Made by a program: the position numbers and the translations under genes. 64,000 nucleotides of DNA, taken from NCBI RefSeq assembly GCF_016806835.2, contig NZ_CP086111.1:1223001-1287000 (forward strand). Direction: 5' to 3'. Position 1 is the stretch's first letter. Every line of letters starts with the position of its first letter. Positions 1 through 64,000 of this stretch are shown here, one piece after another. The notes beneath the pieces were generated by a model, which had not been told where the DNA came from, did no database searches, and was given only the letters and a program-made list of their open reading frames with translations. The DNA is from Skermanella rosea. GTDB lineage: Bacteria > Pseudomonadota > Alphaproteobacteria > Azospirillales > Azospirillaceae.

Positions 1-1
1 G

Positions 2-859
2 CATGCGCTGGCCCAGGCGGGGCACCGCGCCTCCAACACCGTCGGCGCCGCGACCCTGGACGCCTTCACCCCGCGGACCGAGTCCCCCGCCTTCGCGCAG
101 GCGCCGTCCCGGTTCGATTTCCAGTACGCGCCCGCCGGCGCCCGATCGTCCCACATACCCCGCGACCTGGCCGAAGCGGTGTCATCCTTCCAGGCGCCGC
201 TGACCGGCTTCGCCTCCCAGCCCTCGGCCCGGCCGGCGACCGCGATGGCATTCGCAGCGGAGCAGGCCCCGCCGCCCGACCATCCCCTGGGTGCCGCGCG
301 GGCGCAGCTCCACAACACCTACATCGTGGCCCAGACCGGCGACGGCATCGTGATCGTGGACCAGCACGCCGCCCACGAGCGGCTGGTCTACGAGCGGGTC
401 AAGCAGGCGCTGGTCGACGGCGGCGTCAAGCGCCAGGGCCTGCTGATCCCCGAGGTGGTCGAACTGGACGAGCCCTCCGCCGCCCGGCTGGTGGCGCGGG
501 CCGACGAGCTGGCCGAGCTCGGCCTCGTGCTGGAGCCGTTCGGCGACGGCTGCGTGGTGGTTCGCGAGTTCCCGGCCCTGCTCGGCAAGGCCGACATCAA
601 GGGCCTCGTGCGGGACCTCGCCGACGAACTGGCCGAACTGGGCGACGCCCTGAGCCTGCGCGAACGTCTCGACGCGGTCTGCTCGACCATGGCCTGCCAC
701 GGCTCCGTCCGCGCCGGCCGCAGCCTGAACCAGGACGAGATGAACGCCCTCCTGCGCCAGATGGAGGCCACGCCCCACAGCGGCCAGTGCAACCACGGCC
801 GCCCGACCTACGTGGAGCTGAAGCTGTCCGACATCGAGCGGCTGTTCGGCCGGCGGTAG
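2..859 (+). CDS. mutL: DNA mismatch repair protein MutL (C-terminal part, 5' end outside window)
   Basis: The frame is open from base 2, so this is the last 285 codons of a longer gene. It covers the linker (Pro/Ala-rich, about residues 1-90 of the fragment) and the C-terminal dimerisation/endonuclease domain. The fragment contains [12 protein letters not shown], which fits the DQHA(x)2E(x)4E metal-binding motif of MutL proteins with nicking activity. It also has CNHGRP and a terminal FGR, matching the other C-terminal endonuclease motifs. MutL links MutS mismatch recognition to downstream repair. The gene converges on the DUF389 gene. The family call is firm; the N-terminal ATPase half cannot be seen. 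Confidence 0.95.
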
Positions 860-924
860 GCCGCCATCGCCAGTGCTGCGGCCCGACGCCTGGACCTCGT
901 CGAAACCACCGGGCAGGCCCCTGA

Positions 925-1857
925 TCAGCTCGGCCCGACGCGCTTGCGCCGATGCAGCAGCCGCTTCTTGGCGGCGAGGGTGATCCCGCCGGCCGAGAGA
1001 ACGCAGAAGGCCTCGACAGCCCAACGCCCCAGGGCATCGATCGCGAGTTCGACATTGCCCGAGCCGAGCCCCATGCCGACCAGCGCCATGCTCGGCACCA
1101 GCGCAAGGGCGATCATGACGCCCGTGGCGAAGACGGTCTGCCGCGAAGACGTGATGACGCCGCCCGCGATCCCGGCGATCAGCGAGGTCGCGACCCCTGT
1201 CGCCTCGACCTTCGACCAGTAGTTCACCCAGTGCAGGCTGGTCAGGTCGGAGACCGTGTTCTCGTGCAGCGCCAGGGCGAGGGCCATGCCGAGCGCCGCC
1301 CCGAACGCCAGCAGAAGGTATCCCGCGACGGTCGACTTGATCCCCGCCATCATTCCGCCGCGATGCCCGAGCGCTCCGAAGGCGATGCGCAGCAAGGGCG
1401 CGAAACCCGGTGCGATCAGCATCGCTCCGATCACGACATGGAGGGTGTCCGTGACCAGCCCGAACGCGGCGACGGCTCCGGACAGGGTCATGAGGAGAAG
1501 ATAGTTGATGGAGAGGTTCGACTCCCGCCGCAACAGCGACCCGACCTCCTCCCAGATCGCCTCGTTCCCCTCCTCGTCGAGGGGGCGCGCGTCGCCGGAC
1601 GAGATCACCACCGAAGGCTCGCTGACCGTGACCGATCCTGCCTCCAGCACTCCCATGGCATCCAGGAGCCTGATCACGTCGAGGGCGGCATTGTTGGTCA
1701 GGTCCACGGTCAGGACGTCGTCGTCGGACCCCATGGCGGCGCCTCGGTGCAGAGTGACGCTCGCGATCCCGGGCTGGTCCCGCAGGCGTTCGGCTATGCG
1801 GTTCCGCGTGCCTGGCGAGGTCGTGATGGTGATCGTGCGGGGCAATGTGCCCTCCAT
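925..1857 (-). CDS. DUF389 (TIGR00341-like) integral membrane protein
   Basis: The 310-residue protein has a soluble N-terminal region of about 120 residues, then several hydrophobic segments. One of these contains VIGAMLIAPGFAPLLR, characteristic of DUF389 membrane proteins. About five or six membrane helices can be counted between residues 120 and 300, followed by a basic tail. Function in this family is not established. The gene converges on mutL with a 65-bp gap and has no partner on its own strand. The start at 1857 (MEGTLPRTI) leaves a complete N-terminal domain. Confidence 0.8.
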   Translation of the reverse strand: MEGTLPRTITITTSPGTRNRIAERLRDQPGIASVTLHRGAAMGSDDDVLTVDLTNNAALDVIRLLDAMGVLEAGSVTVSEPSVVISSGDARPLDEEGNEAIWEEVGSLLRRESNLSINYLLLMTLSGAVAAFGLVTDTLHVVIGAMLIAPGFAPLLRIAFGALGHRGGMMAGIKSTVAGYLLLAFGAALGMALALALHENTVSDLTSLHWVNYWSKVEATGVATSLIAGIAGGVITSSRQTVFATGVMIALALVPSMALVGMGLGSGNVELAIDALGRWAVEAFCVLSAGGITLAAKKRLLHRRKRVGPS

Positions 1858-1993
1858 GCATCGGGGACGGGGTGACCCCTAAACCGGCGGAGAGGCGTGT
1901 CGGGCACGTCGAAGAGTGGCCGGAAATTCCATCATCACGTCGGCCCGCTTCCGGCCTGCCTTGAACGAGGCCGGCATTGAACAAAGAAGATTG

Positions 1994-2066
1994 GCCACAG
2001 ATCCACGCAGATGGGCGCAGATAAGTAATTCATAAATATCTGTGTTAATCTGCGTGTATCTGCGGC
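1994..2066. repeat. Large imperfect dyad built of CAGAT units at 10-bp spacing
   Basis: CAGAT starts at 1998, 2008 and 2018, and the complementary ATCTG starts at 2038, 2048 and 2058. The arms are symmetric about 2030. The outer GCC (1994-1996) pairs with GGC (2064-2066). The centre is AT-rich, unlike the surrounding high-GC DNA. The 10-bp period places each unit on the same helix face. It could be a protein-binding array, a structured RNA or a small mobile palindromic element; nothing here decides which. Confidence 0.7.
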
Positions 2067-2116
2067 TAAATAAAGATGCCTGCCCTGAACGACCCTGTAC
2101 CGGGAGAAAGGGATTC

Positions 2117-2186
2117 TGCCACAGATTACAGTGATATACCCAGATGATCCGGTCCGTATCTATGTCCATCGCCGTAATCTGTGGCA
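2117..2186. repeat. Second dyad with 13-bp perfect arms (TGCCACAGATTAC)
   Basis: TGCCACAGATTAC at 2117-2129 is repeated in inverted orientation at 2174-2186. An inner CAGAT at 2141-2145 faces ATCTA at 2158-2162, in register with the same dyad axis (about 2151.5). It shares the GCCACAGAT start of the neighbouring dyad at 1994-2066, so the two look like members of one element family. It lies about 200 bp upstream of the TIR-NLR gene. Confidence 0.7.
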
Positions 2187-2381
2187 AAAACCTGAATCAC
2201 GCTTGCGTCCCTCCCACTATCCCAGCCGGCGGTCGATGGCGAAACGGGCCTTGGAGTTCCCGCGCGTGTCGGATCATGTGCATTTTTGGGAACGGCTTCG
2301 CGCAATAATGCTCCCCATACGGTTCCCCCGCTGCTATCCTGCCCGCAATGGTTGACAATGCTGTTCCGGGCGGGGCGGTCG

Positions 2382-4838
2382 ATGGGCTGGGACTACGACA
2401 TCTTCTTCAGCTACGCCCACGCCGACGGCAAGGCGGCGTTGCCGGTCATCGAGGCACTGCGGGCGCGGAACCTCCGCGTCTTCCACGACGACCGGGAGAT
2501 CACGGACGGCGAGTCCATCGTCCGGCGGATCGTGGAGGGGCTGGGCCGCGCGCGGATGCTGGTGGCCTGGTACTCGTCCACATACCCGACCCGCCGCGCC
2601 TGCCAGTGGGAGCTGACCTCCGCCCTGATCGCCGCCCGGCACGAGTTCCCCGACGGCAGGACGGTCGAGCGCCGCATCCTGGCGCTGAACCCGGAAGCGG
2701 GCACCGGGCAACTCCATCCGGCCGACATCCTGGCGAACAAATACGTCGATGCGCGCGGCGTCCCGGCGGAGGAACTGGCCACCCGGGCCGCTGCCCTGCT
2801 GGACGGGCTGGCCGGCAGCTTCGGCGAGATCCGGACCCTCGGCGGCCCGCGCTGGTACGGCGGCAACCCGCGCGCCGCGTCCAGCCGGTTCGTCGGACGC
2901 TTCCCCGACATGTGGCGGATCGACGAGCGCCTGTCGAAGAACAGGATCGCGCTGATCACCGGCGAAAGCGTCGGGCTGGTCCAGGTGCAGGGCATGGGCG
3001 GCATCGGCAAGACCCTGCTGGCGGAGGAATACGCCCGGCGCTTCTGCGCCGCATATCCCGGCGGCATCTTCTGGCTCAACGCCGCCCAGGGGCAGGACCT
3101 GGGCGCGCAGCGGCAGGGCTTCGCCGGAAACCTCGGCATCGCCACCGCCGGCCTCGGGCCGGAGGCGGTGGCGGGCGCGCTGAAGGAGAAACTGGCCGAC
3201 CTGGACGGCTACCTGTGGATCGTGGACGACCTGCCGCCGAACGCCGGCTCGGCCGACCTGAACGCCTGGAGCGCTCCGACCGCCAACGGCGCCACCCTGG
3301 TCACCACCCGCGGCACCGGGCTGGGCGACGCGGGCTTCGTCCACCGGCTGGGACTACTGTCGGACACGGAAGCCTACGAACTCCTGACCGGCCGCCGGCC
3401 CCCGCGCACCGACGCCAAGCGGGCAGCGCGGGAGATCCTTGACCTCCTGGGCAACCACGCCCTGGCGGTCGATGTGGCGGGTGCCGCCGTCGAGATGCTG
3501 GGCTACGCGGGCTTCCGCGACCGGCTGCGCAATCCCGCCGAGGACGCGACGGAACTCGCCGCCGAACTGGCCGACGACCTGCCGACCGACCATGCCCGGC
3601 AGATCGCGGCCACCCTGCTGGACAGCATCGACCGGCTGGACGCGGCGGGCCTGCGCTTCCTGCACCTCGCCGCCCTGCTGGCCCCGGCGCCGATCCCCCT
3701 GTCTCTGGCAGCGGATGTCTTCGCCCGGCTGCCGGGCGGCGCTGACGGCTTGGCCGAAGCCGCCCGAGCCGTCAAGGCGGCCACGCGTGAAGCCCTGGCC
3801 GAACACATTCCGGGCGACGGGGAGGATGACGGCGACGCCGTCTCGGTCCACGTGCTGGTCAGCCGCACCCTGCGCTTCCACAAGGGCGAGCCGCCGCCCG
3901 CCATGCGCGACGCCGCCGTGGCGGCGCTGACCGAGGCGATGCGGCAGGCCAAAGACATTCGCACCCATGCCGCCCTGCTGCCCCTGGTCCCCCACGCACG
4001 CGCCCTGACTGAAGACCTGCCGGAAGCCCCGGCAGCCACGCTCCTGGTGTGGCTTGGAAACTTCAACCGTGCACGGGGAGCCTACGCCGACGCGGCGGCG
4101 GACTTCCGCCGAACAGTCGAAGCCGGGAAACGCCTGCTGGGCAACGAGCATCCCAGCACCCTGACCAGCATGAGCAATCTGGCCGAAATGCTGGGGGCAC
4201 AGGGCGACCACGGCGGCGCCCGAGCGCTCCAGGAGCAGGAGCTGGCGCTCAGCCGCCGGGTGCAGGGCGACGAGCATCCCGGCACCCTGACCAGCATGAA
4301 CAATCTGGCCTCAACGCTCTGGGCACAGGGCGACCACGGCGGCGCCCAGGCGCTGCTGGAGCAGGTGCTGGCGCTCAGCCGCCGAGTGCTGGGCGACGAG
4401 CATCCCCACACCCTGACCAGCATGAACAATCTGGCCGCAACGCTCCGGGCACAGGGCGACCACGGTGGCGCCCGGGCGCTCCAGGAGCAGGTGCTGGCGC
4501 TCAGCCGCCGGGTGCTGAGCGACGAGCATCCCCACACCCTGACCAGCATGAACAATCTGGCCGCAACGCTCCGGGCACAGGGCGACCACGACGGCGCCCG
4601 GGCGCTCCACGAGCAGGTGCTGGCGCTCCGCCGCCGGGTGCAGGGCGACGAGCATCCCGACACCCTCGGCAGCATAAGCAATCTTGCCCGAACGCTCCTG
4701 CATCTCGGTGATGCCCAGGGAGCGCGAGCGCTGGCAGCCGAGGCGTTGCCGGTCGCGTTGCGGAAGTACGGGCGTGCGCCCGAGCTTTCGCGAGCCTTGA
4801 TCGCCTTGGCCGAGCATCTCGGCGTGCCCGTGCCGTAG
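2382..4838 (+). CDS. TIR / NB-ARC-like NTPase / TPR repeat protein (bacterial NLR-type, putative defence protein)
   Basis: The 818-residue protein has three parts. Residues 1 to about 130 form a TIR domain starting DYDIFFSYAHADG; E77, in ACQWEL, sits where NAD-cleaving TIR domains carry the catalytic glutamate. Next comes a STAND/NB-ARC-like NTPase with P-loop GMGGIGKT (204-211) and Walker B YLWIVDD (277-283). The C-terminus carries tetratricopeptide repeats of the kinesin-light-chain type, with five 42-residue units at about 587-796. In known TIR-NLR proteins the repeats sense a trigger, the NTPase oligomerises and the TIR domain degrades NAD+; that role here is inference. The start at 2382 places the TIR core at the N-terminus; an in-frame ATG at 2358 is an alternative. 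It stands alone between dyads and an IS630 element. Confidence 0.85.
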   Translation: MGWDYDIFFSYAHADGKAALPVIEALRARNLRVFHDDREITDGESIVRRIVEGLGRARMLVAWYSSTYPTRRACQWELTSALIAARHEFPDGRTVERRILALNPEAGTGQLHPADILANKYVDARGVPAEELATRAAALLDGLAGSFGEIRTLGGPRWYGGNPRAASSRFVGRFPDMWRIDERLSKNRIALITGESVGLVQVQGMGGIGKTLLAEEYARRFCAAYPGGIFWLNAAQGQDLGAQRQGFAGNLGIATAGLGPEAVAGALKEKLADLDGYLWIVDDLPPNAGSADLNAWSAPTANGATLVTTRGTGLGDAGFVHRLGLLSDTEAYELLTGRRPPRTDAKRAAREILDLLGNHALAVDVAGAAVEMLGYAGFRDRLRNPAEDATELAAELADDLPTDHARQIAATLLDSIDRLDAAGLRFLHLAALLAPAPIPLSLAADVFARLPGGADGLAEAARAVKAATREALAEHIPGDGEDDGDAVSVHVLVSRTLRFHKGEPPPAMRDAAVAALTEAMRQAKDIRTHAALLPLVPHARALTEDLPEAPAATLLVWLGNFNRARGAYADAAADFRRTVEAGKRLLGNEHPSTLTSMSNLAEMLGAQGDHGGARALQEQELALSRRVQGDEHPGTLTSMNNLASTLWAQGDHGGAQALLEQVLALSRRVLGDEHPHTLTSMNNLAATLRAQGDHGGARALQEQVLALSRRVLSDEHPHTLTSMNNLAATLRAQGDHDGARALHEQVLALRRRVQGDEHPDTLGSISNLARTLLHLGDAQGARALAAEALPVALRKYGRAPELSRALIALAEHLGVPVP
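4140..4769 (+). repeat. Five tandem 126-bp units encoding TPR repeats
   Basis: The units start at 4140, 4266, 4392, 4518 and 4644, and each encodes 42 residues beginning (G/S)(N/D)EHP. The middle units, especially those at 4392 and 4518, are almost identical at DNA level, while the first and last have drifted. This suggests recent unit duplication or gene conversion, and likely copy-number variation between strains. Confidence 0.85.
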
Positions 4839-4936
4839 TCCGCCGTCCTGCGCGGATCTTCGGACGGGAGCCGCCGAGTCTGCGTTCGGCAGGACCGCCC
4901 CGGCCAAAAAATGCGGGCCAACAATCAGTTGCTCAA

Positions 4937-5003
4937 CCGTAGGTCGGGTAAAGCGAAGCGGCACCCGACAAAGCCGGAGCGTTGCTGTCGGCTGCCGCTT
5001 CGC
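4937..5003. repeat. REP-like palindromic element, upstream copy
   Basis: The element starts CCGTAGGTCGGGTAAAGCG and carries GCGAAGCGGCA, which is inverted as TGCCGCTTCGC at 4993-5003, so the whole can fold back on itself. The second half (4979-5003) recurs exactly at 6293-6317 on the far side of the IS630 element. This resembles extragenic REP/BIME-type repeats. The rest of 4839-5042 shows nothing else. Confidence 0.65.
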
Positions 5004-5134
5004 GATGAAAAAACTACCGGTTAGCCAAGGCGCTGTCTTATACCAACGGCATTGAAAAGAGACTCGCTGATTGAGGATTCCCCTGAAGGATGAAATGTGA
5101 TTCGCTGCGCTCATTGACTTGGAGAGATTTAGCA

Positions 5135-6219
5135 ATGGGAACGGCGGTTGCGATCACGCGACGGGATTTGAGCGCGAGCGACCTGCGTTGTCGGGCGCAA
5201 CGAGCGGGAAGCATCGAAGCGGCCCGGCGTATGTTGGCCCTTGCCTTGGTCTTGGACGGACGGCCTCGGATGGAGGCGGCCCGGACTTGCGGCATGGACC
5301 GTCAAACGCTGTGCGACTGGGTTCACCGCTACAATGCCGAAGGGGTTCGGGGCTTGTCCGATCGCAAGCCTCCTGGGGGCATCCCGAAGCTCACGGCCGG
5401 GCAGGAGGCGGAAGTGGCGGAGTGGGTTCGTGCCGGCCCCGATGTGGCGGAGGATGGCGTGATCCGGTGGCGCCGGAAGGATCTGGCGGCGCGCATCGAG
5501 CGGCGGTTCGGGGTCGTGCTGGCCGAGCGCAGCGTCGGCGCGTTGCTCAAGCGCCTGGCTTTCCGGCACGTGTCGGTTCGGCCCGTGCATCCGCAACAGG
5601 ACGCGCAAGCCCTTGAAGCGCATAAAAAAACTTCGCCGCCCTGATAGTCAGGGCAGTACCCGAGGCGGCCAGGAGCAAGCCGGTCGAGGTATGGTGGCAG
5701 GATGGGGCGGAGGGGCCCCATGCCCGTGTCGGCCAGCAAGGCACCTTGACCTATGTCTGGGCCGATCACGGCAGCCGGCCGCGCGTGGCGCGCGACCTGC
5801 GCTATGAATGGACCTACCTGTTCGGGGCCGTCTGTCCCGCCCGGGACGTCGGTGCCGCTCTCGTCCTGCCCCGGGTCAACATCGACGCCATGAACCTGCA
5901 TCTGGCCGAAATCGGCCGGCACGTCGCCAGCGGTCACCATGCGGTAGTGGTGCTCGATGGTGCCGGCTGGCACAAGCCGGGCGACAAGCTGAAGGTGCCG
6001 GACAACATCAGCCTGCTCCATCTGCCGCCCTACTGTCCGGAACTCAATCCGGTTGAGAACATCTGGCAGTTCCTCCGCCAGAACTATCTCAGTCATCGCG
6101 TCTTCGACTCATATGAAGCCATCGTCGATGCCTGCTGCAAGGCTTGGACGGCTCTCACAAGTACTCCGCAGCGCATCCGATCCATCGCAACCAGATCATG
6201 GGCGAAGGTCGATGTCTAA
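5135..6219 (+). CDS. IS630 transposase, two frames joined by -1 frameshift
   Basis: Frame A (5135-5644) encodes an N-terminal helix-turn-helix region (about residues 20-110) and stops at TGA 5642-5644. The catalytic part continues in the -1 frame up to 6219. The frames join at a run of seven A (5624-5630). After the shift the protein reads through KNFAALIVRAVPE into the catalytic domain with VWWQD, VVVLDGAGWH and PPYCPELNPVENIW, the DDE triad and usual spacing. The fused product would be about 361 residues, normal for the family. A hairpin at 5639-5653 lies 8 nt after the A run. Programmed frameshifting is likely, but a decay mutation cannot be excluded. The start has GGAGAGA upstream. Confidence 0.85.
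5624..5653 (+). promoter_or_regulatory. Candidate -1 frameshift signal (A7 slip run plus hairpin)
   Basis: Seven A residues at 5624-5630 are followed after 8 nt by CCCTGA-TAG-TCAGGG (5639-5653), a perfect 6-bp stem with a 3-nt loop. The zero-frame stop lies inside the stem. Slip run, spacer and hairpin is the usual layout of programmed -1 frameshifting in insertion sequences. The phase is not the textbook X XXY YYZ heptamer, so slippage of a single AAA codon is more likely. Confidence 0.55.
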
Positions 6220-6230
6220 TGCCGTTGGTA

Positions 6231-6899
6231 TTATGTGGAGGGGCGGCGTCCCGCCGCCCATGGTGCGCGGGACGCGCACCCTCCCAGGCGGCGCGTTGCT
6301 GTCGGCTGCCGCTTCGCTGTAGCCGACCTACGGAGTACCGAGCGTGCCATGCCTCTACTTGGCCGGTCCTTATCAAACGATCGCCGATCGCCCGGCGGCA
6401 CAGCGCGGACCAACCTGCCGCGGCACGCTCCAGGAAATCATTCCTTCACGAGTTCCCGCTATGCTTCGGCGTGCGCCCCGCGCCGGATCTTTTCATCGTG
6501 AATACGAACCCCAACGCGGGCGGCATCGCGGCACCGCGCCGGAAGCCCCCGTGGCCGGCCCGGCGAACCGGAAGCACGCGCCCCGCCGCGTCGTTTGTTG
6601 ACATTCGCGTACATTCCCCGGGGGAGGGGGCAGGCCGCCGTCGCGCCGTTCCCCGCCTCCCGCCCCCGAGGATGTAGACGAATCATGACATCCGCCCCGG
6701 TTCACACCCACTTCCGCCAACCCCCGCCGCGCCGGGTCCGGCACCGGCGCCTGCAACCACACCAGGACCCCGCCGCGTCGTTTGCTGACATTCGCGTACA
6801 TTCCCCGGGGGGAGGGGCGAGCCGCCATCGCGCCTTCCCCCTCGCTCCGCCGCCGCCCCCCAGCCCCCCGATGCTGACGAATGCTGACATCCGCCCCCG
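6231..6899. other. Non-coding stretch with repeats only
   Basis: No convincing gene was found in these 669 bp. Apparent reading frames are Pro/Arg-rich without family features. Besides the REP-like copy and the tandem blocks, there is a GC-rich hairpin near 6241-6260 (GGGCGGCG facing CGCCGCCC). Confidence 0.55.
6293..6333. repeat. REP-like palindromic element, downstream copy (inverted)
   Basis: Read on the minus strand, this begins CCGTAGGTCGGCTACAGCG and follows the upstream copy at 4937 closely, differing at a few positions that keep the palindrome. The first 25 bases (6293-6317) are an exact direct repeat of 4979-5003. The two copies bracket the IS630 element. Confidence 0.65.
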
Positions 6900-6932
6900 T
6901 CAGATCCTATCCGCCAGCCCCCGCCGCGCCAG
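6581..6932. repeat. Decayed tandem duplication overlapping the 3' end of the FAH-family gene
   Basis: A 43-bp block at 6581-6623 recurs at 6768-6810 with one mismatch and includes TGACATTCGCGTACATTCC. A second block, GATG(T/C)(A/T)GACGAAT followed by TGACATCCGCCCC, lies at about 6671-6697 and 6870-6897. After it, CCGCC..CCCCCGCCGCGCC appears near 6714-6732 and 6911-6930. The last copy runs into the final codons of the gene at 6900. The offsets of 187 and 199 bp point to an old tandem duplication with indels. Confidence 0.65.
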
Positions 6933-8084
6933 GTTGGCGACCAACGCCCGCACGCCGAATTCCCATTTCGGCGCCTTGTCGCTCGTCGTCACCCGGTTGA
7001 CCAGGGCGCCCAGCTTCGGCGTCGCGATCCGCACCACGTCGCCCACCTTGTGGGTGAAGCCGGCGCCCGGTTCGTCGCGGTCTTCCACGGGAGCGAACAT
7101 GGTGCCCAGGAACAGCACGAAGCCGTCCGGGTACTGGTGGTTGGCGCCGATCGCCTGTTCGACCAGGTCCAGCGGGTCGCGGCTGATCTTCGCCATGTTG
7201 CTGCTGCCGGTCAGCGTGTAGCCCTCGGGGCCTTCCACCGTCATCGCCAGTTCGGCGCGCCGCACGTCGTCGATGCCGAAGGTGTCGTCGAACAGGCGGA
7301 TGAACGGGCCGATCGCGCAGGAGGCGTTGTTGTCCTTCGCCTTGCCCAGCAGAAGCGCGCTGCGGCCTTCCATGTCGCGCAGGTTCACGTCGTTGCCCAG
7401 CGTGGCGCCCACGGTCTTTCCGGCCGACGAGACCGCCAGCACGATCTCCGGCTCCGGGTTGTTCCAGGTGGAAGCCGCCAGGATGCCGATCTCCGCCCCG
7501 GTGCCGACCGAGGCCATGGGCTGGGTCTTCGTGAAGATCTCGGCGTCGGGGCCGATGCCCACTTCCAGGTACTGGGACCAGACGCCGCGCTCGATCAGCA
7601 GCTCCTTCAGCCGGGTGGCGCTGTCGGAGCCGGGCTGGATCTCCGACAGGTCGGTGCCCAGCGCGTCGATCATGGTCTTGCGCACCGCCTCGGCCTTGCC
7701 GGCGTCGCCCCGGGCCTGTTCCTCGATCACCCGCTCCAGCAGGCTCGCCACGAAGGTCACGCCGCTCGCCTTCACCGCCTGGAGGTCGATCGGGCACAGG
7801 AACCACGGCTTCGACGGGTCGCAGGAGTCGTGGGCGCTGTTGGCCAGGATCGCGGCAAGGTCGCCGATCCGCGGCAGGTCCGACGATTTCCGGACCAGCG
7901 CCGCCGGGTCGTCGGCGTCCAGCAGGGTGCTCATGGTCGGGGCCAGGGCGGTCAGGTCGTAGACGCCGTCCTCGCGCACCACGACCACGGCCGGGCCGGC
8001 ATCGAGCTGGACTCGGCCGACCAGGGTTCCGGCGCAGCCGTCTTCCGGCAGGCATGTCTCGGGATTCAGCAGAAGGCTATTCAC
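6900..8084 (-). CDS. Fumarylacetoacetate hydrolase (FAH) family protein
   Basis: The 394-residue protein has an FAH-type C-terminal domain. Acidic metal ligands are expected around NPEPEIVL and GNDVNLRDMEG, with the preceding N-terminal domain typical of the longer bacterial members. Enzymes of this fold hydrolyse or dehydrate 2-oxo acids, for example in sugar-acid or aromatic catabolism. The substrate cannot be read from sequence, and no pathway partner sits next to it. The stop codon lies inside a decayed tandem duplication. The start ATG at 8084 follows a GGAGG-like site (8090s). Confidence 0.8.
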   Translation of the reverse strand: MNSLLLNPETCLPEDGCAGTLVGRVQLDAGPAVVVVREDGVYDLTALAPTMSTLLDADDPAALVRKSSDLPRIGDLAAILANSAHDSCDPSKPWFLCPIDLQAVKASGVTFVASLLERVIEEQARGDAGKAEAVRKTMIDALGTDLSEIQPGSDSATRLKELLIERGVWSQYLEVGIGPDAEIFTKTQPMASVGTGAEIGILAASTWNNPEPEIVLAVSSAGKTVGATLGNDVNLRDMEGRSALLLGKAKDNNASCAIGPFIRLFDDTFGIDDVRRAELAMTVEGPEGYTLTGSSNMAKISRDPLDLVEQAIGANHQYPDGFVLFLGTMFAPVEDRDEPGAGFTHKVGDVVRIATPKLGALVNRVTTSDKAPKWEFGVRALVANLARRGLADRI

Positions 8085-8299
8085 TCCGGTTCCTCCACGC
8101 GCGCCCTCGGGCGCGGCTTTCTTGTTCTGACACCAATCACAGCGATCAGGGATTCAAGTGGACATACCAATCCGTCCAATGACCCCGCGTCAACCATGGA
8201 ATGCGCCATACGCCGGTCTGGCACCGTGCCATCCCCTCGACATCGCCTGTTGGATGCCCACTTGACATAGCGATGAACGTTTGAGGAGGGAAAGGCTCG

Positions 8300-8719
8300 A
8301 TGCCCTCGCGTGATCCCCGAATCTGGATGTGGGCGGAAGCTCTCGACATGATGGACAAGGCGGAGCGGATGCGCCGCCAGTTCTTCCAGCCCGGCTCGCC
8401 CGGGAATCCCGGCGCCGCGCGGCGGCCGACTTGGCAGCCGCCGGTCGACCTGATCGAGACCGCCGAGGAATACCTGGTCGTCGTGGCTCTGCCCGGCGTC
8501 CGGCCCGATCAGGTCCAGGTCGTGATCGACGGCGGCGTGCTGATCGTCGTCGGCGAGCGGGCGTTGCCGGTCAGCGACCGCGCCGGCCTGATCCACCGCA
8601 TGGAAATACCCCACGGCCGGTTCGAACGGCACATCGAACTGCCGCCCGGCCCGCTCGAACTGGGCCGGCGCGAACTCGCCGACGGCTGCCTTGTGCTGTC
8701 CCTGCGCAAGGCCGGCTGA
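8300..8719 (+). CDS. Hsp20/alpha-crystallin family small heat shock protein
   Basis: The 139-residue protein has the alpha-crystallin core from about residue 45 (PPVDLIETAEEYLVVVALPGV) to a final LVLSLRK. Small heat shock proteins hold unfolding proteins for ATP-dependent chaperones. A strong GAGGAGG site (8283-8289) precedes the ATG. The stop is 9 bp before lon, so the two are probably co-transcribed as a protein-quality-control pair. No heat-shock promoter or RNA thermometer was clearly recognised in the 215-bp upstream gap. Confidence 0.88.
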   Translation: MPSRDPRIWMWAEALDMMDKAERMRRQFFQPGSPGNPGAARRPTWQPPVDLIETAEEYLVVVALPGVRPDQVQVVIDGGVLIVVGERALPVSDRAGLIHRMEIPHGRFERHIELPPGPLELGRRELADGCLVLSLRKAG

Positions 8720-8728
8720 GGAGCTGAC

Positions 8729-11122
<2,394 letters not shown>

Positions 11123-11144
11123 CCAAGGGGGATGGGCTGGCCGC

Positions 11145-11882
11145 CTAGAGCGGCTCCAAGGGGGCGCTGCGGCCGAATTGCCGCGGCGCCACGTCCCGCG
11201 GGGCGGCCCAGCGCACCGCGTTGGCGATCACCCGCTGGACGGTCGGGTGGTGGTACGTGGGATAGGTCTCGTGGCCGGGGCGGAAATAGAAGATCCGTCC
11301 CTGGCCGCGGGTGTAGCAACAGCCGCTGCGGAACACCTCCCCGCCCTGGAACCAGCTGACGAAGACCAGTTCCTCCGGCGGCGGGATGTCGAACGGCTCG
11401 CCGTACATTTCCTCCGGCTGAAGGTCGAAATGCTCAGGCACGCCCTCGGCGATCGGATGGCCGCGGGCGACCAGCCACAGCCGCTCCCGCTCGCCGGCGA
11501 CCCGGTGCTTCAGGTGGCAGGTGGTGCCCATCAGCCGGACGAAGATCTTCGAGAAGTGGGAGGAGTGCAGGGGGATCAGCCCCATCCCGTCCAGCACCCG
11601 CTTCCAGACCCGCTCGACCACCGCGTCGTCCACGTCGCGGTGGTGCCGGTGGCCCCACCACAGCAAGACGTCGGTGCCGGCCAGCACCTCGTCTGTCAGG
11701 CCATGCTCCGGCTCGTCCAGGGTGGCGGTGCGGACCTCGTGGCCGGCGGCGCGGAGGGGGGCCGCCAGCGCCTCGTGCATGCCGTCGGGATAGAATGCTG
11801 CCACCTCGGGATTGGCTTTCTCGTGGCGGAACTCGTTCCAGATCGTGACCCTGAGGGGCTTGCTGTCCATGGCGTTTCCCAT
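11145..11882 (-). CDS. ThuA domain-containing protein (trehalose utilisation-like)
   Basis: The 245-residue protein shows the ThuA/glutamine-amidotransferase-like fold: [11 protein letters not shown] at the start, [10 protein letters not shown] near residue 95, [10 protein letters not shown], and [15 protein letters not shown] near the end. ThuA proteins are linked to conversion of trehalose or related sugars, but the exact reaction is unsettled. An alternative start at 11870 (MDSKPLR) is possible. It converges on lon with a 22-bp gap and has no sugar-transport neighbours. Confidence 0.8.
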
Positions 11883-12007
11883 CTGCCGGCCCGTGTCTCG
11901 CTGCGACGCACAAACGAGCGGTCCGGGCGTTGGAACTTAAGGCCGTCCCGCTGGTTGCACGACGAACCCACCACATCATAGATCTCTGGCATCGGGAGAC
12001 CAAGTCC

Positions 12008-12265
12008 ATGGGGCTTTTCAGACATCGCCCGAAGCCGATCGAGCATCTGCGCCGGGACGCGCGGACGCCGAACGGCACGATCTGGACCTGCTTCGCCACG
12101 CCCGCGGAGGAGGAGGCGCTGGAGGAGCCGGAGGTCGTGGACAAGAGCTATCAGCTTAATCCCGGCGACATCGTCAACGTCAAGCCGTGTCGAAGCCGCC
12201 GGCGCTTCAGCATCCGTGTCAGGGAGCGGAACGACGCCGTGGTGGCGATCTCCAGGATACGCTGA
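12008..12265 (+). CDS. Small protein of unknown function (85 aa)
   Basis: The start MGLFRHRPKP is chosen for its GGGAG site (11994-11998) at good spacing; an upstream in-frame start at 11930 is possible. The N-terminal half is basic, with an acidic stretch EEEALEEPEVVD in the middle. The C-terminal part (YQLNPGDIVNV to FSIRVRERNDAVVAI) looks like a small beta-rich domain. The family was not recognised. It faces two tiny genes on the opposite strand. Confidence 0.5.
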   Translation: MGLFRHRPKPIEHLRRDARTPNGTIWTCFATPAEEEALEEPEVVDKSYQLNPGDIVNVKPCRSRRRFSIRVRERNDAVVAISRIR

Positions 12266-12288
12266 GGCTTGGCGTCCCGGCCGGAACA

Positions 12289-12462
12289 CTAGGCCTCGAC
12301 CGTATCCAGCAGTTTCTGCACCTCGGCGATTGTGCGGTCGTAATCGGCCTTCGCCGCCTTGGAGGGAGTGGAAGCCTTATGCTCGTACAGCTTGGTGATG
12401 TAATCCCTCAACGCGCCGGCCACGTGTCCGCGCAGTTCCCCCTCGATGGTGACGGTCGTCAT
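12289..12462 (-). CDS. Small protein of unknown function (57 aa)
   Basis: The frame runs from ATG at 12462 (MTTVTIEGELRGHVAG) to TAG at 12289. The predicted product is mostly helical and charged, with a C-terminal amphipathic helix (ADYDRTIAEVQKLLDTV). It starts 12 bp after the stop of the 26-residue membrane peptide gene on the same strand, so the two may be co-transcribed. The family was not recognised. Codon use resembles the neighbours. Confidence 0.5.
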   Translation of the reverse strand: MTTVTIEGELRGHVAGALRDYITKLYEHKASTPSKAAKADYDRTIAEVQKLLDTVEA

Positions 12463-12474
12463 GGGGCGGTGTCC

Positions 12475-12555
12475 TCAGGCTGTGATGACGAGGAGCAGCA
12501 GGATCGCGATGGCGATCGAGGACAGTACGATCACGTGGTTCATGTTGTTTTCCAT
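12475..12555 (-). CDS. Tiny single-span membrane peptide (26 aa)
   Basis: ATG at 12555 is preceded on the minus strand by AGGAGA at about 7-nt spacing. The product starts MENNMNHVIVL and then has one hydrophobic helix (SSIAIAILLLLVITA), so it is a probable single-pass membrane peptide. It lies directly upstream of the 57-residue gene. The good ribosome site and clean hydrophobic helix support a real gene, but nothing is known of its function. Confidence 0.5.
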   Translation of the reverse strand: MENNMNHVIVLSSIAIAILLLLVITA

Positions 12556-12661
12556 GGGGGTCTCCTGGAGGACGGCTTCGTTGAACGGGCGTTCAGATTC
12601 AATCACCCGCCGGGGCCGATTGTTCCCTGTTCCCCGAGCCCGGCCAGGAAAAGGTGAGATT

Positions 12662-13786
12662 TTGCCCATAGTCGGGATATCGGGCTCCTATGGCGGGCTT
12701 AACCTGGGCGACGAGGCGATCCTCGCCTCGGCCATCGTCCAATTGCGGAACGCCTTGCCCGGGGTGGAGATCGTCGCCTTCTCCCGCAACGCCGACCACA
12801 CCAGGGCCAACCAGGACGTCGACCGCGCGATCAATCCCCGCACTGCACTCCGCGACGAGATCATCCCGGAGGTCGAGCGGCTGGACGTCCTGCTGCTGGG
12901 CGGCGGCGGAATCCTCTACGACACGGAGGCCCGGACGTACCTGCGCGAGGTGGTGATCGCCCAGGCCCGCGGCGTCCCGACCTTCGCCTTCTCGATCGGC
13001 ATCGGCCCCTTGAAAGGGGCAGAAGAACGGGCGGCGGTCCGCGACGGCATGGACATGATGGCCGGCATCACCGTGCGCGAGGTCGCCGCCAAGCGGCTTC
13101 TGGAGGAGATCGGCTGCACGCGGCCGGTGACGGTGACCGCCGACCCGGCCCTGCTGCTGGACCCGGCCCCCTTCACCGGCGACATGCTGCGCGCGGAGGG
13201 CATCCCGGCCGATCGCCGCCTGATCGGCCTGTCGATCCGCGAGCGGGGCGCCGCGGCGCCCGACCTGGATGCCGGCGGCTACCATGGCGTGCTGGCCCAG
13301 GCCGCCGACTTCATCGTCCACCGCTACGACGCCCACGTGGTGTTCGTTCCCATGGAGCGCGCCGATCTGCGGGAGGCCCACCAGGTGATCGCCGCGATGT
13401 CGGCGCCGCACTGTGCCGGCGTGCTGCGCGGCGCCTATTCTCCCCGCCAGGTGCTGGGACTGATGCGGCATTTCCAGTTCGCCCTGGGCATGCGGCTGCA
13501 CTTCCTGATCTTCGCGGCGATATCCGGCGTGCCGCTGATGGCCTTGCCCTATGCGACCAAGGTGGAGGACTTCCTGGACGCTCTCGGCGTGCCCCGTCGG
13601 CCCGGCGTCCACGAGGACAGCGCCGGTTCCTTTCTGGCGGCGCTGGACCGGCTGTGGGACAACCGGGACGACCATTGCCGCGAGATGCGGGAACGGATCG
13701 GTCGGCTCCAGGACCAGGCGCGCCGCACCGTGCCGCTGATGGTCGAGACGCTGAACCTCGGGTCCGCGGCGCCTGTTGACTGTTGA
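12662..13786 (+). CDS. Polysaccharide pyruvyl transferase family protein (CsaB-like)
   Basis: The 374-residue protein begins PIVGISGSYGGLNLGDEAIL, the N-terminal signature of CsaB-type pyruvyl transferases. It ends with MRLHFLIFAAISGVPLMAL and YATKVEDFL, also typical. These enzymes add ketal-linked pyruvate to cell-surface polysaccharides, using phosphoenolpyruvate. No ATG fits; the TTG at 12662 is preceded by AAGGTGAG (12651-12658) and starts exactly at the conserved domain. The FAD oxidoreductase gene follows after 28 bp, so they may share a transcript. Confidence 0.82.
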   Translation: MPIVGISGSYGGLNLGDEAILASAIVQLRNALPGVEIVAFSRNADHTRANQDVDRAINPRTALRDEIIPEVERLDVLLLGGGGILYDTEARTYLREVVIAQARGVPTFAFSIGIGPLKGAEERAAVRDGMDMMAGITVREVAAKRLLEEIGCTRPVTVTADPALLLDPAPFTGDMLRAEGIPADRRLIGLSIRERGAAAPDLDAGGYHGVLAQAADFIVHRYDAHVVFVPMERADLREAHQVIAAMSAPHCAGVLRGAYSPRQVLGLMRHFQFALGMRLHFLIFAAISGVPLMALPYATKVEDFLDALGVPRRPGVHEDSAGSFLAALDRLWDNRDDHCREMRERIGRLQDQARRTVPLMVETLNLGSAAPVDC

Positions 13787-13814
13787 TGTAATTATTCCTA
13801 AGTTGGAGGCGTAA

Positions 13815-15260
13815 ATGCCTGTCCTGCGGCCTTCCCCCGATGCAGGCCCCAATTCGCCCACCAACCCGCCCACCATCCCGTTGCCGCCCCGCCGGGCGAT
13901 CCTGGCCGGCACCGCGGACGTGCTGGTGATCGGGGGCGGCCCGGCCGGCATGGGGGCCGCGCTGGGGGCGGCCTGGGCCGGAGCCGACGTCGTGATGGTC
14001 GAGCGGCACGGATTCCTGGGCGGGAACGCGACCGCCGCGCTGGTCATGCCCTTGATGTCTTTCCACACCCAGCGCGGCGCGCCTGCCGATGTTGACAATA
14101 CCCGGCTGATGCCGACCGATCACGGCCCGGGGGAGCCGATCGTGGCCGGAGCGCTGGCGTCGTTCCTGGAACGGCTGATCGGGGCGGGCGGCGCCATACC
14201 GCCTTCCGGCGCCACCGGCTACACCGTTCCGTTCGATCCCGAGACCTACAAGGTCGTGGCGCAGGAGGTGGTCGAGGAAGCCGGCGTCAGGCTGCTCTAC
14301 CACGCCTTCGCGTCGGGCATCCTGGGCGAGCCGGGGCGGCCGGAGGGCGTCGTGTTCGAGACCAAGTCGGGTCCGGTCGCGGTCCGGGCCGGCACGATCA
14401 TCGACTGCACCGGCGATGGCGACGTGGCGGCGCTCGCCGGGGCCCGTTTCGACGTCGGACGGGACGGTGACGGCAGGGTGCAGCCGATGACGCTGATGTT
14501 CCGGGTCGGCGGCTTCGACCGGCAAGCCTTCGCGGACTATGTCCGGGCGCACCCCGACCAATGGCGCGGCGTCCATGGCCTGTGGGACCTGATCGCCAAG
14601 GCCACGGCCGACGGCGAACTGGACCTGCCCCGCGAGGACATCCTGTTCTTCGCGACGCCGCACGAGGGCGAGATCGCCGTCAACAGCACCCGGGTCACCG
14701 GAGTGCTGGGCACCGACGTGTTCGACCTGACGGAGGCGGAGCGGCTGGGCAAGGTCCAGATGGGCCGGATCGCCCGCTTCCTGCGCGGCTATGTTCCCGG
14801 TTTCGGGATGTCCTACGTGATCCAGAGCGGCGTCACGGTCGGCGTGCGCGAGACGCGGCGGATCGTCGGCGACTATCGCATGACCGCCGACGACGTGCTG
14901 GAGGCCCGGAAGTTCGATGACGGCATCGCCCGCGGCTCCTATCCGATCGACATCCATAACCCGGCCGGCAGGGGTACGGTCTTGAAGCGCCTGCCGCCCG
15001 GCGAATACTACGAGATCCCGTTGCGCTGCCTGCTGCCGCAGGGCGTCGATCGCCTGATGGTCGCAGGCCGCTGCATCTCCGGCAGCCACGAGGCCCATTC
15101 CTCCTACCGCGTGACGCCGACCGCGATGGCGACCGGGCAGGCGGCCGGGATCTGCGCCGCCCTGGCCGCGCGGCAGGGCGGAGCGGCGCGCCAGGTGCCG
15201 GCGATCGAAGTCCAGCGGGAATTGCGCCGCCAGGGCGCCAGCCTGCGCGATCCGGCCTGA
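13815..15260 (+). CDS. FAD-dependent oxidoreductase (FAD_oxidored family)
   Basis: The 481-residue protein has a Rossmann-type FAD site, DVLVIGGGPAGMGAALGAAW, at about residue 40, then ERHGFLGGNAT. The internal IIDCTGDGDVAALAGA and the C-terminal GRCISGSHEAHSSYRVTPT are typical of the bacterial FAD_oxidored group. Substrate is unknown. The N-terminal 35 residues are Pro-rich and poorly conserved. A GGAGG site (13805-13809) precedes the ATG. It probably follows the pyruvyl transferase gene on one mRNA, but a functional link is not evident. Confidence 0.82.
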   Translation: MPVLRPSPDAGPNSPTNPPTIPLPPRRAILAGTADVLVIGGGPAGMGAALGAAWAGADVVMVERHGFLGGNATAALVMPLMSFHTQRGAPADVDNTRLMPTDHGPGEPIVAGALASFLERLIGAGGAIPPSGATGYTVPFDPETYKVVAQEVVEEAGVRLLYHAFASGILGEPGRPEGVVFETKSGPVAVRAGTIIDCTGDGDVAALAGARFDVGRDGDGRVQPMTLMFRVGGFDRQAFADYVRAHPDQWRGVHGLWDLIAKATADGELDLPREDILFFATPHEGEIAVNSTRVTGVLGTDVFDLTEAERLGKVQMGRIARFLRGYVPGFGMSYVIQSGVTVGVRETRRIVGDYRMTADDVLEARKFDDGIARGSYPIDIHNPAGRGTVLKRLPPGEYYEIPLRCLLPQGVDRLMVAGRCISGSHEAHSSYRVTPTAMATGQAAGICAALAARQGGAARQVPAIEVQRELRRQGASLRDPA

Positions 15261-15456
15261 ACCGGTCTGTAACAGTTGCTATCGGAAGCAATCAAATCGG
15301 CTTCTATAAGGAATTACCGCAGCCGAAGTCTTCATGGGCTTCGCAATTGGTATTATTTTGCGTTGCCGCCCTGTTGTGTCGAGTCAATACTGTTCTATGA
15401 CTTCTCGGATCATCCGCCAGCTCTATGGCAAAAAATCAATCCAGAGGGAGAGTCGA
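15261..15456. other. AT-richer upstream region of the peroxidase gene
   Basis: About 195 bp that is less GC-rich than its surroundings (notably 15285-15440). It probably holds the peroxidase promoter, but no confident -35/-10 pair was found and no gene is supported. Confidence 0.4.
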
Positions 15457-16845
15457 ATGGCATCCGTCATGCAGCATGGCATCGTGGTTCCCGAAGCCCT
15501 GGCCGATCATCTCAAGATGAAGCTCAATCGCGAGGGGCCGTTCGATTACATGATCGAACAGGGCGGCGTCATCCCGAACCTGGAAGACCTCACCCTGCTC
15601 GAAACCTTCCTGCGCGACAGCGTCGGCGCGGAGAACGACAGCAGGAGCATTCCGGCCGGCTTCACCTTCCTGGGGCAGTTCATCGACCATGACATCACCC
15701 TGATGGAACTGAAGATGAACCAGGACGACCTGTCCCGGCGCTTCCCCGCCAAAGCCTTCGTCAACCGGCGCACGCCCTTCTTCGAACTGGATTCCGTCTA
15801 CGGCCTGGGCCTGGAGGCGCAGGGTTCGGGCGAGATCCTGTTCCACCCCGACGGCAAGTTCCGCCTGGGTACCGATACCGGCGGGATCGAGCAGGACGTG
15901 CCGCGCGATGCGGAGACGGAACGGGCGCTGATCGGCGATCCCCGGAACGACGAGAACAAGATCATCCAGCAGATCCACAACCTGTTCCAGCGCCTGCACA
16001 ACCGGTTCATCGACGAAGGGCAGGGCTATGCCGACGCGCGCCTCTCCGTCATGCGCCATTACCAGTACATGATCCTGAACGACTACTTGGCGCGGACCAT
16101 CCGGCAGGATGTGCTGGAATGGGTGATCGGGCACCAGGCGCCGGCCTATCGCGCCCTCAGCGCGCGCCACGGCGGCGTTCCCGTCATGCCGCTGGAGTTC
16201 TCGGTGGCGGCGTTCCGCTTCGGCCACAGCCAGGTCCGCGGCGGCTATGCTCTGAACGACCAGTTCGGCGCCGCTATCTTTAGCGATAATCCCGACGTCC
16301 CGGACCTCAACGGCGGCAGGAGGCTGGAGCCGCGCCACGCCATCGACTGGAAGTTCTTCTTCGGCAAGGTCGGCGAAGGCACGGTCCAGCCGAGCCGGCG
16401 CATCGACCCGCTGCTGTCGCCGGCGCTGCGGCTCCTGAAATCGCCCGGTATCCCGGACGCCACGGTGGACAGCCAGGCCAGCCCGCGCTCGCTCGCCAAG
16501 CGCAACCTGTTCCGTGCCGCCCAGACCGGGCTGATCAGCGGCCAGTCCGCGGCGGCCGCGTTCGGCTACAAGCCGCTCGGCGACGACCAGCTCGGCCTTG
16601 AGATCGTGCCGCCTCCGGCCGGCCAGAAGCTGATCCGGCACACCCCGCTCTGGTACTACGTCCTCCAGGAGGCCCATGTGCAGGAGGACGGCCAGCGCCT
16701 GGGCGAGGTGGGCAGCCGCATCCTGGCCGAAACCTTCGTCGGCGGCATGCTGGCGGCCCATTACTCGGTGCTGAAGGACGGCTGGAAACCCGCCAACCCT
16801 GCGCTTGGCACCATGGAAGGCATCGCGGCGCACGTCACGGGCTGA
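15457..16845 (+). CDS. Haem peroxidase of the animal (peroxidase-cyclooxygenase) type
   Basis: The 462-residue protein has FLGQFIDHDITL with distal haem histidine H78 and the adjacent Asp of the calcium site. FRFGHSQVRGGY supplies H257 as probable proximal histidine. ELDSVYGLG is also typical of the superfamily. No signal peptide or Cys-rich region is seen, so it is probably cytosolic or exported by another route. Members use hydrogen peroxide to oxidise halides or organic substrates; the substrate here is unknown. The start MASVMQHG follows AGAGGGAGAG. An upstream in-frame start would add an unconserved stretch. Confidence 0.85.
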   Translation: MASVMQHGIVVPEALADHLKMKLNREGPFDYMIEQGGVIPNLEDLTLLETFLRDSVGAENDSRSIPAGFTFLGQFIDHDITLMELKMNQDDLSRRFPAKAFVNRRTPFFELDSVYGLGLEAQGSGEILFHPDGKFRLGTDTGGIEQDVPRDAETERALIGDPRNDENKIIQQIHNLFQRLHNRFIDEGQGYADARLSVMRHYQYMILNDYLARTIRQDVLEWVIGHQAPAYRALSARHGGVPVMPLEFSVAAFRFGHSQVRGGYALNDQFGAAIFSDNPDVPDLNGGRRLEPRHAIDWKFFFGKVGEGTVQPSRRIDPLLSPALRLLKSPGIPDATVDSQASPRSLAKRNLFRAAQTGLISGQSAAAAFGYKPLGDDQLGLEIVPPPAGQKLIRHTPLWYYVLQEAHVQEDGQRLGEVGSRILAETFVGGMLAAHYSVLKDGWKPANPALGTMEGIAAHVTG

Positions 16846-16867
16846 CGGCCCCGGCAGCGCGGGCATG

Positions 16868-16901
16868 AAAAAGGCGATGCGGGCATCATGCCCGCATCGC
16901 C
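16868..16901 (-). terminator. Rho-independent terminator of the double cold-shock gene
   Basis: A perfect 14-bp stem (16873-16886 with 16888-16901, single-base loop) is followed on the minus strand by a run of five T (A at 16868-16872). It lies 28 bp past the stop of the cold-shock gene. Confidence 0.85.
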
Positions 16902-16928
16902 CTGGCCTGCCTAGGTGACCGGATGCCG

Positions 16929-17627
16929 TCAGAGCGTTTCGATGCTGACGGCTTCCAGGCCCTTCTGACCCTGCTGGACCTTCATCCGCACGCGCTGGTT
17001 TTCCTGCAGCGCGCCGACGCCGGACCGCTCGACGGCGGTGATGTGGACGAAGACATCCTTGCCGCCGCTGTCGGGAGCGACGAAGCCGAAGCCCTTCGTG
17101 GTGTTGAACCACTTCACGGTGCCCTCGACCTCCTCGGCCGGGCCGGAGCTGCGGTCGGCATAACCGCCGCCATAGCCACCGCCGCCGTAGCCGCCGCGGT
17201 CCTGGCCGTAACCGCCGCGGTCATTGCCATAGCCACCGCGATCCTGGCCATAGCCGCCACCGCCGTAGCCGCCACGGTCATTGCCGTAGCCGCCGCGCGC
17301 GGGGGCGCCCATGCGTCCGCCGGGGCGGGCGGCGTCGTCACGGCGCGGGCGCGGGGAAGCGGTCGTGGTGTCCACGTCGTAGATCCGGCTGACCTGATTG
17401 CCCTTCTGGCCCTGGACCAGATCGACCACGACCGTCGAGCCCTCGGGCAGACGGTCATGACCGACCGCCGTCACCGCCGAAGCGGGCAGGAACGCGTCGG
17501 GAGACCCGTCGTCGGGAGCGACGAAACCGAACCCCTTGTTGGGGTCGAACCACTTAACGGTCGCCTTGATCTTTTCGGCGACGGGAGTTTGCTGCTGGAA
17601 GGAATGACGCGGGGCGTTGAAGCGCAT
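16929..17627 (-). CDS. Double cold-shock-domain protein with Gly/Tyr-rich linker
   Basis: The 232-residue protein has two cold-shock domains, at about residues 19-85 ([15 protein letters not shown]) and 168-230 ([15 protein letters not shown]). Each has the KGFGFV RNA-binding motif. The linker (about 110-160) is a low-complexity repeat of GGYG(N/Q)DR units, resembling RGG-type RNA-binding tails. Cold-shock domains bind single-stranded nucleic acid and melt RNA structure. The domain order and a linker this regular are notable. A clear terminator follows. It diverges from nothing: tadA lies upstream on the same strand. Confidence 0.9.
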
Positions 17628-17780
17628 GGGATAGCCGATCCGTGGAGTCTCACGAAGAACGCATTTTGTCCGCCGAACACGTCAAAAGGGTCACGGTCTC
17701 CCATGCCCCTCGGGTCAGATCTTGCCTACCCATCCCTGCCATGCCCCGCAACAAAACGCGCCTACAACCAATTATTACAG

Positions 17781-18248
17781 TCACGAGCGCCGCTTTCGGA
17801 AGAAGTCCCTCAGCAGCTCCGCCGCCCGGCGCTCATCCAGCCCGCCATAAGTCTCGGGAACGTGGTGGCAAGTCGCCTGGTGGAAGAAGCGGGGTCCGTG
17901 CTCGACCCCGCCGCCTTTTACATCATAGGCCCCGAAGTACACTCGGCGCAACCGAGCAAAACTGATTGCCGCGGCGCACATGCCGCAAGGCTCCAAGGTC
18001 ACATATAGATCACAGTCCGGCAGGCGCGGTTCGGCACGCGACGCGCATGCGGACCGGATCGCCAGCATCTCGGCATGGGCCGTCGGATCGGCCAGTTCCT
18101 CGGTCCGGTTCCCCGCCGACGCGAGCACCCGACCGGTCGAAGCCTCGACGATCACCGCGCCGACCGGAACCTCCCCGCGCGCGGCGGCATCCTCAGCCTC
18201 GGCAAGGGCGAGCGCCATGGGGGACGGTGTCGGGGGAGGCCTGGTCAT
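17781..18248 (-). CDS. tadA: tRNA-specific adenosine deaminase (tRNA A34 to inosine)
   Basis: The 155-residue deaminase has zinc ligands in HAE (H58, catalytic E60) and PCGMC (C88, C91), and PVGAVIV near residue 30, as in TadA. It converts A34 of tRNA-Arg(ACG) to inosine. The start at 18248 (MTRPPPTP) gives a normal length; a longer frame up to 18374 would add an unconserved Arg-rich stretch. It lies head to head with the dodecin gene. Confidence 0.9.
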   Translation of the reverse strand: MTRPPPTPSPMALALAEAEDAAARGEVPVGAVIVEASTGRVLASAGNRTEELADPTAHAEMLAIRSACASRAEPRLPDCDLYVTLEPCGMCAAAISFARLRRVYFGAYDVKGGGVEHGPRFFHQATCHHVPETYGGLDERRAAELLRDFFRKRRS

Positions 18249-18394
18249 GGGGCAGACTGGCCGGCCGGCCGGGGCGGCGTCAAGGGGACGGCGCACCGGC
18301 AAACTTGCCGCACCCCGCATTCCGCGCGGCACCGTTGCGCCGCAGCGCGAGGTCTGCCCATGCTTCAACCTCAACCCCCAGGGAGCATTCCGGC

Positions 18395-18604
18395 ATGAGC
18401 GACCACATCTACCAGAAGATCGAGATCATCGGATCGTCCTCCATCAGCATCGAGGACGCGATCCAGGGAGCCGTCGCGCGCGCCGCCAAGATGCACGACC
18501 ACCTCAACTGGTTCGAGGTGGTCGAGACGCGCGGCCATATCTCGGGCGGCAAGGTCGCCCATTACCAGGTCGTCATCAAGGTCGGATTCCGGCTGGAAGA
18601 CTGA
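18395..18604 (+). CDS. Dodecin family flavin-binding protein
   Basis: The 69-residue protein starts MSDHIYQKIEIIGSSS and contains DAIQGAVARAAK and LNWFEVVETRG, with the conserved Trp that stacks on flavin in bacterial dodecins. It ends YQVVIKVGFRLED. Dodecins assemble as dodecamers and store or buffer flavins. A GGGAG site precedes the ATG. It is divergent from tadA. Confidence 0.92.
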   Translation: MSDHIYQKIEIIGSSSISIEDAIQGAVARAAKMHDHLNWFEVVETRGHISGGKVAHYQVVIKVGFRLED

Positions 18605-18700
18605 CCGCCGGAAGAGGCCGTCCCTTGCGGCGGTGCCGCCGGCCCCGTAATGTCGCGGCATGTCCGAACACATGCCGCCGCACCGGGCCGGAGCCCGCCG

Positions 18701-19660
18701 ATGACCCCGTCCGACACCTCTCCCGAAGAGGCCTCCGGCGGCCCCGAACGCATCGCCAAGCGGCTCGCCCGCGCGGGCCTGTGCTCCCGCCGCGATGCCG
18801 AGCGCTGGATCGCCGAGGGCCGCGTCGCGGTCAACGGCACGGTGCTGACCACTCCCGCGGTGGTCGTGGGGCCGGGCGACACGATCGTCGTGGACGGCAA
18901 GCCGCTGCCCGAGATGGAGCCGACCCGGCTGTGGCGCTACCACAAGCCAGACGGCTTGGTGACCTCCGCCCGCGACGAGAAAGGCCGGCAGACGGTGTTC
19001 GACACGCTTCCGGCGGACCTGCCGCGCGTCGTGTCGGTCGGCCGGCTCGACCTGACGACCGAGGGGCTGCTGCTGCTGACCAACGACGGCGAGCTGGCCC
19101 GCTTCCTGGAGCTTCCGTCCACCGGCTGGGCGCGGCGCTACCGGGTGCGGGTGAACGGCATCGCCGACCCGGCCCGCCTCGCCGGCCTGTCCCGCGGCGT
19201 CACGATCGACGGCGTGCAGTACGGCCCGATCGAGGCCCTGCTCGACCGGCAGCAGGGCTCCAACGCCTGGCTGACCATCACGCTGCGCGAGGGCAAGAAC
19301 CGCGAAGTCCGCAACGTGATGGAAAGCCTGGGGCTGACCGTGAACCGGCTGATCCGCGTCGCCTACGGCCCGTTTCAGCTCGGCAAGCTGGAGCGCGGCG
19401 AGGTCGAGGAGGTGCCCAGGCGCGTTCTGCGCGACCAGGTCGCGAAATTCTTCTCCGACCGCGGCGACGAGCCGGTCAAGCCGAACACCGGCACCGCCAA
19501 GGCGAAGCCCCAGCCCAAGCCCCACGCGAAGCCGCGGACGCCGGGAGCCGCGCCGGCCAAGCGACCGGCCCCGGGGAGGCCCGCGGGCAACCGACCGGAC
19601 GGCGGCGGACCGGCCGCCGGCGGAGGGCCGAGAGGCAGGCATGAGACTCGTCGGCGGTAG
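18701..19660 (+). CDS. rluB: 23S rRNA pseudouridine synthase, RluB/RsuA family
   Basis: The 319-residue protein has an S4 RNA-binding domain (about residues 16-70, KRLARAGLCSRRDAERWI). A catalytic domain follows with GRLDLTTEGLLLLTNDG, where D117 is the catalytic aspartate, and later REGKNREVRNVMESLG. The C-terminal 70 residues are a Lys/Pro/Gly-rich disordered tail. The fit is to the RluB branch (U2605 of 23S rRNA), but RsuA/RluE-like specificity cannot be excluded. The stop overlaps the rsmD start by 20 bp, so the two are coupled. Confidence 0.85.
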   Translation: MTPSDTSPEEASGGPERIAKRLARAGLCSRRDAERWIAEGRVAVNGTVLTTPAVVVGPGDTIVVDGKPLPEMEPTRLWRYHKPDGLVTSARDEKGRQTVFDTLPADLPRVVSVGRLDLTTEGLLLLTNDGELARFLELPSTGWARRYRVRVNGIADPARLAGLSRGVTIDGVQYGPIEALLDRQQGSNAWLTITLREGKNREVRNVMESLGLTVNRLIRVAYGPFQLGKLERGEVEEVPRRVLRDQVAKFFSDRGDEPVKPNTGTAKAKPQPKPHAKPRTPGAAPAKRPAPGRPAGNRPDGGGPAAGGGPRGRHETRRR

Positions 19661-20193
19661 CCTGCGCGGCCGGCGCCTGGAGGCCCCCGCCGGACGCGAC
19701 ATCCGCCCGACCGGCGACCGCACGCGGGAGGCGGTCTTCAACATCCTCGCCCATGCCGACTGGGCGCCCGACATCGAGGGCGCCCTGGTGCTCGACGCCT
19801 TCTGCGGCACCGGCGCCCTGGGGCTGGAAGCCCTGTCGCGCGGCGCCCGGCGCGCCGTCTTCATGGACCAGGGCCGGGAATCGCTGGATCTCGTCCGGCG
19901 CAACATCGCGTCGCTCGCCGTCGCGGACCGCTGCGACGTCGTCCGAGCCGACGCCACGCGGCCTCCCCGCGCACAAGCCTCCTGTAGCCTGCTGTTCCTG
20001 GATCCTCCTTATGGGAAGGAGCTGGCCCCGGCCGCCCTGTCGGCCCTCCGGGAGCGCGGCTGGTGCGCTCCCGATGCCGTCGCCGTGGTGGAGATCGCCC
20101 TGGAAGACCCGTGGGAGACGCCCGCCTTCGCGGAGCCGCTGGACGACCGGACCTATGGGGACACGCGCGTGCTTTTCCTGCGGATCGGCGGTC

Positions 20194-20207
<14 letters not shown>
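19641..20207 (+). CDS. rsmD: 16S rRNA (guanine-966-N2) methyltransferase
   Basis: The 188-residue protein begins MRLVGGSLRGRRL and has the SAM-binding motif VLDAFCGTGALGLEALSRG and the catalytic LFLDPPYGK. It is of normal length. It methylates G966 of 16S rRNA during 30S assembly. It overlaps the upstream pseudouridine synthase gene by 20 bp, so two rRNA-modifying enzymes share a transcript. Its 3' end overlaps the convergent glmS 3' end by 14 bp. Confidence 0.93.
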
Positions 20208-22038
<1,831 letters not shown>

Positions 22039-22243
22039 GTTCTCTTCGCTCAGCTTTCACACGTCGATTCCGCACTGCACCTTACTGCCATACGGAGGTG
22101 CGGCAACCCAAGTAAACTTATGTTTCACCATGTTGCGCAGGTGTTCCGTCCCGGCGCGTGCGGCTTATGACTTGACGATCACGGGAACCGGCGCTGAAGT
22201 GCGCCCGTTACCCCAAACTGTAACCATTGCATGCAGGACGACG

Positions 22244-22588
22244 ATGCCGCCCAGAGTGAACCCGCTGAAGCTCAACCCGCTCCAGCTCAAGACCTTGACC
22301 CTGCTGCAGGAGTTGGGCCGGCTGATCGGCACGCCCGCACCCGACGAGGGGGAGGGCGCCCTTCTGGTCAACCAGTTCCCCCATGCGCACGGCAACCATT
22401 TCCATATGGGCGACGCCGTCGTCTCGACCGCCGACGCCAACGGCCTGAGCAACCCGGCGGTCTGGGTGGCGCTGGAGCGCAAGGGGTTGATCAAGTCCCG
22501 GTTCCCCCATGCCGCCGTCATCACCCTCGAAGGCATGGGGTACGATACCGGCCTGAGCGACAAGATCCTTCACCGCTCGGACCACTGA
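22244..22588 (+). CDS. Conserved-looking small protein with His-rich motif, unknown function
   Basis: The 114-residue start MPPRVNPLKLNPLQLKTLTLLQELGR is chosen because the longer upstream frame is unconserved and overlaps the glmS promoter region. The centre holds FPHAHGNHFHMGDAVV, a cluster of four His plus Asp that could bind metal. It ends with LSNPAVWVALERKGL and VITLEGMGYDTG. Its look is of a small alphaproteobacterial conserved protein, but the family was not identified. It is divergent from glmS and convergent with the amidase gene. Confidence 0.65.
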   Translation: MPPRVNPLKLNPLQLKTLTLLQELGRLIGTPAPDEGEGALLVNQFPHAHGNHFHMGDAVVSTADANGLSNPAVWVALERKGLIKSRFPHAAVITLEGMGYDTGLSDKILHRSDH

Positions 22589-22616
22589 ACGCAGGGACCC
22601 GGGGAGGGCCGAGGCG

Positions 22617-23966
22617 TCAGGCGACCACCGGCTCGACCCCGCGGGCCAGCGCCAGCAGCCGGCGGTCGTGGCCGCGCCTGCCGACCAGCATGGCGCCGAC
22701 CGCCAGCCCGCCGGAAGCGCAGGGCAGGGTGACCGAAGGGCGGTCCAGGAAATTGAACAGCGACGGGTTGCGCAGGACCATCATGTTCAGGCGCGTATAG
22801 TCCGCGTCGTCGGCCAACTCGTCGAACCGGGGCGCCACGACCGGGACGGTCGGCATCAGCAGGGCGTCGAAGTCCCGGGTCTGCTCCGCCGCCTCGGCCA
22901 TGATCGCGTCGCGCGCCTCCAGCAACCCGATGTAATCGACCGCGCTCATCTGCGAGCCGCGCAGGATGCGCGACGCCACGCGGGGGTCGTAATCCGCACC
23001 GCGGGCTTCGATCAGGTCCTTGTGCCAAGCCAGCGCCTCGGAGGTGACGAAACCGCCCTTGGCGTTGACGGCGGGGATGCGGGCGAGCGCCGGCACCGAC
23101 AGGTCGGTGATCCGGGCGCCGGCCCGGGACAGGCGGGAGAGCGCCTCGGTGAAGGCGGCGGCGACGGTGGCGTCCAAACCGTCCAGAACGATCTCCCGCG
23201 GGACCGCAAGGCGCAGGCCCGCGACCGGGGCGGCATCAGGCACGGCGGGGGACTCCCCGGCCAGCACGGCGTCGAGCAGGGCGCAGCAGGCGACCGAGCG
23301 GGCGAGAGGGCCGACGGTGTCCAGCGTCCGGGACAGCGGCAGCGCGCCGGTTCGGGGCACCCGGGCCTGGGTCGGCTTGAAACCGGCCAGCCCGCAGAAG
23401 GCCGCGGGGATGCGGACGGAGCCGCCGGTGTCGGAGCCGATCGCGGCAACGGCCATGCCGTCGGCCACCGACACGGCGGCCCCCGACGACGAGCCGCCGG
23501 GAATGCGGTCGCGGTCGCGCGGGTTGCCGGGAGTGCCGTAGTGCGGGTTGACGCCCAGGCCGGAGAACGCGAACTCCGTCATGTTGGTTCGGCCGACGAT
23601 CACCGCTCCCGCCGCCCGCAGCCGGGCCACCACCGGCGCGTCGGCGATGGCCGGGGTCGCGTCCTTCAGCACGGCCGAGCCGGCGGTGGTGACCTGGCCC
23701 GCGATGTCGAACAGGTCCTTGACGGAGATCGGCAACCCTGCGAGCGGCGACGGAACGATCCCGGCGGTGCGCAGCCGGTCCGACGCTTCGGCCTGCGCCA
23801 GCGCCGCAGCGCGGTTGACCGCGATGTCGGCCAGGATGAAGGCGCGCGCGCCCTCGCCGGCCGGATCGGCGATCCGGTCGAACGCCGCCTCCGTCAGTTC
23901 GAGGCTGGTGGTGCGGCCGGCGGCGAGGTCGGCCGCCAGGGAGGCGATCGTCTGGGCTGTAGGCAT
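22617..23966 (-). CDS. Amidase signature family enzyme
   Basis: The 449-residue protein shows the amidase Ser-cisSer-Lys triad: K83 in PISVKDLFD, cis-Ser S159 in IPGGSSSG and nucleophile S183 in GSDTGGSVRIPAA. It resembles GatA in these motifs but stands alone without gatB/gatC and is shorter, so a catabolic amidase, for example of the AtzE/allophanate type, is more likely. The substrate is unknown. About 245 bp separate it from divergent hisZ. Confidence 0.85.
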   Translation of the reverse strand: MPTAQTIASLAADLAAGRTTSLELTEAAFDRIADPAGEGARAFILADIAVNRAAALAQAEASDRLRTAGIVPSPLAGLPISVKDLFDIAGQVTTAGSAVLKDATPAIADAPVVARLRAAGAVIVGRTNMTEFAFSGLGVNPHYGTPGNPRDRDRIPGGSSSGAAVSVADGMAVAAIGSDTGGSVRIPAAFCGLAGFKPTQARVPRTGALPLSRTLDTVGPLARSVACCALLDAVLAGESPAVPDAAPVAGLRLAVPREIVLDGLDATVAAAFTEALSRLSRAGARITDLSVPALARIPAVNAKGGFVTSEALAWHKDLIEARGADYDPRVASRILRGSQMSAVDYIGLLEARDAIMAEAAEQTRDFDALLMPTVPVVAPRFDELADDADYTRLNMMVLRNPSLFNFLDRPSVTLPCASGGLAVGAMLVGRRGHDRRLLALARGVEPVVA

Positions 23967-24211
23967 TCGGGAACTCTCTCCAGGTGACGTCGTGTGGCTT
24001 GGCGATGATACAGGTCCGTGCAGGGTCGATCACGCGGGGCTGTCGGGGAACCGGATTGTCGAGGCTCGCCCCGCTTGCCGGCCATGGCAGCCGCGACCCT
24101 TTTCCGTTTGCCCAACGGGGCCGGTTCCGATACTTACCGGCCCGGTGCGTCCGGTCGAGGCCGGACCCTTGAAGCGAGCCCCCTGAAGCGAGCCCGGGAT
24201 CCATTGCCGGC

Positions 24212-25360
24212 ATGACCGAAACGATGAACAGAGCTCTGCTGCCCGCCGGCCTGCACGACGTGCTGCCGCGCGAAGCGGCCTTCGAAGCCACCATCGTCGA
24301 ACGGCTGATGGCCGAGTTCGCGCTGAACGGGTTCGAGCGCGTCAAGCCGCCGCTGATCGAGTTCGAGGCGAGCCTGCTGTCGGGGCCGGGGGCCGCCATG
24401 GCGACCCAGACCTTCCGCCTGATGGACCCGATTTCCCAGCGCATGCTGGCGATCCGGCCGGACATGACCCTCCAGGTCGCCCGCATCGCGACGACCCGTC
24501 TCGCCAACGAGCCGCGGCCGCTGCGCCTCAGCTACGGCGGGCAGGTCCTGCGCGTCAAAGGATCGCAGCTCCGGCCGGAACGGCAGTTCGGCCAGGTCGG
24601 GGTGGAGCTGATCGGCGCCTTTCAGCCGACCGCAGATGCCGAGGTGGTGCTGCTGGCCTACGCCGCGCTGAAGGCGGTCGGCGTCGCCAACATCTCCGTG
24701 GACCTGAACGTGCCGACCCTGGTCCCCTCGGTCTGCCGCGGGCTGGACCTGCCGGAGGACGAGACCGCCCGGCTGCGCCAGGCGCTGGACCGCAAGGACG
24801 CCGCCGAGGTGGCGGCGGTGGGCGGCAGGGCCGCCGACCTGCTGGCCGGGATGATGGGTGCTTCCGGACCGGCGGACCGGGCGGTGGAACTGCTGGCCGG
24901 CCTGCATCTGCCGGAGGAGGCCGAGGCCGACCGGCGGCGGCTGACCGAGGTGGTCCGGCTGATCCGGGATGCCGCACCCGAGCTGATGCTGACGGTCGAT
25001 CCGGTCGAGCACCGGGGCTTCGAATACCAGACCGGCACCAGCTTCACCCTGTTCTCGCGCGGGGTCCGCGGCGAGCTGGGACGCGGCGGTCGGTACCGGG
25101 CGGGCGGGGGGCCGTCGGGCGAGCCCTCGACCGGCTTCACCCTCTATCTGGATACCGTGCTGCGCGCGGTGCCCGACCCGGCGCCGCTGCCGCGGGTGTT
25201 CCTGCCGATCGAGACGGACGCCGCCGAGGGCGAGCGGCTCCGGTCCGAGGGCTGGGTCACCGTGCGGGCGCTGGAAGCGTTGGAAGACCCGGCGGCCGAG
25301 GCGCGCCGGCTGCGCTGCACCCATATTTTCACCGGCGGCCAGATCCATCCGGCCGCCTGA
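24212..25360 (+). CDS. hisZ: ATP phosphoribosyltransferase regulatory subunit
   Basis: The 382-residue protein is a class II aminoacyl-tRNA-synthetase-like protein: LLPAGLHDVLPREAA at the start, FRLMDPISQRMLAIRPDMTLQVAR near residue 70, then FERVKPPLIEFE. It lacks a HisRS anticodon domain, as expected for HisZ. It forms the active complex with short HisG in the first step of histidine synthesis. hisZ directly before purA is a common alphaproteobacterial order. An internal ATG at 24224 is an alternative start. Confidence 0.92.
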   Translation: MTETMNRALLPAGLHDVLPREAAFEATIVERLMAEFALNGFERVKPPLIEFEASLLSGPGAAMATQTFRLMDPISQRMLAIRPDMTLQVARIATTRLANEPRPLRLSYGGQVLRVKGSQLRPERQFGQVGVELIGAFQPTADAEVVLLAYAALKAVGVANISVDLNVPTLVPSVCRGLDLPEDETARLRQALDRKDAAEVAAVGGRAADLLAGMMGASGPADRAVELLAGLHLPEEAEADRRRLTEVVRLIRDAAPELMLTVDPVEHRGFEYQTGTSFTLFSRGVRGELGRGGRYRAGGGPSGEPSTGFTLYLDTVLRAVPDPAPLPRVFLPIETDAAEGERLRSEGWVTVRALEALEDPAAEARRLRCTHIFTGGQIHPAA

Positions 25361-25449
25361 TCACCAAGGGACCGGCGCGCCGTTCGGCCGCCCGGCCGAT
25401 GTCCGGAGGGGGCGCCAACCTTCTCCGCTGAGTAGCGTGGAGAGACGAG

Positions 25450-26742
25450 ATGGCAAACGTAGCGGTGGTCGGCTCCCAGTGGGGCGACGAGGGTAAAGGC
25501 AAGATCGTCGATTGGCTGTCCAGCCGGGCCGACGTGGTGGTTCGCTATCAGGGCGGCCACAATGCCGGCCATACGCTGGTCATCAACGGAGTCGAGTACA
25601 AGCTGAGCCTGCTGCCCTCCGGCGTGGTCCGGCCCGGCAAGCTGTCGGTCATCGGCAACGGCGTCGTGGTCGATCCCTGGGCGCTGGTGCGCGAAATCGA
25701 CGCGATCCGGCAGAAGGGCGTCGAGATATCGCCGGAGAACCTGCTGATCGCCGAGAACGCGACGCTGATCCTGCCGATCCACGGTACCGTCGACCGCGCT
25801 CGCGAGGAGGCGCTCGGCAATCTGAAGATCGGCACCACGGGCCGCGGCATCGGACCGGCCTACGAGGATAAGGTGGCCCGCCGGGCGATCCGCCTGTGCG
25901 ACCTGGCGGATGAGGCGGTGCTGGAGGAGAAGGTCGAGAAGCTGCTGTTCCACCACAACGCGCTGCTGCGCGGCCTGGGCTCGGACGAGATCAGCCGCGA
26001 CGAGGTGCTGCAGGGCCTGCGCGAGATCGCGCCGCAGGTGCGGCCCTACGCGGCGGTGGTGTGGGAGAAGCTGGACGAGATGCGGCGCGCCGGCAAGCGC
26101 ATCCTGTTCGAGGGCGCCCAGGGCGCCATGCTCGACGTGGACCACGGGACGTATCCGTACGTCACCTCGTCCAATACGGTTTCCGGCAACGCCGCGACCG
26201 GCTGCGGCATGGGGCCGGGGGCCGTGGGATACGTGCTGGGCATCACCAAGGCGTACACCACCCGCGTCGGCTCCGGCCCGTTCCCGACCGAGCAGGTCAA
26301 CGAGATCGGCGACCGGCTGGGCCAGCGGGGCCGGGAGTTCGGCACGGTGACCGGGCGCAAGCGGCGCTGCGGCTGGTTCGACGCCGTCATGGTCCGCCAA
26401 GCGGTCAAGGTCGGCGGCATCAACGGCATCGCGCTGACCAAGCTGGACGTGCTGGACGGGTTCGAGGAGCTGAAGGTCTGCGTCGGCTACCGCTACCAGG
26501 GGCAGGAGCTGCACCATTTCCCTGCGGGGCAGTCGGCGCAGGCCGGTGTCGAGCCGATCTTCGAATCCATGCCCGGCTGGAGCGAGAGCACCCAGGGCGC
26601 CCGGAGCTGGGCCGACCTGCCGGCCACGGCGATCAAGTATATCCGCCGGATCGAGGAGCTGATCGAGGCGCCGGTCGCCATGCTCTCGACCAGCCCGGAG
26701 CGCGACGACACCATCCTGGTGACCGACCCGTTCCAGGACTGA
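25450..26742 (+). CDS. purA: Adenylosuccinate synthetase
   Basis: The 430-residue enzyme has [15 protein letters not shown] at the start, [10 protein letters not shown] with the catalytic His, and later [14 protein letters not shown] and [11 protein letters not shown]. Full length. It makes adenylosuccinate from IMP, aspartate and GTP in AMP synthesis. It lies 89 bp after hisZ and is followed by a hairpin terminator. GAGAGACGAG precedes the ATG. Confidence 0.98.
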
Positions 26743-26773
26743 GGCCGGAAAGCGCTGCGCGGGCATCGGGGGG

Positions 26774-26798
26774 ACGGCGGGCTTTTGCCCGCCGTTTT
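26774..26798 (+). terminator. Terminator after purA
   Basis: A 9-bp stem ACGGCGGGC / GCCCGCCGT (26774-26782 and 26787-26795) with a TTTT loop is followed by a short T run (26795-26798). It lies 31 bp past the purA stop and just before the convergent lipB 3' end. Confidence 0.75.
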
Positions 26799-26802
26799 CC
26801 GT

Positions 26803-27531
26803 TCAGGCCTCGAAAACGTCTTCCCACGCCGCCTTAAGCGCGAGATCCACTTCCGGCAGGGTTGCCAGATGGCCGAGGGCGTGCAGGCTGGTGACGCCAT
26901 GCTCGCTGATGCCGCAAGGCACGATGCCGGCGAAATGGCCCAGGTCGGGATCGACGTTGAGCGCGACGCCGTGGAAGGTCACCCAGTGGCGGACGCGGAC
27001 TCCGATGGCGGCGATCTTGTCCTCCTGGCCGGGCAGGCCGCCATAGGGGCGCTTGTCCACCCAGATGCCGACCCGGCCGCACCGCCGCTCGCCCTTGACG
27101 TTGAACTGGGCCAGCGTTTGGATCAGCCATTCCTCCAGCCGGTTGACATAGCCCCTGACGTCGGGGCCCTCCATGCCCGCCCGCGGACGCTTCAGGTCGA
27201 TCATCACGTAGGCCACGCGCTGGCCAGGCCCGTGATAGGTGTACTGGCCGCCGCGGCCCGACTGGTACGTGGGAAACCGGCTCGGCTCCAGCAGGTCGCT
27301 TTCCCGCGCGCTGGTGCCCGCGGTGTAGAGGGGCGGGTGCTCCAGCAGCCAGACCAGCTCCGGGGCCGTCCCGGCGCGAATCGCCGCGGCCCTCGCCTCC
27401 ATCTCCGCGACCGCCTCGGGATAGGGCACGGGGTCGTCCGATATGCGCCACTCGACGGCCGGCCGGATGGGGGAGGCGTCGGCTGGAGCGGCGAGGGGAA
27501 CGGTCGGCGAAGGAGCGGCTGTCATGGCCAT
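26803..27531 (-). CDS. lipB: Octanoyltransferase LipB
   Basis: The 242-residue protein contains [21 protein letters not shown], with the conserved His, [19 protein letters not shown] with the catalytic Lys, and [15 protein letters not shown] with the thioester-forming Cys. It transfers octanoyl groups from acyl carrier protein to lipoyl domains. The start at 27531 (MAMTAAPSP) or 27525 is preferred; a frame extending to 27624 would run toward the tRNA promoter region. It converges on purA. Confidence 0.94.
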
Positions 27532-27576
27532 ATCCGGGTGTGATCCTGTTTTCTTCGAAGAAGCCGCTTCAATCGC

Positions 27577-27605
27577 TTGATCGCGGCATCGGGATTTGGT
27601 ATTCC
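27577..27605 (+). promoter_or_regulatory. Candidate promoter of tRNA-Leu
   Basis: TTGATC (27577-27582), a 17-bp spacer and TATTCC (27600-27605), about 50 bp before the mature tRNA 5' end. The boxes are near-consensus and spacing is ideal, but one or two positions deviate in each. Confidence 0.45.
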
Positions 27606-27654
27606 CCCCGCACGCTTCAAGCAAGCCCCGCGCTCAATGAAGCGGACGATGTAT

Positions 27655-27741
27655 GCGGTCGTGGCGGAATTGGTAGACGCGCAGCGTTGAGGTCGCTGTG
27701 GGCTAACCCCCGTGGAAGTTCGAGTCTTCTCGACCGCACCA
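27655..27741 (+). tRNA. tRNA-Leu (anticodon GAG)
   Basis: A 7-bp acceptor stem GCGGTCG / CGACCGC, D arm with TTGGTAGA, anticodon stem CAGCG / CGCTG around loop TTGAGGT (anticodon GAG, reading CUC/CUU), a long class II variable arm, T loop TTCGAGT, and encoded CCA. All leucine tRNA features are present. Confidence 0.96.
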
Positions 27742-27765
27742 TCTCTCACGCAAGTGATGCTATGA

Positions 27766-27804
27766 AAAAAGCGCTGCAACGGCCTCAACGTTGCGGCGCT
27801 TTTT
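27766..27804. terminator. Bidirectional terminator between tRNA-Leu and the flippase gene
   Basis: A stem of 16 pairs including A/T flanks (27766-27781 with 27789-27804; one G-T pair) and a 7-nt loop has a T run on either strand. It can end the tRNA transcript and the minus-strand polysaccharide cluster. Confidence 0.85.
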
Positions 27805-27816
27805 CATTTCCAGGCC

Positions 27817-29151
27817 TCAGGCCGGCGTCGGCGTGGCCCCGGCGAGGGTCGCGCGGTGGTCCTGCACCGCGCGCCAGACCAGCACCACCAGGAAGAAGTG
27901 GAACAGGAACCCCACCACCGAATAGGCGGCGATCGCGACTTCCACGTCGGCGATCCAGGCGGCCATGGGCAGCACCAGGAAGCGCGGGATCAGGGTCAGG
28001 ACTTCCAGGATCAGGAAGCGGCGCTGCAGATTGAGCACGGGGACCAGCATCAGGGCGGGCAGGCTGATGAAGCGCATCGCCCACCAGACGACGATCCACT
28101 GCGCGAAATAGCCGGCATCGCGCCACGCCTCGCCGAAGGCGAAGGCGTAGAGCCAGGGACCGAGGGCGATCATGACGAGCACCGGAAGGGCGACCATCGC
28201 GGCCAGTCCGCCGGTCGTCCGCAGGAACAGGGCCGACAGGTCCTCGCCCTTGTGGAACATCTCCGCCGCGCGCTGGTAGAAGACCCGGCGGACCGCGTCC
28301 CCCAGCAGCGTGATCGGCATCTCGAACAGGCGGTAGGTGAACCAGTAGAGGCCGGCCACGTAGGGGCTGAAAAGGGCGGTCAGCAGGATCGACGGCACGG
28401 TGATCGTGGTCGAGGAAAGCAGCGCCTGCGGCATGCTGTAGAGCGGGAAATCGCGGTGCTTGACCGCGAGCTGCTTCATCCGCTGGCGCGTGACCATGCG
28501 CCGCAGCGACGGCAGGTCGTGGCGGATGATCTGCCAGGCGATGATCAGGGCACCCATCGCCGTCCCGAAGATCAGCCCCAGCACGAGGCCGTCGACGCCC
28601 ATGCCGACCAAGCCGGCGGCCATCTGGGCGGCGGCCACTCCGAAGGAGCGGCTGATGGTCGACATGGAGATCCGCTTGTACTGCTTGTGCCGGGTCGCCC
28701 ACACGGCCAGCACCGCCGCCGCGGTGTTGGTCAGGATCAGCAGCGGCAGGAACCAGAGCAGGCCGCTCAGCTCCTGGTATCCCAAAAGGTCGAGGAGGGG
28801 ATCGCCGAAGGCCCATACGGCCAAGCCCGACGCGATGCTGACCGCGACGACGATGCCGAGGCTCAGCGCCAGAATATTGGCCGCCTCCGTCTCCGACTTC
28901 GCCATCACGATGGCCAACTCGTACCGACCGCTCGCGACGACCACGAAAGTCATGTTGAGCGCGCCGAACAGGGCGAAGAGGCCGAACTGGTCCGGCGTGA
29001 AGAGCCGCATCAGGATCGGATAGGCGAGAACCGTCAGGACCTGGGCCATGGCCGTCCCGGAAGCAAGGACCGCGATGTTCTTCAGGAAGGGGCCACGCAG
29101 GATACGAAGTGCTGCTTGCGACAGACGGTTGGCGTCGACTCGGGCCGTCAA
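27817..29151 (-). CDS. Wzx-like polysaccharide flippase / transporter
   Basis: A hydrophobic protein with about 12 membrane helices of the MATE/oligosaccharide-flippase fold. It opens RGPFLKNIAVLASGTAMAQVL and FTPDQFGLFALFGA, typical of Wzx-like flippases, and ends in two long hydrophobic segments. It would move lipid-linked glycans across the inner membrane. No ATG fits. TTG at 29151 has GAGAGAG at good spacing and is preferred; TTG at 29169 is the alternative. It is the last gene of the minus-strand cluster, 192 bp after the glycosyltransferase. Confidence 0.82.
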   Translation of the reverse strand: MTARVDANRLSQAALRILRGPFLKNIAVLASGTAMAQVLTVLAYPILMRLFTPDQFGLFALFGALNMTFVVVASGRYELAIVMAKSETEAANILALSLGIVVAVSIASGLAVWAFGDPLLDLLGYQELSGLLWFLPLLILTNTAAAVLAVWATRHKQYKRISMSTISRSFGVAAAQMAAGLVGMGVDGLVLGLIFGTAMGALIIAWQIIRHDLPSLRRMVTRQRMKQLAVKHRDFPLYSMPQALLSSTTITVPSILLTALFSPYVAGLYWFTYRLFEMPITLLGDAVRRVFYQRAAEMFHKGEDLSALFLRTTGGLAAMVALPVLVMIALGPWLYAFAFGEAWRDAGYFAQWIVVWWAMRFISLPALMLVPVLNLQRRFLILEVLTLIPRFLVLPMAAWIADVEVAIAAYSVVGFLFHFFLVVLVWRAVQDHRATLAGATPTPA

Positions 29152-29343
29152 GGGAACTCTCTCACACAATCATTCGCAGGATGAAGCGGCGCAACACTGC
29201 CATAAACATCGGCCGGTCGCGCCGGTTCATGGGGTGAACGCATTCACGCTTTTGCTCCCCGGGAATGGGAAGGGCAAGAGCCTCCCCCAACCGGGTGCGC
29301 GATATACTCCATCCGGAATGCCCGGCGACCGTCCGGGCGGCGA

Positions 29344-32300
29344 TCAGCCGGAGACGGCGCCCAACGGTTCGGCTGCACGAGCCGTTTCGGCCGGGACGTC
29401 CGGCTTCGCTCCGGCGAAGGGCTGGCGCCGGGCGGATCCTTCCCGGTCCGCGTGGTACGTCGCGTCCCACTGGTCGCCGAAGATCACGTCGGTGAACCGG
29501 CGGGCAGACTGCTCCCAAGTCAGCCAGGGCATTTCGGCAGTGCCGCGCACCTTTCCAGCCTTCCGGTCCCGCATCCACCGGCGCAACGCGTCCGCCAGAT
29601 CCCGTGGCGCCGTGCCGGAGAAGTAAGTCGCGTGGTCGCCGGCGATCTCCCGGAACACCGGGAGGTCACGCGCCAGGATCGGCTGCGCGTGCTTCGCCGC
29701 CTCGATCAGCGGCAGGCCGAAGCCTTCATCCAGGGAGACCGCCAGCAAGGCCGAGCAGCCGCCATAGAGCGCGTTGAGGTCGGCGTCGGACGCGCCCGCG
29801 AACCAGTGCAGGCGACGGCCGGCCTCCGGGTGGCCGCGCAGCTTTTCCACCAGCGCTTCCACTTTCCAGCCCTGCTTGCCGACGATGACCAGTTCCGCTT
29901 CCACCCCCTCGGACCAGAGCTGCTCGAACGCGGCGAGCGCCTGGGCATGGCCTTTGCGGGGCTCCACGGTGCCGACCGTCAGGAACACCGGATGCCTGCT
30001 GCCCAGCACGCGGCTCACTTCCGGCCCGGGCTCGCCCGCGGCGGTCCCGGATGCCATCGTGCCGATATCCGCGCCCAGGTGGAAATGGCCGATCCTGAGC
30101 GGCGTGGCGCGCTGGACGTCCAGCCTGGGCAGCCAGTCGAAGAGCTGGTCGGCGACCGACCGGGAGATGCAGATCAGTCCCTCGCAATTGCTCGCGATCT
30201 GCTGCACCCAGATCCGGAAATGATGGAACGGGACGAACCAGTCCGGCTGGATCAGCGGCAGCAGGTCGTAGACGACGAAGTAGCTGCGGATCCCCCTCAG
30301 CTTGAGGCTGCGGTTGAGGGCGGCCCGTCCCTCGACCAGATGGGAGGTGAGGTCGAGGCCGATGAACACGTCGCCGTTCCGGGCATCCACCAGGTCCTCC
30401 GCCAGGCCGAGATCGGGAAGGCCCATGATCCGGGCGGCGAAGCCGCGGGCGTGACGGAGGGTCCCGCTGCCGTCGTCCAGCACCGGCTCGACCCGGAAGC
30501 CGGCGGGCGGGTTCTTCAGCAGCTCGATCAGGATGTTCTTGGCGACCCGCTGGATGCCGGTCCCCGCATCGCGCAGGCCGACCTCCGAGACATCCACCAG
30601 GATCTGCCGCAGGCCGCCGCCGGAGGGCAGGTTCTCGGCGGCACAGCGCAGGACGGTTTCCCAGGCCGCCGTCCCGGGCGGCTCCGGCGACGGGATGGCC
30701 ACGATGTCTTCCGCCAGGTCCTGTACGATCGACAGGCGTGCGTGCCGCCTGCCGGTCTCTATCGCCTCCACGAAGCGGGCGGGCGTGGCGTCCGGTCCCA
30801 GGTCGATCAGGTCGATCAGGTCTATCGGGCTCCGCGCTCCTGGGCCTGTCCGGGGGCGCGCATCGCCGGCCCGACTCACGATGCCCGTGGCGGCAGCCGC
30901 GATCGCCTCGAGACAGGGGTACCGGTCGCATGCCGCGCCCCGGTCGGCGGACCGCGCGACCTCGACGGCCGCGCTCCAGCCGTGGGAGAGATAGACTTCG
31001 CGCAACAGGAAAGGCTCGCCGGTCTCGGCTTCCAGGGCGGCGAGGGTTCGGCGGATTCCGCCGTCGTACAGCACCACCGTGCCGGCGATGCGGCGCAGCA
31101 GATCGAGCATCCAGGGCAGGCAGGCTCGGTCGTCCCCGATGGCATAAACCACCCGGTCGAACTCCGCGGCGTTGGCCGTGAACCATTCCACCGTCCTGAC
31201 CGGCGTCCCCGCGGCGGTCACCGGGGGGAGGATGTCGGTCCGGGCGGCGACGCATTCGACATCGTAGTGCCGGACCAGCTCGGCCGCCAGCGACGCCGAC
31301 CACGCGGCCACGGACGACCGTTCCGGGGGCAGCGGGCCGACCAGGGCGAGCCGCGGGCGCCTTGCCGCCCGTGCCGGCCACGCGGCCTGGCCGGTGGTCA
31401 GGCAGGAATGGCGTGCATGAAGCTCCTCCAGGGCGTCGAAAGCCTTGTCGGCCGTCGCCTCCCAGCTGTAGCGCCTGGCGCGTTCCCGGCCGTACTTGGC
31501 AAGGTCGGCCAGAAGTCCCGGATCGCCCAGGACGGCCGCCATCCGGGCGGAAATGGAATCCGGCGAACGCGGGTCGAACATCGCGTCGGCGCGGCCGACG
31601 ACTTCGGGGAAGCTGGTGGTGTCCGAAGTGATCGCCGGCGTCCCGCAGGCCATCGCTTCCAGCGCCGGGAGCCCGAAACCCTCGCGGAGCGACGGGCAGA
31701 CGAACAGCCGGCATTCGCGGTACAGGTCCACCAGGTCGATGTCGGATACTTGGCCGGTCACCACATAGTCGCCACCGGAAAGCCCCGCCTCGCGCGCCAT
31801 GATCGGGACCCTGACGCGGTCAGGCGCATTGACGACGCAGACCAGCACCAATTGGTGGGATTTCCTCAGGTCGCGCGGCAGCCGGGCATAGGCCTGGAGC
31901 AGGCCGTCCAGGTTCTTGTGGGGATCGACCGTTCCGACGAACAGCACGAAGGGCCGCGTGATGTTCAGCCGCTTCAGCAGGGCCTTGCCGCCGTCGCGAC
32001 GGGCCTCCGCCGCGTCGGCGGGGCGGAACCTGGGATCGGCAGCGGAATGGATCGTGCGAATGCGGTCGCCGCCGATCCCGAGCAGTTCCGAGGCTTCCCG
32101 CGCCGAATGGTCCGATATGGCGAGAAGCATGTCGGCTCGCCGCAGGGCCATCAGCTTGCGGGCGTACCATTCGGTGCTGCGGGGATCGTCGGGCAGCACC
32201 TCGGGATGGGCGAGCGGGATCAGGTCGTAGAGGGTGACCGCGGTCGGCAGGCCGGGCACTGCCGCGGCGACAGACGTCGTCACGTCATGGTAGAGCCCCT

Positions 32301-32637
32301 CGAACAGGCTGGTGACGTGGACGATGTCGGGACGCAGGCCCTGGAGGAACCGTTCGCGGATCCGTTCCGCCGCCTCGATGCGCCACCGGCTCTCCCCGGT
32401 GAGGAAGCTTACGCCGCTCGGCTGCGACCATACCGGCATGTTCTCCCAAGGCACCAGACCGTCGAAAGCCTGCCTGACCGGCTCGACGGTCTGGTCCAGG
32501 GCGCCGTTCAGGGCGATGAGGATCTCGTGGCCGCGCGGCGCGCGGGCCATGGCCTTGGCCAGTTCGAGGGAGTAACGGCCAATTCCGCGCAGCCGGCTCG
32601 GCGACTGGCAGGCCTGGAGGTCCAGGACGATGCGCAT
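29344..32637 (-). CDS. Tandem GT4-type glycosyltransferase (two catalytic domains, 1097 aa)
   Basis: The N-terminal GT4 unit (1 to about 410) starts MRIVLDLQACQSPSRLRGIG and has GTVDPHKNLDGLL and SLREGFGLPALEAMACG. A middle region (about 425-700) starts LALVGPLPPERSS and looks like a degenerate or partial third domain. The C-terminal GT4 unit (about 730-1075) has GTVEPRKGHAQAL and SLDEGFGLPLIEAAKHAQ. Both carry the E-x7-E donor-site pattern, so both may be active and add two sugars in sequence. It lies 15 bp after the FkbM gene with an AGGAGA site, and the sugars are unknown. Confidence 0.88.
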   Translation of the reverse strand: MRIVLDLQACQSPSRLRGIGRYSLELAKAMARAPRGHEILIALNGALDQTVEPVRQAFDGLVPWENMPVWSQPSGVSFLTGESRWRIEAAERIRERFLQGLRPDIVHVTSLFEGLYHDVTTSVAAAVPGLPTAVTLYDLIPLAHPEVLPDDPRSTEWYARKLMALRRADMLLAISDHSAREASELLGIGGDRIRTIHSAADPRFRPADAAEARRDGGKALLKRLNITRPFVLFVGTVDPHKNLDGLLQAYARLPRDLRKSHQLVLVCVVNAPDRVRVPIMAREAGLSGGDYVVTGQVSDIDLVDLYRECRLFVCPSLREGFGLPALEAMACGTPAITSDTTSFPEVVGRADAMFDPRSPDSISARMAAVLGDPGLLADLAKYGRERARRYSWEATADKAFDALEELHARHSCLTTGQAAWPARAARRPRLALVGPLPPERSSVAAWSASLAAELVRHYDVECVAARTDILPPVTAAGTPVRTVEWFTANAAEFDRVVYAIGDDRACLPWMLDLLRRIAGTVVLYDGGIRRTLAALEAETGEPFLLREVYLSHGWSAAVEVARSADRGAACDRYPCLEAIAAAATGIVSRAGDARPRTGPGARSPIDLIDLIDLGPDATPARFVEAIETGRRHARLSIVQDLAEDIVAIPSPEPPGTAAWETVLRCAAENLPSGGGLRQILVDVSEVGLRDAGTGIQRVAKNILIELLKNPPAGFRVEPVLDDGSGTLRHARGFAARIMGLPDLGLAEDLVDARNGDVFIGLDLTSHLVEGRAALNRSLKLRGIRSYFVVYDLLPLIQPDWFVPFHHFRIWVQQIASNCEGLICISRSVADQLFDWLPRLDVQRATPLRIGHFHLGADIGTMASGTAAGEPGPEVSRVLGSRHPVFLTVGTVEPRKGHAQALAAFEQLWSEGVEAELVIVGKQGWKVEALVEKLRGHPEAGRRLHWFAGASDADLNALYGGCSALLAVSLDEGFGLPLIEAAKHAQPILARDLPVFREIAGDHATYFSGTAPRDLADALRRWMRDRKAGKVRGTAEMPWLTWEQSARRFTDVIFGDQWDATYHADREGSARRQPFAGAKPDVPAETARAAEPLGAVSG

Positions 32638-32652
32638 GGGGGGATCTCCTGC

Positions 32653-34230
32653 TCAGCGGGCTCGTGCCAGGGCATGCCGGAGCATTGTTTCTACGCTGCG
32701 TTCCGCCGCGGACAGGGGGCGCCCGGCCAGGGTGGCCGGATCGGCGCCGGCCGGCGCCGGTATGGCTTCGGCGGCCTGCGGCGGAGACGGGATCGGGGAG
32801 GAGGACTGCGGTGCCGGGTCCTCCCGTGCCAGCAGGGCGCGCGCCCTGCGTTCGAGAGCGGGGTGGCGCAGGAGGATCGGCAGGACCGCCTGCCTGATCA
32901 GCGGTCGGGCCGCCGCCCAGCGGGCCGCCTTGCGGGCGGCACGGACGGCGAGCGCGCGGGCTGCCGCCGGGCGGGGCGGCCCTGCGGCCCTGATCCCGAG
33001 CACCGCGAGCGCCCGCTTCGCCCGGCGGACCGGAGCGGTCAGGCGCCACGACGTGCTGGCCCGGACAGCTTCGATATAGCCGTTCAGCGAGGCCACTACG
33101 GCATCGAGTTCCGCGATCCGCCCGTGAAGAGCGGCATTCTCGTTCCCGACCCGCTGCCACTCGGCGAGGCGGGCGTCCACGTCGGCGCGCCATGCGGCCC
33201 GTTCGGCCGCGCGGTCGGCAAGCTCCGACTGCCGCAGGACGATCTCGCGGTCACGGGCCTGCGCCTCCGCCCGGCGAATCTCGACCTCGCGGCGCCGTGC
33301 CGCCGTCTCCGACAGGCGCGCCGTCGCATCCGCCGCCCGCGCGGCCGCCTCCGCCGTCCGGGCGCCGATCTCGCGTCTGCGGGCTTCGACCTCGGCGGTG
33401 CGGATCCTGGCTTCCCGCTGGCGAATTTCCGTTTCGGCCGTGCGCGCCGCCGTCTCGGCGCGCCTGGCCTCCCGCTCGGCCTCCGCGGAGACGCGCTGCT
33501 CGGCGATCTGCCGGCTCAGTTCCCGGGCCTGCTGGCGGGCGACCCAGTCGTGAGCCCGGAACCAGTCGTCGAAGATGTTCGGCGGCGTTTCCAGGCGCGG
33601 AGCGAGCGATGATCTCTCCTCCGCGACATAGAAGCGGTTCAGCCCGTCGAAATAGACGAACCGATAGCCGCGGCCGGTCAGCAGCGGTTCCCAGGTCTGG
33701 TGGTTCGGGATCTGCGTGCGGGCGACCGTCGCCTCTACCAGGATGATCCAGGGCCGCACCGTCTCCAGGGAAAGACCGCGCAGGACGGCGGTCTCCATGC
33801 CCTCGGCGTCGATCTTCAGGAAGTGGACGACCGATACCCCGTGCGCCGCCAGGATATTGTCCAGCGTGTCCACGGAAACCTGGCGCTCGACCCAGGGAAG
33901 TCCGGAGCATTGGTGAGTTCGTGCCAGATCGGCATCGGCGGTCGACAGTTCGCTGCCCGGAATGTCGTAGAAGGTGATCGTTCCCACGGAATCGCCGGCC
34001 GCCACCGCCAGGTTGATGTCGTGGGGCCTCGCCGCCGCGAGCTGCTTGTCGAAGCCCTGGGCCGGCTCGATGTTGATTCCGCGCCACCCGCGCTCGTAGA
34101 ACGCCCGGGTGACAGACTGCTCGTCGGGGCTGTTGGCGCCGACATCGACGTAGAACCCCTGGACGACGTCGCTCAGCGCGCGGTAAAGCACGACATCTTC
34201 GAGGTTCTGGGCGAAGGAAATGAACGGCAT
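32653..34230 (-). CDS. FkbM family methyltransferase with long coiled coil
   Basis: The 525-residue protein has residues 1 to about 230 as the FkbM methyltransferase: SFAQNLEDVVLYRALSDV, GFYVDVGANSP in the SAM site, and VVHFLKIDAEGMETAVLRG. Residues about 250-420 form an Ala/Arg/Glu-rich coiled coil with repeated ARTAE-type segments. Then follows ASTSWRLTAPVRR, a motif often found after coiled coils in polysaccharide-cluster proteins. It probably methylates a sugar of the surface glycan; the coiled coil may measure or tether the chain. The start overlaps the wzt stop (TGATG), giving coupling. Confidence 0.85.
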   Translation of the reverse strand: MPFISFAQNLEDVVLYRALSDVVQGFYVDVGANSPDEQSVTRAFYERGWRGINIEPAQGFDKQLAAARPHDINLAVAAGDSVGTITFYDIPGSELSTADADLARTHQCSGLPWVERQVSVDTLDNILAAHGVSVVHFLKIDAEGMETAVLRGLSLETVRPWIILVEATVARTQIPNHQTWEPLLTGRGYRFVYFDGLNRFYVAEERSSLAPRLETPPNIFDDWFRAHDWVARQQARELSRQIAEQRVSAEAEREARRAETAARTAETEIRQREARIRTAEVEARRREIGARTAEAAARAADATARLSETAARRREVEIRRAEAQARDREIVLRQSELADRAAERAAWRADVDARLAEWQRVGNENAALHGRIAELDAVVASLNGYIEAVRASTSWRLTAPVRRAKRALAVLGIRAAGPPRPAAARALAVRAARKAARWAAARPLIRQAVLPILLRHPALERRARALLAREDPAPQSSSPIPSPPQAAEAIPAPAGADPATLAGRPLSAAERSVETMLRHALARAR

Positions 34231-35453
34231 CAGCGCTCGATCCTGATGGTGGGCGGGATCCAGGCGGTTCCGATGAAATACGGCCTGTCGTGGTTGCTCA
34301 CGGTGAATATCAGGGCCAGGTCCCGCCACTCGTAGTTGTTGACCAGATGGGTGTCGGAACTGACCAGCGCGGTCGCGACCGAATAGCTTCCGGGGCCCAG
34401 ATCGGCGGTGAAGGCGGCGGTGTAGGTGACGACGCTGCCCGCCGGCATGTCTTCGAGGATCTGCTCGGTGTGGAATGTGTTGGTTCCGAAGATCGTCTGC
34501 CCAAGGCGGTCCTTGATCATGTAGCCCATGACCAGCCGGGGCAGGGCTTGGTGTACCCGGACCCGGACGCGCAGGGTGACCGCTTCGCCGACACCCACGA
34601 ACTCCACCGGTTCGCCCCTTTGGTCCAGCAGCGCGATGTCCTCGACCGTCGCCTCGTAGCTGCCGGAGACGGTCTGGATTGCGCCGCCCTCCTGCCGCCG
34701 CACCTCGACGGTCTGGCCTTCACGTTCCGCCAGGAGCGCGTTGTAGTAGTCCATGACCTCCTCCGGAGCGCCGTCCTTGACCTGGCTGCCGCGCTCCAGG
34801 AGGATCGCCCTGTCGCACAGGGTCTGGATGGCGGACCGGTCGTGCGAGACGATCAGCAGGGTCGTGCCGCTTTCCCGGAATGCCCGGATGCGGTCGAAGC
34901 TCTTGTGTTGGAAATACGCGTCGCCTACCGACAGCGCCTCGTCCACGATCAGGATGTCCGGCTTCACGGCGGTCGCGACGCTGAACGCGACGCGCATCTG
35001 CATGCCGCTGGAGTAGACCCTCAGGGGCTGGTCGAAATATTCGCCGATCTCCGCGAAATCCTCGATCCCGGGCATCATGCCTTCGATCTGCCCGTGGCTG
35101 AAGCCCATCAGGCCGGCGACATGGCAGGCGTTCTGGCGGCCGGTGAACTCCGGGTTCATGCCCATGCCCAGCTCCAGGATCGCCGCGATCCGGCCATGCA
35201 CCCGGACTTTTCCCGTGGTCGGCCGCAAGGTCCCGGTGATCAGCTTGAGCAGCGTGCTCTTTCCGGCGCCGTTCTGCCCGACGAGGCCGATCGCTTCGCC
35301 CGCGTGGACGCGGAATCCGACGTGGCGCAGGACCCATTGCTCGGTCAGCGCCAGGGCCGGCAATCCGAACCAGGACAGCACGCGCGACCATTCGCTGCCG
35401 TAGGTCCGGAAGGACTTGCCGAGGTTCTCGACTTCCAGCACCGGGGCCGTCAT
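34230..35453 (-). CDS. wzt: ABC transporter ATP-binding protein for polysaccharide export (Wzt-like)
   Basis: The 407-residue protein has Walker A GQNGAGKST (59-67), signature YSSGMQMRVAF, Walker B DILIVDEALSVGD, and an extended C-terminal domain (about 255-407). That extension resembles the Wzt carbohydrate-binding domain that recognises the capped end of the exported O-polysaccharide. Its start overlaps the wzm stop by 4 bp (ATGA). The start is MTAPVLEVENLG; the longer open frame upstream is only a shadow of wzm. Confidence 0.92.
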   Translation of the reverse strand: MTAPVLEVENLGKSFRTYGSEWSRVLSWFGLPALALTEQWVLRHVGFRVHAGEAIGLVGQNGAGKSTLLKLITGTLRPTTGKVRVHGRIAAILELGMGMNPEFTGRQNACHVAGLMGFSHGQIEGMMPGIEDFAEIGEYFDQPLRVYSSGMQMRVAFSVATAVKPDILIVDEALSVGDAYFQHKSFDRIRAFRESGTTLLIVSHDRSAIQTLCDRAILLERGSQVKDGAPEEVMDYYNALLAEREGQTVEVRRQEGGAIQTVSGSYEATVEDIALLDQRGEPVEFVGVGEAVTLRVRVRVHQALPRLVMGYMIKDRLGQTIFGTNTFHTEQILEDMPAGSVVTYTAAFTADLGPGSYSVATALVSSDTHLVNNYEWRDLALIFTVSNHDRPYFIGTAWIPPTIRIER

Positions 35454-36250
35454 AGCACGTCGACCATTTCGGCCCCGGCGCGCCGGAACATGAACAGGGC
35501 GACGGTCAGCAGTGCCAGCGCGAGGACGGCCGTGCCGGCGAGGGCCGTCATGTCGGGCATCCTGCCGAACACCAGGACATCGTGAAAGGCCCCGACCAGC
35601 GGATGCAGGGGATTGTAGGACAGGAGCGGCCTGATTTCCGGGGGCAGCACGTCCGGCACATAGACGATCGGCGTGAACCAGAAGCCCACCTGCAGCACCA
35701 GCGGCACGACGTGGCCGACATCCCGGATGAAGACGTTCAGGATGCCGAGCACAAGGCCCATGCCGAGGGCCAGGCCCAGCGTCAGCGCGATCAGGGCGGG
35801 CAGCATCAAGAGCGGGACGATGGGAATGCCATGGCCCAGCGCGGCGAAGACCACGAGGATCGCCAGCAGGAGCAGGGCATTCGTGACCAGGGCGCTGCCG
35901 GCCGTCACCAGGGGCAGGCAGATGCGCGGGAACACGACTTTCTTCAGCAGGTTGCCGTTGTCGATGAAGACGGTCAGGCAGCGCGATACGACATCGGTGA
36001 ACAGCGACCAGCACAGGATCCCGGCGGTCAGGTAGATCGCGTAGGCATAGGGCCGGTCGGCCATGTCGGGCAAACGGGCCGAAAGCAGGGAAGAAAGGAT
36101 GAGCGCATAGATGCAGACCTGGACCAAGGGATGCGCGATCATCCAGAGCCCTCCGATCCGGCTGCGGATGAACCGGCCCATGAACTCGGTCCGGATCGAT
36201 GACAGGATGAAGTACCGGTAAGCCCATGCGCCCCTGAGCATTGACAACAT
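35450..36250 (-). CDS. wzm: ABC transporter permease for polysaccharide export (Wzm-like)
   Basis: The 266-residue ABC-2-type permease has about six membrane helices. RYFILSSIRTEFMGRFIRSRIGGLWMI opens it, and QVGFWFTPIVYVPDVLP and YNPLHPLVGAFHDVLVFG are typical of O-antigen/teichoic-acid exporters. It pairs with the downstream Wzt-like ATPase. It is the first gene of the minus-strand cluster, so its promoter should lie in 36251-36580. A second in-frame ATG at 36241 is possible. Confidence 0.92.
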   Translation of the reverse strand: MLSMLRGAWAYRYFILSSIRTEFMGRFIRSRIGGLWMIAHPLVQVCIYALILSSLLSARLPDMADRPYAYAIYLTAGILCWSLFTDVVSRCLTVFIDNGNLLKKVVFPRICLPLVTAGSALVTNALLLLAILVVFAALGHGIPIVPLLMLPALIALTLGLALGMGLVLGILNVFIRDVGHVVPLVLQVGFWFTPIVYVPDVLPPEIRPLLSYNPLHPLVGAFHDVLVFGRMPDMTALAGTAVLALALLTVALFMFRRAGAEMVDVL

Positions 36251-36639
36251 TCACCGATTCCCATTGCCACCGACGTCTCTGATGCGTTCCGTCAACTTCA
36301 TGATCCGCATACGGGCCGGTTCGCCGACTCCCTGGCGCGCCGTAGGCTGGGGTATGCGAAGGAATTACCCCGAATGCTGGGCGTATAGCATGGCCATTAA
36401 TGTTTTACGAGCGTTTCCGTGCGGTTTTTCTTCGAAACGGAACAATGTACCTCGATATGCACGTTCTCAGCGCCAGCGTGCGGCTTTAAATATCTCCTGG
36501 TTGACATGGATCATCCGCATCCCTCTGGCCGCACGTTATGATCGAAGGCTGATCCGACGCCGACGGTTGAAGCGGCGCGATGGGGGAAATGCGGATCCGG
36601 CGGGGCGGTCTGTCGCCGTGCCGGATCGGGGGACCGTGC
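36251..36639. other. Divergent control region between wzm and the PAS-GGDEF-EAL gene
   Basis: AT-richer than the surroundings at about 36370-36510 and without a supported gene. It must hold promoters for both directions. TTGACA at 36501-36506 has no well-spaced -10. No operator was recognised. Confidence 0.45.
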
Positions 36640-39270
36640 ATGGGCGACAATGCTTGCAGAGAGATTCCGGCGGACGGGCGCAATGAACTCGGCGGCAGGC
36701 CGGCCGGGGGAACCTCCGTGCGGCAGGCGCGTGCCGGCGATGTCCGCGCGGCGGAGGAGAACCGGCTGTCCCAGATCGTCGACGGCTGCCCCGTACCCGT
36801 CTTCGTGATCGATACCTCCCACCGGGTGACCCACTGGAACAGGGCCTGCGAGGTCGTGATCGGCGCCAGCGCCGCCGAGATGATCGGCACGCGCAACCAG
36901 CGGCGGATCTTCTACGGAATCGAGCGGCCCTGCATGGCCGACCTGATCGTGGACGGCGCTCCCGACGACACCGTGCGCCTGTTCTACCAGGACAAGTTCC
37001 GGCGGTCCGCGACCGTCTCCGGCGCGTTCGAGGCCGAGGACTATTTCCCGAACCTGGGCGGCGGGCCGTGCTGGCTGTCGTTCACCGCGGCCCCGCTGTT
37101 CGACGAGGACGGGGTGATCATCGGCGCGATCGAGACCCTGCAGGACATCACCGGCCGGCGGAACGCGGAAGCGGCGCTGCATGCCGGCGAGCGGCGCTTC
37201 CGGGAGCTGTTCGCCAGCATGCGGGACGGCGTCGTGATCTTCGCCCCGCACGACGAGGGCCGCGACTTCGTGCTGGCGGACATCAACCCGGCGGCCGAGG
37301 CGCTCTACCGCATGTCGCGCAGCCGCGCCCTGGGTCGCCGCCTGCCGGAAGTGCTGGCGTCCCCGGCCCAGCCGGAGACCACCGCCGCCCAGGCGGCGGA
37401 ACTGGCCGAGGCGGTCCGGCGGGTCTGGCGCTCGGGCGTTCCGGAAAGCCTGATGACGGTCCACCTGGATTCGGGCGGCAAGCCGCTGGACTGCCGGCAC
37501 AACCGCCTGGTCCGGCTGCCCACGTCCGAGGTCGCCTGCCTCTCGGAGGACATCACCGACCGGCAGCGCAGCCAAGCCGAGCAGGAAATGGTGGCCAGCG
37601 TGTTCCGGCACACGGTCGAGGGCATCTTCGTCACCGATTCCGACGGCGTCATCATATCGGTCAACCCTGCCTTCACCCAGATCACCGGCTACCAGGAGGG
37701 CGAGGTGATCGGGCGGTCGTCGCGGCTGCTGCGGTCACCCCTCCAGGAGGAGGCCTTCTTCGACGAGCTGTGGTCCCGGCTGGAAGCCGAAGGGAGCTGG
37801 CAGGGCCAGATCTGGAACCGCCGCAAGAACGGCGAGAACTTCCTGGAGTGGGTGACGATCAGCCAGGTGCTCGACGCGACCGGGCGGCCCTACCGGTACG
37901 TCGCCATCTTCAACGACATCACGGACCTTCATCGGAAGGACGAGCAGATCAAGCACCAGGCCTACCACGACGCCCTGACCGGACTGCCCAACAGGCTGCT
38001 GCTGGCCGACCGGATCGAACAGGCCATCGCGCTGGCCCGGCGCCAGGACCATGGCGTCGCGCTTCTGTTCATCGACCTGGACCAATTCAAGACGATCAAC
38101 GACTGCCATGGCCACGACATGGGCGACCGGCTGCTGGTCGAGGTCGCGCGGCGGCTGAAATCGTGCGTGCGCGAAAGCGACACGGTCGCCCGCCTGGGCG
38201 GCGACGAGTTCATCGTCGTGGTGGCCGACGCCGACGTGGCCGAGGGCGCCCCGCAGGTCTGCCAGCGCATCCTGAAGGCCCTTCGCGCGCCGTTTTCCCA
38301 GCCGCAGGTGGAACTGGTGACTGCAAGCATCGGGATCAGCCTGTTCCCGGACGACGGGGGCGATGCCGATACCCTGCTGAAGCACGCCGACATCGCGATG
38401 TACGAGGCGAAGCGCCGAAGCCGCAATACGATCAGCTTCTTCACCTCGGAAATGACCCGGACCATGATGCGGCGCCTGGAGATGGAGAGCGACCTGCGCC
38501 GGGCGATCGAGCACGACGAGCTTGAGGTCCATTACCAGCCCAAGGTCGACATCCTGAACGGCGCCATCTACGGCATGGAGGCGCTGGTCCGCTGGTTCCA
38601 CCCGACCCGGGGGATGGTGCCGCCCGACGAGTTCATCCCGCTGGCGGAGGAGATAGGCATGATCGTGCCGATCGGCGAATGGGTGCTGCGCACCGCGTGC
38701 CGGGACGCCATGGAATTGCGCCGCCAGGGAATCCCGATGCAGCTCTCGGTCAACCTGTCCATGCGGCAGTTCCGCGAGGCGGACTTGGTCGAGCGGATCG
38801 CCGCCACCATAAGCGAGATCGGCCTGGACCCATCCTTCCTGGAACTGGAACTGACCGAGTCGATCCTGATGACCGAGGCGGCCCAGAGCATCGCGGCGCT
38901 CAACGAGATCAAGCGGCTCGGCGTCACGCTGTCGATCGACGATTTCGGCACCGGCTATTCCAGCCTCAGCTACCTGACCAAGCTGCCGATCGACATCCTG
39001 AAGATCGACCGGAGCTTCATCCAGCATTGCGGCCACGACGGCAACAGCGCCACGGTCGTCTCCGCGATCATCAACCTGGCGGACCAGCTCGGCCATTCCG
39101 TGGTGGCCGAGGGGGTCGAGACGGTCGCCCAGCTGGCTTTCCTGCGGGAGCGCCGGTGCAGCAGGATACAGGGGTACCTGGTCGGCAAGCCGGTCCCGCT
39201 GAACACCTTCGTGGCGCAGCTGGACCGCTGGCGCAAGATTGCGGTCGCGCTGGCGAACCCGATCATCTAA
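36640..39270 (+). CDS. PAS-containing diguanylate cyclase / phosphodiesterase (GGDEF-EAL)
   Basis: The 876-residue protein (start 36640, MGDNACRE; ATG 36580 is an alternative) has three PAS-like sensor regions: about 40-170, 195-320 (weaker) and 325-450, the last with FVTDSDGVIISVNPAF. A GGDEF domain with an intact GGDEF (520-524) is followed by an EAL domain with intact EAL (647-649) and DDFGTGYSSLSYL. Both halves look catalytically competent, so it may make and break cyclic di-GMP, with PAS input. No membrane segment is seen. It faces the polysaccharide export genes, which cyclic di-GMP commonly controls in other bacteria; a link here is inference. Confidence 0.92.
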   Translation: MGDNACREIPADGRNELGGRPAGGTSVRQARAGDVRAAEENRLSQIVDGCPVPVFVIDTSHRVTHWNRACEVVIGASAAEMIGTRNQRRIFYGIERPCMADLIVDGAPDDTVRLFYQDKFRRSATVSGAFEAEDYFPNLGGGPCWLSFTAAPLFDEDGVIIGAIETLQDITGRRNAEAALHAGERRFRELFASMRDGVVIFAPHDEGRDFVLADINPAAEALYRMSRSRALGRRLPEVLASPAQPETTAAQAAELAEAVRRVWRSGVPESLMTVHLDSGGKPLDCRHNRLVRLPTSEVACLSEDITDRQRSQAEQEMVASVFRHTVEGIFVTDSDGVIISVNPAFTQITGYQEGEVIGRSSRLLRSPLQEEAFFDELWSRLEAEGSWQGQIWNRRKNGENFLEWVTISQVLDATGRPYRYVAIFNDITDLHRKDEQIKHQAYHDALTGLPNRLLLADRIEQAIALARRQDHGVALLFIDLDQFKTINDCHGHDMGDRLLVEVARRLKSCVRESDTVARLGGDEFIVVVADADVAEGAPQVCQRILKALRAPFSQPQVELVTASIGISLFPDDGGDADTLLKHADIAMYEAKRRSRNTISFFTSEMTRTMMRRLEMESDLRRAIEHDELEVHYQPKVDILNGAIYGMEALVRWFHPTRGMVPPDEFIPLAEEIGMIVPIGEWVLRTACRDAMELRRQGIPMQLSVNLSMRQFREADLVERIAATISEIGLDPSFLELELTESILMTEAAQSIAALNEIKRLGVTLSIDDFGTGYSSLSYLTKLPIDILKIDRSFIQHCGHDGNSATVVSAIINLADQLGHSVVAEGVETVAQLAFLRERRCSRIQGYLVGKPVPLNTFVAQLDRWRKIAVALANPII

Positions 39271-39309
39271 GAGGCTTGCCCTGTCAAGGCAATTTCCTCT
39301 GGAGCGACG

Positions 39310-39945
39310 ATGCCTCATTCACGGGCGAGACACCCTGCCGTAACCAGTTTGCCGGCCGTCTCGGAAGAGAATCCCTGGAAAACCCTGAGCGGCGAGGTCC
39401 GCTACGAGAACAAGTGGATCCGCGTCACCGAGCACCAGGTGGTCAATCCGTCGGGCAATCCCGGCATCTACGGCGTGGTCCATTTCAAGAGCGTCGCCAT
39501 CGGCGTGCTGCCGGTCGATGCCGAGGGGTGCGTCCACCTGGTCGGGCAGTACCGTTATTCGCTGAACGCCTACAGCTGGGAAATGCCGGAGGGCGGCGGC
39601 GCGCCCGACATGCCTCCGATCGAGGAGGCCAAGCGCGAGCTGAAGGAGGAGACCGGGCTGGTGGCGCGCCAGTGGCTGGAACTGCTGCCGATCCACACCT
39701 CCAACAGCATCTGCGACGAGCACGGCGTGATCTATCTCGCCTGGGACATGGAGCAGGCGGAATCCGAGCCGGAAGACACGGAACAGCTGACCATCGTGCG
39801 GATGCCGTTCGCCGGCGTCGTGGACCTGGTGCTGGAGGGCGCCATCACCGATTCCATGACGGTTGCCGCCGTCCTGAAGGCTCAACTGCTGGCTGAGCGG
39901 GGCTGTCTGCCCGACGCGCTCTCGAAACTGATGCTCCGCCGCTGA
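39310..39945 (+). CDS. Nudix hydrolase (ADP-ribose pyrophosphatase-like)
   Basis: The 211-residue protein has a Nudix box around EEAKRELKEETGL with the central REL-x-EE-x-G-L intact. In the 23-residue box the first acidic position (E of G-x5-E) is Met. The preceding YRYSLNAYSWEMPEGG fits the ADP-ribose pyrophosphatase branch. The substrate is not proven. The N-terminal 20 residues are extra. The gene follows the GGDEF-EAL gene by 39 bp. Confidence 0.85.
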   Translation: MPHSRARHPAVTSLPAVSEENPWKTLSGEVRYENKWIRVTEHQVVNPSGNPGIYGVVHFKSVAIGVLPVDAEGCVHLVGQYRYSLNAYSWEMPEGGGAPDMPPIEEAKRELKEETGLVARQWLELLPIHTSNSICDEHGVIYLAWDMEQAESEPEDTEQLTIVRMPFAGVVDLVLEGAITDSMTVAAVLKAQLLAERGCLPDALSKLMLRR

Positions 39946-40104
39946 CCGGGGCGGCCGGCGGGCGCCGTCAGCCAATCGAATCAAGCCTGTCCGACCCGCG
40001 CCGATGCGCGCACTCAAGCCTGGACAAAAGAAGGTGGCGCCTATATTCCGTGCCTCAATCGGGCACGGATGCACCGTCGCCCGTCGTCATGGCCGGGGGG
40101 AGCA

Positions 40105-42396
40105 ATGGCTGAAAATCTGCGGGACGCAGCACTCGATTACCACCGTCAGCCGACGCCCGGGAAGATCGCGGTCACGCCGACGAAGCCGCTGGCGACCCAG
40201 CGCGACTTGGCGCTGGCCTATTCGCCCGGCGTCGCCGCCGCCTGCGAGGCGATCGTCGCGGATCCCGCCGAAGCCAGCGCCGTGACCAGCCGGGCCAACC
40301 TGGTCGGCGTGATCACCAACGGCACCGCCGTGCTGGGCCTGGGATCGATCGGGCCGCTGGCCGCCAAGCCGGTGATGGAAGGCAAGGGCGTCCTGTTCAA
40401 GAAGTTCGCCGGCATCGACGTGTTCGACATCGAGCTGGACGAGAAGGACCCGGACAAGCTGGTCGAGATCATCGCGGCGATGGAGCCGACTTTCGGCGGC
40501 ATCAATCTCGAGGACATCAAGGCGCCGGAATGCTTCTACATCGAGGAGAAGCTGCGCGCCCGCATGAAGATCCCGGTCTTCCATGATGACCAGCACGGCA
40601 CCGCGATCATCGTCGGCGCCGCGATCCTGAACGGATTGCGGGTGGTCGGCAAGCGGATCGAGGACGTGCGGCTCGTCGCGTCCGGCGCGGGCGCCGCGGC
40701 GCTGGCCTGCCTGGACCTGCTGGTCGACATGGGCATGCCGGTCTCCAACATCACCGTGACCGACATCCTCGGCGTGGTCTACAAGGGCCGCACCGAGCTG
40801 ATGGACCCGCGCAAGGAGCGCTACGCGCAGGAGACCGACGCGCGCACCCTGGGCGAGGTCATCGCCGGCGCCGACATCTTCCTGGGCCTGTCCGCCCCCG
40901 GCGTGCTGAAGCCCGCCATGGTCGAGCAGATGGCCGCCGACCCGCTGATCCTGGCGCTGGCCAACCCCGTGCCGGAGATCATGCCGGAGGAGGCCAAGGC
41001 GATCCGTCCCGACGCGATCCTGGCGACCGGCCGGTCGGACTATCCGAACCAGGTCAACAACGTCCTGTGCTTCCCCTTCATCTTCCGCGGCGCCCTGGAC
41101 GTGGGCGCCACCACCATCAACGAGGCGATGAAGATCGCCGCCGTCCGCGCCATCGCCGACCTGGCCATGGCGGAGGCGAGCGACGTGGTGGCCTCGGCCT
41201 ATGGCGACCAGCTCTCCGGCTTCGGCCCGGAGCACCTGATCCCCAAGCCGTTCGATCCCCGCCTGATCCTCCAGATCGCGCCGGCGGTGGCCCGGGCCGC
41301 GATGGACAGCGGCGTGGCGACCCGGCCGATCGAGGACTTCGCGGCCTATGAGGACAAGCTGAACGAGTTCGTCTTCCGCTCCGGCTTGCTGATGCGGCCC
41401 GTCTTCGTCCGCGCCAAGCAGGACCCGCGCCGCGTGGTCTATGCAGAGGGCGAGGAGGAGCGGGTGCTGCGCGCGGTCCAGGTGGTGGTGGACGACCGGC
41501 TGGCGAAGCCGATCCTGATCGGCCGCCGCGACGTGGTGATGCGCCGGATCGAGAAGGCGGGGCTGCGGATCAGGATCGGCGAGCATGTCGATCTGGTCGA
41601 CCCGGAGAACGATCCCCGCTACGCCGACTACTGGAACCTCTATCATCGCCTGATGGAGCGCAGCGGCATCTCGCCGGATGTCGCCCGGACGGTGGTCCGC
41701 ACCAACACGACCGTGATCGCGGCCCTGATGGTCCGCCGGGGCGAGGCGGACGCGATGATCTGCGGCACCATCGGCAAGTACCGCAACCACCTGGGCGACA
41801 TCCGCGACGTGATCGGCCTGCGGCCGGGAGTCCACAACCCGGCGGCGCTCAGCGTCCTGATCCTGAACAAGGGCACCTTCTTCATGTGCGACACCTATGT
41901 GTCGCCCGACCCGACCGTGCCGGAGATTTCGGAGATGACGGCGCTGGCGGCCGAGGAGGTCCGGCGGTTCGGCTTGGCGCCTAAGGTGGCCCTGCTGTCC
42001 CACAGCAATTTCGGCAGCCACGACAGCCCGTCCGCCGTCAAGATGCGCCAGGCGCTGGTCGAGATCACGAAGCGCTGTCCCGACCTGGAGGTCGAGGGCG
42101 AGATGCATGCCGACAGCGCCCTGTCCGAGGAGATCCGCGCCCGGATCTTCCCGAACTCGCGCCTGAAGGGGAAGGCCAACCTGCTGGTCATGCCCGACCT
42201 GGACGCCGCCAACATCGCCTTCAACATGACGAAGGTGATGGGCGACGGCCTGTCGGTCGGCCCGGTGCTGCTCGGCGTCGCCCAGCCGGCGCACATCCTG
42301 ACCCCGTCGGTGACCGTCCGGGGCATCGTCAACATGTCGGCGCTCGCGACGGTCGATGCCCAGGTCTCGGCCGCGGAGGCGGCCGCGAAGCCGTAG
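40105..42396 (+). CDS. maeB: NADP-dependent malic enzyme with phosphotransacetylase-like C-terminal domain
   Basis: The 763-residue protein has an N-terminal malic enzyme (1 to about 430) with [27 protein letters not shown] and the Mg/NADP region [17 protein letters not shown]-terminal phosphate-acetyltransferase-like domain (about 440-763) is the usual alphaproteobacterial fusion. It decarboxylates malate to pyruvate with NADP. The start with GGGGGGAGCA upstream is preferred over the longer open frame. mgtE follows after 88 bp. Confidence 0.95.
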
Positions 42397-42399
42397 GCG

Positions 42400-42444
42400 C
42401 GATCGACTGGAGCCCGGACGGAGCGACCGGGCTCCAGTCGATCG
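42400..42444. repeat. Perfect 17-bp inverted repeat between maeB and mgtE
   Basis: CGATCGACTGGAGCCCG (42400-42416) is exactly inverted at 42428-42444 around an 11-bp loop. It starts 4 bp after the maeB stop. There is no T run, so it could be a transcript-stabilising or Rho-linked hairpin rather than a simple terminator. Confidence 0.7.
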
Positions 42445-42484
42445 AAACCGTATCCGCCGGACCGGCAGCAAGGAAGAGGGCAGG

Positions 42485-43906
42485 ATGACCGAGGCGGCTC
42501 CGGAAATCGAGCGGCCCGAGCCGGTTCGGCCCGGGTCCGACCGCGACGACGAGGCAGAGAACGAGTTCGGGGTCTCCCCCGATCTCGTCAACGGCGTCCG
42601 CGAGAAGCTGGACGACGGTAGGATCGGCGAGGTTGAGGCGGTGGTTTCCGACCTCCACGCCGCCGACCTGGCCGACCTGGTCGAGCAGATCGGACCCGAT
42701 CACCGGGGCGCCCTGATCGATATCCTGCGTCCGGGCTTCGACGCGGAGATCTTCGCCTATTTGAGCCCGTCGCTGCGCGACGTCCTGGTCGACCAGCTCG
42801 AGCCGCGCGAGCTGGCGGCCGCGGTCGCGGAGCTGGAGAGCGACGACGCGATCGACCTGATCCAGGACCTGGACGCCGACCAGCAGCGCGAGATCCTGGA
42901 GAACCTGCCGCCTGAGACCCGCGCGCTGGTCGAGGAGGGCCTGACCTTCCCGGAATACAGCGCCGGCCGCCTGATGTCGCGCGACCTGGTTTCCGTGCCG
43001 CAGTTCTGGACCGTCGGCAAGACGCTGGATTATCTGCGCACCGAGACCGACAACCTGCCGGAAGACTTCTACGACATCTTCATCGTGGACCCCATGCACC
43101 GGGTGGTGGGCGCGGTCCCGCTCAGCCGGATCATGCGGCAGAAGCGTTCGGTCAAGGTCGGCGACATCCTGACCGAGGACATCCGCACCGTTTCCGCGAC
43201 CACCGACCAGGAGGAGGTCGCCTTCCTGTTCCGCCAGTACGGACTGGTCTCGGCGCCTGTGGTGGACGGGGCCGGGCGGCTGCTCGGCGTGATCACGGTG
43301 GACGACGTGGTCGACGTGATCGACGAGGAGGCGGAGGACGATCTGCTCAAGCTGAGCGGCGTGCCCGACACCGACATCTACCGGGCGGTGCTGGACACCA
43401 CGCGGTCGCGCTTCTCCTGGCTGTTCGTCAACCTGCTCACCGCGATCCTGGCGTCGGCCGTGATCGCCGTGTTCGAGGGGACGATCGAGCAGATCGTGGC
43501 GCTGGCCGTGCTGATGCCGATCGTCGCATCCATGGGCGGCAATGCCGGGACCCAGACGCTGACGGTGACCGTCCGCGCCCTGGCGATGCGGGAGCTGTCC
43601 GAGGCGAACGCGCTGCGCGTCGTCGCCAAGGAGGCGCTGGTCGGGACGATCAACGGCGCGCTGTTCGCCGTGATCATCGGGCTGGTGGCCGGTCTGTGGT
43701 TCGCTGACCCGCTGCTCGGGATCGTCATCGGATCGGCGATGATCATCAACCTGTTCGTCGCCGGCCTGTGCGGGACCCTGATCCCGCTGGGGCTGGCCCG
43801 GCTGAAGATCGACCCGGCCGTGGCCAGCGCCGTGTTCCTGACCACGGTCACCGACGTCATCGGCTTCTTCGCCTTCCTGGGGCTGGCGGCGCTGATCCTG
43901 CTGTAG
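42485..43906 (+). CDS. mgtE: Magnesium transporter MgtE
   Basis: The 473-residue protein has an N-terminal MgtE domain (residues about 40-150, with AELESDDAIDLIQDL), two CBS domains (about 150-285, with GRLLGVITVDDVVDV), then five membrane helices from about residue 305. The channel part includes LMPIVASMGGNAGTQTLTV, the typical MgtE pore motif. The cytosolic domains sense Mg2+ and gate the channel. GGCAGG upstream is only a modest ribosome site. Confidence 0.95.
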   Translation: MTEAAPEIERPEPVRPGSDRDDEAENEFGVSPDLVNGVREKLDDGRIGEVEAVVSDLHAADLADLVEQIGPDHRGALIDILRPGFDAEIFAYLSPSLRDVLVDQLEPRELAAAVAELESDDAIDLIQDLDADQQREILENLPPETRALVEEGLTFPEYSAGRLMSRDLVSVPQFWTVGKTLDYLRTETDNLPEDFYDIFIVDPMHRVVGAVPLSRIMRQKRSVKVGDILTEDIRTVSATTDQEEVAFLFRQYGLVSAPVVDGAGRLLGVITVDDVVDVIDEEAEDDLLKLSGVPDTDIYRAVLDTTRSRFSWLFVNLLTAILASAVIAVFEGTIEQIVALAVLMPIVASMGGNAGTQTLTVTVRALAMRELSEANALRVVAKEALVGTINGALFAVIIGLVAGLWFADPLLGIVIGSAMIINLFVAGLCGTLIPLGLARLKIDPAVASAVFLTTVTDVIGFFAFLGLAALILL

Positions 43907-43978
43907 GTCCCGCTTCCGGAACAGGAGTTTCGACGGGAGTCGAGGCCGCGCGCCGGTGTCCGGAGCTTCCCGCGGACA

Positions 43979-44869
43979 TCACCAGCGAAGCGTCGGCAGG
44001 ACGGCGCGCGGGCGCCTGCCCGCGGCGGCGCAGAGGGCGGCCAGCCGTCCGGCATCGGGTGCCTCTCCCCAGGCGGTGCCGAGATCCTGGCGGTGGAGCC
44101 CGCCGGTCACGAGGACCGAGTCCAATCCCACCGCCTCGGCGCCGGCCAAGTCGGTGGCCAGATTGTCGCCGATCGCGAGGATGCGGCTGCGGTCGCCGAT
44201 GCCGAGCAAGGCGAAGCAGCGGTCATAGAGGTCGTTGAACGGGAGCCCGCAGTAATCGACGGCACCTCCCAGCTCGGCATAGCGTCGGGCCAGCGCGCCG
44301 CCGCCCGGAGCCCGGCCGTCGCCGGCCAGGATCCACCGCTCCGGATCGGCGCAGAGCATCGGCAGGTCCGCCCTGGCGCAGATCCTCAGCACTTCCTCGT
44401 AGTCGGCGAGGCTTTCCTCGACATCGTTCAGGCCGGTGCCCAGGACGAAGTGGGCGAGATAGGGCTGGTCCACCGCTTCCATGTCCAGGCCATGGATCAG
44501 CTCGGCGTCCCGGATCGGCCCGAAATGCAGGCAGGCCGTGCCGAGATCCTCGAGCCAGGGTTCCGGCCTGTGGCGCAGCCACTGGTGCGCCAGTTCGCCC
44601 GACGTGAGCAGGTAATCGAACAGCCCGGTGGCGAGCCCCAGTCCGTCGAGCAGGCGCGCCGCCGACGCGGTGCGGCGTGCCTGGTTGGTCAGCAGGCAGA
44701 TGCGCTTGCCGGCGGCCTTGAGGCTTTCCAGCGCGGCCAAGGCCCCTGGGTAGGCCGCGGAGCCGTCGTGGAGCACGCCGCCGGCGTCGACGATGAAGGC
44801 GTCGTAATCGTCGGCCAGCCGGGCGAGCCCGTCGAGGAGCGGGATGTCTTCATGCATGCTGTCGGCCAT
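43979..44869 (-). CDS. HAD superfamily class IIA hydrolase (TIGR01459-like)
   Basis: The 296-residue protein starts MADSMHEDIPLLDG. Motif I is FIVDAGGVLHDG. The second aspartate of the usual DxD is absent, which also occurs in this subgroup (often DxWGV). Motif II is in LLTNQARR and the C-terminal motif is GIGDRSRILAIGDNLATDLAGA. It is probably a phosphatase of unknown substrate. A frame extending to 45058 would add unconserved residues. It converges on mgtE. Confidence 0.82.
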   Translation of the reverse strand: MADSMHEDIPLLDGLARLADDYDAFIVDAGGVLHDGSAAYPGALAALESLKAAGKRICLLTNQARRTASAARLLDGLGLATGLFDYLLTSGELAHQWLRHRPEPWLEDLGTACLHFGPIRDAELIHGLDMEAVDQPYLAHFVLGTGLNDVEESLADYEEVLRICARADLPMLCADPERWILAGDGRAPGGGALARRYAELGGAVDYCGLPFNDLYDRCFALLGIGDRSRILAIGDNLATDLAGAEAVGLDSVLVTGGLHRQDLGTAWGEAPDAGRLAALCAAAGRRPRAVLPTLRW

Positions 44870-45153
44870 GGTCGCTGATCCCGGCTGGATGGAGGATCCG
44901 GACAGTGTCCCATGGCAGGTGCCGCGGACGGGTTGCCTTGGTGTCGCACCCGGCTTGCCCGAAAGATGGAGTTGGTCCCGGGGCGTTCCCGGGGCCATAT
45001 CGTGATGGTGGTTTCGGAAACTCGGGTCGCCGGGATTGCGCAACGAACGATCCGACATCCTGTTAGGCGGTGGTTAGCGGCTTCTTCAGGATGACTGGAT
45101 CAAACTGAGTCGGAGAAGGTCGCAAACCCGCGTTGGAGGGGACGGACAGCATT

Positions 45154-45402
45154 ATGGTATTCTTTTCCATCATGGCCCATCAGGCCTATGCCTGCGCGGC
45201 CTTCTGGACGTACAGCGCCGAGATGACCCTGGCCATGTACAAGTGCGTCAACACCTCCATGGACGTTTATCTCTCGACCCTGGCGGGAACGGACGTGCCC
45301 ATCCGCTTTGCCGACAAGGAGGGACGCCTGTCGGGCGAGGGCAGGAGCGCCGACGTGATCCCGTTTCCGTTCCACCGGCTGGGCTCGTCCCGCCTCAAGT
45401 GA
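45154..45402 (+). CDS. Small protein of unknown function (82 aa)
   Basis: ATG at 45154 (MVFFSIMAHQAYACA) follows GGAGGGG at a rather long 12-nt spacing; a TTG at 45133 is the alternative. The N-terminal 45 residues are hydrophobic/aromatic with two Cys and could hold a helix in or on the membrane. The tail is polar and ends RLGSSRLK. The family was not recognised. It is convergent with rpoH. The gap 44870-45153 shows nothing else. Confidence 0.4.
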   Translation: MVFFSIMAHQAYACAAFWTYSAEMTLAMYKCVNTSMDVYLSTLAGTDVPIRFADKEGRLSGEGRSADVIPFPFHRLGSSRLK

Positions 45403-45434
45403 AGCCTTGACGGGGCAAGCCCCGGGGCCGGGCG

Positions 45435-46310
45435 TCAGGCCGCCGTCGCCAGCCGGTCGCGTGCGGCCGGGACGGCGGTCAGCATGGCCTTCTGCAGCTT
45501 CTCGAAAGCCCGCATCTCGATCTGCCGGACACGCTCGCGGGAAACGGCGTATTCGCGGCTGAGCTCCTCAAGCGTGGTCGGCTCGTCCTTCATGCGGCGC
45601 TCAACCAGGATGCGGCGCTCCCGGTCGTTCAGCTTTTCCATGCCGAGCGCCAGCAGGCGCCGGCGCGATGCCAACTCGTCCGCATCGGCGACGATGCTTT
45701 CCTGATCGGGCCGCTGGTCGACCAGCAGGTCCTGCCATTCCATCTCGCCGTCGATCGCCGTCACCGCGTTCAGGGAACTGTCCGCGGCGGCCAGTCGCCG
45801 GTTCATGTCGACCACCTCCGCCTCCGGGACGTCCAGCTTCGTCGCGATCGAGGTGATCGTCTCCGCCGAAAGGTCGCCGGACTCCAGTTCCTGCATCTCG
45901 CGCTTCAGGCGGCGCAGGTTGAAGAACAGCTTCTTCTGGGCGGCCGTGGTGCCCAGCTTGACCATGGACCAGTTATGCAGGACATAGCCCTGCATGGCGG
46001 CCCTGATCCACCACATGGCATAGGTGTTGAACCGGAACCCGCGTTCTGGGTCGAACTTCTCGACCGCCTGCATCAGGCCGACATTGCCTTCCGCGATCAG
46101 GTCGGCGACCGGCAGGCCGTAGCCGGCGAAATTGCGGGCCATCTTGATGACCAGGCGCAGGTGGCTGCCGACCAGAAGGCGCATGGCGCGCCGGTCGCCC
46201 TCGTCGCGCCACCGGCGGCCCAGATCGATTTCCTCCTCGGCCGTCAGCATCTTGAAGCGACGGGATTCCTCGATGAACGGGGTCAGGGTGTCGTCGGTAT
46301 GAATGCTCAA
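45435..46310 (-). CDS. rpoH: RNA polymerase heat-shock sigma factor (sigma-32)
   Basis: The 291-residue protein has region 2 with GLPVADLIAEGNVGLMQAVEKFDP and MWWIRAAM, the RpoH-specific QKKLFFNLR box, and a region 4 helix-turn-helix ending SRERVRQIEMRAFEKL. It directs heat-shock transcription. The start is TTG at 46308-46310: GGAGGT (46316-46321) stands at 5-nt spacing and no ATG fits as well. This non-ATG start could limit its translation. The hsp20-lon pair earlier in the window is a plausible target. Confidence 0.93.
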   Translation of the reverse strand: MSIHTDDTLTPFIEESRRFKMLTAEEEIDLGRRWRDEGDRRAMRLLVGSHLRLVIKMARNFAGYGLPVADLIAEGNVGLMQAVEKFDPERGFRFNTYAMWWIRAAMQGYVLHNWSMVKLGTTAAQKKLFFNLRRLKREMQELESGDLSAETITSIATKLDVPEAEVVDMNRRLAAADSSLNAVTAIDGEMEWQDLLVDQRPDQESIVADADELASRRRLLALGMEKLNDRERRILVERRMKDEPTTLEELSREYAVSRERVRQIEMRAFEKLQKAMLTAVPAARDRLATAA

Positions 46311-46512
46311 AACGAACCTCCAAGACACGTAGTGTTCCCGCACACGAGACAGAGCGACCCGTCGCCGTTCCGCCGCTGTCGGGCGGCGGAGGCGCGAGGA
46401 GGGTGCTTATGTCGGGAACGACATCAGATATGGGGAGGCTGGACCCTGCTTCAAGAAGAACCTGCATTGAAAATACAGCTTTAAGAGGGGTCTCGAAACG
46501 GCGCCTCGAAGT

Positions 46513-47307
46513 TCACCGGCCGGGCGGCCAGGACCGGCCGCCGGCTGGCGGCACGCTGCCCCGGCGCCTGAACGCGCCGGGCGGCGCCACCTCGAACGGC
46601 CGGGTGTGCCGGCGCTCGAACAGCGGCACCTCGCGTCGCTTGAAGAAGGGGATCAGGGCCGCGCCGGCCACGAACCCGCCGACATGGGCCCAGAACGCCA
46701 CGCCGCCGTCGTCGCCGGTGGTCGGGGTCGTGGCGCCGCTGACGAACTGCAGGATGAACCAGAGCCCCAGCACGACCGCCGCCGGAACGCTGACGATGCG
46801 GATGAAGAAGAGGATGATGAACAGCATCCGCACGTTGGCGCGCGGGTGAAGGACGAGGTAGGCGCCCAGCACGCCGCCGATCGCCCCGCTGGCCCCGATC
46901 ATGGGGATCTGCGACTGCGGTGCCGCGAACCCCTGGGCCAGCGCCGCCGCCGTGCCGCACAGCAGGTAGAAGACCAGGAAGCGGCCCCGTCCCATGCTGT
47001 CTTCGACATTGTTTCCGAAGATCCAGAGATACAGCATGTTGCCCAGCAGGTGCATCCAGCCGCCGTGCAGGAACATCGAGGTGAAGACGCTGGCCGAAGC
47101 CGGGACCATCCGCAGTTCCGGCGGCAGCTGGGCGGAGCCGAACAGGACGGCCGGGATCAGGCCGAGGGAATAGACGATGGCCTGGCCGGCCCGCGGACCC
47201 AGCGAGACCTGCCACAGGAACATCGCGACGCAGGCGGCGATGACCGCATAGGTGACGACGGGAGTGCGCCGGGTCGGATTGTCGTCCGAAAGGGGAAGGG
47301 TGAACAT
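46513..47307 (-). CDS. Rhomboid family intramembrane serine protease
   Basis: The 264-residue protein has six or seven membrane helices, FLHGGWMHLLGNMLYLW, catalytic S140 in GASGAIGG and H208 in WAHVGGF. It cleaves membrane proteins within the bilayer; targets are unknown. The start MFTLPLSDDN is chosen to begin just before the first helix; a longer frame to 47403 adds a basic unconserved stretch. The C-terminus is Arg/Pro-rich and cytosolic. It lies about 200 bp upstream of rpoH on the same strand. Confidence 0.9.
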   Translation of the reverse strand: MFTLPLSDDNPTRRTPVVTYAVIAACVAMFLWQVSLGPRAGQAIVYSLGLIPAVLFGSAQLPPELRMVPASASVFTSMFLHGGWMHLLGNMLYLWIFGNNVEDSMGRGRFLVFYLLCGTAAALAQGFAAPQSQIPMIGASGAIGGVLGAYLVLHPRANVRMLFIILFFIRIVSVPAAVVLGLWFILQFVSGATTPTTGDDGGVAFWAHVGGFVAGAALIPFFKRREVPLFERRHTRPFEVAPPGAFRRRGSVPPAGGRSWPPGR

Positions 47308-47520
47308 CGCGTCCTCGACCAGCCAGGGAGTGTACGGCACGACCCGCCGCGGGACCGGCACCCGGAACAAACCCTGCCGGCGCGGGGAACGTTCCGAGCG
47401 CAACGATACACCTGCTCCGGGACCGGCAGGGGGCCGGACGCGTCCGGCGTCACTATATCAATATGCCGACGGATCGATATACCGGTGGCCGGACATGGCT
47501 GACCGGGACCCGACGCCCGC

Positions 47521-47910
47521 TCAGGCGGCGAACACGACCCCGGTGTCGCCGGACCGGTGAACGGACCGCATGGCCTCCGTCAGGGCCTCGATCCCGAAGG
47601 GTTTCATCAGGAAATGCCGCGCGCCCGCGGCATAGGCGTCGGCGGGGCTCGCATGGGCGCTGCAGACGATGACGGGAACTCCCAGCCGGCCGGAGATCTC
47701 CCGGGTCGCCGCGAGCCCATCCGTTCCGTCCGCCAGCGCCACGTCGACCAGGGCCAGGTCCGGGCCGCTCGACTCGGCCAGATCGACGGCCTGTCCGGCG
47801 GTCTGCGCAGTCGCACAGACCTGATGGCCCAGCTGCTCGATCACCATTGTCAACCCCATGACGACGAGTTCATCGTCCTCTGCAATGAGAAGTCGCAATT
47901 TGCTCGCCAT
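47521..47910 (-). CDS. Single-domain response regulator
   Basis: The 129-residue receiver domain has acidic E11-D12-D13, phospho-acceptor D56 (LALVDVALA) and K103 (LMKPF). There is no output domain, so it acts as a CheY-type stand-alone relay or a phosphate sink. No kinase is adjacent. The start at 47910 (MASKLRLLIA) gives the normal domain; 47958 would add 16 unconserved residues. Confidence 0.88.
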   Translation of the reverse strand: MASKLRLLIAEDDELVVMGLTMVIEQLGHQVCATAQTAGQAVDLAESSGPDLALVDVALADGTDGLAATREISGRLGVPVIVCSAHASPADAYAAGARHFLMKPFGIEALTEAMRSVHRSGDTGVVFAA

Positions 47911-48214
47911 CCCTGGATCCCACACTTCATCTCTGGCCGCGCGCGGGCGGACCGTCATGATCTCTTTCCCTGATAATGTCCGAAGGACGGTTCACTCTGC
48001 CATCGTCATTACGGCATATTTCCGGACCTGTAAGAGGGTCGACCGCCGGGTACGCAAAATCTGCGGGCATTACTCCCTATCCTGTCCGATCGCGGCGCCT
48101 GGCCGGCGCCGCGGGTCGAAGACTTCCGGCCCCTGCCTCCTTACGGCGATGCGGCGGCCGACCGGTATGGCCATCCGCCATAAGACTGCCGGGTAAAATA
48201 TCTGTTACGGATGC

Positions 48215-48243
48215 TTGACGGTGGGTGGGTACATCCTTATTAT
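48215..48243 (+). promoter_or_regulatory. Promoter of the str (rpsL) operon
   Basis: TTGACG (48215-48220), an exact 17-bp spacer and TATTAT (48238-48243). This is the best sigma-70-type promoter seen in the window. It predicts a leader of about 205 nt before rpsL. Confidence 0.75.
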
Positions 48244-48361
48244 CCGCGAACCTTTTCGGGAGGCAGGTAGTAGACCGTTCGCGGGCTAGACGCTGCCGCC
48301 CTTGAGGCTCCGACCTGACATAGCCGCACCCGAGCTTTTTCGGACGGCGTTTGATGATTTA

Positions 48362-48401
48362 CCCGCACGAGGCGGAGTTTACGCTTCGACGGCGGGTTTT
48401 T
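48362..48401 (+). promoter_or_regulatory. Terminator-like hairpin in the rpsL leader (possible attenuator)
   Basis: Outer stem CCCGC (48362-48366) / GCGGG (48392-48396) and inner GAGGCG / CGCTTC are followed at once by TTTTT (48397-48401), 56 bp before the rpsL ATG. It lies between the promoter and the first gene, so it could attenuate transcription. Confidence 0.55.
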
Positions 48402-48456
48402 GCATCGTCTGGCATCTGGTTTGCCGACGACGGGACTTAATGGAAGAAGGGCTCTG

Positions 48457-48828
48457 ATGCCGACGATCAGTCAGTTGATCCGTAAGCCGCGCCAGCCTCT
48501 GGCGGCGCGCAACAAGGTGCCGGCACTGGAAGAGTGCCCGCAGAAGCGTGGTGTCTGCACCCGCGTGTACACGACCACCCCGAAGAAGCCGAACTCGGCG
48601 CTTCGTAAGGTCGCCCGCGTGCGCCTCACCAACGGCTTCGAAGTTACCAGCTACATCCCGGGTGAAGGCCACAATCTTCAGGAACACTCGGTGGTGATGA
48701 TCCGCGGCGGCCGCGTGAAGGACCTTCCCGGTGTCCGTTATCACATCATCCGCGGTTCGCTCGATACCCAGGGCGTGAAGGACCGTCGGCAGCGCCGGTC
48801 GAAGTACGGCGCGAAGCGTCCGAAGTAA
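48457..48828 (+). CDS. rpsL: 30S ribosomal protein S12
   Basis: Full-length S12 (123 residues). It has [13 protein letters not shown] and GGRVKDLPG, with the lysines at which streptomycin resistance changes arise still in wild-type form. S12 lies at the decoding centre. First gene of the str operon; rpsG follows after 14 bp. Confidence 0.99.
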
Positions 48829-48842
48829 GGAGATCCTGAAGA

Positions 48843-49313
48843 ATGTCTCGTCGTCGTCGCGCGGAGAAGCGCGAGGTTCTGCCGGATGCCAAGTATGGCG
48901 ACCGCGTCCTCACCAAGTTCATGAACTGCCTGATGCTGGACGGCAAGAAGTCGGTCGCGGAAGCGATCGTCTACGGCGCGCTGGAGCGCGTCGAAGGCCG
49001 CGCCAAGGCCGACCCGGTCCAGGTCTTCCACGATGCCCTGGGCAACGTGAAGCCGCACCTGGAAGTCCGGTCGCGCCGCGTCGGCGGTGCCACCTACCAG
49101 GTTCCGGTCGAGGTCCGTTCGGACCGCGCCCAGGCCCTGGCCATCCGCTGGCTGATCAACAGCGCTCGCGCCCGGTCCGAGAACACCATGACCGAGCGCC
49201 TGTCGGGCGAGCTGCTCGACGCCGCCAACCAGCGTGGTTCGGCGGTCAAGAAGCGCGAAGATACCCACCGCATGGCGGAGGCCAACAAGGCCTTCTCGCA
49301 CTACCGTTGGTAA
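48843..49313 (+). CDS. rpsG: 30S ribosomal protein S7
   Basis: Full-length S7 (156 residues), starting [20 protein letters not shown] and ending NKAFSHYRW. It nucleates assembly of the 30S head and contacts the E-site tRNA. AAGGAG precedes the ATG. The EF-G-like gene follows after 42 bp. Confidence 0.99.
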
Positions 49314-49355
49314 TCGCTTCGGCGATCTGACCAGACAGCAGTCCGAGAACTCGAC

Positions 49356-51434
49356 ATGTCACGCTCCACGCAGCTCGACCGGTATCGCAACATCGGCATC
49401 ATGGCTCACATCGATGCCGGTCGGACGACGACCACCGAGCGGATCCTCTACTACACCGGCCGGTCCGGGAAGCCCGCGGAAACCACCGCGGCTTCCGGCG
49501 CCGATGCCGCGTGGGCGGGTGAGGACGAGGAGCGGGGCATCACGATCACGTCGGCGGCGACCACCTGCTTCTGGAACGGCCACCGCATCAACATCATCGA
49601 CACGCCGAGCCATGTCGACCTTCCGGTCGAGGTGGAGCGGACGCTGAGGGTGATCGACGGCGCGCTGGCGGTGTTCGACGCCGCGGTCGGGATCGAGCCG
49701 CAGTCCGAGGCAGCCTGGCGGCGAGCGGACCAGCACCGCGTGCCGAGGCTGTGCTTCGTCAACAAGATGGACCGGCCGGGCGCGGACTTCTTCCGCACCA
49801 TCGGCATGCTGGCCGATCGGGTCGGCGCGACCCCGCTGCTCCTGCAGCTGCCCATCGGCGGCGGCGACGGCTTCAGGGGCGTCGTCGACCTGCTGGGCGA
49901 GCGCGCGCTGGTGTGGCAGGACGACGGGCTGGGCGCCTCGTTCCAGGAGACCGGGATCCCGGCCGACCTGGAAGCGCAGGTCGCCGAGTACCGCGCCAAG
50001 CTGGTCGAGGCCGCGGTCCAGGTCGATACCGAGGCGGCCGAGGCGTTCCTGGCCGGGACCGTCCCGGACGTGGCGGCGCTGAAGGCGCTGATCCGCCGGG
50101 GCACCTGCGCGGCGGAGTTCGTGCCGGTGCTGTGCGGCTCGGCCTTCCGCAACAAGGGTATCCAGCCGGTCCTGGATGCTATCGTCGATTACCTGCCGTC
50201 CCCGGCGGACATCGGCGGCATCCGGGGCACGGAAGGCGAGGGGCGCGACGAGGCGGTCCGTCCGGCGGACGACGCCGCGCCGTTCTCCGCCCTGGTCTTC
50301 AAGGTCATGTCGGACCCGGTCGCGGGCTCTCTGGCCTTCGCCCGTGTCTATTCCGGCACCCAGGCGGTAGGCGGGACGGTACTGAACCCGCTGAAGGGCG
50401 AGCGGGAGAAGATCGGCCGGATGCTGCAGATGCAGGCCACCGCGCGCGAGGATGTGAAGCAGGCCATCGCCGGCGACATCATCGCCTTCGCCGGCCTGAA
50501 GCATACCGCCACGGGCGATACGCTGTGCGACCCGTCGCACCCGATCGTGCTGGAGCGGACCGAGTTTCCCGAGCCCCTGATCGAGGTCACCGTGGAGCCT
50601 CGGACCGGGGCGGACGCGGAGAAGATGGCCGCCGCCCTGCGGCGCATGGCGCAGGAGGATCCCTCCTTCGCCGTCGCCGCGGACAAGGAGCCGGGCCGGA
50701 CCGTCCTCCGGGGCGCCGGCGAGCTCCAATTGGAGATCCTGGCCGACCGCCTGAAGCGCGAATTCAAGGTCGATGCCAAGGTGGGCGGCCCACGGGTGGC
50801 CTACCGCGAGACCGTCTCGCAGCGGGCCGAGGTGGACCATACCCACCGCAAGCAGGTCGGGGGCGCCAGCCAGTTCGCCCGCGTGCGGCTGGCGGTCGAG
50901 CCGGCCGCTTCGGCGAGCGGCGTCCGTTTCGAGAGCAGGGTGGCTTTCGCCGTCCTGCCGAAGGAATTCGTCCAGGCCGTCGAGAAGGGCGTCGAGGCGG
51001 CCGGGAACGCGGGAGTCGTCGCCGGCTTCCCGGTGACCGACGTGGCGGTAAGCCTGCTGGACGGTGCGCGCCATGACATCGACAGCTCCGCGCTGGCGTT
51101 CGAACTGGCCGGCGCCGCGGCGTTCCGCGACGCGCTGGGCAAGGCGGGGCCGGTGCTGCTGGAACCGGTCATGAGCGTCGACATCGTCACTCCGGCGGAT
51201 TTCGCCGGCGGCGTGATCGGCGACCTGAGAAGCCGTCGCGGACGGATCGAGCAGGTGGACCAGCGCGGGGACGCGGCGGCGGTGACCGCCCTGGTTCCGC
51301 TTGCAAACCTGTTCGGATACGCCAATATCCTGCGGTCCATCAGCCAGGGCCGCGCGCATCATACGATGCAATTCGACCACTACGAACCGGTGCCGCAGGC
51401 CATCGCCGATGAGGTCCGCGCCAGGGTGGCGTAA
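49356..51434 (+). CDS. Divergent elongation factor G-like protein in the fusA position
   Basis: The 692-residue protein aligns with EF-G from end to end (G domain, then domains II-V, ending FDHYEPVPQAIADEVRA). Key residues differ. The P-loop is HIDAGRTTTT, with R23 for the usual Lys. The G3 motif is DTPSH, with S85 for Gly. GMGELHLEI is GAGELQLEI. The region between P-loop and switch I is TTAASGADAAW instead of the usual HDGAATMDWM-like stretch. NKMDR and ERGITITSAATT are retained. No good ribosome site precedes the ATG, unlike its neighbours. It sits between rpsG and tuf, where fusA normally lies. The frame is clean and codon use is similar, so it is under selection. It may be a GTPase-impaired paralogue; a canonical fusA should exist elsewhere. 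Confidence 0.85.
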   Translation: MSRSTQLDRYRNIGIMAHIDAGRTTTTERILYYTGRSGKPAETTAASGADAAWAGEDEERGITITSAATTCFWNGHRINIIDTPSHVDLPVEVERTLRVIDGALAVFDAAVGIEPQSEAAWRRADQHRVPRLCFVNKMDRPGADFFRTIGMLADRVGATPLLLQLPIGGGDGFRGVVDLLGERALVWQDDGLGASFQETGIPADLEAQVAEYRAKLVEAAVQVDTEAAEAFLAGTVPDVAALKALIRRGTCAAEFVPVLCGSAFRNKGIQPVLDAIVDYLPSPADIGGIRGTEGEGRDEAVRPADDAAPFSALVFKVMSDPVAGSLAFARVYSGTQAVGGTVLNPLKGEREKIGRMLQMQATAREDVKQAIAGDIIAFAGLKHTATGDTLCDPSHPIVLERTEFPEPLIEVTVEPRTGADAEKMAAALRRMAQEDPSFAVAADKEPGRTVLRGAGELQLEILADRLKREFKVDAKVGGPRVAYRETVSQRAEVDHTHRKQVGGASQFARVRLAVEPAASASGVRFESRVAFAVLPKEFVQAVEKGVEAAGNAGVVAGFPVTDVAVSLLDGARHDIDSSALAFELAGAAAFRDALGKAGPVLLEPVMSVDIVTPADFAGGVIGDLRSRRGRIEQVDQRGDAAAVTALVPLANLFGYANILRSISQGRAHHTMQFDHYEPVPQAIADEVRARVA

Positions 51435-51486
51435 GGCTCTCGAGTGAACTGCCGGTGACTAAGATAGATTATGGAGACTGAGGACC

Positions 51487-52677
<1,191 letters not shown>

Positions 52678-52737
52678 ATCGGTTCGGGTTCGCTGTGGGG
52701 TTGGTCCCCACGGGCGCAACGAGTTAGCCGACGAAGA

Positions 52738-52761
52738 GGGGCCGCTCCCCGGAGCGGCCCC
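52738..52761 (+). terminator. Hairpin between tuf and rpsJ
   Basis: A perfect 11-bp GC stem GGGGCCGCTCC / GGAGCGGCCCC with a 2-base loop has only TT after it. It may be a weak terminator or a processing site separating the str and S10 parts, so some readthrough is likely. Confidence 0.5.
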
Positions 52762-52792
52762 TTCAGCGGCAGAGAAACGGGTTTTGAAGACG

Positions 52793-53101
<309 letters not shown>

Positions 53102-53173
53102 GTACAAGTGCTTCAAGAATAGGGGTAAGGGACCTCTCCCCCTGAGGATGTCCCTAGTAAGGAGAAGTAAACC

Positions 53174-53920
53174 ATGCGATCCGGTTTGATCGCGCAGAAA
53201 CTCGGCATGACCCGCGTCTTCACGGACGAGGGCGAACATGTGCCGGTCACTGTGCTGAAGGTCGACAACTGCCAGGTTGTCGCCGTGCGCACCGAGGAGA
53301 CCGACGGCTACACCGCCGTCCAGCTCGGCGCCGGTACCGCCAAGGTCAAGAACGTCACGAAGCCCCAGCGCGGCCACTTCGCCAAGGCGAAGGTGGAGCC
53401 CAAGCGCAAGGTGGTGGAGTTCCGCGTGGATGCCGACGCCCTGATCGAGGTCGGCGCCGAGATTTCGGCTGCCCACTTCATCCCGGGCCAGCTCGTGGAC
53501 GTCACCGGGACGACGATCGGCAAGGGCTTCGCCGGCGGCATGAAGCGGTGGAACTTCGGCGGTCTGCGCGCGACCCACGGCGTGTCGGTGTCGCACCGTT
53601 CGCATGGTTCGACCGGTAACCGCCAGGACCCCGGCCGCACCTTCAAGAACAAGAAGATGGCCGGTCACCTCGGCTCCGAGCGCGTGACCACCCAGAACCT
53701 GAAGATCGTCCAGGTCGACGAAGACCGCGGCCTGATCCTGGTCAAGGGCGCCGTCCCGGGTTCCGAGGGCGGCTGGGTGCTCGTCCGCGATGCCGTCAAG
53801 CGCAAGGCTCCGGAAGGCCTGCCGTTCCCGGCCGCCCTTCGCGTCCGGACCGATGGCGCCGCCGCCGCTCCCGCACCCGAGGCCCCTGCCGCCGAGACCG
53901 GCGCCGAGCCGACGGAGTGA
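53174..53920 (+). CDS. rplC: 50S ribosomal protein L3
   Basis: The 248-residue protein starts [16 protein letters not shown] and has the core [21 protein letters not shown] near the peptidyl-transferase side. An Ala/Pro/Glu-rich tail of about 25 residues extends it beyond the usual 210-220. AAGGAGAAG precedes the ATG. The next gene starts at about its stop. Confidence 0.98.
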
Positions 53921-53925
53921 ATGAC

Positions 53926-54546
53926 ATGAAGACGACCGTCAAGAATCTGAACAACGAAGAGGTCGGCGAGATCGATCTCGACGAGGCGGTGTTCGGCGTT
54001 CCGCTGCGTACCGATCTCCTGTCCCGCATGGTCAACTACCAGCTCGCCAAGCGGCGGTCCGGTAACCACAAGGCCAAGGGCATTTCCGAGATCAGCGGCA
54101 CGACCAAGAAGCCGCATCGCCAGAAGGGCACCGGCCGCGCCCGCCAGGGCTCGCTGCGGTCCCCGCAGTTCCGCGGCGGCGCCGCGATCTTCGGTCCGGT
54201 CGTGCGCAGCCATGCCCACGACTTGAACAAGAAGGTCCGCAAGCTGGCCCTGAAGACCGCGCTGTCGACCAAGCTGGCCGAAGGCAAGCTGGTGGTCCTG
54301 GAAGCCGCCACGGCCGACAGCCACAAGACCAGGGAGATGGTCCAGCGCTTCAAGCAGCTCGGCCTGACCTCGGCGCTGATCATCGACGGCGCCAACCTGG
54401 ATGAGAACTTCGTGCGTGCGTCGAGGAATGTTCCGTTGATCGACGTGCTGCCGGAGCAGGGTGCCAATGTCTACGACATCCTGCGCCGCGACACGCTGGT
54501 TCTGACGCGCAACGCTGTCGAGCAGCTGGAGGCTCGTCTGAAATGA
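53926..54546 (+). CDS. rplD: 50S ribosomal protein L4
   Basis: The 206-residue L4 has the tunnel loop [25 protein letters not shown] and ends VEQLEARLK. It lines the exit tunnel; in enterobacteria L4 also autoregulates the S10 operon, but whether that holds here is unknown. The ATG at 53926 is chosen; a GTG at 53917 overlaps the rplC stop. Confidence 0.97.
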
Positions 54547-54860
54547 GCAAGATCTCGAAACCTTCGGTGAGCCAGGAGCGGATGTACGATCTGATCACCG
54601 CCCCCGTCATCACCGAGAAGTCGACGATGGGTTCCGAACACCGTCAGGTCACGTTCAAGGTTCCGATGGACGCGACCAAGCCGGAGATCAAGGCTGCGGT
54701 GGAAGGGCTGTTCAAGGTCAAGGTGACGGCGGTCAACACGCTGATCACCAAGGGCAAGACCAAGCGCTTCAAGGGTATCTTGGGCCGTCGTTCGGACTTC
54801 AAGAAAGCGGTCGTGACCCTGGCCGAAGGCCACACGATCGACGTTACCACTGGCGTCTAA
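54543..54860 (+). CDS. rplW: 50S ribosomal protein L23
   Basis: The 105-residue L23 ([31 protein letters not shown]) overlaps rplD by 4 bp (ATGA), so translation is coupled. L23 sits at the tunnel exit and docks trigger factor and SRP. Confidence 0.98.
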
Positions 54861-54874
54861 GGCTGAACTGACCG

Positions 54875-55702
54875 ATGGCACTCAAGAACTTCCGGCCCAT
54901 CACGCCGTCGCTCCGCCAGCTCGTGCTGGTGGACCGTTCGGAGCTGTGGAAGGGCAAGCCGGTCAAGTCCCTCACCGAGGGCCTGACCAAGAGCGGCGGC
55001 CGCAACAACACCGGCCGCATCACCGCGCGTCGGATTGGCGGCGGCCACAAGCGCCGCTACCGCCTGGTCGACTTCAAGCGGCGCAAGTTCGATCAGCCGG
55101 CCGTCGTCGAGCGGCTGGAGTATGATCCGAACCGCACCGCGTTCATCGCGCTGGTCCGCTACGAGGACGGCGAGCTGGCCTACATCCTGGCGCCGCAGCG
55201 TCTGAAGGTGGGTGACAGCATCGTCTCCGGCGAGCGCGTGGACGTGAAGCCGGGCAACGCGATGCCGTTGAAGAACATCCCGGTGGGCACGATCGTCCAC
55301 AATGTGGAGCTGAAGGCGGGCAAGGGCGGCCAGCTGGCCCGTTCGGCCGGCACCTACGTCCAGCTCGTCGGCCGCGACCAGGGCTACGCCCAGCTGAAGC
55401 TGGCGTCGGGCGAGCTGCGCATCGTGCGCGGCGAATGCCTCGCCACGATCGGCGCGGTGTCCAACCCGGACCAGTCCAACATCAACCTGGGCAAGGCCGG
55501 CCGCAATCGCTGGCTGGGCAAGCGCCCGGCGGTCCGTGGCGTCGCCATGAACCCGATCGACCACCCGCACGGCGGTGGCGAAGGCCGGACCTCCGGCGGT
55601 CGCCATCCGGTGACCCCGTGGGGCAAGCCGACCAAGGGCAAGAAGACGCGGAACAACAAGAAGACGGACGGCCAGATCCTGCGCCGCCGTCATGCGAAGT
55701 AA
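54875..55702 (+). CDS. rplB: 50S ribosomal protein L2
   Basis: L2 of 275 residues: [18 protein letters not shown], then [15 protein letters not shown] and, near the C-terminus, [20 protein letters not shown], with the conserved His. It supports the peptidyl-transferase centre. Confidence 0.99.
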
Positions 55703-55714
55703 AGGAGTTACGTC

Positions 55715-55993
55715 GTGGCGCGCAGCGTCTGGAAGGGGCCGTTCATCGACGGCTACCTGCTGAAGAAAGCCGATAAGGCGCGGGCAAGCGGGCGTAACGA
55801 GATCATCAAGATCTGGTCGCGTCGCTCCACCATCCTGCCCCAGTTCGTCGGTTTGACCTTCGGCGTTCACAATGGTCAGAAGTTCCTGCCCGTCCTGGTG
55901 ACCGAGAACATGATCGGCCACAAGTTCGGCGAGTTCTCTCCGACCCGGACCTATTACGGCCACGCGGCCGATAAGAAGTCGAAGAGGAAGTAG
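55715..55993 (+). CDS. rpsS: 30S ribosomal protein S19
   Basis: S19 of 92 residues: [18 protein letters not shown] to [19 protein letters not shown]. The start is GTG at 55715 with AAAGGAG upstream (ends about 55707); no ATG fits. rplV starts 2 bp after its stop. Confidence 0.98.
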
Positions 55994-55995
55994 CC

Positions 55996-56385
55996 ATGGG
56001 CAAGGCAGCGAATGCGCCTCGCATCGCCGAGAACGAGGCGATGGCGTTCGGCAAGATGATCCGTTCCTCGGCCCGCAAGCTCAACCTCGTCGCCGAGCTG
56101 ATCCGCGGCAAGAGCGCGCAGGCGGCCGTGGCCGACCTGACCTTCTCCAAGCGGCGGGTCGCCGACGAGGTCAAGAAGGTCCTGCAGTCGGCGATCGCCA
56201 ACGCGGAGAACAACCACCAGCTCGACGTGGACCGCCTCTACGTGGCCCAGGCCACCGTCGGCCGCGCGCTGGTGATGAAGCGGTTCCACGCCCGGGCCCG
56301 CGGTCGCGGCGCCCGGATCGAGAAGCCGTTCAGCAATCTGACCGTGATCGTGCGCGAGCGCGAAGAAGCGGTGGAGGCCGAGTAA
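55996..56385 (+). CDS. rplV: 50S ribosomal protein L22
   Basis: The 129-residue L22 has [15 protein letters not shown] and the tunnel hairpin [20 protein letters not shown]. The first 15 residues are slightly extended. rpsC begins 1 bp after its stop. Confidence 0.98.
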
Positions 56386-56386
56386 C

Positions 56387-57142
56387 ATGGGTCAGAAGAT
56401 CAATCCCGTCGGGCTCAGGCTCGGCATCAACCGCACTTGGGATAGCCGCTGGTATGCGGATCGGGACTACGCCGACCTGTTGCATAGCGACCTGAAGCTG
56501 CGTAGTTTCCTCCAGGGCCGGCTTCAGCAGGCCGGGGTGTCCCGCGTGGTGATCGAGCGGCCTGCGAAAAAGGCCCGCGTGACCATCCATTCGGCGCGCC
56601 CGGGGGTTGTTATCGGCAAGAAGGGTGCCGATATCGAGAAGCTTCGCGGCGAGCTGGCGAAGATGACCGGTTCGGACGTCAACTTGAACATCGTCGAGAT
56701 CCGCAAGCCGGAGATCGACGCCAAGCTGATCGCCGAAAACATCTCCAACCAGCTGGAGCGCCGCGTGGCTTTCCGCCGCGCCATGAAGCGTGCCGTGCAG
56801 TCCGCGATGCGCCTGGGAGCCCAGGGCATCCGGATCAACTGCTCCGGCCGCCTCGGCGGTGCGGAGATCGCGCGCATGGAGTGGTATCGCGAAGGTCGCG
56901 TGCCGCTGCACACGTTGCGTGCCGATGTGGACTACGGTGTCGCCACCGCGAAGACCACGTACGGTACCTGCGGCGTGAAGGTCTGGGTGTTCAAGGGCGA
57001 AATCCTTGCGCACGATCCGATGGCGCAGGACAAGCGCGCCAGTGAACAACAGGCCGGTCCCAGCGGACGGCCCGAACGCGGCGAACGCGGCGACCACCAC
57101 CGGGGTGATCGCGGCGATCGTGGCGATCGCGGCGACCGCTGA
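56387..57142 (+). CDS. rpsC: 30S ribosomal protein S3 with RGD-repeat tail
   Basis: The 251-residue S3 has a KH domain ([19 protein letters not shown]) and the C-terminal core ([20 protein letters not shown]). The last 30 residues are a low-complexity tail ending [15 protein letters not shown]3 forms the mRNA entry helicase of the 30S. Longer than E. coli S3 (233) because of the tail. Confidence 0.98.
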
Positions 57143-57172
57143 ACGGCAGGATACTAGTAGAGGGCACATGCC

Positions 57173-57598
57173 ATGCTAAGTCCTAAGCGTACGAAGTACC
57201 GCAAGGCACACAAGGGCCGCATCCACGGCACCGCCAAGGGCGGGACTCAGCTCAACTTCGGCGCCTATGGCCTGAAGGCGATCGAGCCGGCGCGCATCAC
57301 CGCGCGCCAGATCGAGGCGGCCCGCCGCGCGATCACCCGTCACATGAAGCGTCAGGGCCGCGTCTGGATCCGGATCTTCCCGGACGTTCCGGTCTCGACC
57401 AAGCCGGCCGAAGTCCGCATGGGCTCGGGCAAGGGCTCGCCCGAGTTCTGGGCGGCCCGCGTCCATCCCGGCCGCATCATGTTCGAACTGGACGGCGTCC
57501 CCGGCGACCTGGCCAAGCGGGCTTTCGAACTCGCCGCCGCCAAGCTGCCGATCAAGACCCGGTTCATCACCCGCCTGGGCGAGGAGTTGGATCAATGA
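57173..57598 (+). CDS. rplP: 50S ribosomal protein L16
   Basis: L16 of 141 residues: [19 protein letters not shown] to [13 protein letters not shown], with [18 protein letters not shown]. It sits next to the A site. Its stop overlaps the rpmC start by 4 bp. Confidence 0.99.
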
Positions 57599-57798
57599 CG
57601 AAGCCGACCGATCTGCGCGCCAAGACCGCCGACGAGTTGAACGACCAGCTCCTGACCCTGAAGAAGGAGCAGTTCAACCTGCGCTTCCGCCGGGCCTCGG
57701 GCCAGCTCGAGAACACCGCGCGCGTCGGCCAGGTGCGCCGCGACATCGCGCGCATCAAGACCATTCTGGGCGAGCGCGTGCGCTCGTCCGCGTCGTAG
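57595..57798 (+). CDS. rpmC: 50S ribosomal protein L29
   Basis: The 67-residue L29 has [22 protein letters not shown] and [12 protein letters not shown]. It lies at the tunnel exit near L23. It starts with ATG overlapping the rplP stop. Confidence 0.98.
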
Positions 57799-57808
57799 GA
57801 GTTTACCC

Positions 57809-58075
57809 ATGCCCCGGCGTGTTTTGCAGGGCACGGTCGTCAGCGACAAGGGCGATAAGACGATTATCGTCCTCGTCGAGCGCCGCGTGATGCATCCCGT
57901 GTACAAGAAGTTCATCCGGCAGTCGAAGCGTTACGCTGCCCATGACGAGGCCAACCAGTTCAAGACGGGCGACCAGGTCTTCATCGAGGAATGCCGCCCG
58001 ATCTCGAAGCGCAAGCGCTGGATGGTCCTTACCGACGCCGCAGCAGCGGCAGCCGCCGGCGCCTCCGCCGGCTGA
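57809..58075 (+). CDS. rpsQ: 30S ribosomal protein S17
   Basis: The 88-residue S17 has [18 protein letters not shown] and [12 protein letters not shown]. The C-terminus carries an Ala-rich tail of about 13 residues. GGAG lies close to the ATG. It binds helix 11 of 16S rRNA. Confidence 0.98.
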
Positions 58076-58092
58076 TTGAAGAGGTCTGACAT

Positions 58093-58461
58093 ATGATCCA
58101 GATGCAAACCAACCTGGAGGTCGCCGACAACAGCGGCGCGCGCCGGGTGCAGTGCATCAAGGTGCTTGGCGGGTCCAAGCGCAAGGTGGCCGCCGTGGGC
58201 GACGTGATCGTCGTCTCGGTCAAGGAGGCCATCCCGCGCGGACGCGTCAAGAAGGGTGATGTGCACCGTGCGGTCATCGTCCGCACGTCCAAGGAGATCC
58301 GGCGCACCGACGGCAGCTCCATCCGCTTCGACCGCAACGCCGCCGTGCTGATCAACAAGCAGGGCGAGCCCATCGGGACCCGTATCTTCGGACCGGTGAC
58401 CCGCGAGCTGCGCGGCAAGAAGTTCATGAAGATCATCTCGCTCGCGCCGGAGGTGCTGTGA
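58093..58461 (+). CDS. rplN: 50S ribosomal protein L14
   Basis: The 122-residue L14 starts [21 protein letters not shown] and ends [12 protein letters not shown]. It contacts 16S rRNA in an intersubunit bridge. Its stop overlaps the rplX ATG (TGATG). Confidence 0.99.
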
Positions 58462-58781
58462 TGTCCGCAGCCAAGATCAGGAAGAAGGACAAGGTCGTCG
58501 TCATCGCCGGCAAGGACAAGGGTAAGACCGGCGAGGTGATCGAGGTCCTTCCCAAGGAGAACCGGGTCAAGGTGCGCGGCGTGAACATCGTCAAGAAGCA
58601 CCAGCGCCAGACCCAGACGTCTGCCGGCGGCATCCTGGAGATCGAGGCGTTCATCCACGTCTCCAACGTCGCCCATGTCGACCCCAAAGACAACAAGCCG
58701 ACCCGCGTGGGGTTCAAAACCCTCGAGGATGGCCGCAAGGTGCGCGTCGCCAAGCGGTCCGGCGAAGTCATCGATCTGTGA
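58461..58781 (+). CDS. rplX: 50S ribosomal protein L24
   Basis: L24 of 106 residues: [20 protein letters not shown], with the KOW motif, to KRSGEVIDL. It initiates 50S assembly. It overlaps rplN by 1 bp and rplE by 4 bp. Confidence 0.98.
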
Positions 58782-59332
58782 GCGCCACCATGACGACCAG
58801 GCTGAAGAAGCAATACGACGACGTCGTACGCCCGAAGTTGAAGGCTGAGTTCAACTACGCCAACGACATGGAAGTTCCGCGGATCGAGAAGATCGTCATC
58901 AACATGGGTGTTGGCGAGGCGACCTCCGACGGCAAGAAAGTCAATTCGGCCGTGGCCGAACTGACTGCAATCGCTGGCCAGCGGCCGGTGGTGACCAAGG
59001 CCCGCAAGTCGATCGCTCAGTTCAAGCTGCGTGAAGGCATGTCGATCGGCTGCAAGGTGACCCTGCGTCGCGAGCGCATGTACGAGTTCCTCGACCGTCT
59101 GGTGACGGTTGCCCTGCCGCGTGTCCGCGACTTCCGCGGCGTGCCGGGCAACAGCTTCGACGGCCGCGGCAACTACGCCATGGGCTTGAAAGAGCAGATC
59201 ATCTTCCCGGAAATCGATTACGACAAGATCGACGAGATCCGGGGCATGGACATCATCATCGTGACGACTGCGAAGACCGACAAGGAGGCCAAGGCGCTCC
59301 TCAAGGGCTTCGACATGCCGTTCGTCAGCTGA
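58778..59332 (+). CDS. rplE: 50S ribosomal protein L5
   Basis: The 184-residue L5 has [16 protein letters not shown] and [25 protein letters not shown]. It binds 5S rRNA. The start is GTG at 58778 overlapping the rplX stop, or ATG at 58790, which loses only four residues. Confidence 0.98.
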
Positions 59333-59351
59333 GCGGCAGGAGGTTACAGCC

Positions 59352-59657
59352 ATGGCCAAGACGAGTGCCATCCAGAAGAACAAGCGCCGTGAGCGCATGG
59401 TCAAGCAGTTCGCCAACAAGCGCGCGGCGCTGAAGGCGATCGCCAAGGACCCCGCTCTGACGCCCGAAGAGCAGTTCGCCGCCCGCCTCAAGCTCGCGGA
59501 GATGCCGCGCAACTCGAGCCGGACCCGCGTCCGCAACCGCTGCGAGATGACCGGTCGTCCGCGCGCGTTCTATCGCAAGTTCAAGCTTTCGCGCATCACG
59601 CTCCGCGACCTGGCCTCCAACGGCCAGATCCCGGGCATGACGAAGTCGAGCTGGTAA
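59352..59657 (+). CDS. rpsN: 30S ribosomal protein S14 (zinc-free form)
   Basis: S14 of 101 residues: [20 protein letters not shown] to [15 protein letters not shown]. The length and absence of the CxxC pairs mark the zinc-independent form. GCAGGAGGTT precedes the ATG. Confidence 0.98.
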
Positions 59658-59672
59658 GGGGGGATCGGAAAG

Positions 59673-60071
59673 ATGTCTTTGAGCGATCCTTTGGGCGATA
59701 TGCTGACCCGCATCCGCAACGGTCAGCGGGCTCACATGACCAGCGTCGACAGCCCGGCATCCAAGCTGCGGGCGAGCGTGCTGGAAGTTCTGAAGCGCGA
59801 GGGTTACATCCGCGGCTATTTCCAGGAGGAACTGCGCCCCGGTATCGCGCAGCTCCGGATCGAGCTGAAGTATCACGAGGGCGAGCCGGTCATTAAGACC
59901 ATCAGCCGCGTGTCCAAGCCCGGCCGTCGCGTCTACTCGAAGATCAAGGACCTGCCGCGCGTCTACAACGGTCTCGGGATCTCGATCCTGTCGACCCCGC
60001 GGGGCGTGATGTCCGACAACGAAGCCCGCGCCGCCAATGTCGGCGGTGAAGTGCTTTGCCGCGTGTTCTAA
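59673..60071 (+). CDS. rpsH: 30S ribosomal protein S8
   Basis: S8 of 132 residues: [17 protein letters not shown] to [11 protein letters not shown], with [15 protein letters not shown]. In E. coli S8 is the repressor of the spc operon; the same role here is inference. Confidence 0.99.
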
Positions 60072-60080
60072 GAGGCAGCC

Positions 60081-60617
60081 ATGTCACGAATTGGTAAACA
60101 CCCCGTGCCGGTCCCGGCTGGCGTTGACGTCGCCGTCAACGGCCAGACCCTGACGGCCAAGGGCAAGCTGGGCCAGCTCAGCATGACCCTGATCGATGAC
60201 ATCGCGGCCTCGCTCGATGACGGCAAGGTCGTCGTCAAGCCGCGCCATGCGGACAGCAAGCGCGGCAAGATGATGTGGGCGACCTCGCGCACGCTCGTGG
60301 CCAACATGGTCAAGGGCGTCAGCGAGGGCTTCACGGTCAACCTCGAAATCAACGGCGTCGGCTATCGTGCCGCCGTGCAGGGCAGCGACCTGGTCCTCCA
60401 GCTCGGCTACTCGCACGACGTGACGTATCCGATCCCCGCCGGGATCACGATCAAGACCGAGCGTCCGACCGCGATCTCCGTTTCCGGGGCCGACCGCCAG
60501 AAGGTCGGCCAAGTCGCCGCAGAAATCCGTCAGTTCCGTAAGCCGGAGCCCTACAAGGGCAAGGGCATCAAGTACGCGACGGAGACTCTGCTGCGCAAGG
60601 AAGGCAAGAAGAAGTAG
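60081..60617 (+). CDS. rplF: 50S ribosomal protein L6
   Basis: L6 of 178 residues: [56 protein letters not shown] near the end. It lies near the GTPase centre contacted by EF-G and EF-Tu. Confidence 0.99.
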
Positions 60618-60628
60618 GGGCACGGCCG

Positions 60629-60991
60629 ATGAAAACGTCAAGGGAACTGAACGTACGCCGCAAGATGCGGGTGCGTACGCAGATCAGGAAGAAGGCGGGC
60701 GGCCGGCCCAGATTGTCGGTTTTCCGGTCCAGCAAGCATATCTACGTCCAGGTGATCGACGACAGCGAGGGCAAGACCCTGGCGTCCGCGTCGACCATCG
60801 ACAAGGATCTGCGCGAGCAGCTGAAGACCGGCGCCGACATCGAGGCCGCCAAGCTGGTCGGCAAGCTGATCGCCGAGCGGGCGACGGCTGCCGGCGTCAC
60901 GCAGGTGGTCTTCGACCGCGGCGGCTATCTCTTCCACGGGCGCGTCAAGGCGCTTGCCGACGCCGCGCGTGAAGCCGGCCTGTCGTTCTAA
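60629..60991 (+). CDS. rplR: 50S ribosomal protein L18
   Basis: The 120-residue L18 has [20 protein letters not shown] and [23 protein letters not shown]. It binds 5S rRNA with L5. Confidence 0.99.
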
Positions 60992-61003
60992 GGGGACCCG
61001 AAT

Positions 61004-61609
61004 ATGGCACGCAATGAAAGAGGCGGCGAGCGCGACCAGCGCGGCGGCGACAACCGGGACCGTCAGAACCGGGGCGGTGGCGACCGCGAAGAGAGCGATC
61101 TGGTAGAAAAGCTGGTCGGCATCAACCGTGTCGCCAAGGTGGTGAAGGGTGGCCGTCGGTTCGGCTTCGCGGCCCTGGTGGTCGTGGGCGACGCCAAGGG
61201 CCGCGTCGGCGTCGGATCGGGCAAGGCCCGCGAGGTGCCGGAAGCGATCCGCAAGGCGACCGACCAGGCCAAGCGCACCATGATCCGCGTTCCGCTCCGC
61301 GAGGGCCGGACCCTGCATCACGACGTGCATGGTCACTTCGGCGCCGGCCGGGTCGTCCTCCGGGCGGCTCCGACCGGTACCGGCATCATCGCCGGTGGTC
61401 CGATGCGCGCGATCTTCGAGGCGCTGGGCGTGCAGGACGTGGTGACGAAGTCGATCGGCACTTCGAACCCGCACAACATGATCAAGGCGACCTTCGACGC
61501 CCTGGCGCAGGTGGTCAGCCCCCGGGCCGTGGCCGCCCGCCGCGGCCGCCGGGTCAGCGACATCCTGGGCCGTCGCGACGCGACCGGCACCGAGATCAAG
61601 GAGGCCTGA
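61004..61609 (+). CDS. rpsE: 30S ribosomal protein S5 with RGG-like N-terminal extension
   Basis: The 201-residue S5 core starts near residue 27 ([20 protein letters not shown]), with [21 protein letters not shown]. The first 25 residues are a low-complexity Arg/Gly/Asp-rich extension ([20 protein letters not shown]). It is longer than E. coli S5 (167) mainly because of this. S5 helps the mRNA-entry helicase with S3. Confidence 0.98.
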
Positions 61610-61611
61610 TC

Positions 61612-61809
61612 ATGGCTGACGAGACCAAGAGCACCGTCATCGTGACGCAGATCGGCAGCCCGATCGGTCGCAAGAAGGATCAGCGCGAGACCCTCGTCGG
61701 TCTCGGGCTGAACAAGCTGCACCGCACGCGGGAGCTGGAGGACACCCCTTCCGTCCGCGGCATGATCGCCAAGGTTCAGCATCTGGTTCGCGTCGAGAGC
61801 CAGGGCTGA
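61612..61809 (+). CDS. rpmD: 50S ribosomal protein L30
   Basis: The 65-residue L30 has [20 protein letters not shown] and [13 protein letters not shown]. It starts 2 bp after the rpsE stop, so they are tightly linked. Confidence 0.98.
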
Positions 61810-61834
61810 GAACGGGCGAGGGGATAACAAGATC

Positions 61835-62326
61835 ATGAAACTCAACGAGATCCGGGACAATGCCGGCGCCCGCAAGAACCGCATCCGCGTCGGACGCGGC
61901 ATCGGTTCGGGCAAGGGCAAGACCGGCGGCCGCGGCGTGAAGGGTCAGACCTCGCGTACCGGCGTCGCGATCAAGGGCTTCGAAGGCGGTCAGATGCCCC
62001 TGCATCGCCGCCTGCCGAAGCGCGGCTTCACCAACATCTTCGCCAAGGATTATGCCGTGGCGAACCTGGGCAAGATCCAGCAGGCCATCGAGTCCGGCAA
62101 GCTGGACGCCTCGCAGACCATCACCGGGGAAATCCTGGTGGCGGCCGGAGTCGCCCAGAACAGCCGCGACGGGGTCCGCCTGCTGGCCAAGGGCGAGCTG
62201 ACGACCAAGGCGAGCTTCAAGGTGGCGGGCGCCTCGGCGTCGGCCATTGCGGCGGTCGAGGCCCTGGGCGGCACCGTGGAAGTCACGGTGCCCAAGAAGG
62301 CAGAAGAGGCTCCCGCGGCCGAATAA
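61835..62326 (+). CDS. rplO: 50S ribosomal protein L15
   Basis: The 163-residue L15 has [40 protein letters not shown] and [15 protein letters not shown]. The C-terminus ends in an acidic AEEAPAAE tail. A hairpin follows before secY. Confidence 0.98.
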
Positions 62327-62342
62327 AGGTCCGCGATCGACT

Positions 62343-62370
62343 GGCCGGCGTCTCTTCGGAGGCGCCGGCC
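62343..62370 (+). promoter_or_regulatory. UUCG-capped hairpin between rplO and secY
   Basis: A 12-bp stem (62343-62354 with 62359-62370, one G-T pair) is closed by a C(TTCG)G tetraloop. There is no T run after it, so it is more likely an mRNA stability or processing element than a terminator; it may set secY expression against the ribosomal genes. Confidence 0.6.
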
Positions 62371-62416
62371 ATGCCTGTTACGACATACTTCGCACGTGAG
62401 CGTCGAGGAATAGAAT

Positions 62417-63760
62417 ATGGCATCAGCGGCCGAACAGCTCGCCGCCAATATCAACTTTGGCGCCTTTGCGAAGGCTACCGAGCTGAAGAAGCGGATCTGG
62501 TTCACCCTCGGGGCCCTGATCATCTACCGGCTCGGCACCTATATCCCGCTACCGGGAATCGATCCGAACATCCTGGCCGACATCTTCCGCCAGAACTCCG
62601 GCGGCATCCTGGACATGTTCAACATGTTCTCGGGCGGCGCCCTGTCGCGTATGACCATCTTCGCCCTCAACATCATGCCGTACATCTCGGCATCGATCAT
62701 CATCCAGCTCATGACGGCGGTGTCCCCGACGCTCGAGCAGATGAAGAAGGAGGGGGAGAGCGGCCGCAAGAAGCTCAACCAGTACACCCGTTACCTGACG
62801 GTCCTGCTGGCCACGGTACAGGCGTACGGCATGGCGGTGGGCCTACAGGGCATGACCGGCTCGGCCGGCGCCGCCGTGCAGAACCCCGGCGTCTTCTTCC
62901 TGGCCACCACCGTCATCACCCTGGTCGGCGGCACCATCTTCCTGATGTGGCTGGGCGAGCAGATCACGGCGCGGGGCGTCGGCAACGGCATCTCGCTGAT
63001 CATCTTCGCCGGCATCGTCGCCGAACTGCCGCGGGCCCTGGCGGGCACTCTGGAACTGGGGCGCACCGGCGCGCTGTCGACCTTCTTCATCATCTTCCTG
63101 CTGCTGATGGCGGTGGGCGTGATCTTCTTCATCGTGTTCATGGAGCGCGCCCAGCGCCGGATCATCGTCCAGTATCCGAAGCGCCAGGTCGGCAACCGGA
63201 TGTTCGGCGGCGAGAGCTCGCACCTGCCGCTGAAGCTCAACACGTCGGGCGTGATCCCGCCGATCTTCGCAAGCTCGCTGCTGCTGCTGCCGTTGACGGT
63301 GGCGGGCTTCTCGGGCGGTCAGGGGCCCGAGTGGCTGACCGCGGTCACCACGTATCTCGGCCACGGCCAGCCGCTGTACATCATCCTGTACGTGGCGCTG
63401 ATCGTGTTCTTCTGCTTCTTCTACACGGCGATCGTCTTCAACCCGACGGAGACGGCCGACAATCTGAAGAAGTATGGCGGCTTCATCCCCGGCATCCGCC
63501 CGGGCAAGAACACGGCGGACTATCTGGACTATGTCCTCACCCGCCTGACCGTAGTGGGTGCGGCATATTTGTCCGTCGTCTGCCTATTGCCCGAAATCCT
63601 GATTTCGCAGTATGCCGTCCCGTTCTATTTTGGCGGCACCAGCCTTTTGATCGTGGTCACCGTCACGATGGATACCGTCGCGCAGATCCATTCGCATCTG
63701 CTGGCGCATCAGTACGAAGGCCTGATCAAGAAGGCTAAGCTGCGGGGGAGGAGAGGATGA
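62417..63760 (+). CDS. secY: Protein translocase channel subunit SecY
   Basis: The 447-residue protein has ten membrane helices. It opens with [17 protein letters not shown], and [15 protein letters not shown] and [24 protein letters not shown] are classic SecY signatures. It forms the inner-membrane channel with SecE and SecG. Its stop overlaps the adk start by 4 bp (ATGA), coupling the two. Confidence 0.99.
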
Positions 63761-64000
63761 ATTTGATACTGCTGGGACCGCCGGGTGCGGGCAAGGGGAC
63801 CCAGGCGAAGCGTCTCGAGGATCGGCACGGACTCGTCCAGCTGTCGACCGGGGACATGCTGCGGGCGGTCGTCGCCAGCGGTGCGCCGCTGGGCCAGCAG
63901 GCCAAGGAGATCATGGCGGCCGGCAAGCTGATGCCGGACGAGCTGATGATCGAGATGATCGCCGACCGTATCTCCCAGCCGGACTGCGCCGCCGGCTTCA
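63757..64000 (+). CDS. adk: Adenylate kinase (N-terminal part, 3' end outside window)
   Basis: The first 81 codons are seen: [20 protein letters not shown] with P-loop GPPGAGKGT, then [10 protein letters not shown]. It interconverts ATP, AMP and ADP. GGGGAGGAGAGG precedes the ATG, which overlaps the secY stop. The gene runs off the window. Confidence 0.98.

What the first reader, a model, noticed from the sequence alone, without database searches (positions are those of the whole stretch)
49356..51434. EF-G-like protein with P-loop Lys to Arg and G3 Gly to Ser replacing fusA in the str operon
R23 replaces the P-loop lysine that binds GTP phosphates in translational GTPases, and S85 replaces the DTPG glycine. 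GELHLEI is GELQLEI, and the segment between P-loop and switch I is changed. The frame is open for 692 codons and NKMDR is kept, so it is not simple decay. The ribosome site is poor, unlike that of rpsG or tuf. It could be a specialised factor (ribosome recycling, rescue or a slow GTPase), with the true fusA elsewhere, or a neo-functionalised paralogue in the old locus.
Basis: partly seen in the sequence, partly recalled or inferred. Interest (0 to 1): 0.85.

Follow-up and report, generated by a model that had tools for sequence, protein, structure and literature searches.

The report
Retired elongation factor G gene
In these bacteria the normally near-untouchable gene for a core protein-synthesis motor (EF-G) seems to have lost its motor parts after a second EF-G gene took over, yet the old gene is still kept under selection, which raises the question of what an EF-G without a normal GTP switch is good for.

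Summary
Confirmed: window 49356-51434 is a 692-codon EF-G between rpsG and tuf with K23R, G85S, H458Q and a replaced switch I. A canonical EF-G ("B") lies elsewhere in the genome. All five genomes of the genus (Skermanella, by a record) hold both. Between them the str copy ("S") is 67-95% identical, B 96-99%, S7 100%. S is under purifying selection, dN/dS 0.15-0.25 against 0.03-0.09 for B, so it is not a dead gene. B has the stronger codon bias in 60 of 60 genomes with both. Erosion of S (>=8 of 196 near-invariant sites lost) is seen in 43 of 72 B-positive and 0 of 33 B-negative rows, mostly in domain IV. Skermanella and three genomes of family f49 also lose GTPase motifs, with the same P-loop K->R; in f49 only domains I-II remain, in frame. 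Reading: native fusA retired from translocation after B took over, kept as a non-cycling accessory protein. Loss of activity and remaining function are inferred. Against a simple rule: 29 of 72 B-positive S are not eroded.

The parts
49356..51434 (+). S: altered str-operon EF-G (fusA), 692 codons
49422..49424 (+). codon 23, P-loop Lys to Arg (CGG)
49464..49526 (+). codons 37-57, replaced switch I; 19% of positions conserved within the genus
49608..49610 (+). codon 85, DTPG Gly to Ser (AGC)
50727..50729 (+). codon 458, GELH His to Gln (CAA)
50826..50885 (+). codons 491-510, domain IV loop 1 (GGSGQFA to GGASQFA)
50928..50975 (+). codons 525-540, domain IV segment with both glycines of VGG replaced
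49334..49355 (+). weak ribosome-binding region of S
48843..49313 (+). rpsG (S7), 100% identical across the five genomes of the genus
51487..52677 (+). tuf (EF-Tu), 99.5-100% identical in the three genomes where it was read

Best explanation
S is the lineage's native str-operon fusA, retired from translocation. Shown: a complete second EF-G (B) exists outside the operon, with stronger codon bias and, in this genus, much slower protein change; the eroded S rows counted all come from B-positive genomes; S is still under purifying selection. Inferred: B was gained laterally in several lineages and took over translocation; S then lost the domain IV tip that enters the decoding site (a form that might still recycle ribosomes), and in Skermanella also a normal GTP switch (K23R, rebuilt switch I, G85S in most). 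Least certain: S is kept as a non-cycling accessory factor that still folds as EF-G, may hold a guanine nucleotide (P-loop with Arg, G2, G4 and G5 stretches are conserved within the genus) and may touch the ribosomal GTPase centre.
For: Second EF-G with all canonical motifs; both copies in 5 of 5 genomes of the genus; S 66.7-95.4% against B 95.9-99.3% identity, 10 pairs each, and S7 100%; dN/dS of S 0.154-0.254, B 0.033-0.085; B codon index above S in 60 of 60 genomes; >=8 of 196 sites lost in 43 of 72 B-positive and 0 of 33 B-negative S; contrast inside families f49 and f29; P-loop stretch 95%, G2 93%, G4 85%, G5 93% conserved within the genus, switch I 19%.
Against: B is not sufficient: 29 of 72 B-positive S lose fewer than 8 sites. 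Looser selection on S is clear only in this genus and slight in g12; in g11 and g3 the median dN/dS of S is not above that of B. G004 keeps G85. The weak ribosome site is no mark of S alone. No expression or activity data. Lateral gain of B rests on tree position (0.90) and patchy presence.
Confidence: 0.7

Rival explanations
1. S is a working recycling-only EF-G (with RRF), as reported for the str-operon EF-G1A of Pseudomonas aeruginosa, and B is the translocase.
For: Published precedent with the same gene arrangement (PMC3832671). In B-positive relatives the loss is mostly in domain IV (8-34% of near-invariant sites) with the G domain little touched (1-3%).
Against: In Skermanella 19% of G-domain sites and 23% of domain III sites are lost too; P. 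aeruginosa EF-G1A is a working GTPase (abstract); the f49 remnants have no domains III-V.
Confidence: 0.15
2. S is a slowly decaying leftover whose frame is held open only because it lies upstream of tuf in the operon (polarity, translational coupling).
For: Fast change, weaker codon bias than B, truncation in f49 directly upstream of tuf.
Against: dN/dS far below 1 in close pairs (0.154-0.178, upper bounds at most 0.254) and 0.179 (0.118-0.251) for the f49 remnant; selection for an open frame alone would not hold amino acids; motifs are conserved unevenly.
Confidence: 0.12
3. S is still a normal, if unusual, translocating GTPase that tolerates Arg23.
For: All five domains and RGITI, DTPxH histidine, NKMD and GSAF are kept; the predicted fold is EF-G.
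Against: Switch I replaced, domain IV tip altered, 34 of 211 near-invariant positions changed; a canonical B is present with stronger codon bias.
Confidence: 0.03

Closest known systems
Pseudomonas aeruginosa EF-G1A (str operon) and EF-G1B (elsewhere), PMC3832671 (abstract, introduction, discussion seen)
   Same: Two EFG I proteins; the off-operon one is the translocase, the str one is not.
   Different: There the two are 84% identical and both are active GTPases; here 51% identical, with P-loop, switch I and DTPG changed in S.
gcEFG2, PMC4342817 (passages seen)
   Same: A second EF-G in some Alphaproteobacteria; B may be this kind (not tested, no reference sequence in hand).
   Different: The passages give it as of unknown function and say nothing of a changed str copy.
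Bacteroides EF-G2 that translocates without GTP hydrolysis (seen only as cited in PMC12775393; the original is not held)
   Same: An EF-G paralogue without GTPase activity.
   Different: S is not of that family (397.5 bits, cut-off 1000) and sits in the str operon.
EFG II (PMC3150367, abstract, section 6 and passages seen)
   Same: Divergent EF-G beside a canonical one.
   Different: EFG II lacks RGITI; S keeps it and scores as TIGR00484 EF-G. The genome has a separate divergent EF-G, L003.
Mitochondrial and Borrelia EF-G1/EF-G2 pairs (introduction of PMC3832671)
   Same: Split of elongation and recycling.
   Different: S scores lower to mitochondrial EF-G2 (454 bits) than to mitochondrial EF-G1 (496 bits) and far lower than to bacterial EF-G (864 bits).

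Membership tests
EF-G (EFG I, TIGR00484) | Score above curated cut-off and domains I-V | tested here: met
   861.4 bits, cut-off 659.4; Pfam domains
EF-G (EFG I, TIGR00484) | Place in the str operon between rpsG and tuf | tested here: met
EF-G (EFG I, TIGR00484) | P-loop lysine | tested here: not met
   R23 in S of 5 of 5 genomes of the genus
EF-G (EFG I, TIGR00484) | DTPGH (G3) | tested here: not met
   DTPSH in 4 of 5 genomes including the window, DTPGH in G004
EF-G (EFG I, TIGR00484) | Ribosome-dependent GTPase and translocation | not testable with these tools
   needs purified protein
EFG II | Absence of RGITI | tested here: not met
   RGITI at 60-64
Bacteroides EF-G2 (NF058620) | Score above curated cut-off | tested here: not met
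   397.5 bits, cut-off 1000
Tetracycline ribosomal protection protein (NF012153) | Score above curated cut-off | tested here: not met
   336.4 bits, cut-off 775
gcEFG2 (for copy B) | Grouping with published gcEFG2 sequences | not tested
   no reference sequences in hand
Recycling-only EF-G (EF-G1A, mitochondrial EF-G2) | Splits ribosomes with RRF without translocating | not testable with these tools
   needs biochemistry

The most novel reading that the evidence does not exclude
After gain of a second EF-G, str-operon EF-Gs have more than once been turned into GTPase-silent, non-translocating proteins that bind the ribosome or a nucleotide and are kept by selection, with the same P-loop Lys to Arg change in two lineages and, in one, a half-EF-G of domains I-II only: a pseudo-GTPase class made from one of the most conserved translation factors.
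Probability: 0.35. Interest if true: 0.85.

Novelty: new variant of a known kind. Interest (0 to 1): 0.62.

Why it matters
[quoted passage not shown] Here it does not. The series from intact S, through domain IV erosion, to loss of GTPase motifs and, in f49, of domains III-V, is a natural dissection of EF-G: it lets one ask which parts serve translocation and what an EF-G that cannot cycle still does. It also warns that picking fusA by its str position would pick the wrong gene in these bacteria.

Tried and rejected
Absence of S in G012, G035, G047, G078 and G079 (only B at E 1e-150) was considered as loss of S and rejected: rpsG is not found there either, and G035 holds an S fragment. Low model confidence at the P-loop and switch I was rejected as evidence: the canonical control L010 shows the same. 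The stop flags for S of G007 and G049 were not followed base by base; their open frames are 692 and 693 codons long. Near-invariant sites were first defined with B-negative S rows in the reference, which is circular for that comparison; repeated with no S row. Fisher's p and the rank test are not used, since related genomes are not independent. Common descent of K->R in Skermanella and f49 was considered because the EF-G tree joins them (0.974); S12+S7 put the f49 genomes among f49, so convergence is preferred, not proven.

Left out of the 72 and 33 rows: G426 (137-codon S fragment at a contig end), G103 and G475 (S not found), G012, G035, G047, G051, G078, G079, and f49/f29 genomes with S only in part or not seen (such as G463, G468, G469, G471, G478, G486, G493, G498). 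Of family f13 only the three B-positive genomes were examined for S; G207 was not.

Literature: searches (0 papers) gave listings with no report of a dismantled str-operon EF-G; the library is open access only, and I read listings, not every paper listed. That domain IV tip mutants hurt translocation more than recycling is recalled, from no call.

Full report
What is there. Window 49356-51434 (+) is an open frame of 692 codons between rpsG (48843-49313) and tuf (51487-52677). It is an EF-G by domains and score (TIGR00484 861 bits, cut-off 659; Pfam domains). The switch I stretch 37-57 is replaced, while RGITI, the switch II histidine, NKMD and GSAF remain. It departs at 34 of 211 near-invariant EF-G positions. 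I call this copy S.

A canonical fusA is elsewhere. The own genome has a second full EF-G, B, at G000:C1:2623927-2626032 (-), 51% identical to S, with ordinary P-loop, switch I, DTPGH, GELHLE and domain IV loops, and also a divergent EF-G (L003, 31% identical, best model NF009379). The 5 genomes of the genus all have both S and B. The genus is taken as Skermanella from the named record L009, 70% identical in S and at zero distance from G001.

S changes fast, its neighbours do not. Between the five genomes (10 pairs each) S is 66.7-95.4% and B 95.9-99.3% identical; compared with the window, S7 is 100% and S12 99.2-100% in all five and tuf 99.5-100% in the three where it was read. S is nevertheless under purifying selection: NG86 dN/dS 0.154-0.254 in six pairs, upper 95% bounds at most 0.32, against 0.033-0.085 for B. 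In the three closest pairs domain V gives 0.00-0.04 and the G domain 0.20-0.21. NG86 ignores codon bias. In other genera the contrast in dN/dS is weak or absent: medians S 0.127, B 0.157 in g11; 0.156 and 0.104 in g12; 0.128 and 0.142 in eroded g3; 0.135 and 0.202 in uneroded B-positive g3. Within the genus the P-loop stretch with R23 is 95% conserved, G2 93%, G4 85%, G5 93%, switch I 19%.

Expression hints. A codon index built from the window's ribosomal and tuf genes gives 0.54-0.67 for S of the genus, 0.755-0.809 for B and 0.845 for tuf. B is above S in 60 of 60 genomes with both in hand, uneroded S included; the weights come from one genome, a caveat for distant ones. The ribosome-site estimate of S is -3.0 kcal/mol (median of 5), against -5.85 in 10 B-negative rows of the family, -6.1 in 17 of f49 and -6.15 in 6 of f29; but B itself has a median of -3.3 (59 rows) and g3 S -8.95 (40 rows), so this measure does not separate the copies.

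Family survey. Of 82 genomes of the family 71 have B and 11 do not. S was recovered from 76; in five of the other six rpsG is missing as well, and G051 shows no EF-G I. The 10 B-negative S are canonical. In B-positive genomes S runs from canonical to eroded. Outside Skermanella the loss is mostly in domain IV (8-34% of near-invariant sites by group, G domain 1-3%, domain III 0-9%); in g2 the HDxDSS loop is gone.

Other families. Among 387 sampled class genomes B-like genes outside the family are in f13 (3), f49 (2), f29 (1) and f23 (1). In f49 (39 genomes) B is in four; three of these have an S of 395-399 codons, ending after domain II, with DAGRTT, no DTPGH and no RGIT, after rpsG and, where the contig shows it, just before tuf; in the fourth no S was found; the 17 whole S read from other f49 genomes are canonical, and those genomes show no B. 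The closest pair of remnants has dN/dS 0.179 (0.118-0.251), like the B pair (0.186). In f29 (9 genomes) only G426 has B; its S, seen for 137 codons to the contig end, lacks much of switch I and reads DTPLH; the six whole S of the others are canonical. The three f13 genomes keep the G domain but have lost 26% of near-invariant domain IV sites.

Counts and trees. With near-invariant sites taken from 19 outgroup and 43 B rows and no S row (196 columns), at least 8 are lost in 43 of 72 B-positive and 0 of 33 B-negative S; at least 10 of 94 G-domain sites in 8 (five Skermanella, three f49) and 0; at least 3 of 30 domain IV sites in 45 and 0. So 29 of 72 B-positive S are not eroded by this measure: B is not enough. 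Missing domains count as lost in f49. Root-to-tip length of S is 0.71 on average with B and 0.28 without; the ranges overlap (minimum with B 0.358, maximum without 0.471, G010). The rows are related and not independent trials. The firm minimum is separate events in f1 (f13 may be its sister, 0.805), f29 and f49, because S12+S7 put the B-positive f29 and f49 genomes among their own families (0.985, 0.959). B is one clade (43 of 43), and the f49 B joins Skermanella B (0.90), which suggests lateral transfer. The EF-G tree also joins f49 S to Skermanella S (0.974), which I take as attraction of long branches.

Mechanism. Shown: B present; S altered; S selected; B more codon-biased. Inferred: B is the working translocase; S gave up translocation, often first by the domain IV tip, and in Skermanella and f49 the GTP switch. 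What S still does is open. For relatives with an intact G domain a recycling role as in P. aeruginosa EF-G1A is attractive (PMC3832671: abstract, introduction and discussion seen). For Skermanella I favour a non-cycling accessory protein that may still hold a nucleotide. A structure prediction folds all five domains (mean pLDDT 83.2; the 50 listed Foldseek hits are EF-G, TM 0.82 to 6n0i) but says nothing on the active site, since a canonical control is equally uncertain there.

Known or new. A second EF-G in some Alphaproteobacteria is on record as gcEFG2, of unknown function (PMC4342817, passages), and splits of EF-G work are known. The searches listed no report of a dismantled str-operon EF-G, and one study states its stability as an assumption (PMC3150367: abstract, section 6 and passages seen). 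Hence a new variant of a known kind.

Noticed in passing
window 49620-49622 and 50727-50729 (codons 89 and 458): Leu89 and Gln458 lie where fusidic-acid resistance changes are known in other EF-Gs (F88L named in the title of PDB entry 3zzt; the H457 site is recalled). Gln458 is in 5 of 5 genomes of the genus, Leu89 in 3 of 5.
   Followed up: no
L003 (G000:C1:67114-69084): A third, divergent EF-G-like gene with 33%-type matches in many relatives; best NCBIfam model NF009379.
   Followed up: partly
L348, L349, L350 (genomes G474, G376, G310): Half-EF-Gs of domains I-II under purifying selection between rpsG and tuf; what a 395-399-codon EF-G remnant does is unexplained.
   Followed up: partly
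L355 and L356 (genome G103): A B-like EF-G (65%) without any S found; rpsG sits at a contig end, so it is open whether B is the only EF-G there.
   Followed up: partly
L152 (G010) and L132 (G028): Two g3 genomes without B in near-complete drafts; G010 has the longest S branch among B-negative rows, so B may have been lost recently or be missing from the assembly.
   Followed up: no
G000:C1:4021478-4021864 (L008): A match of 34% identity to S outside the window in a 436-codon frame, probably a second tuf gene.
   Followed up: no
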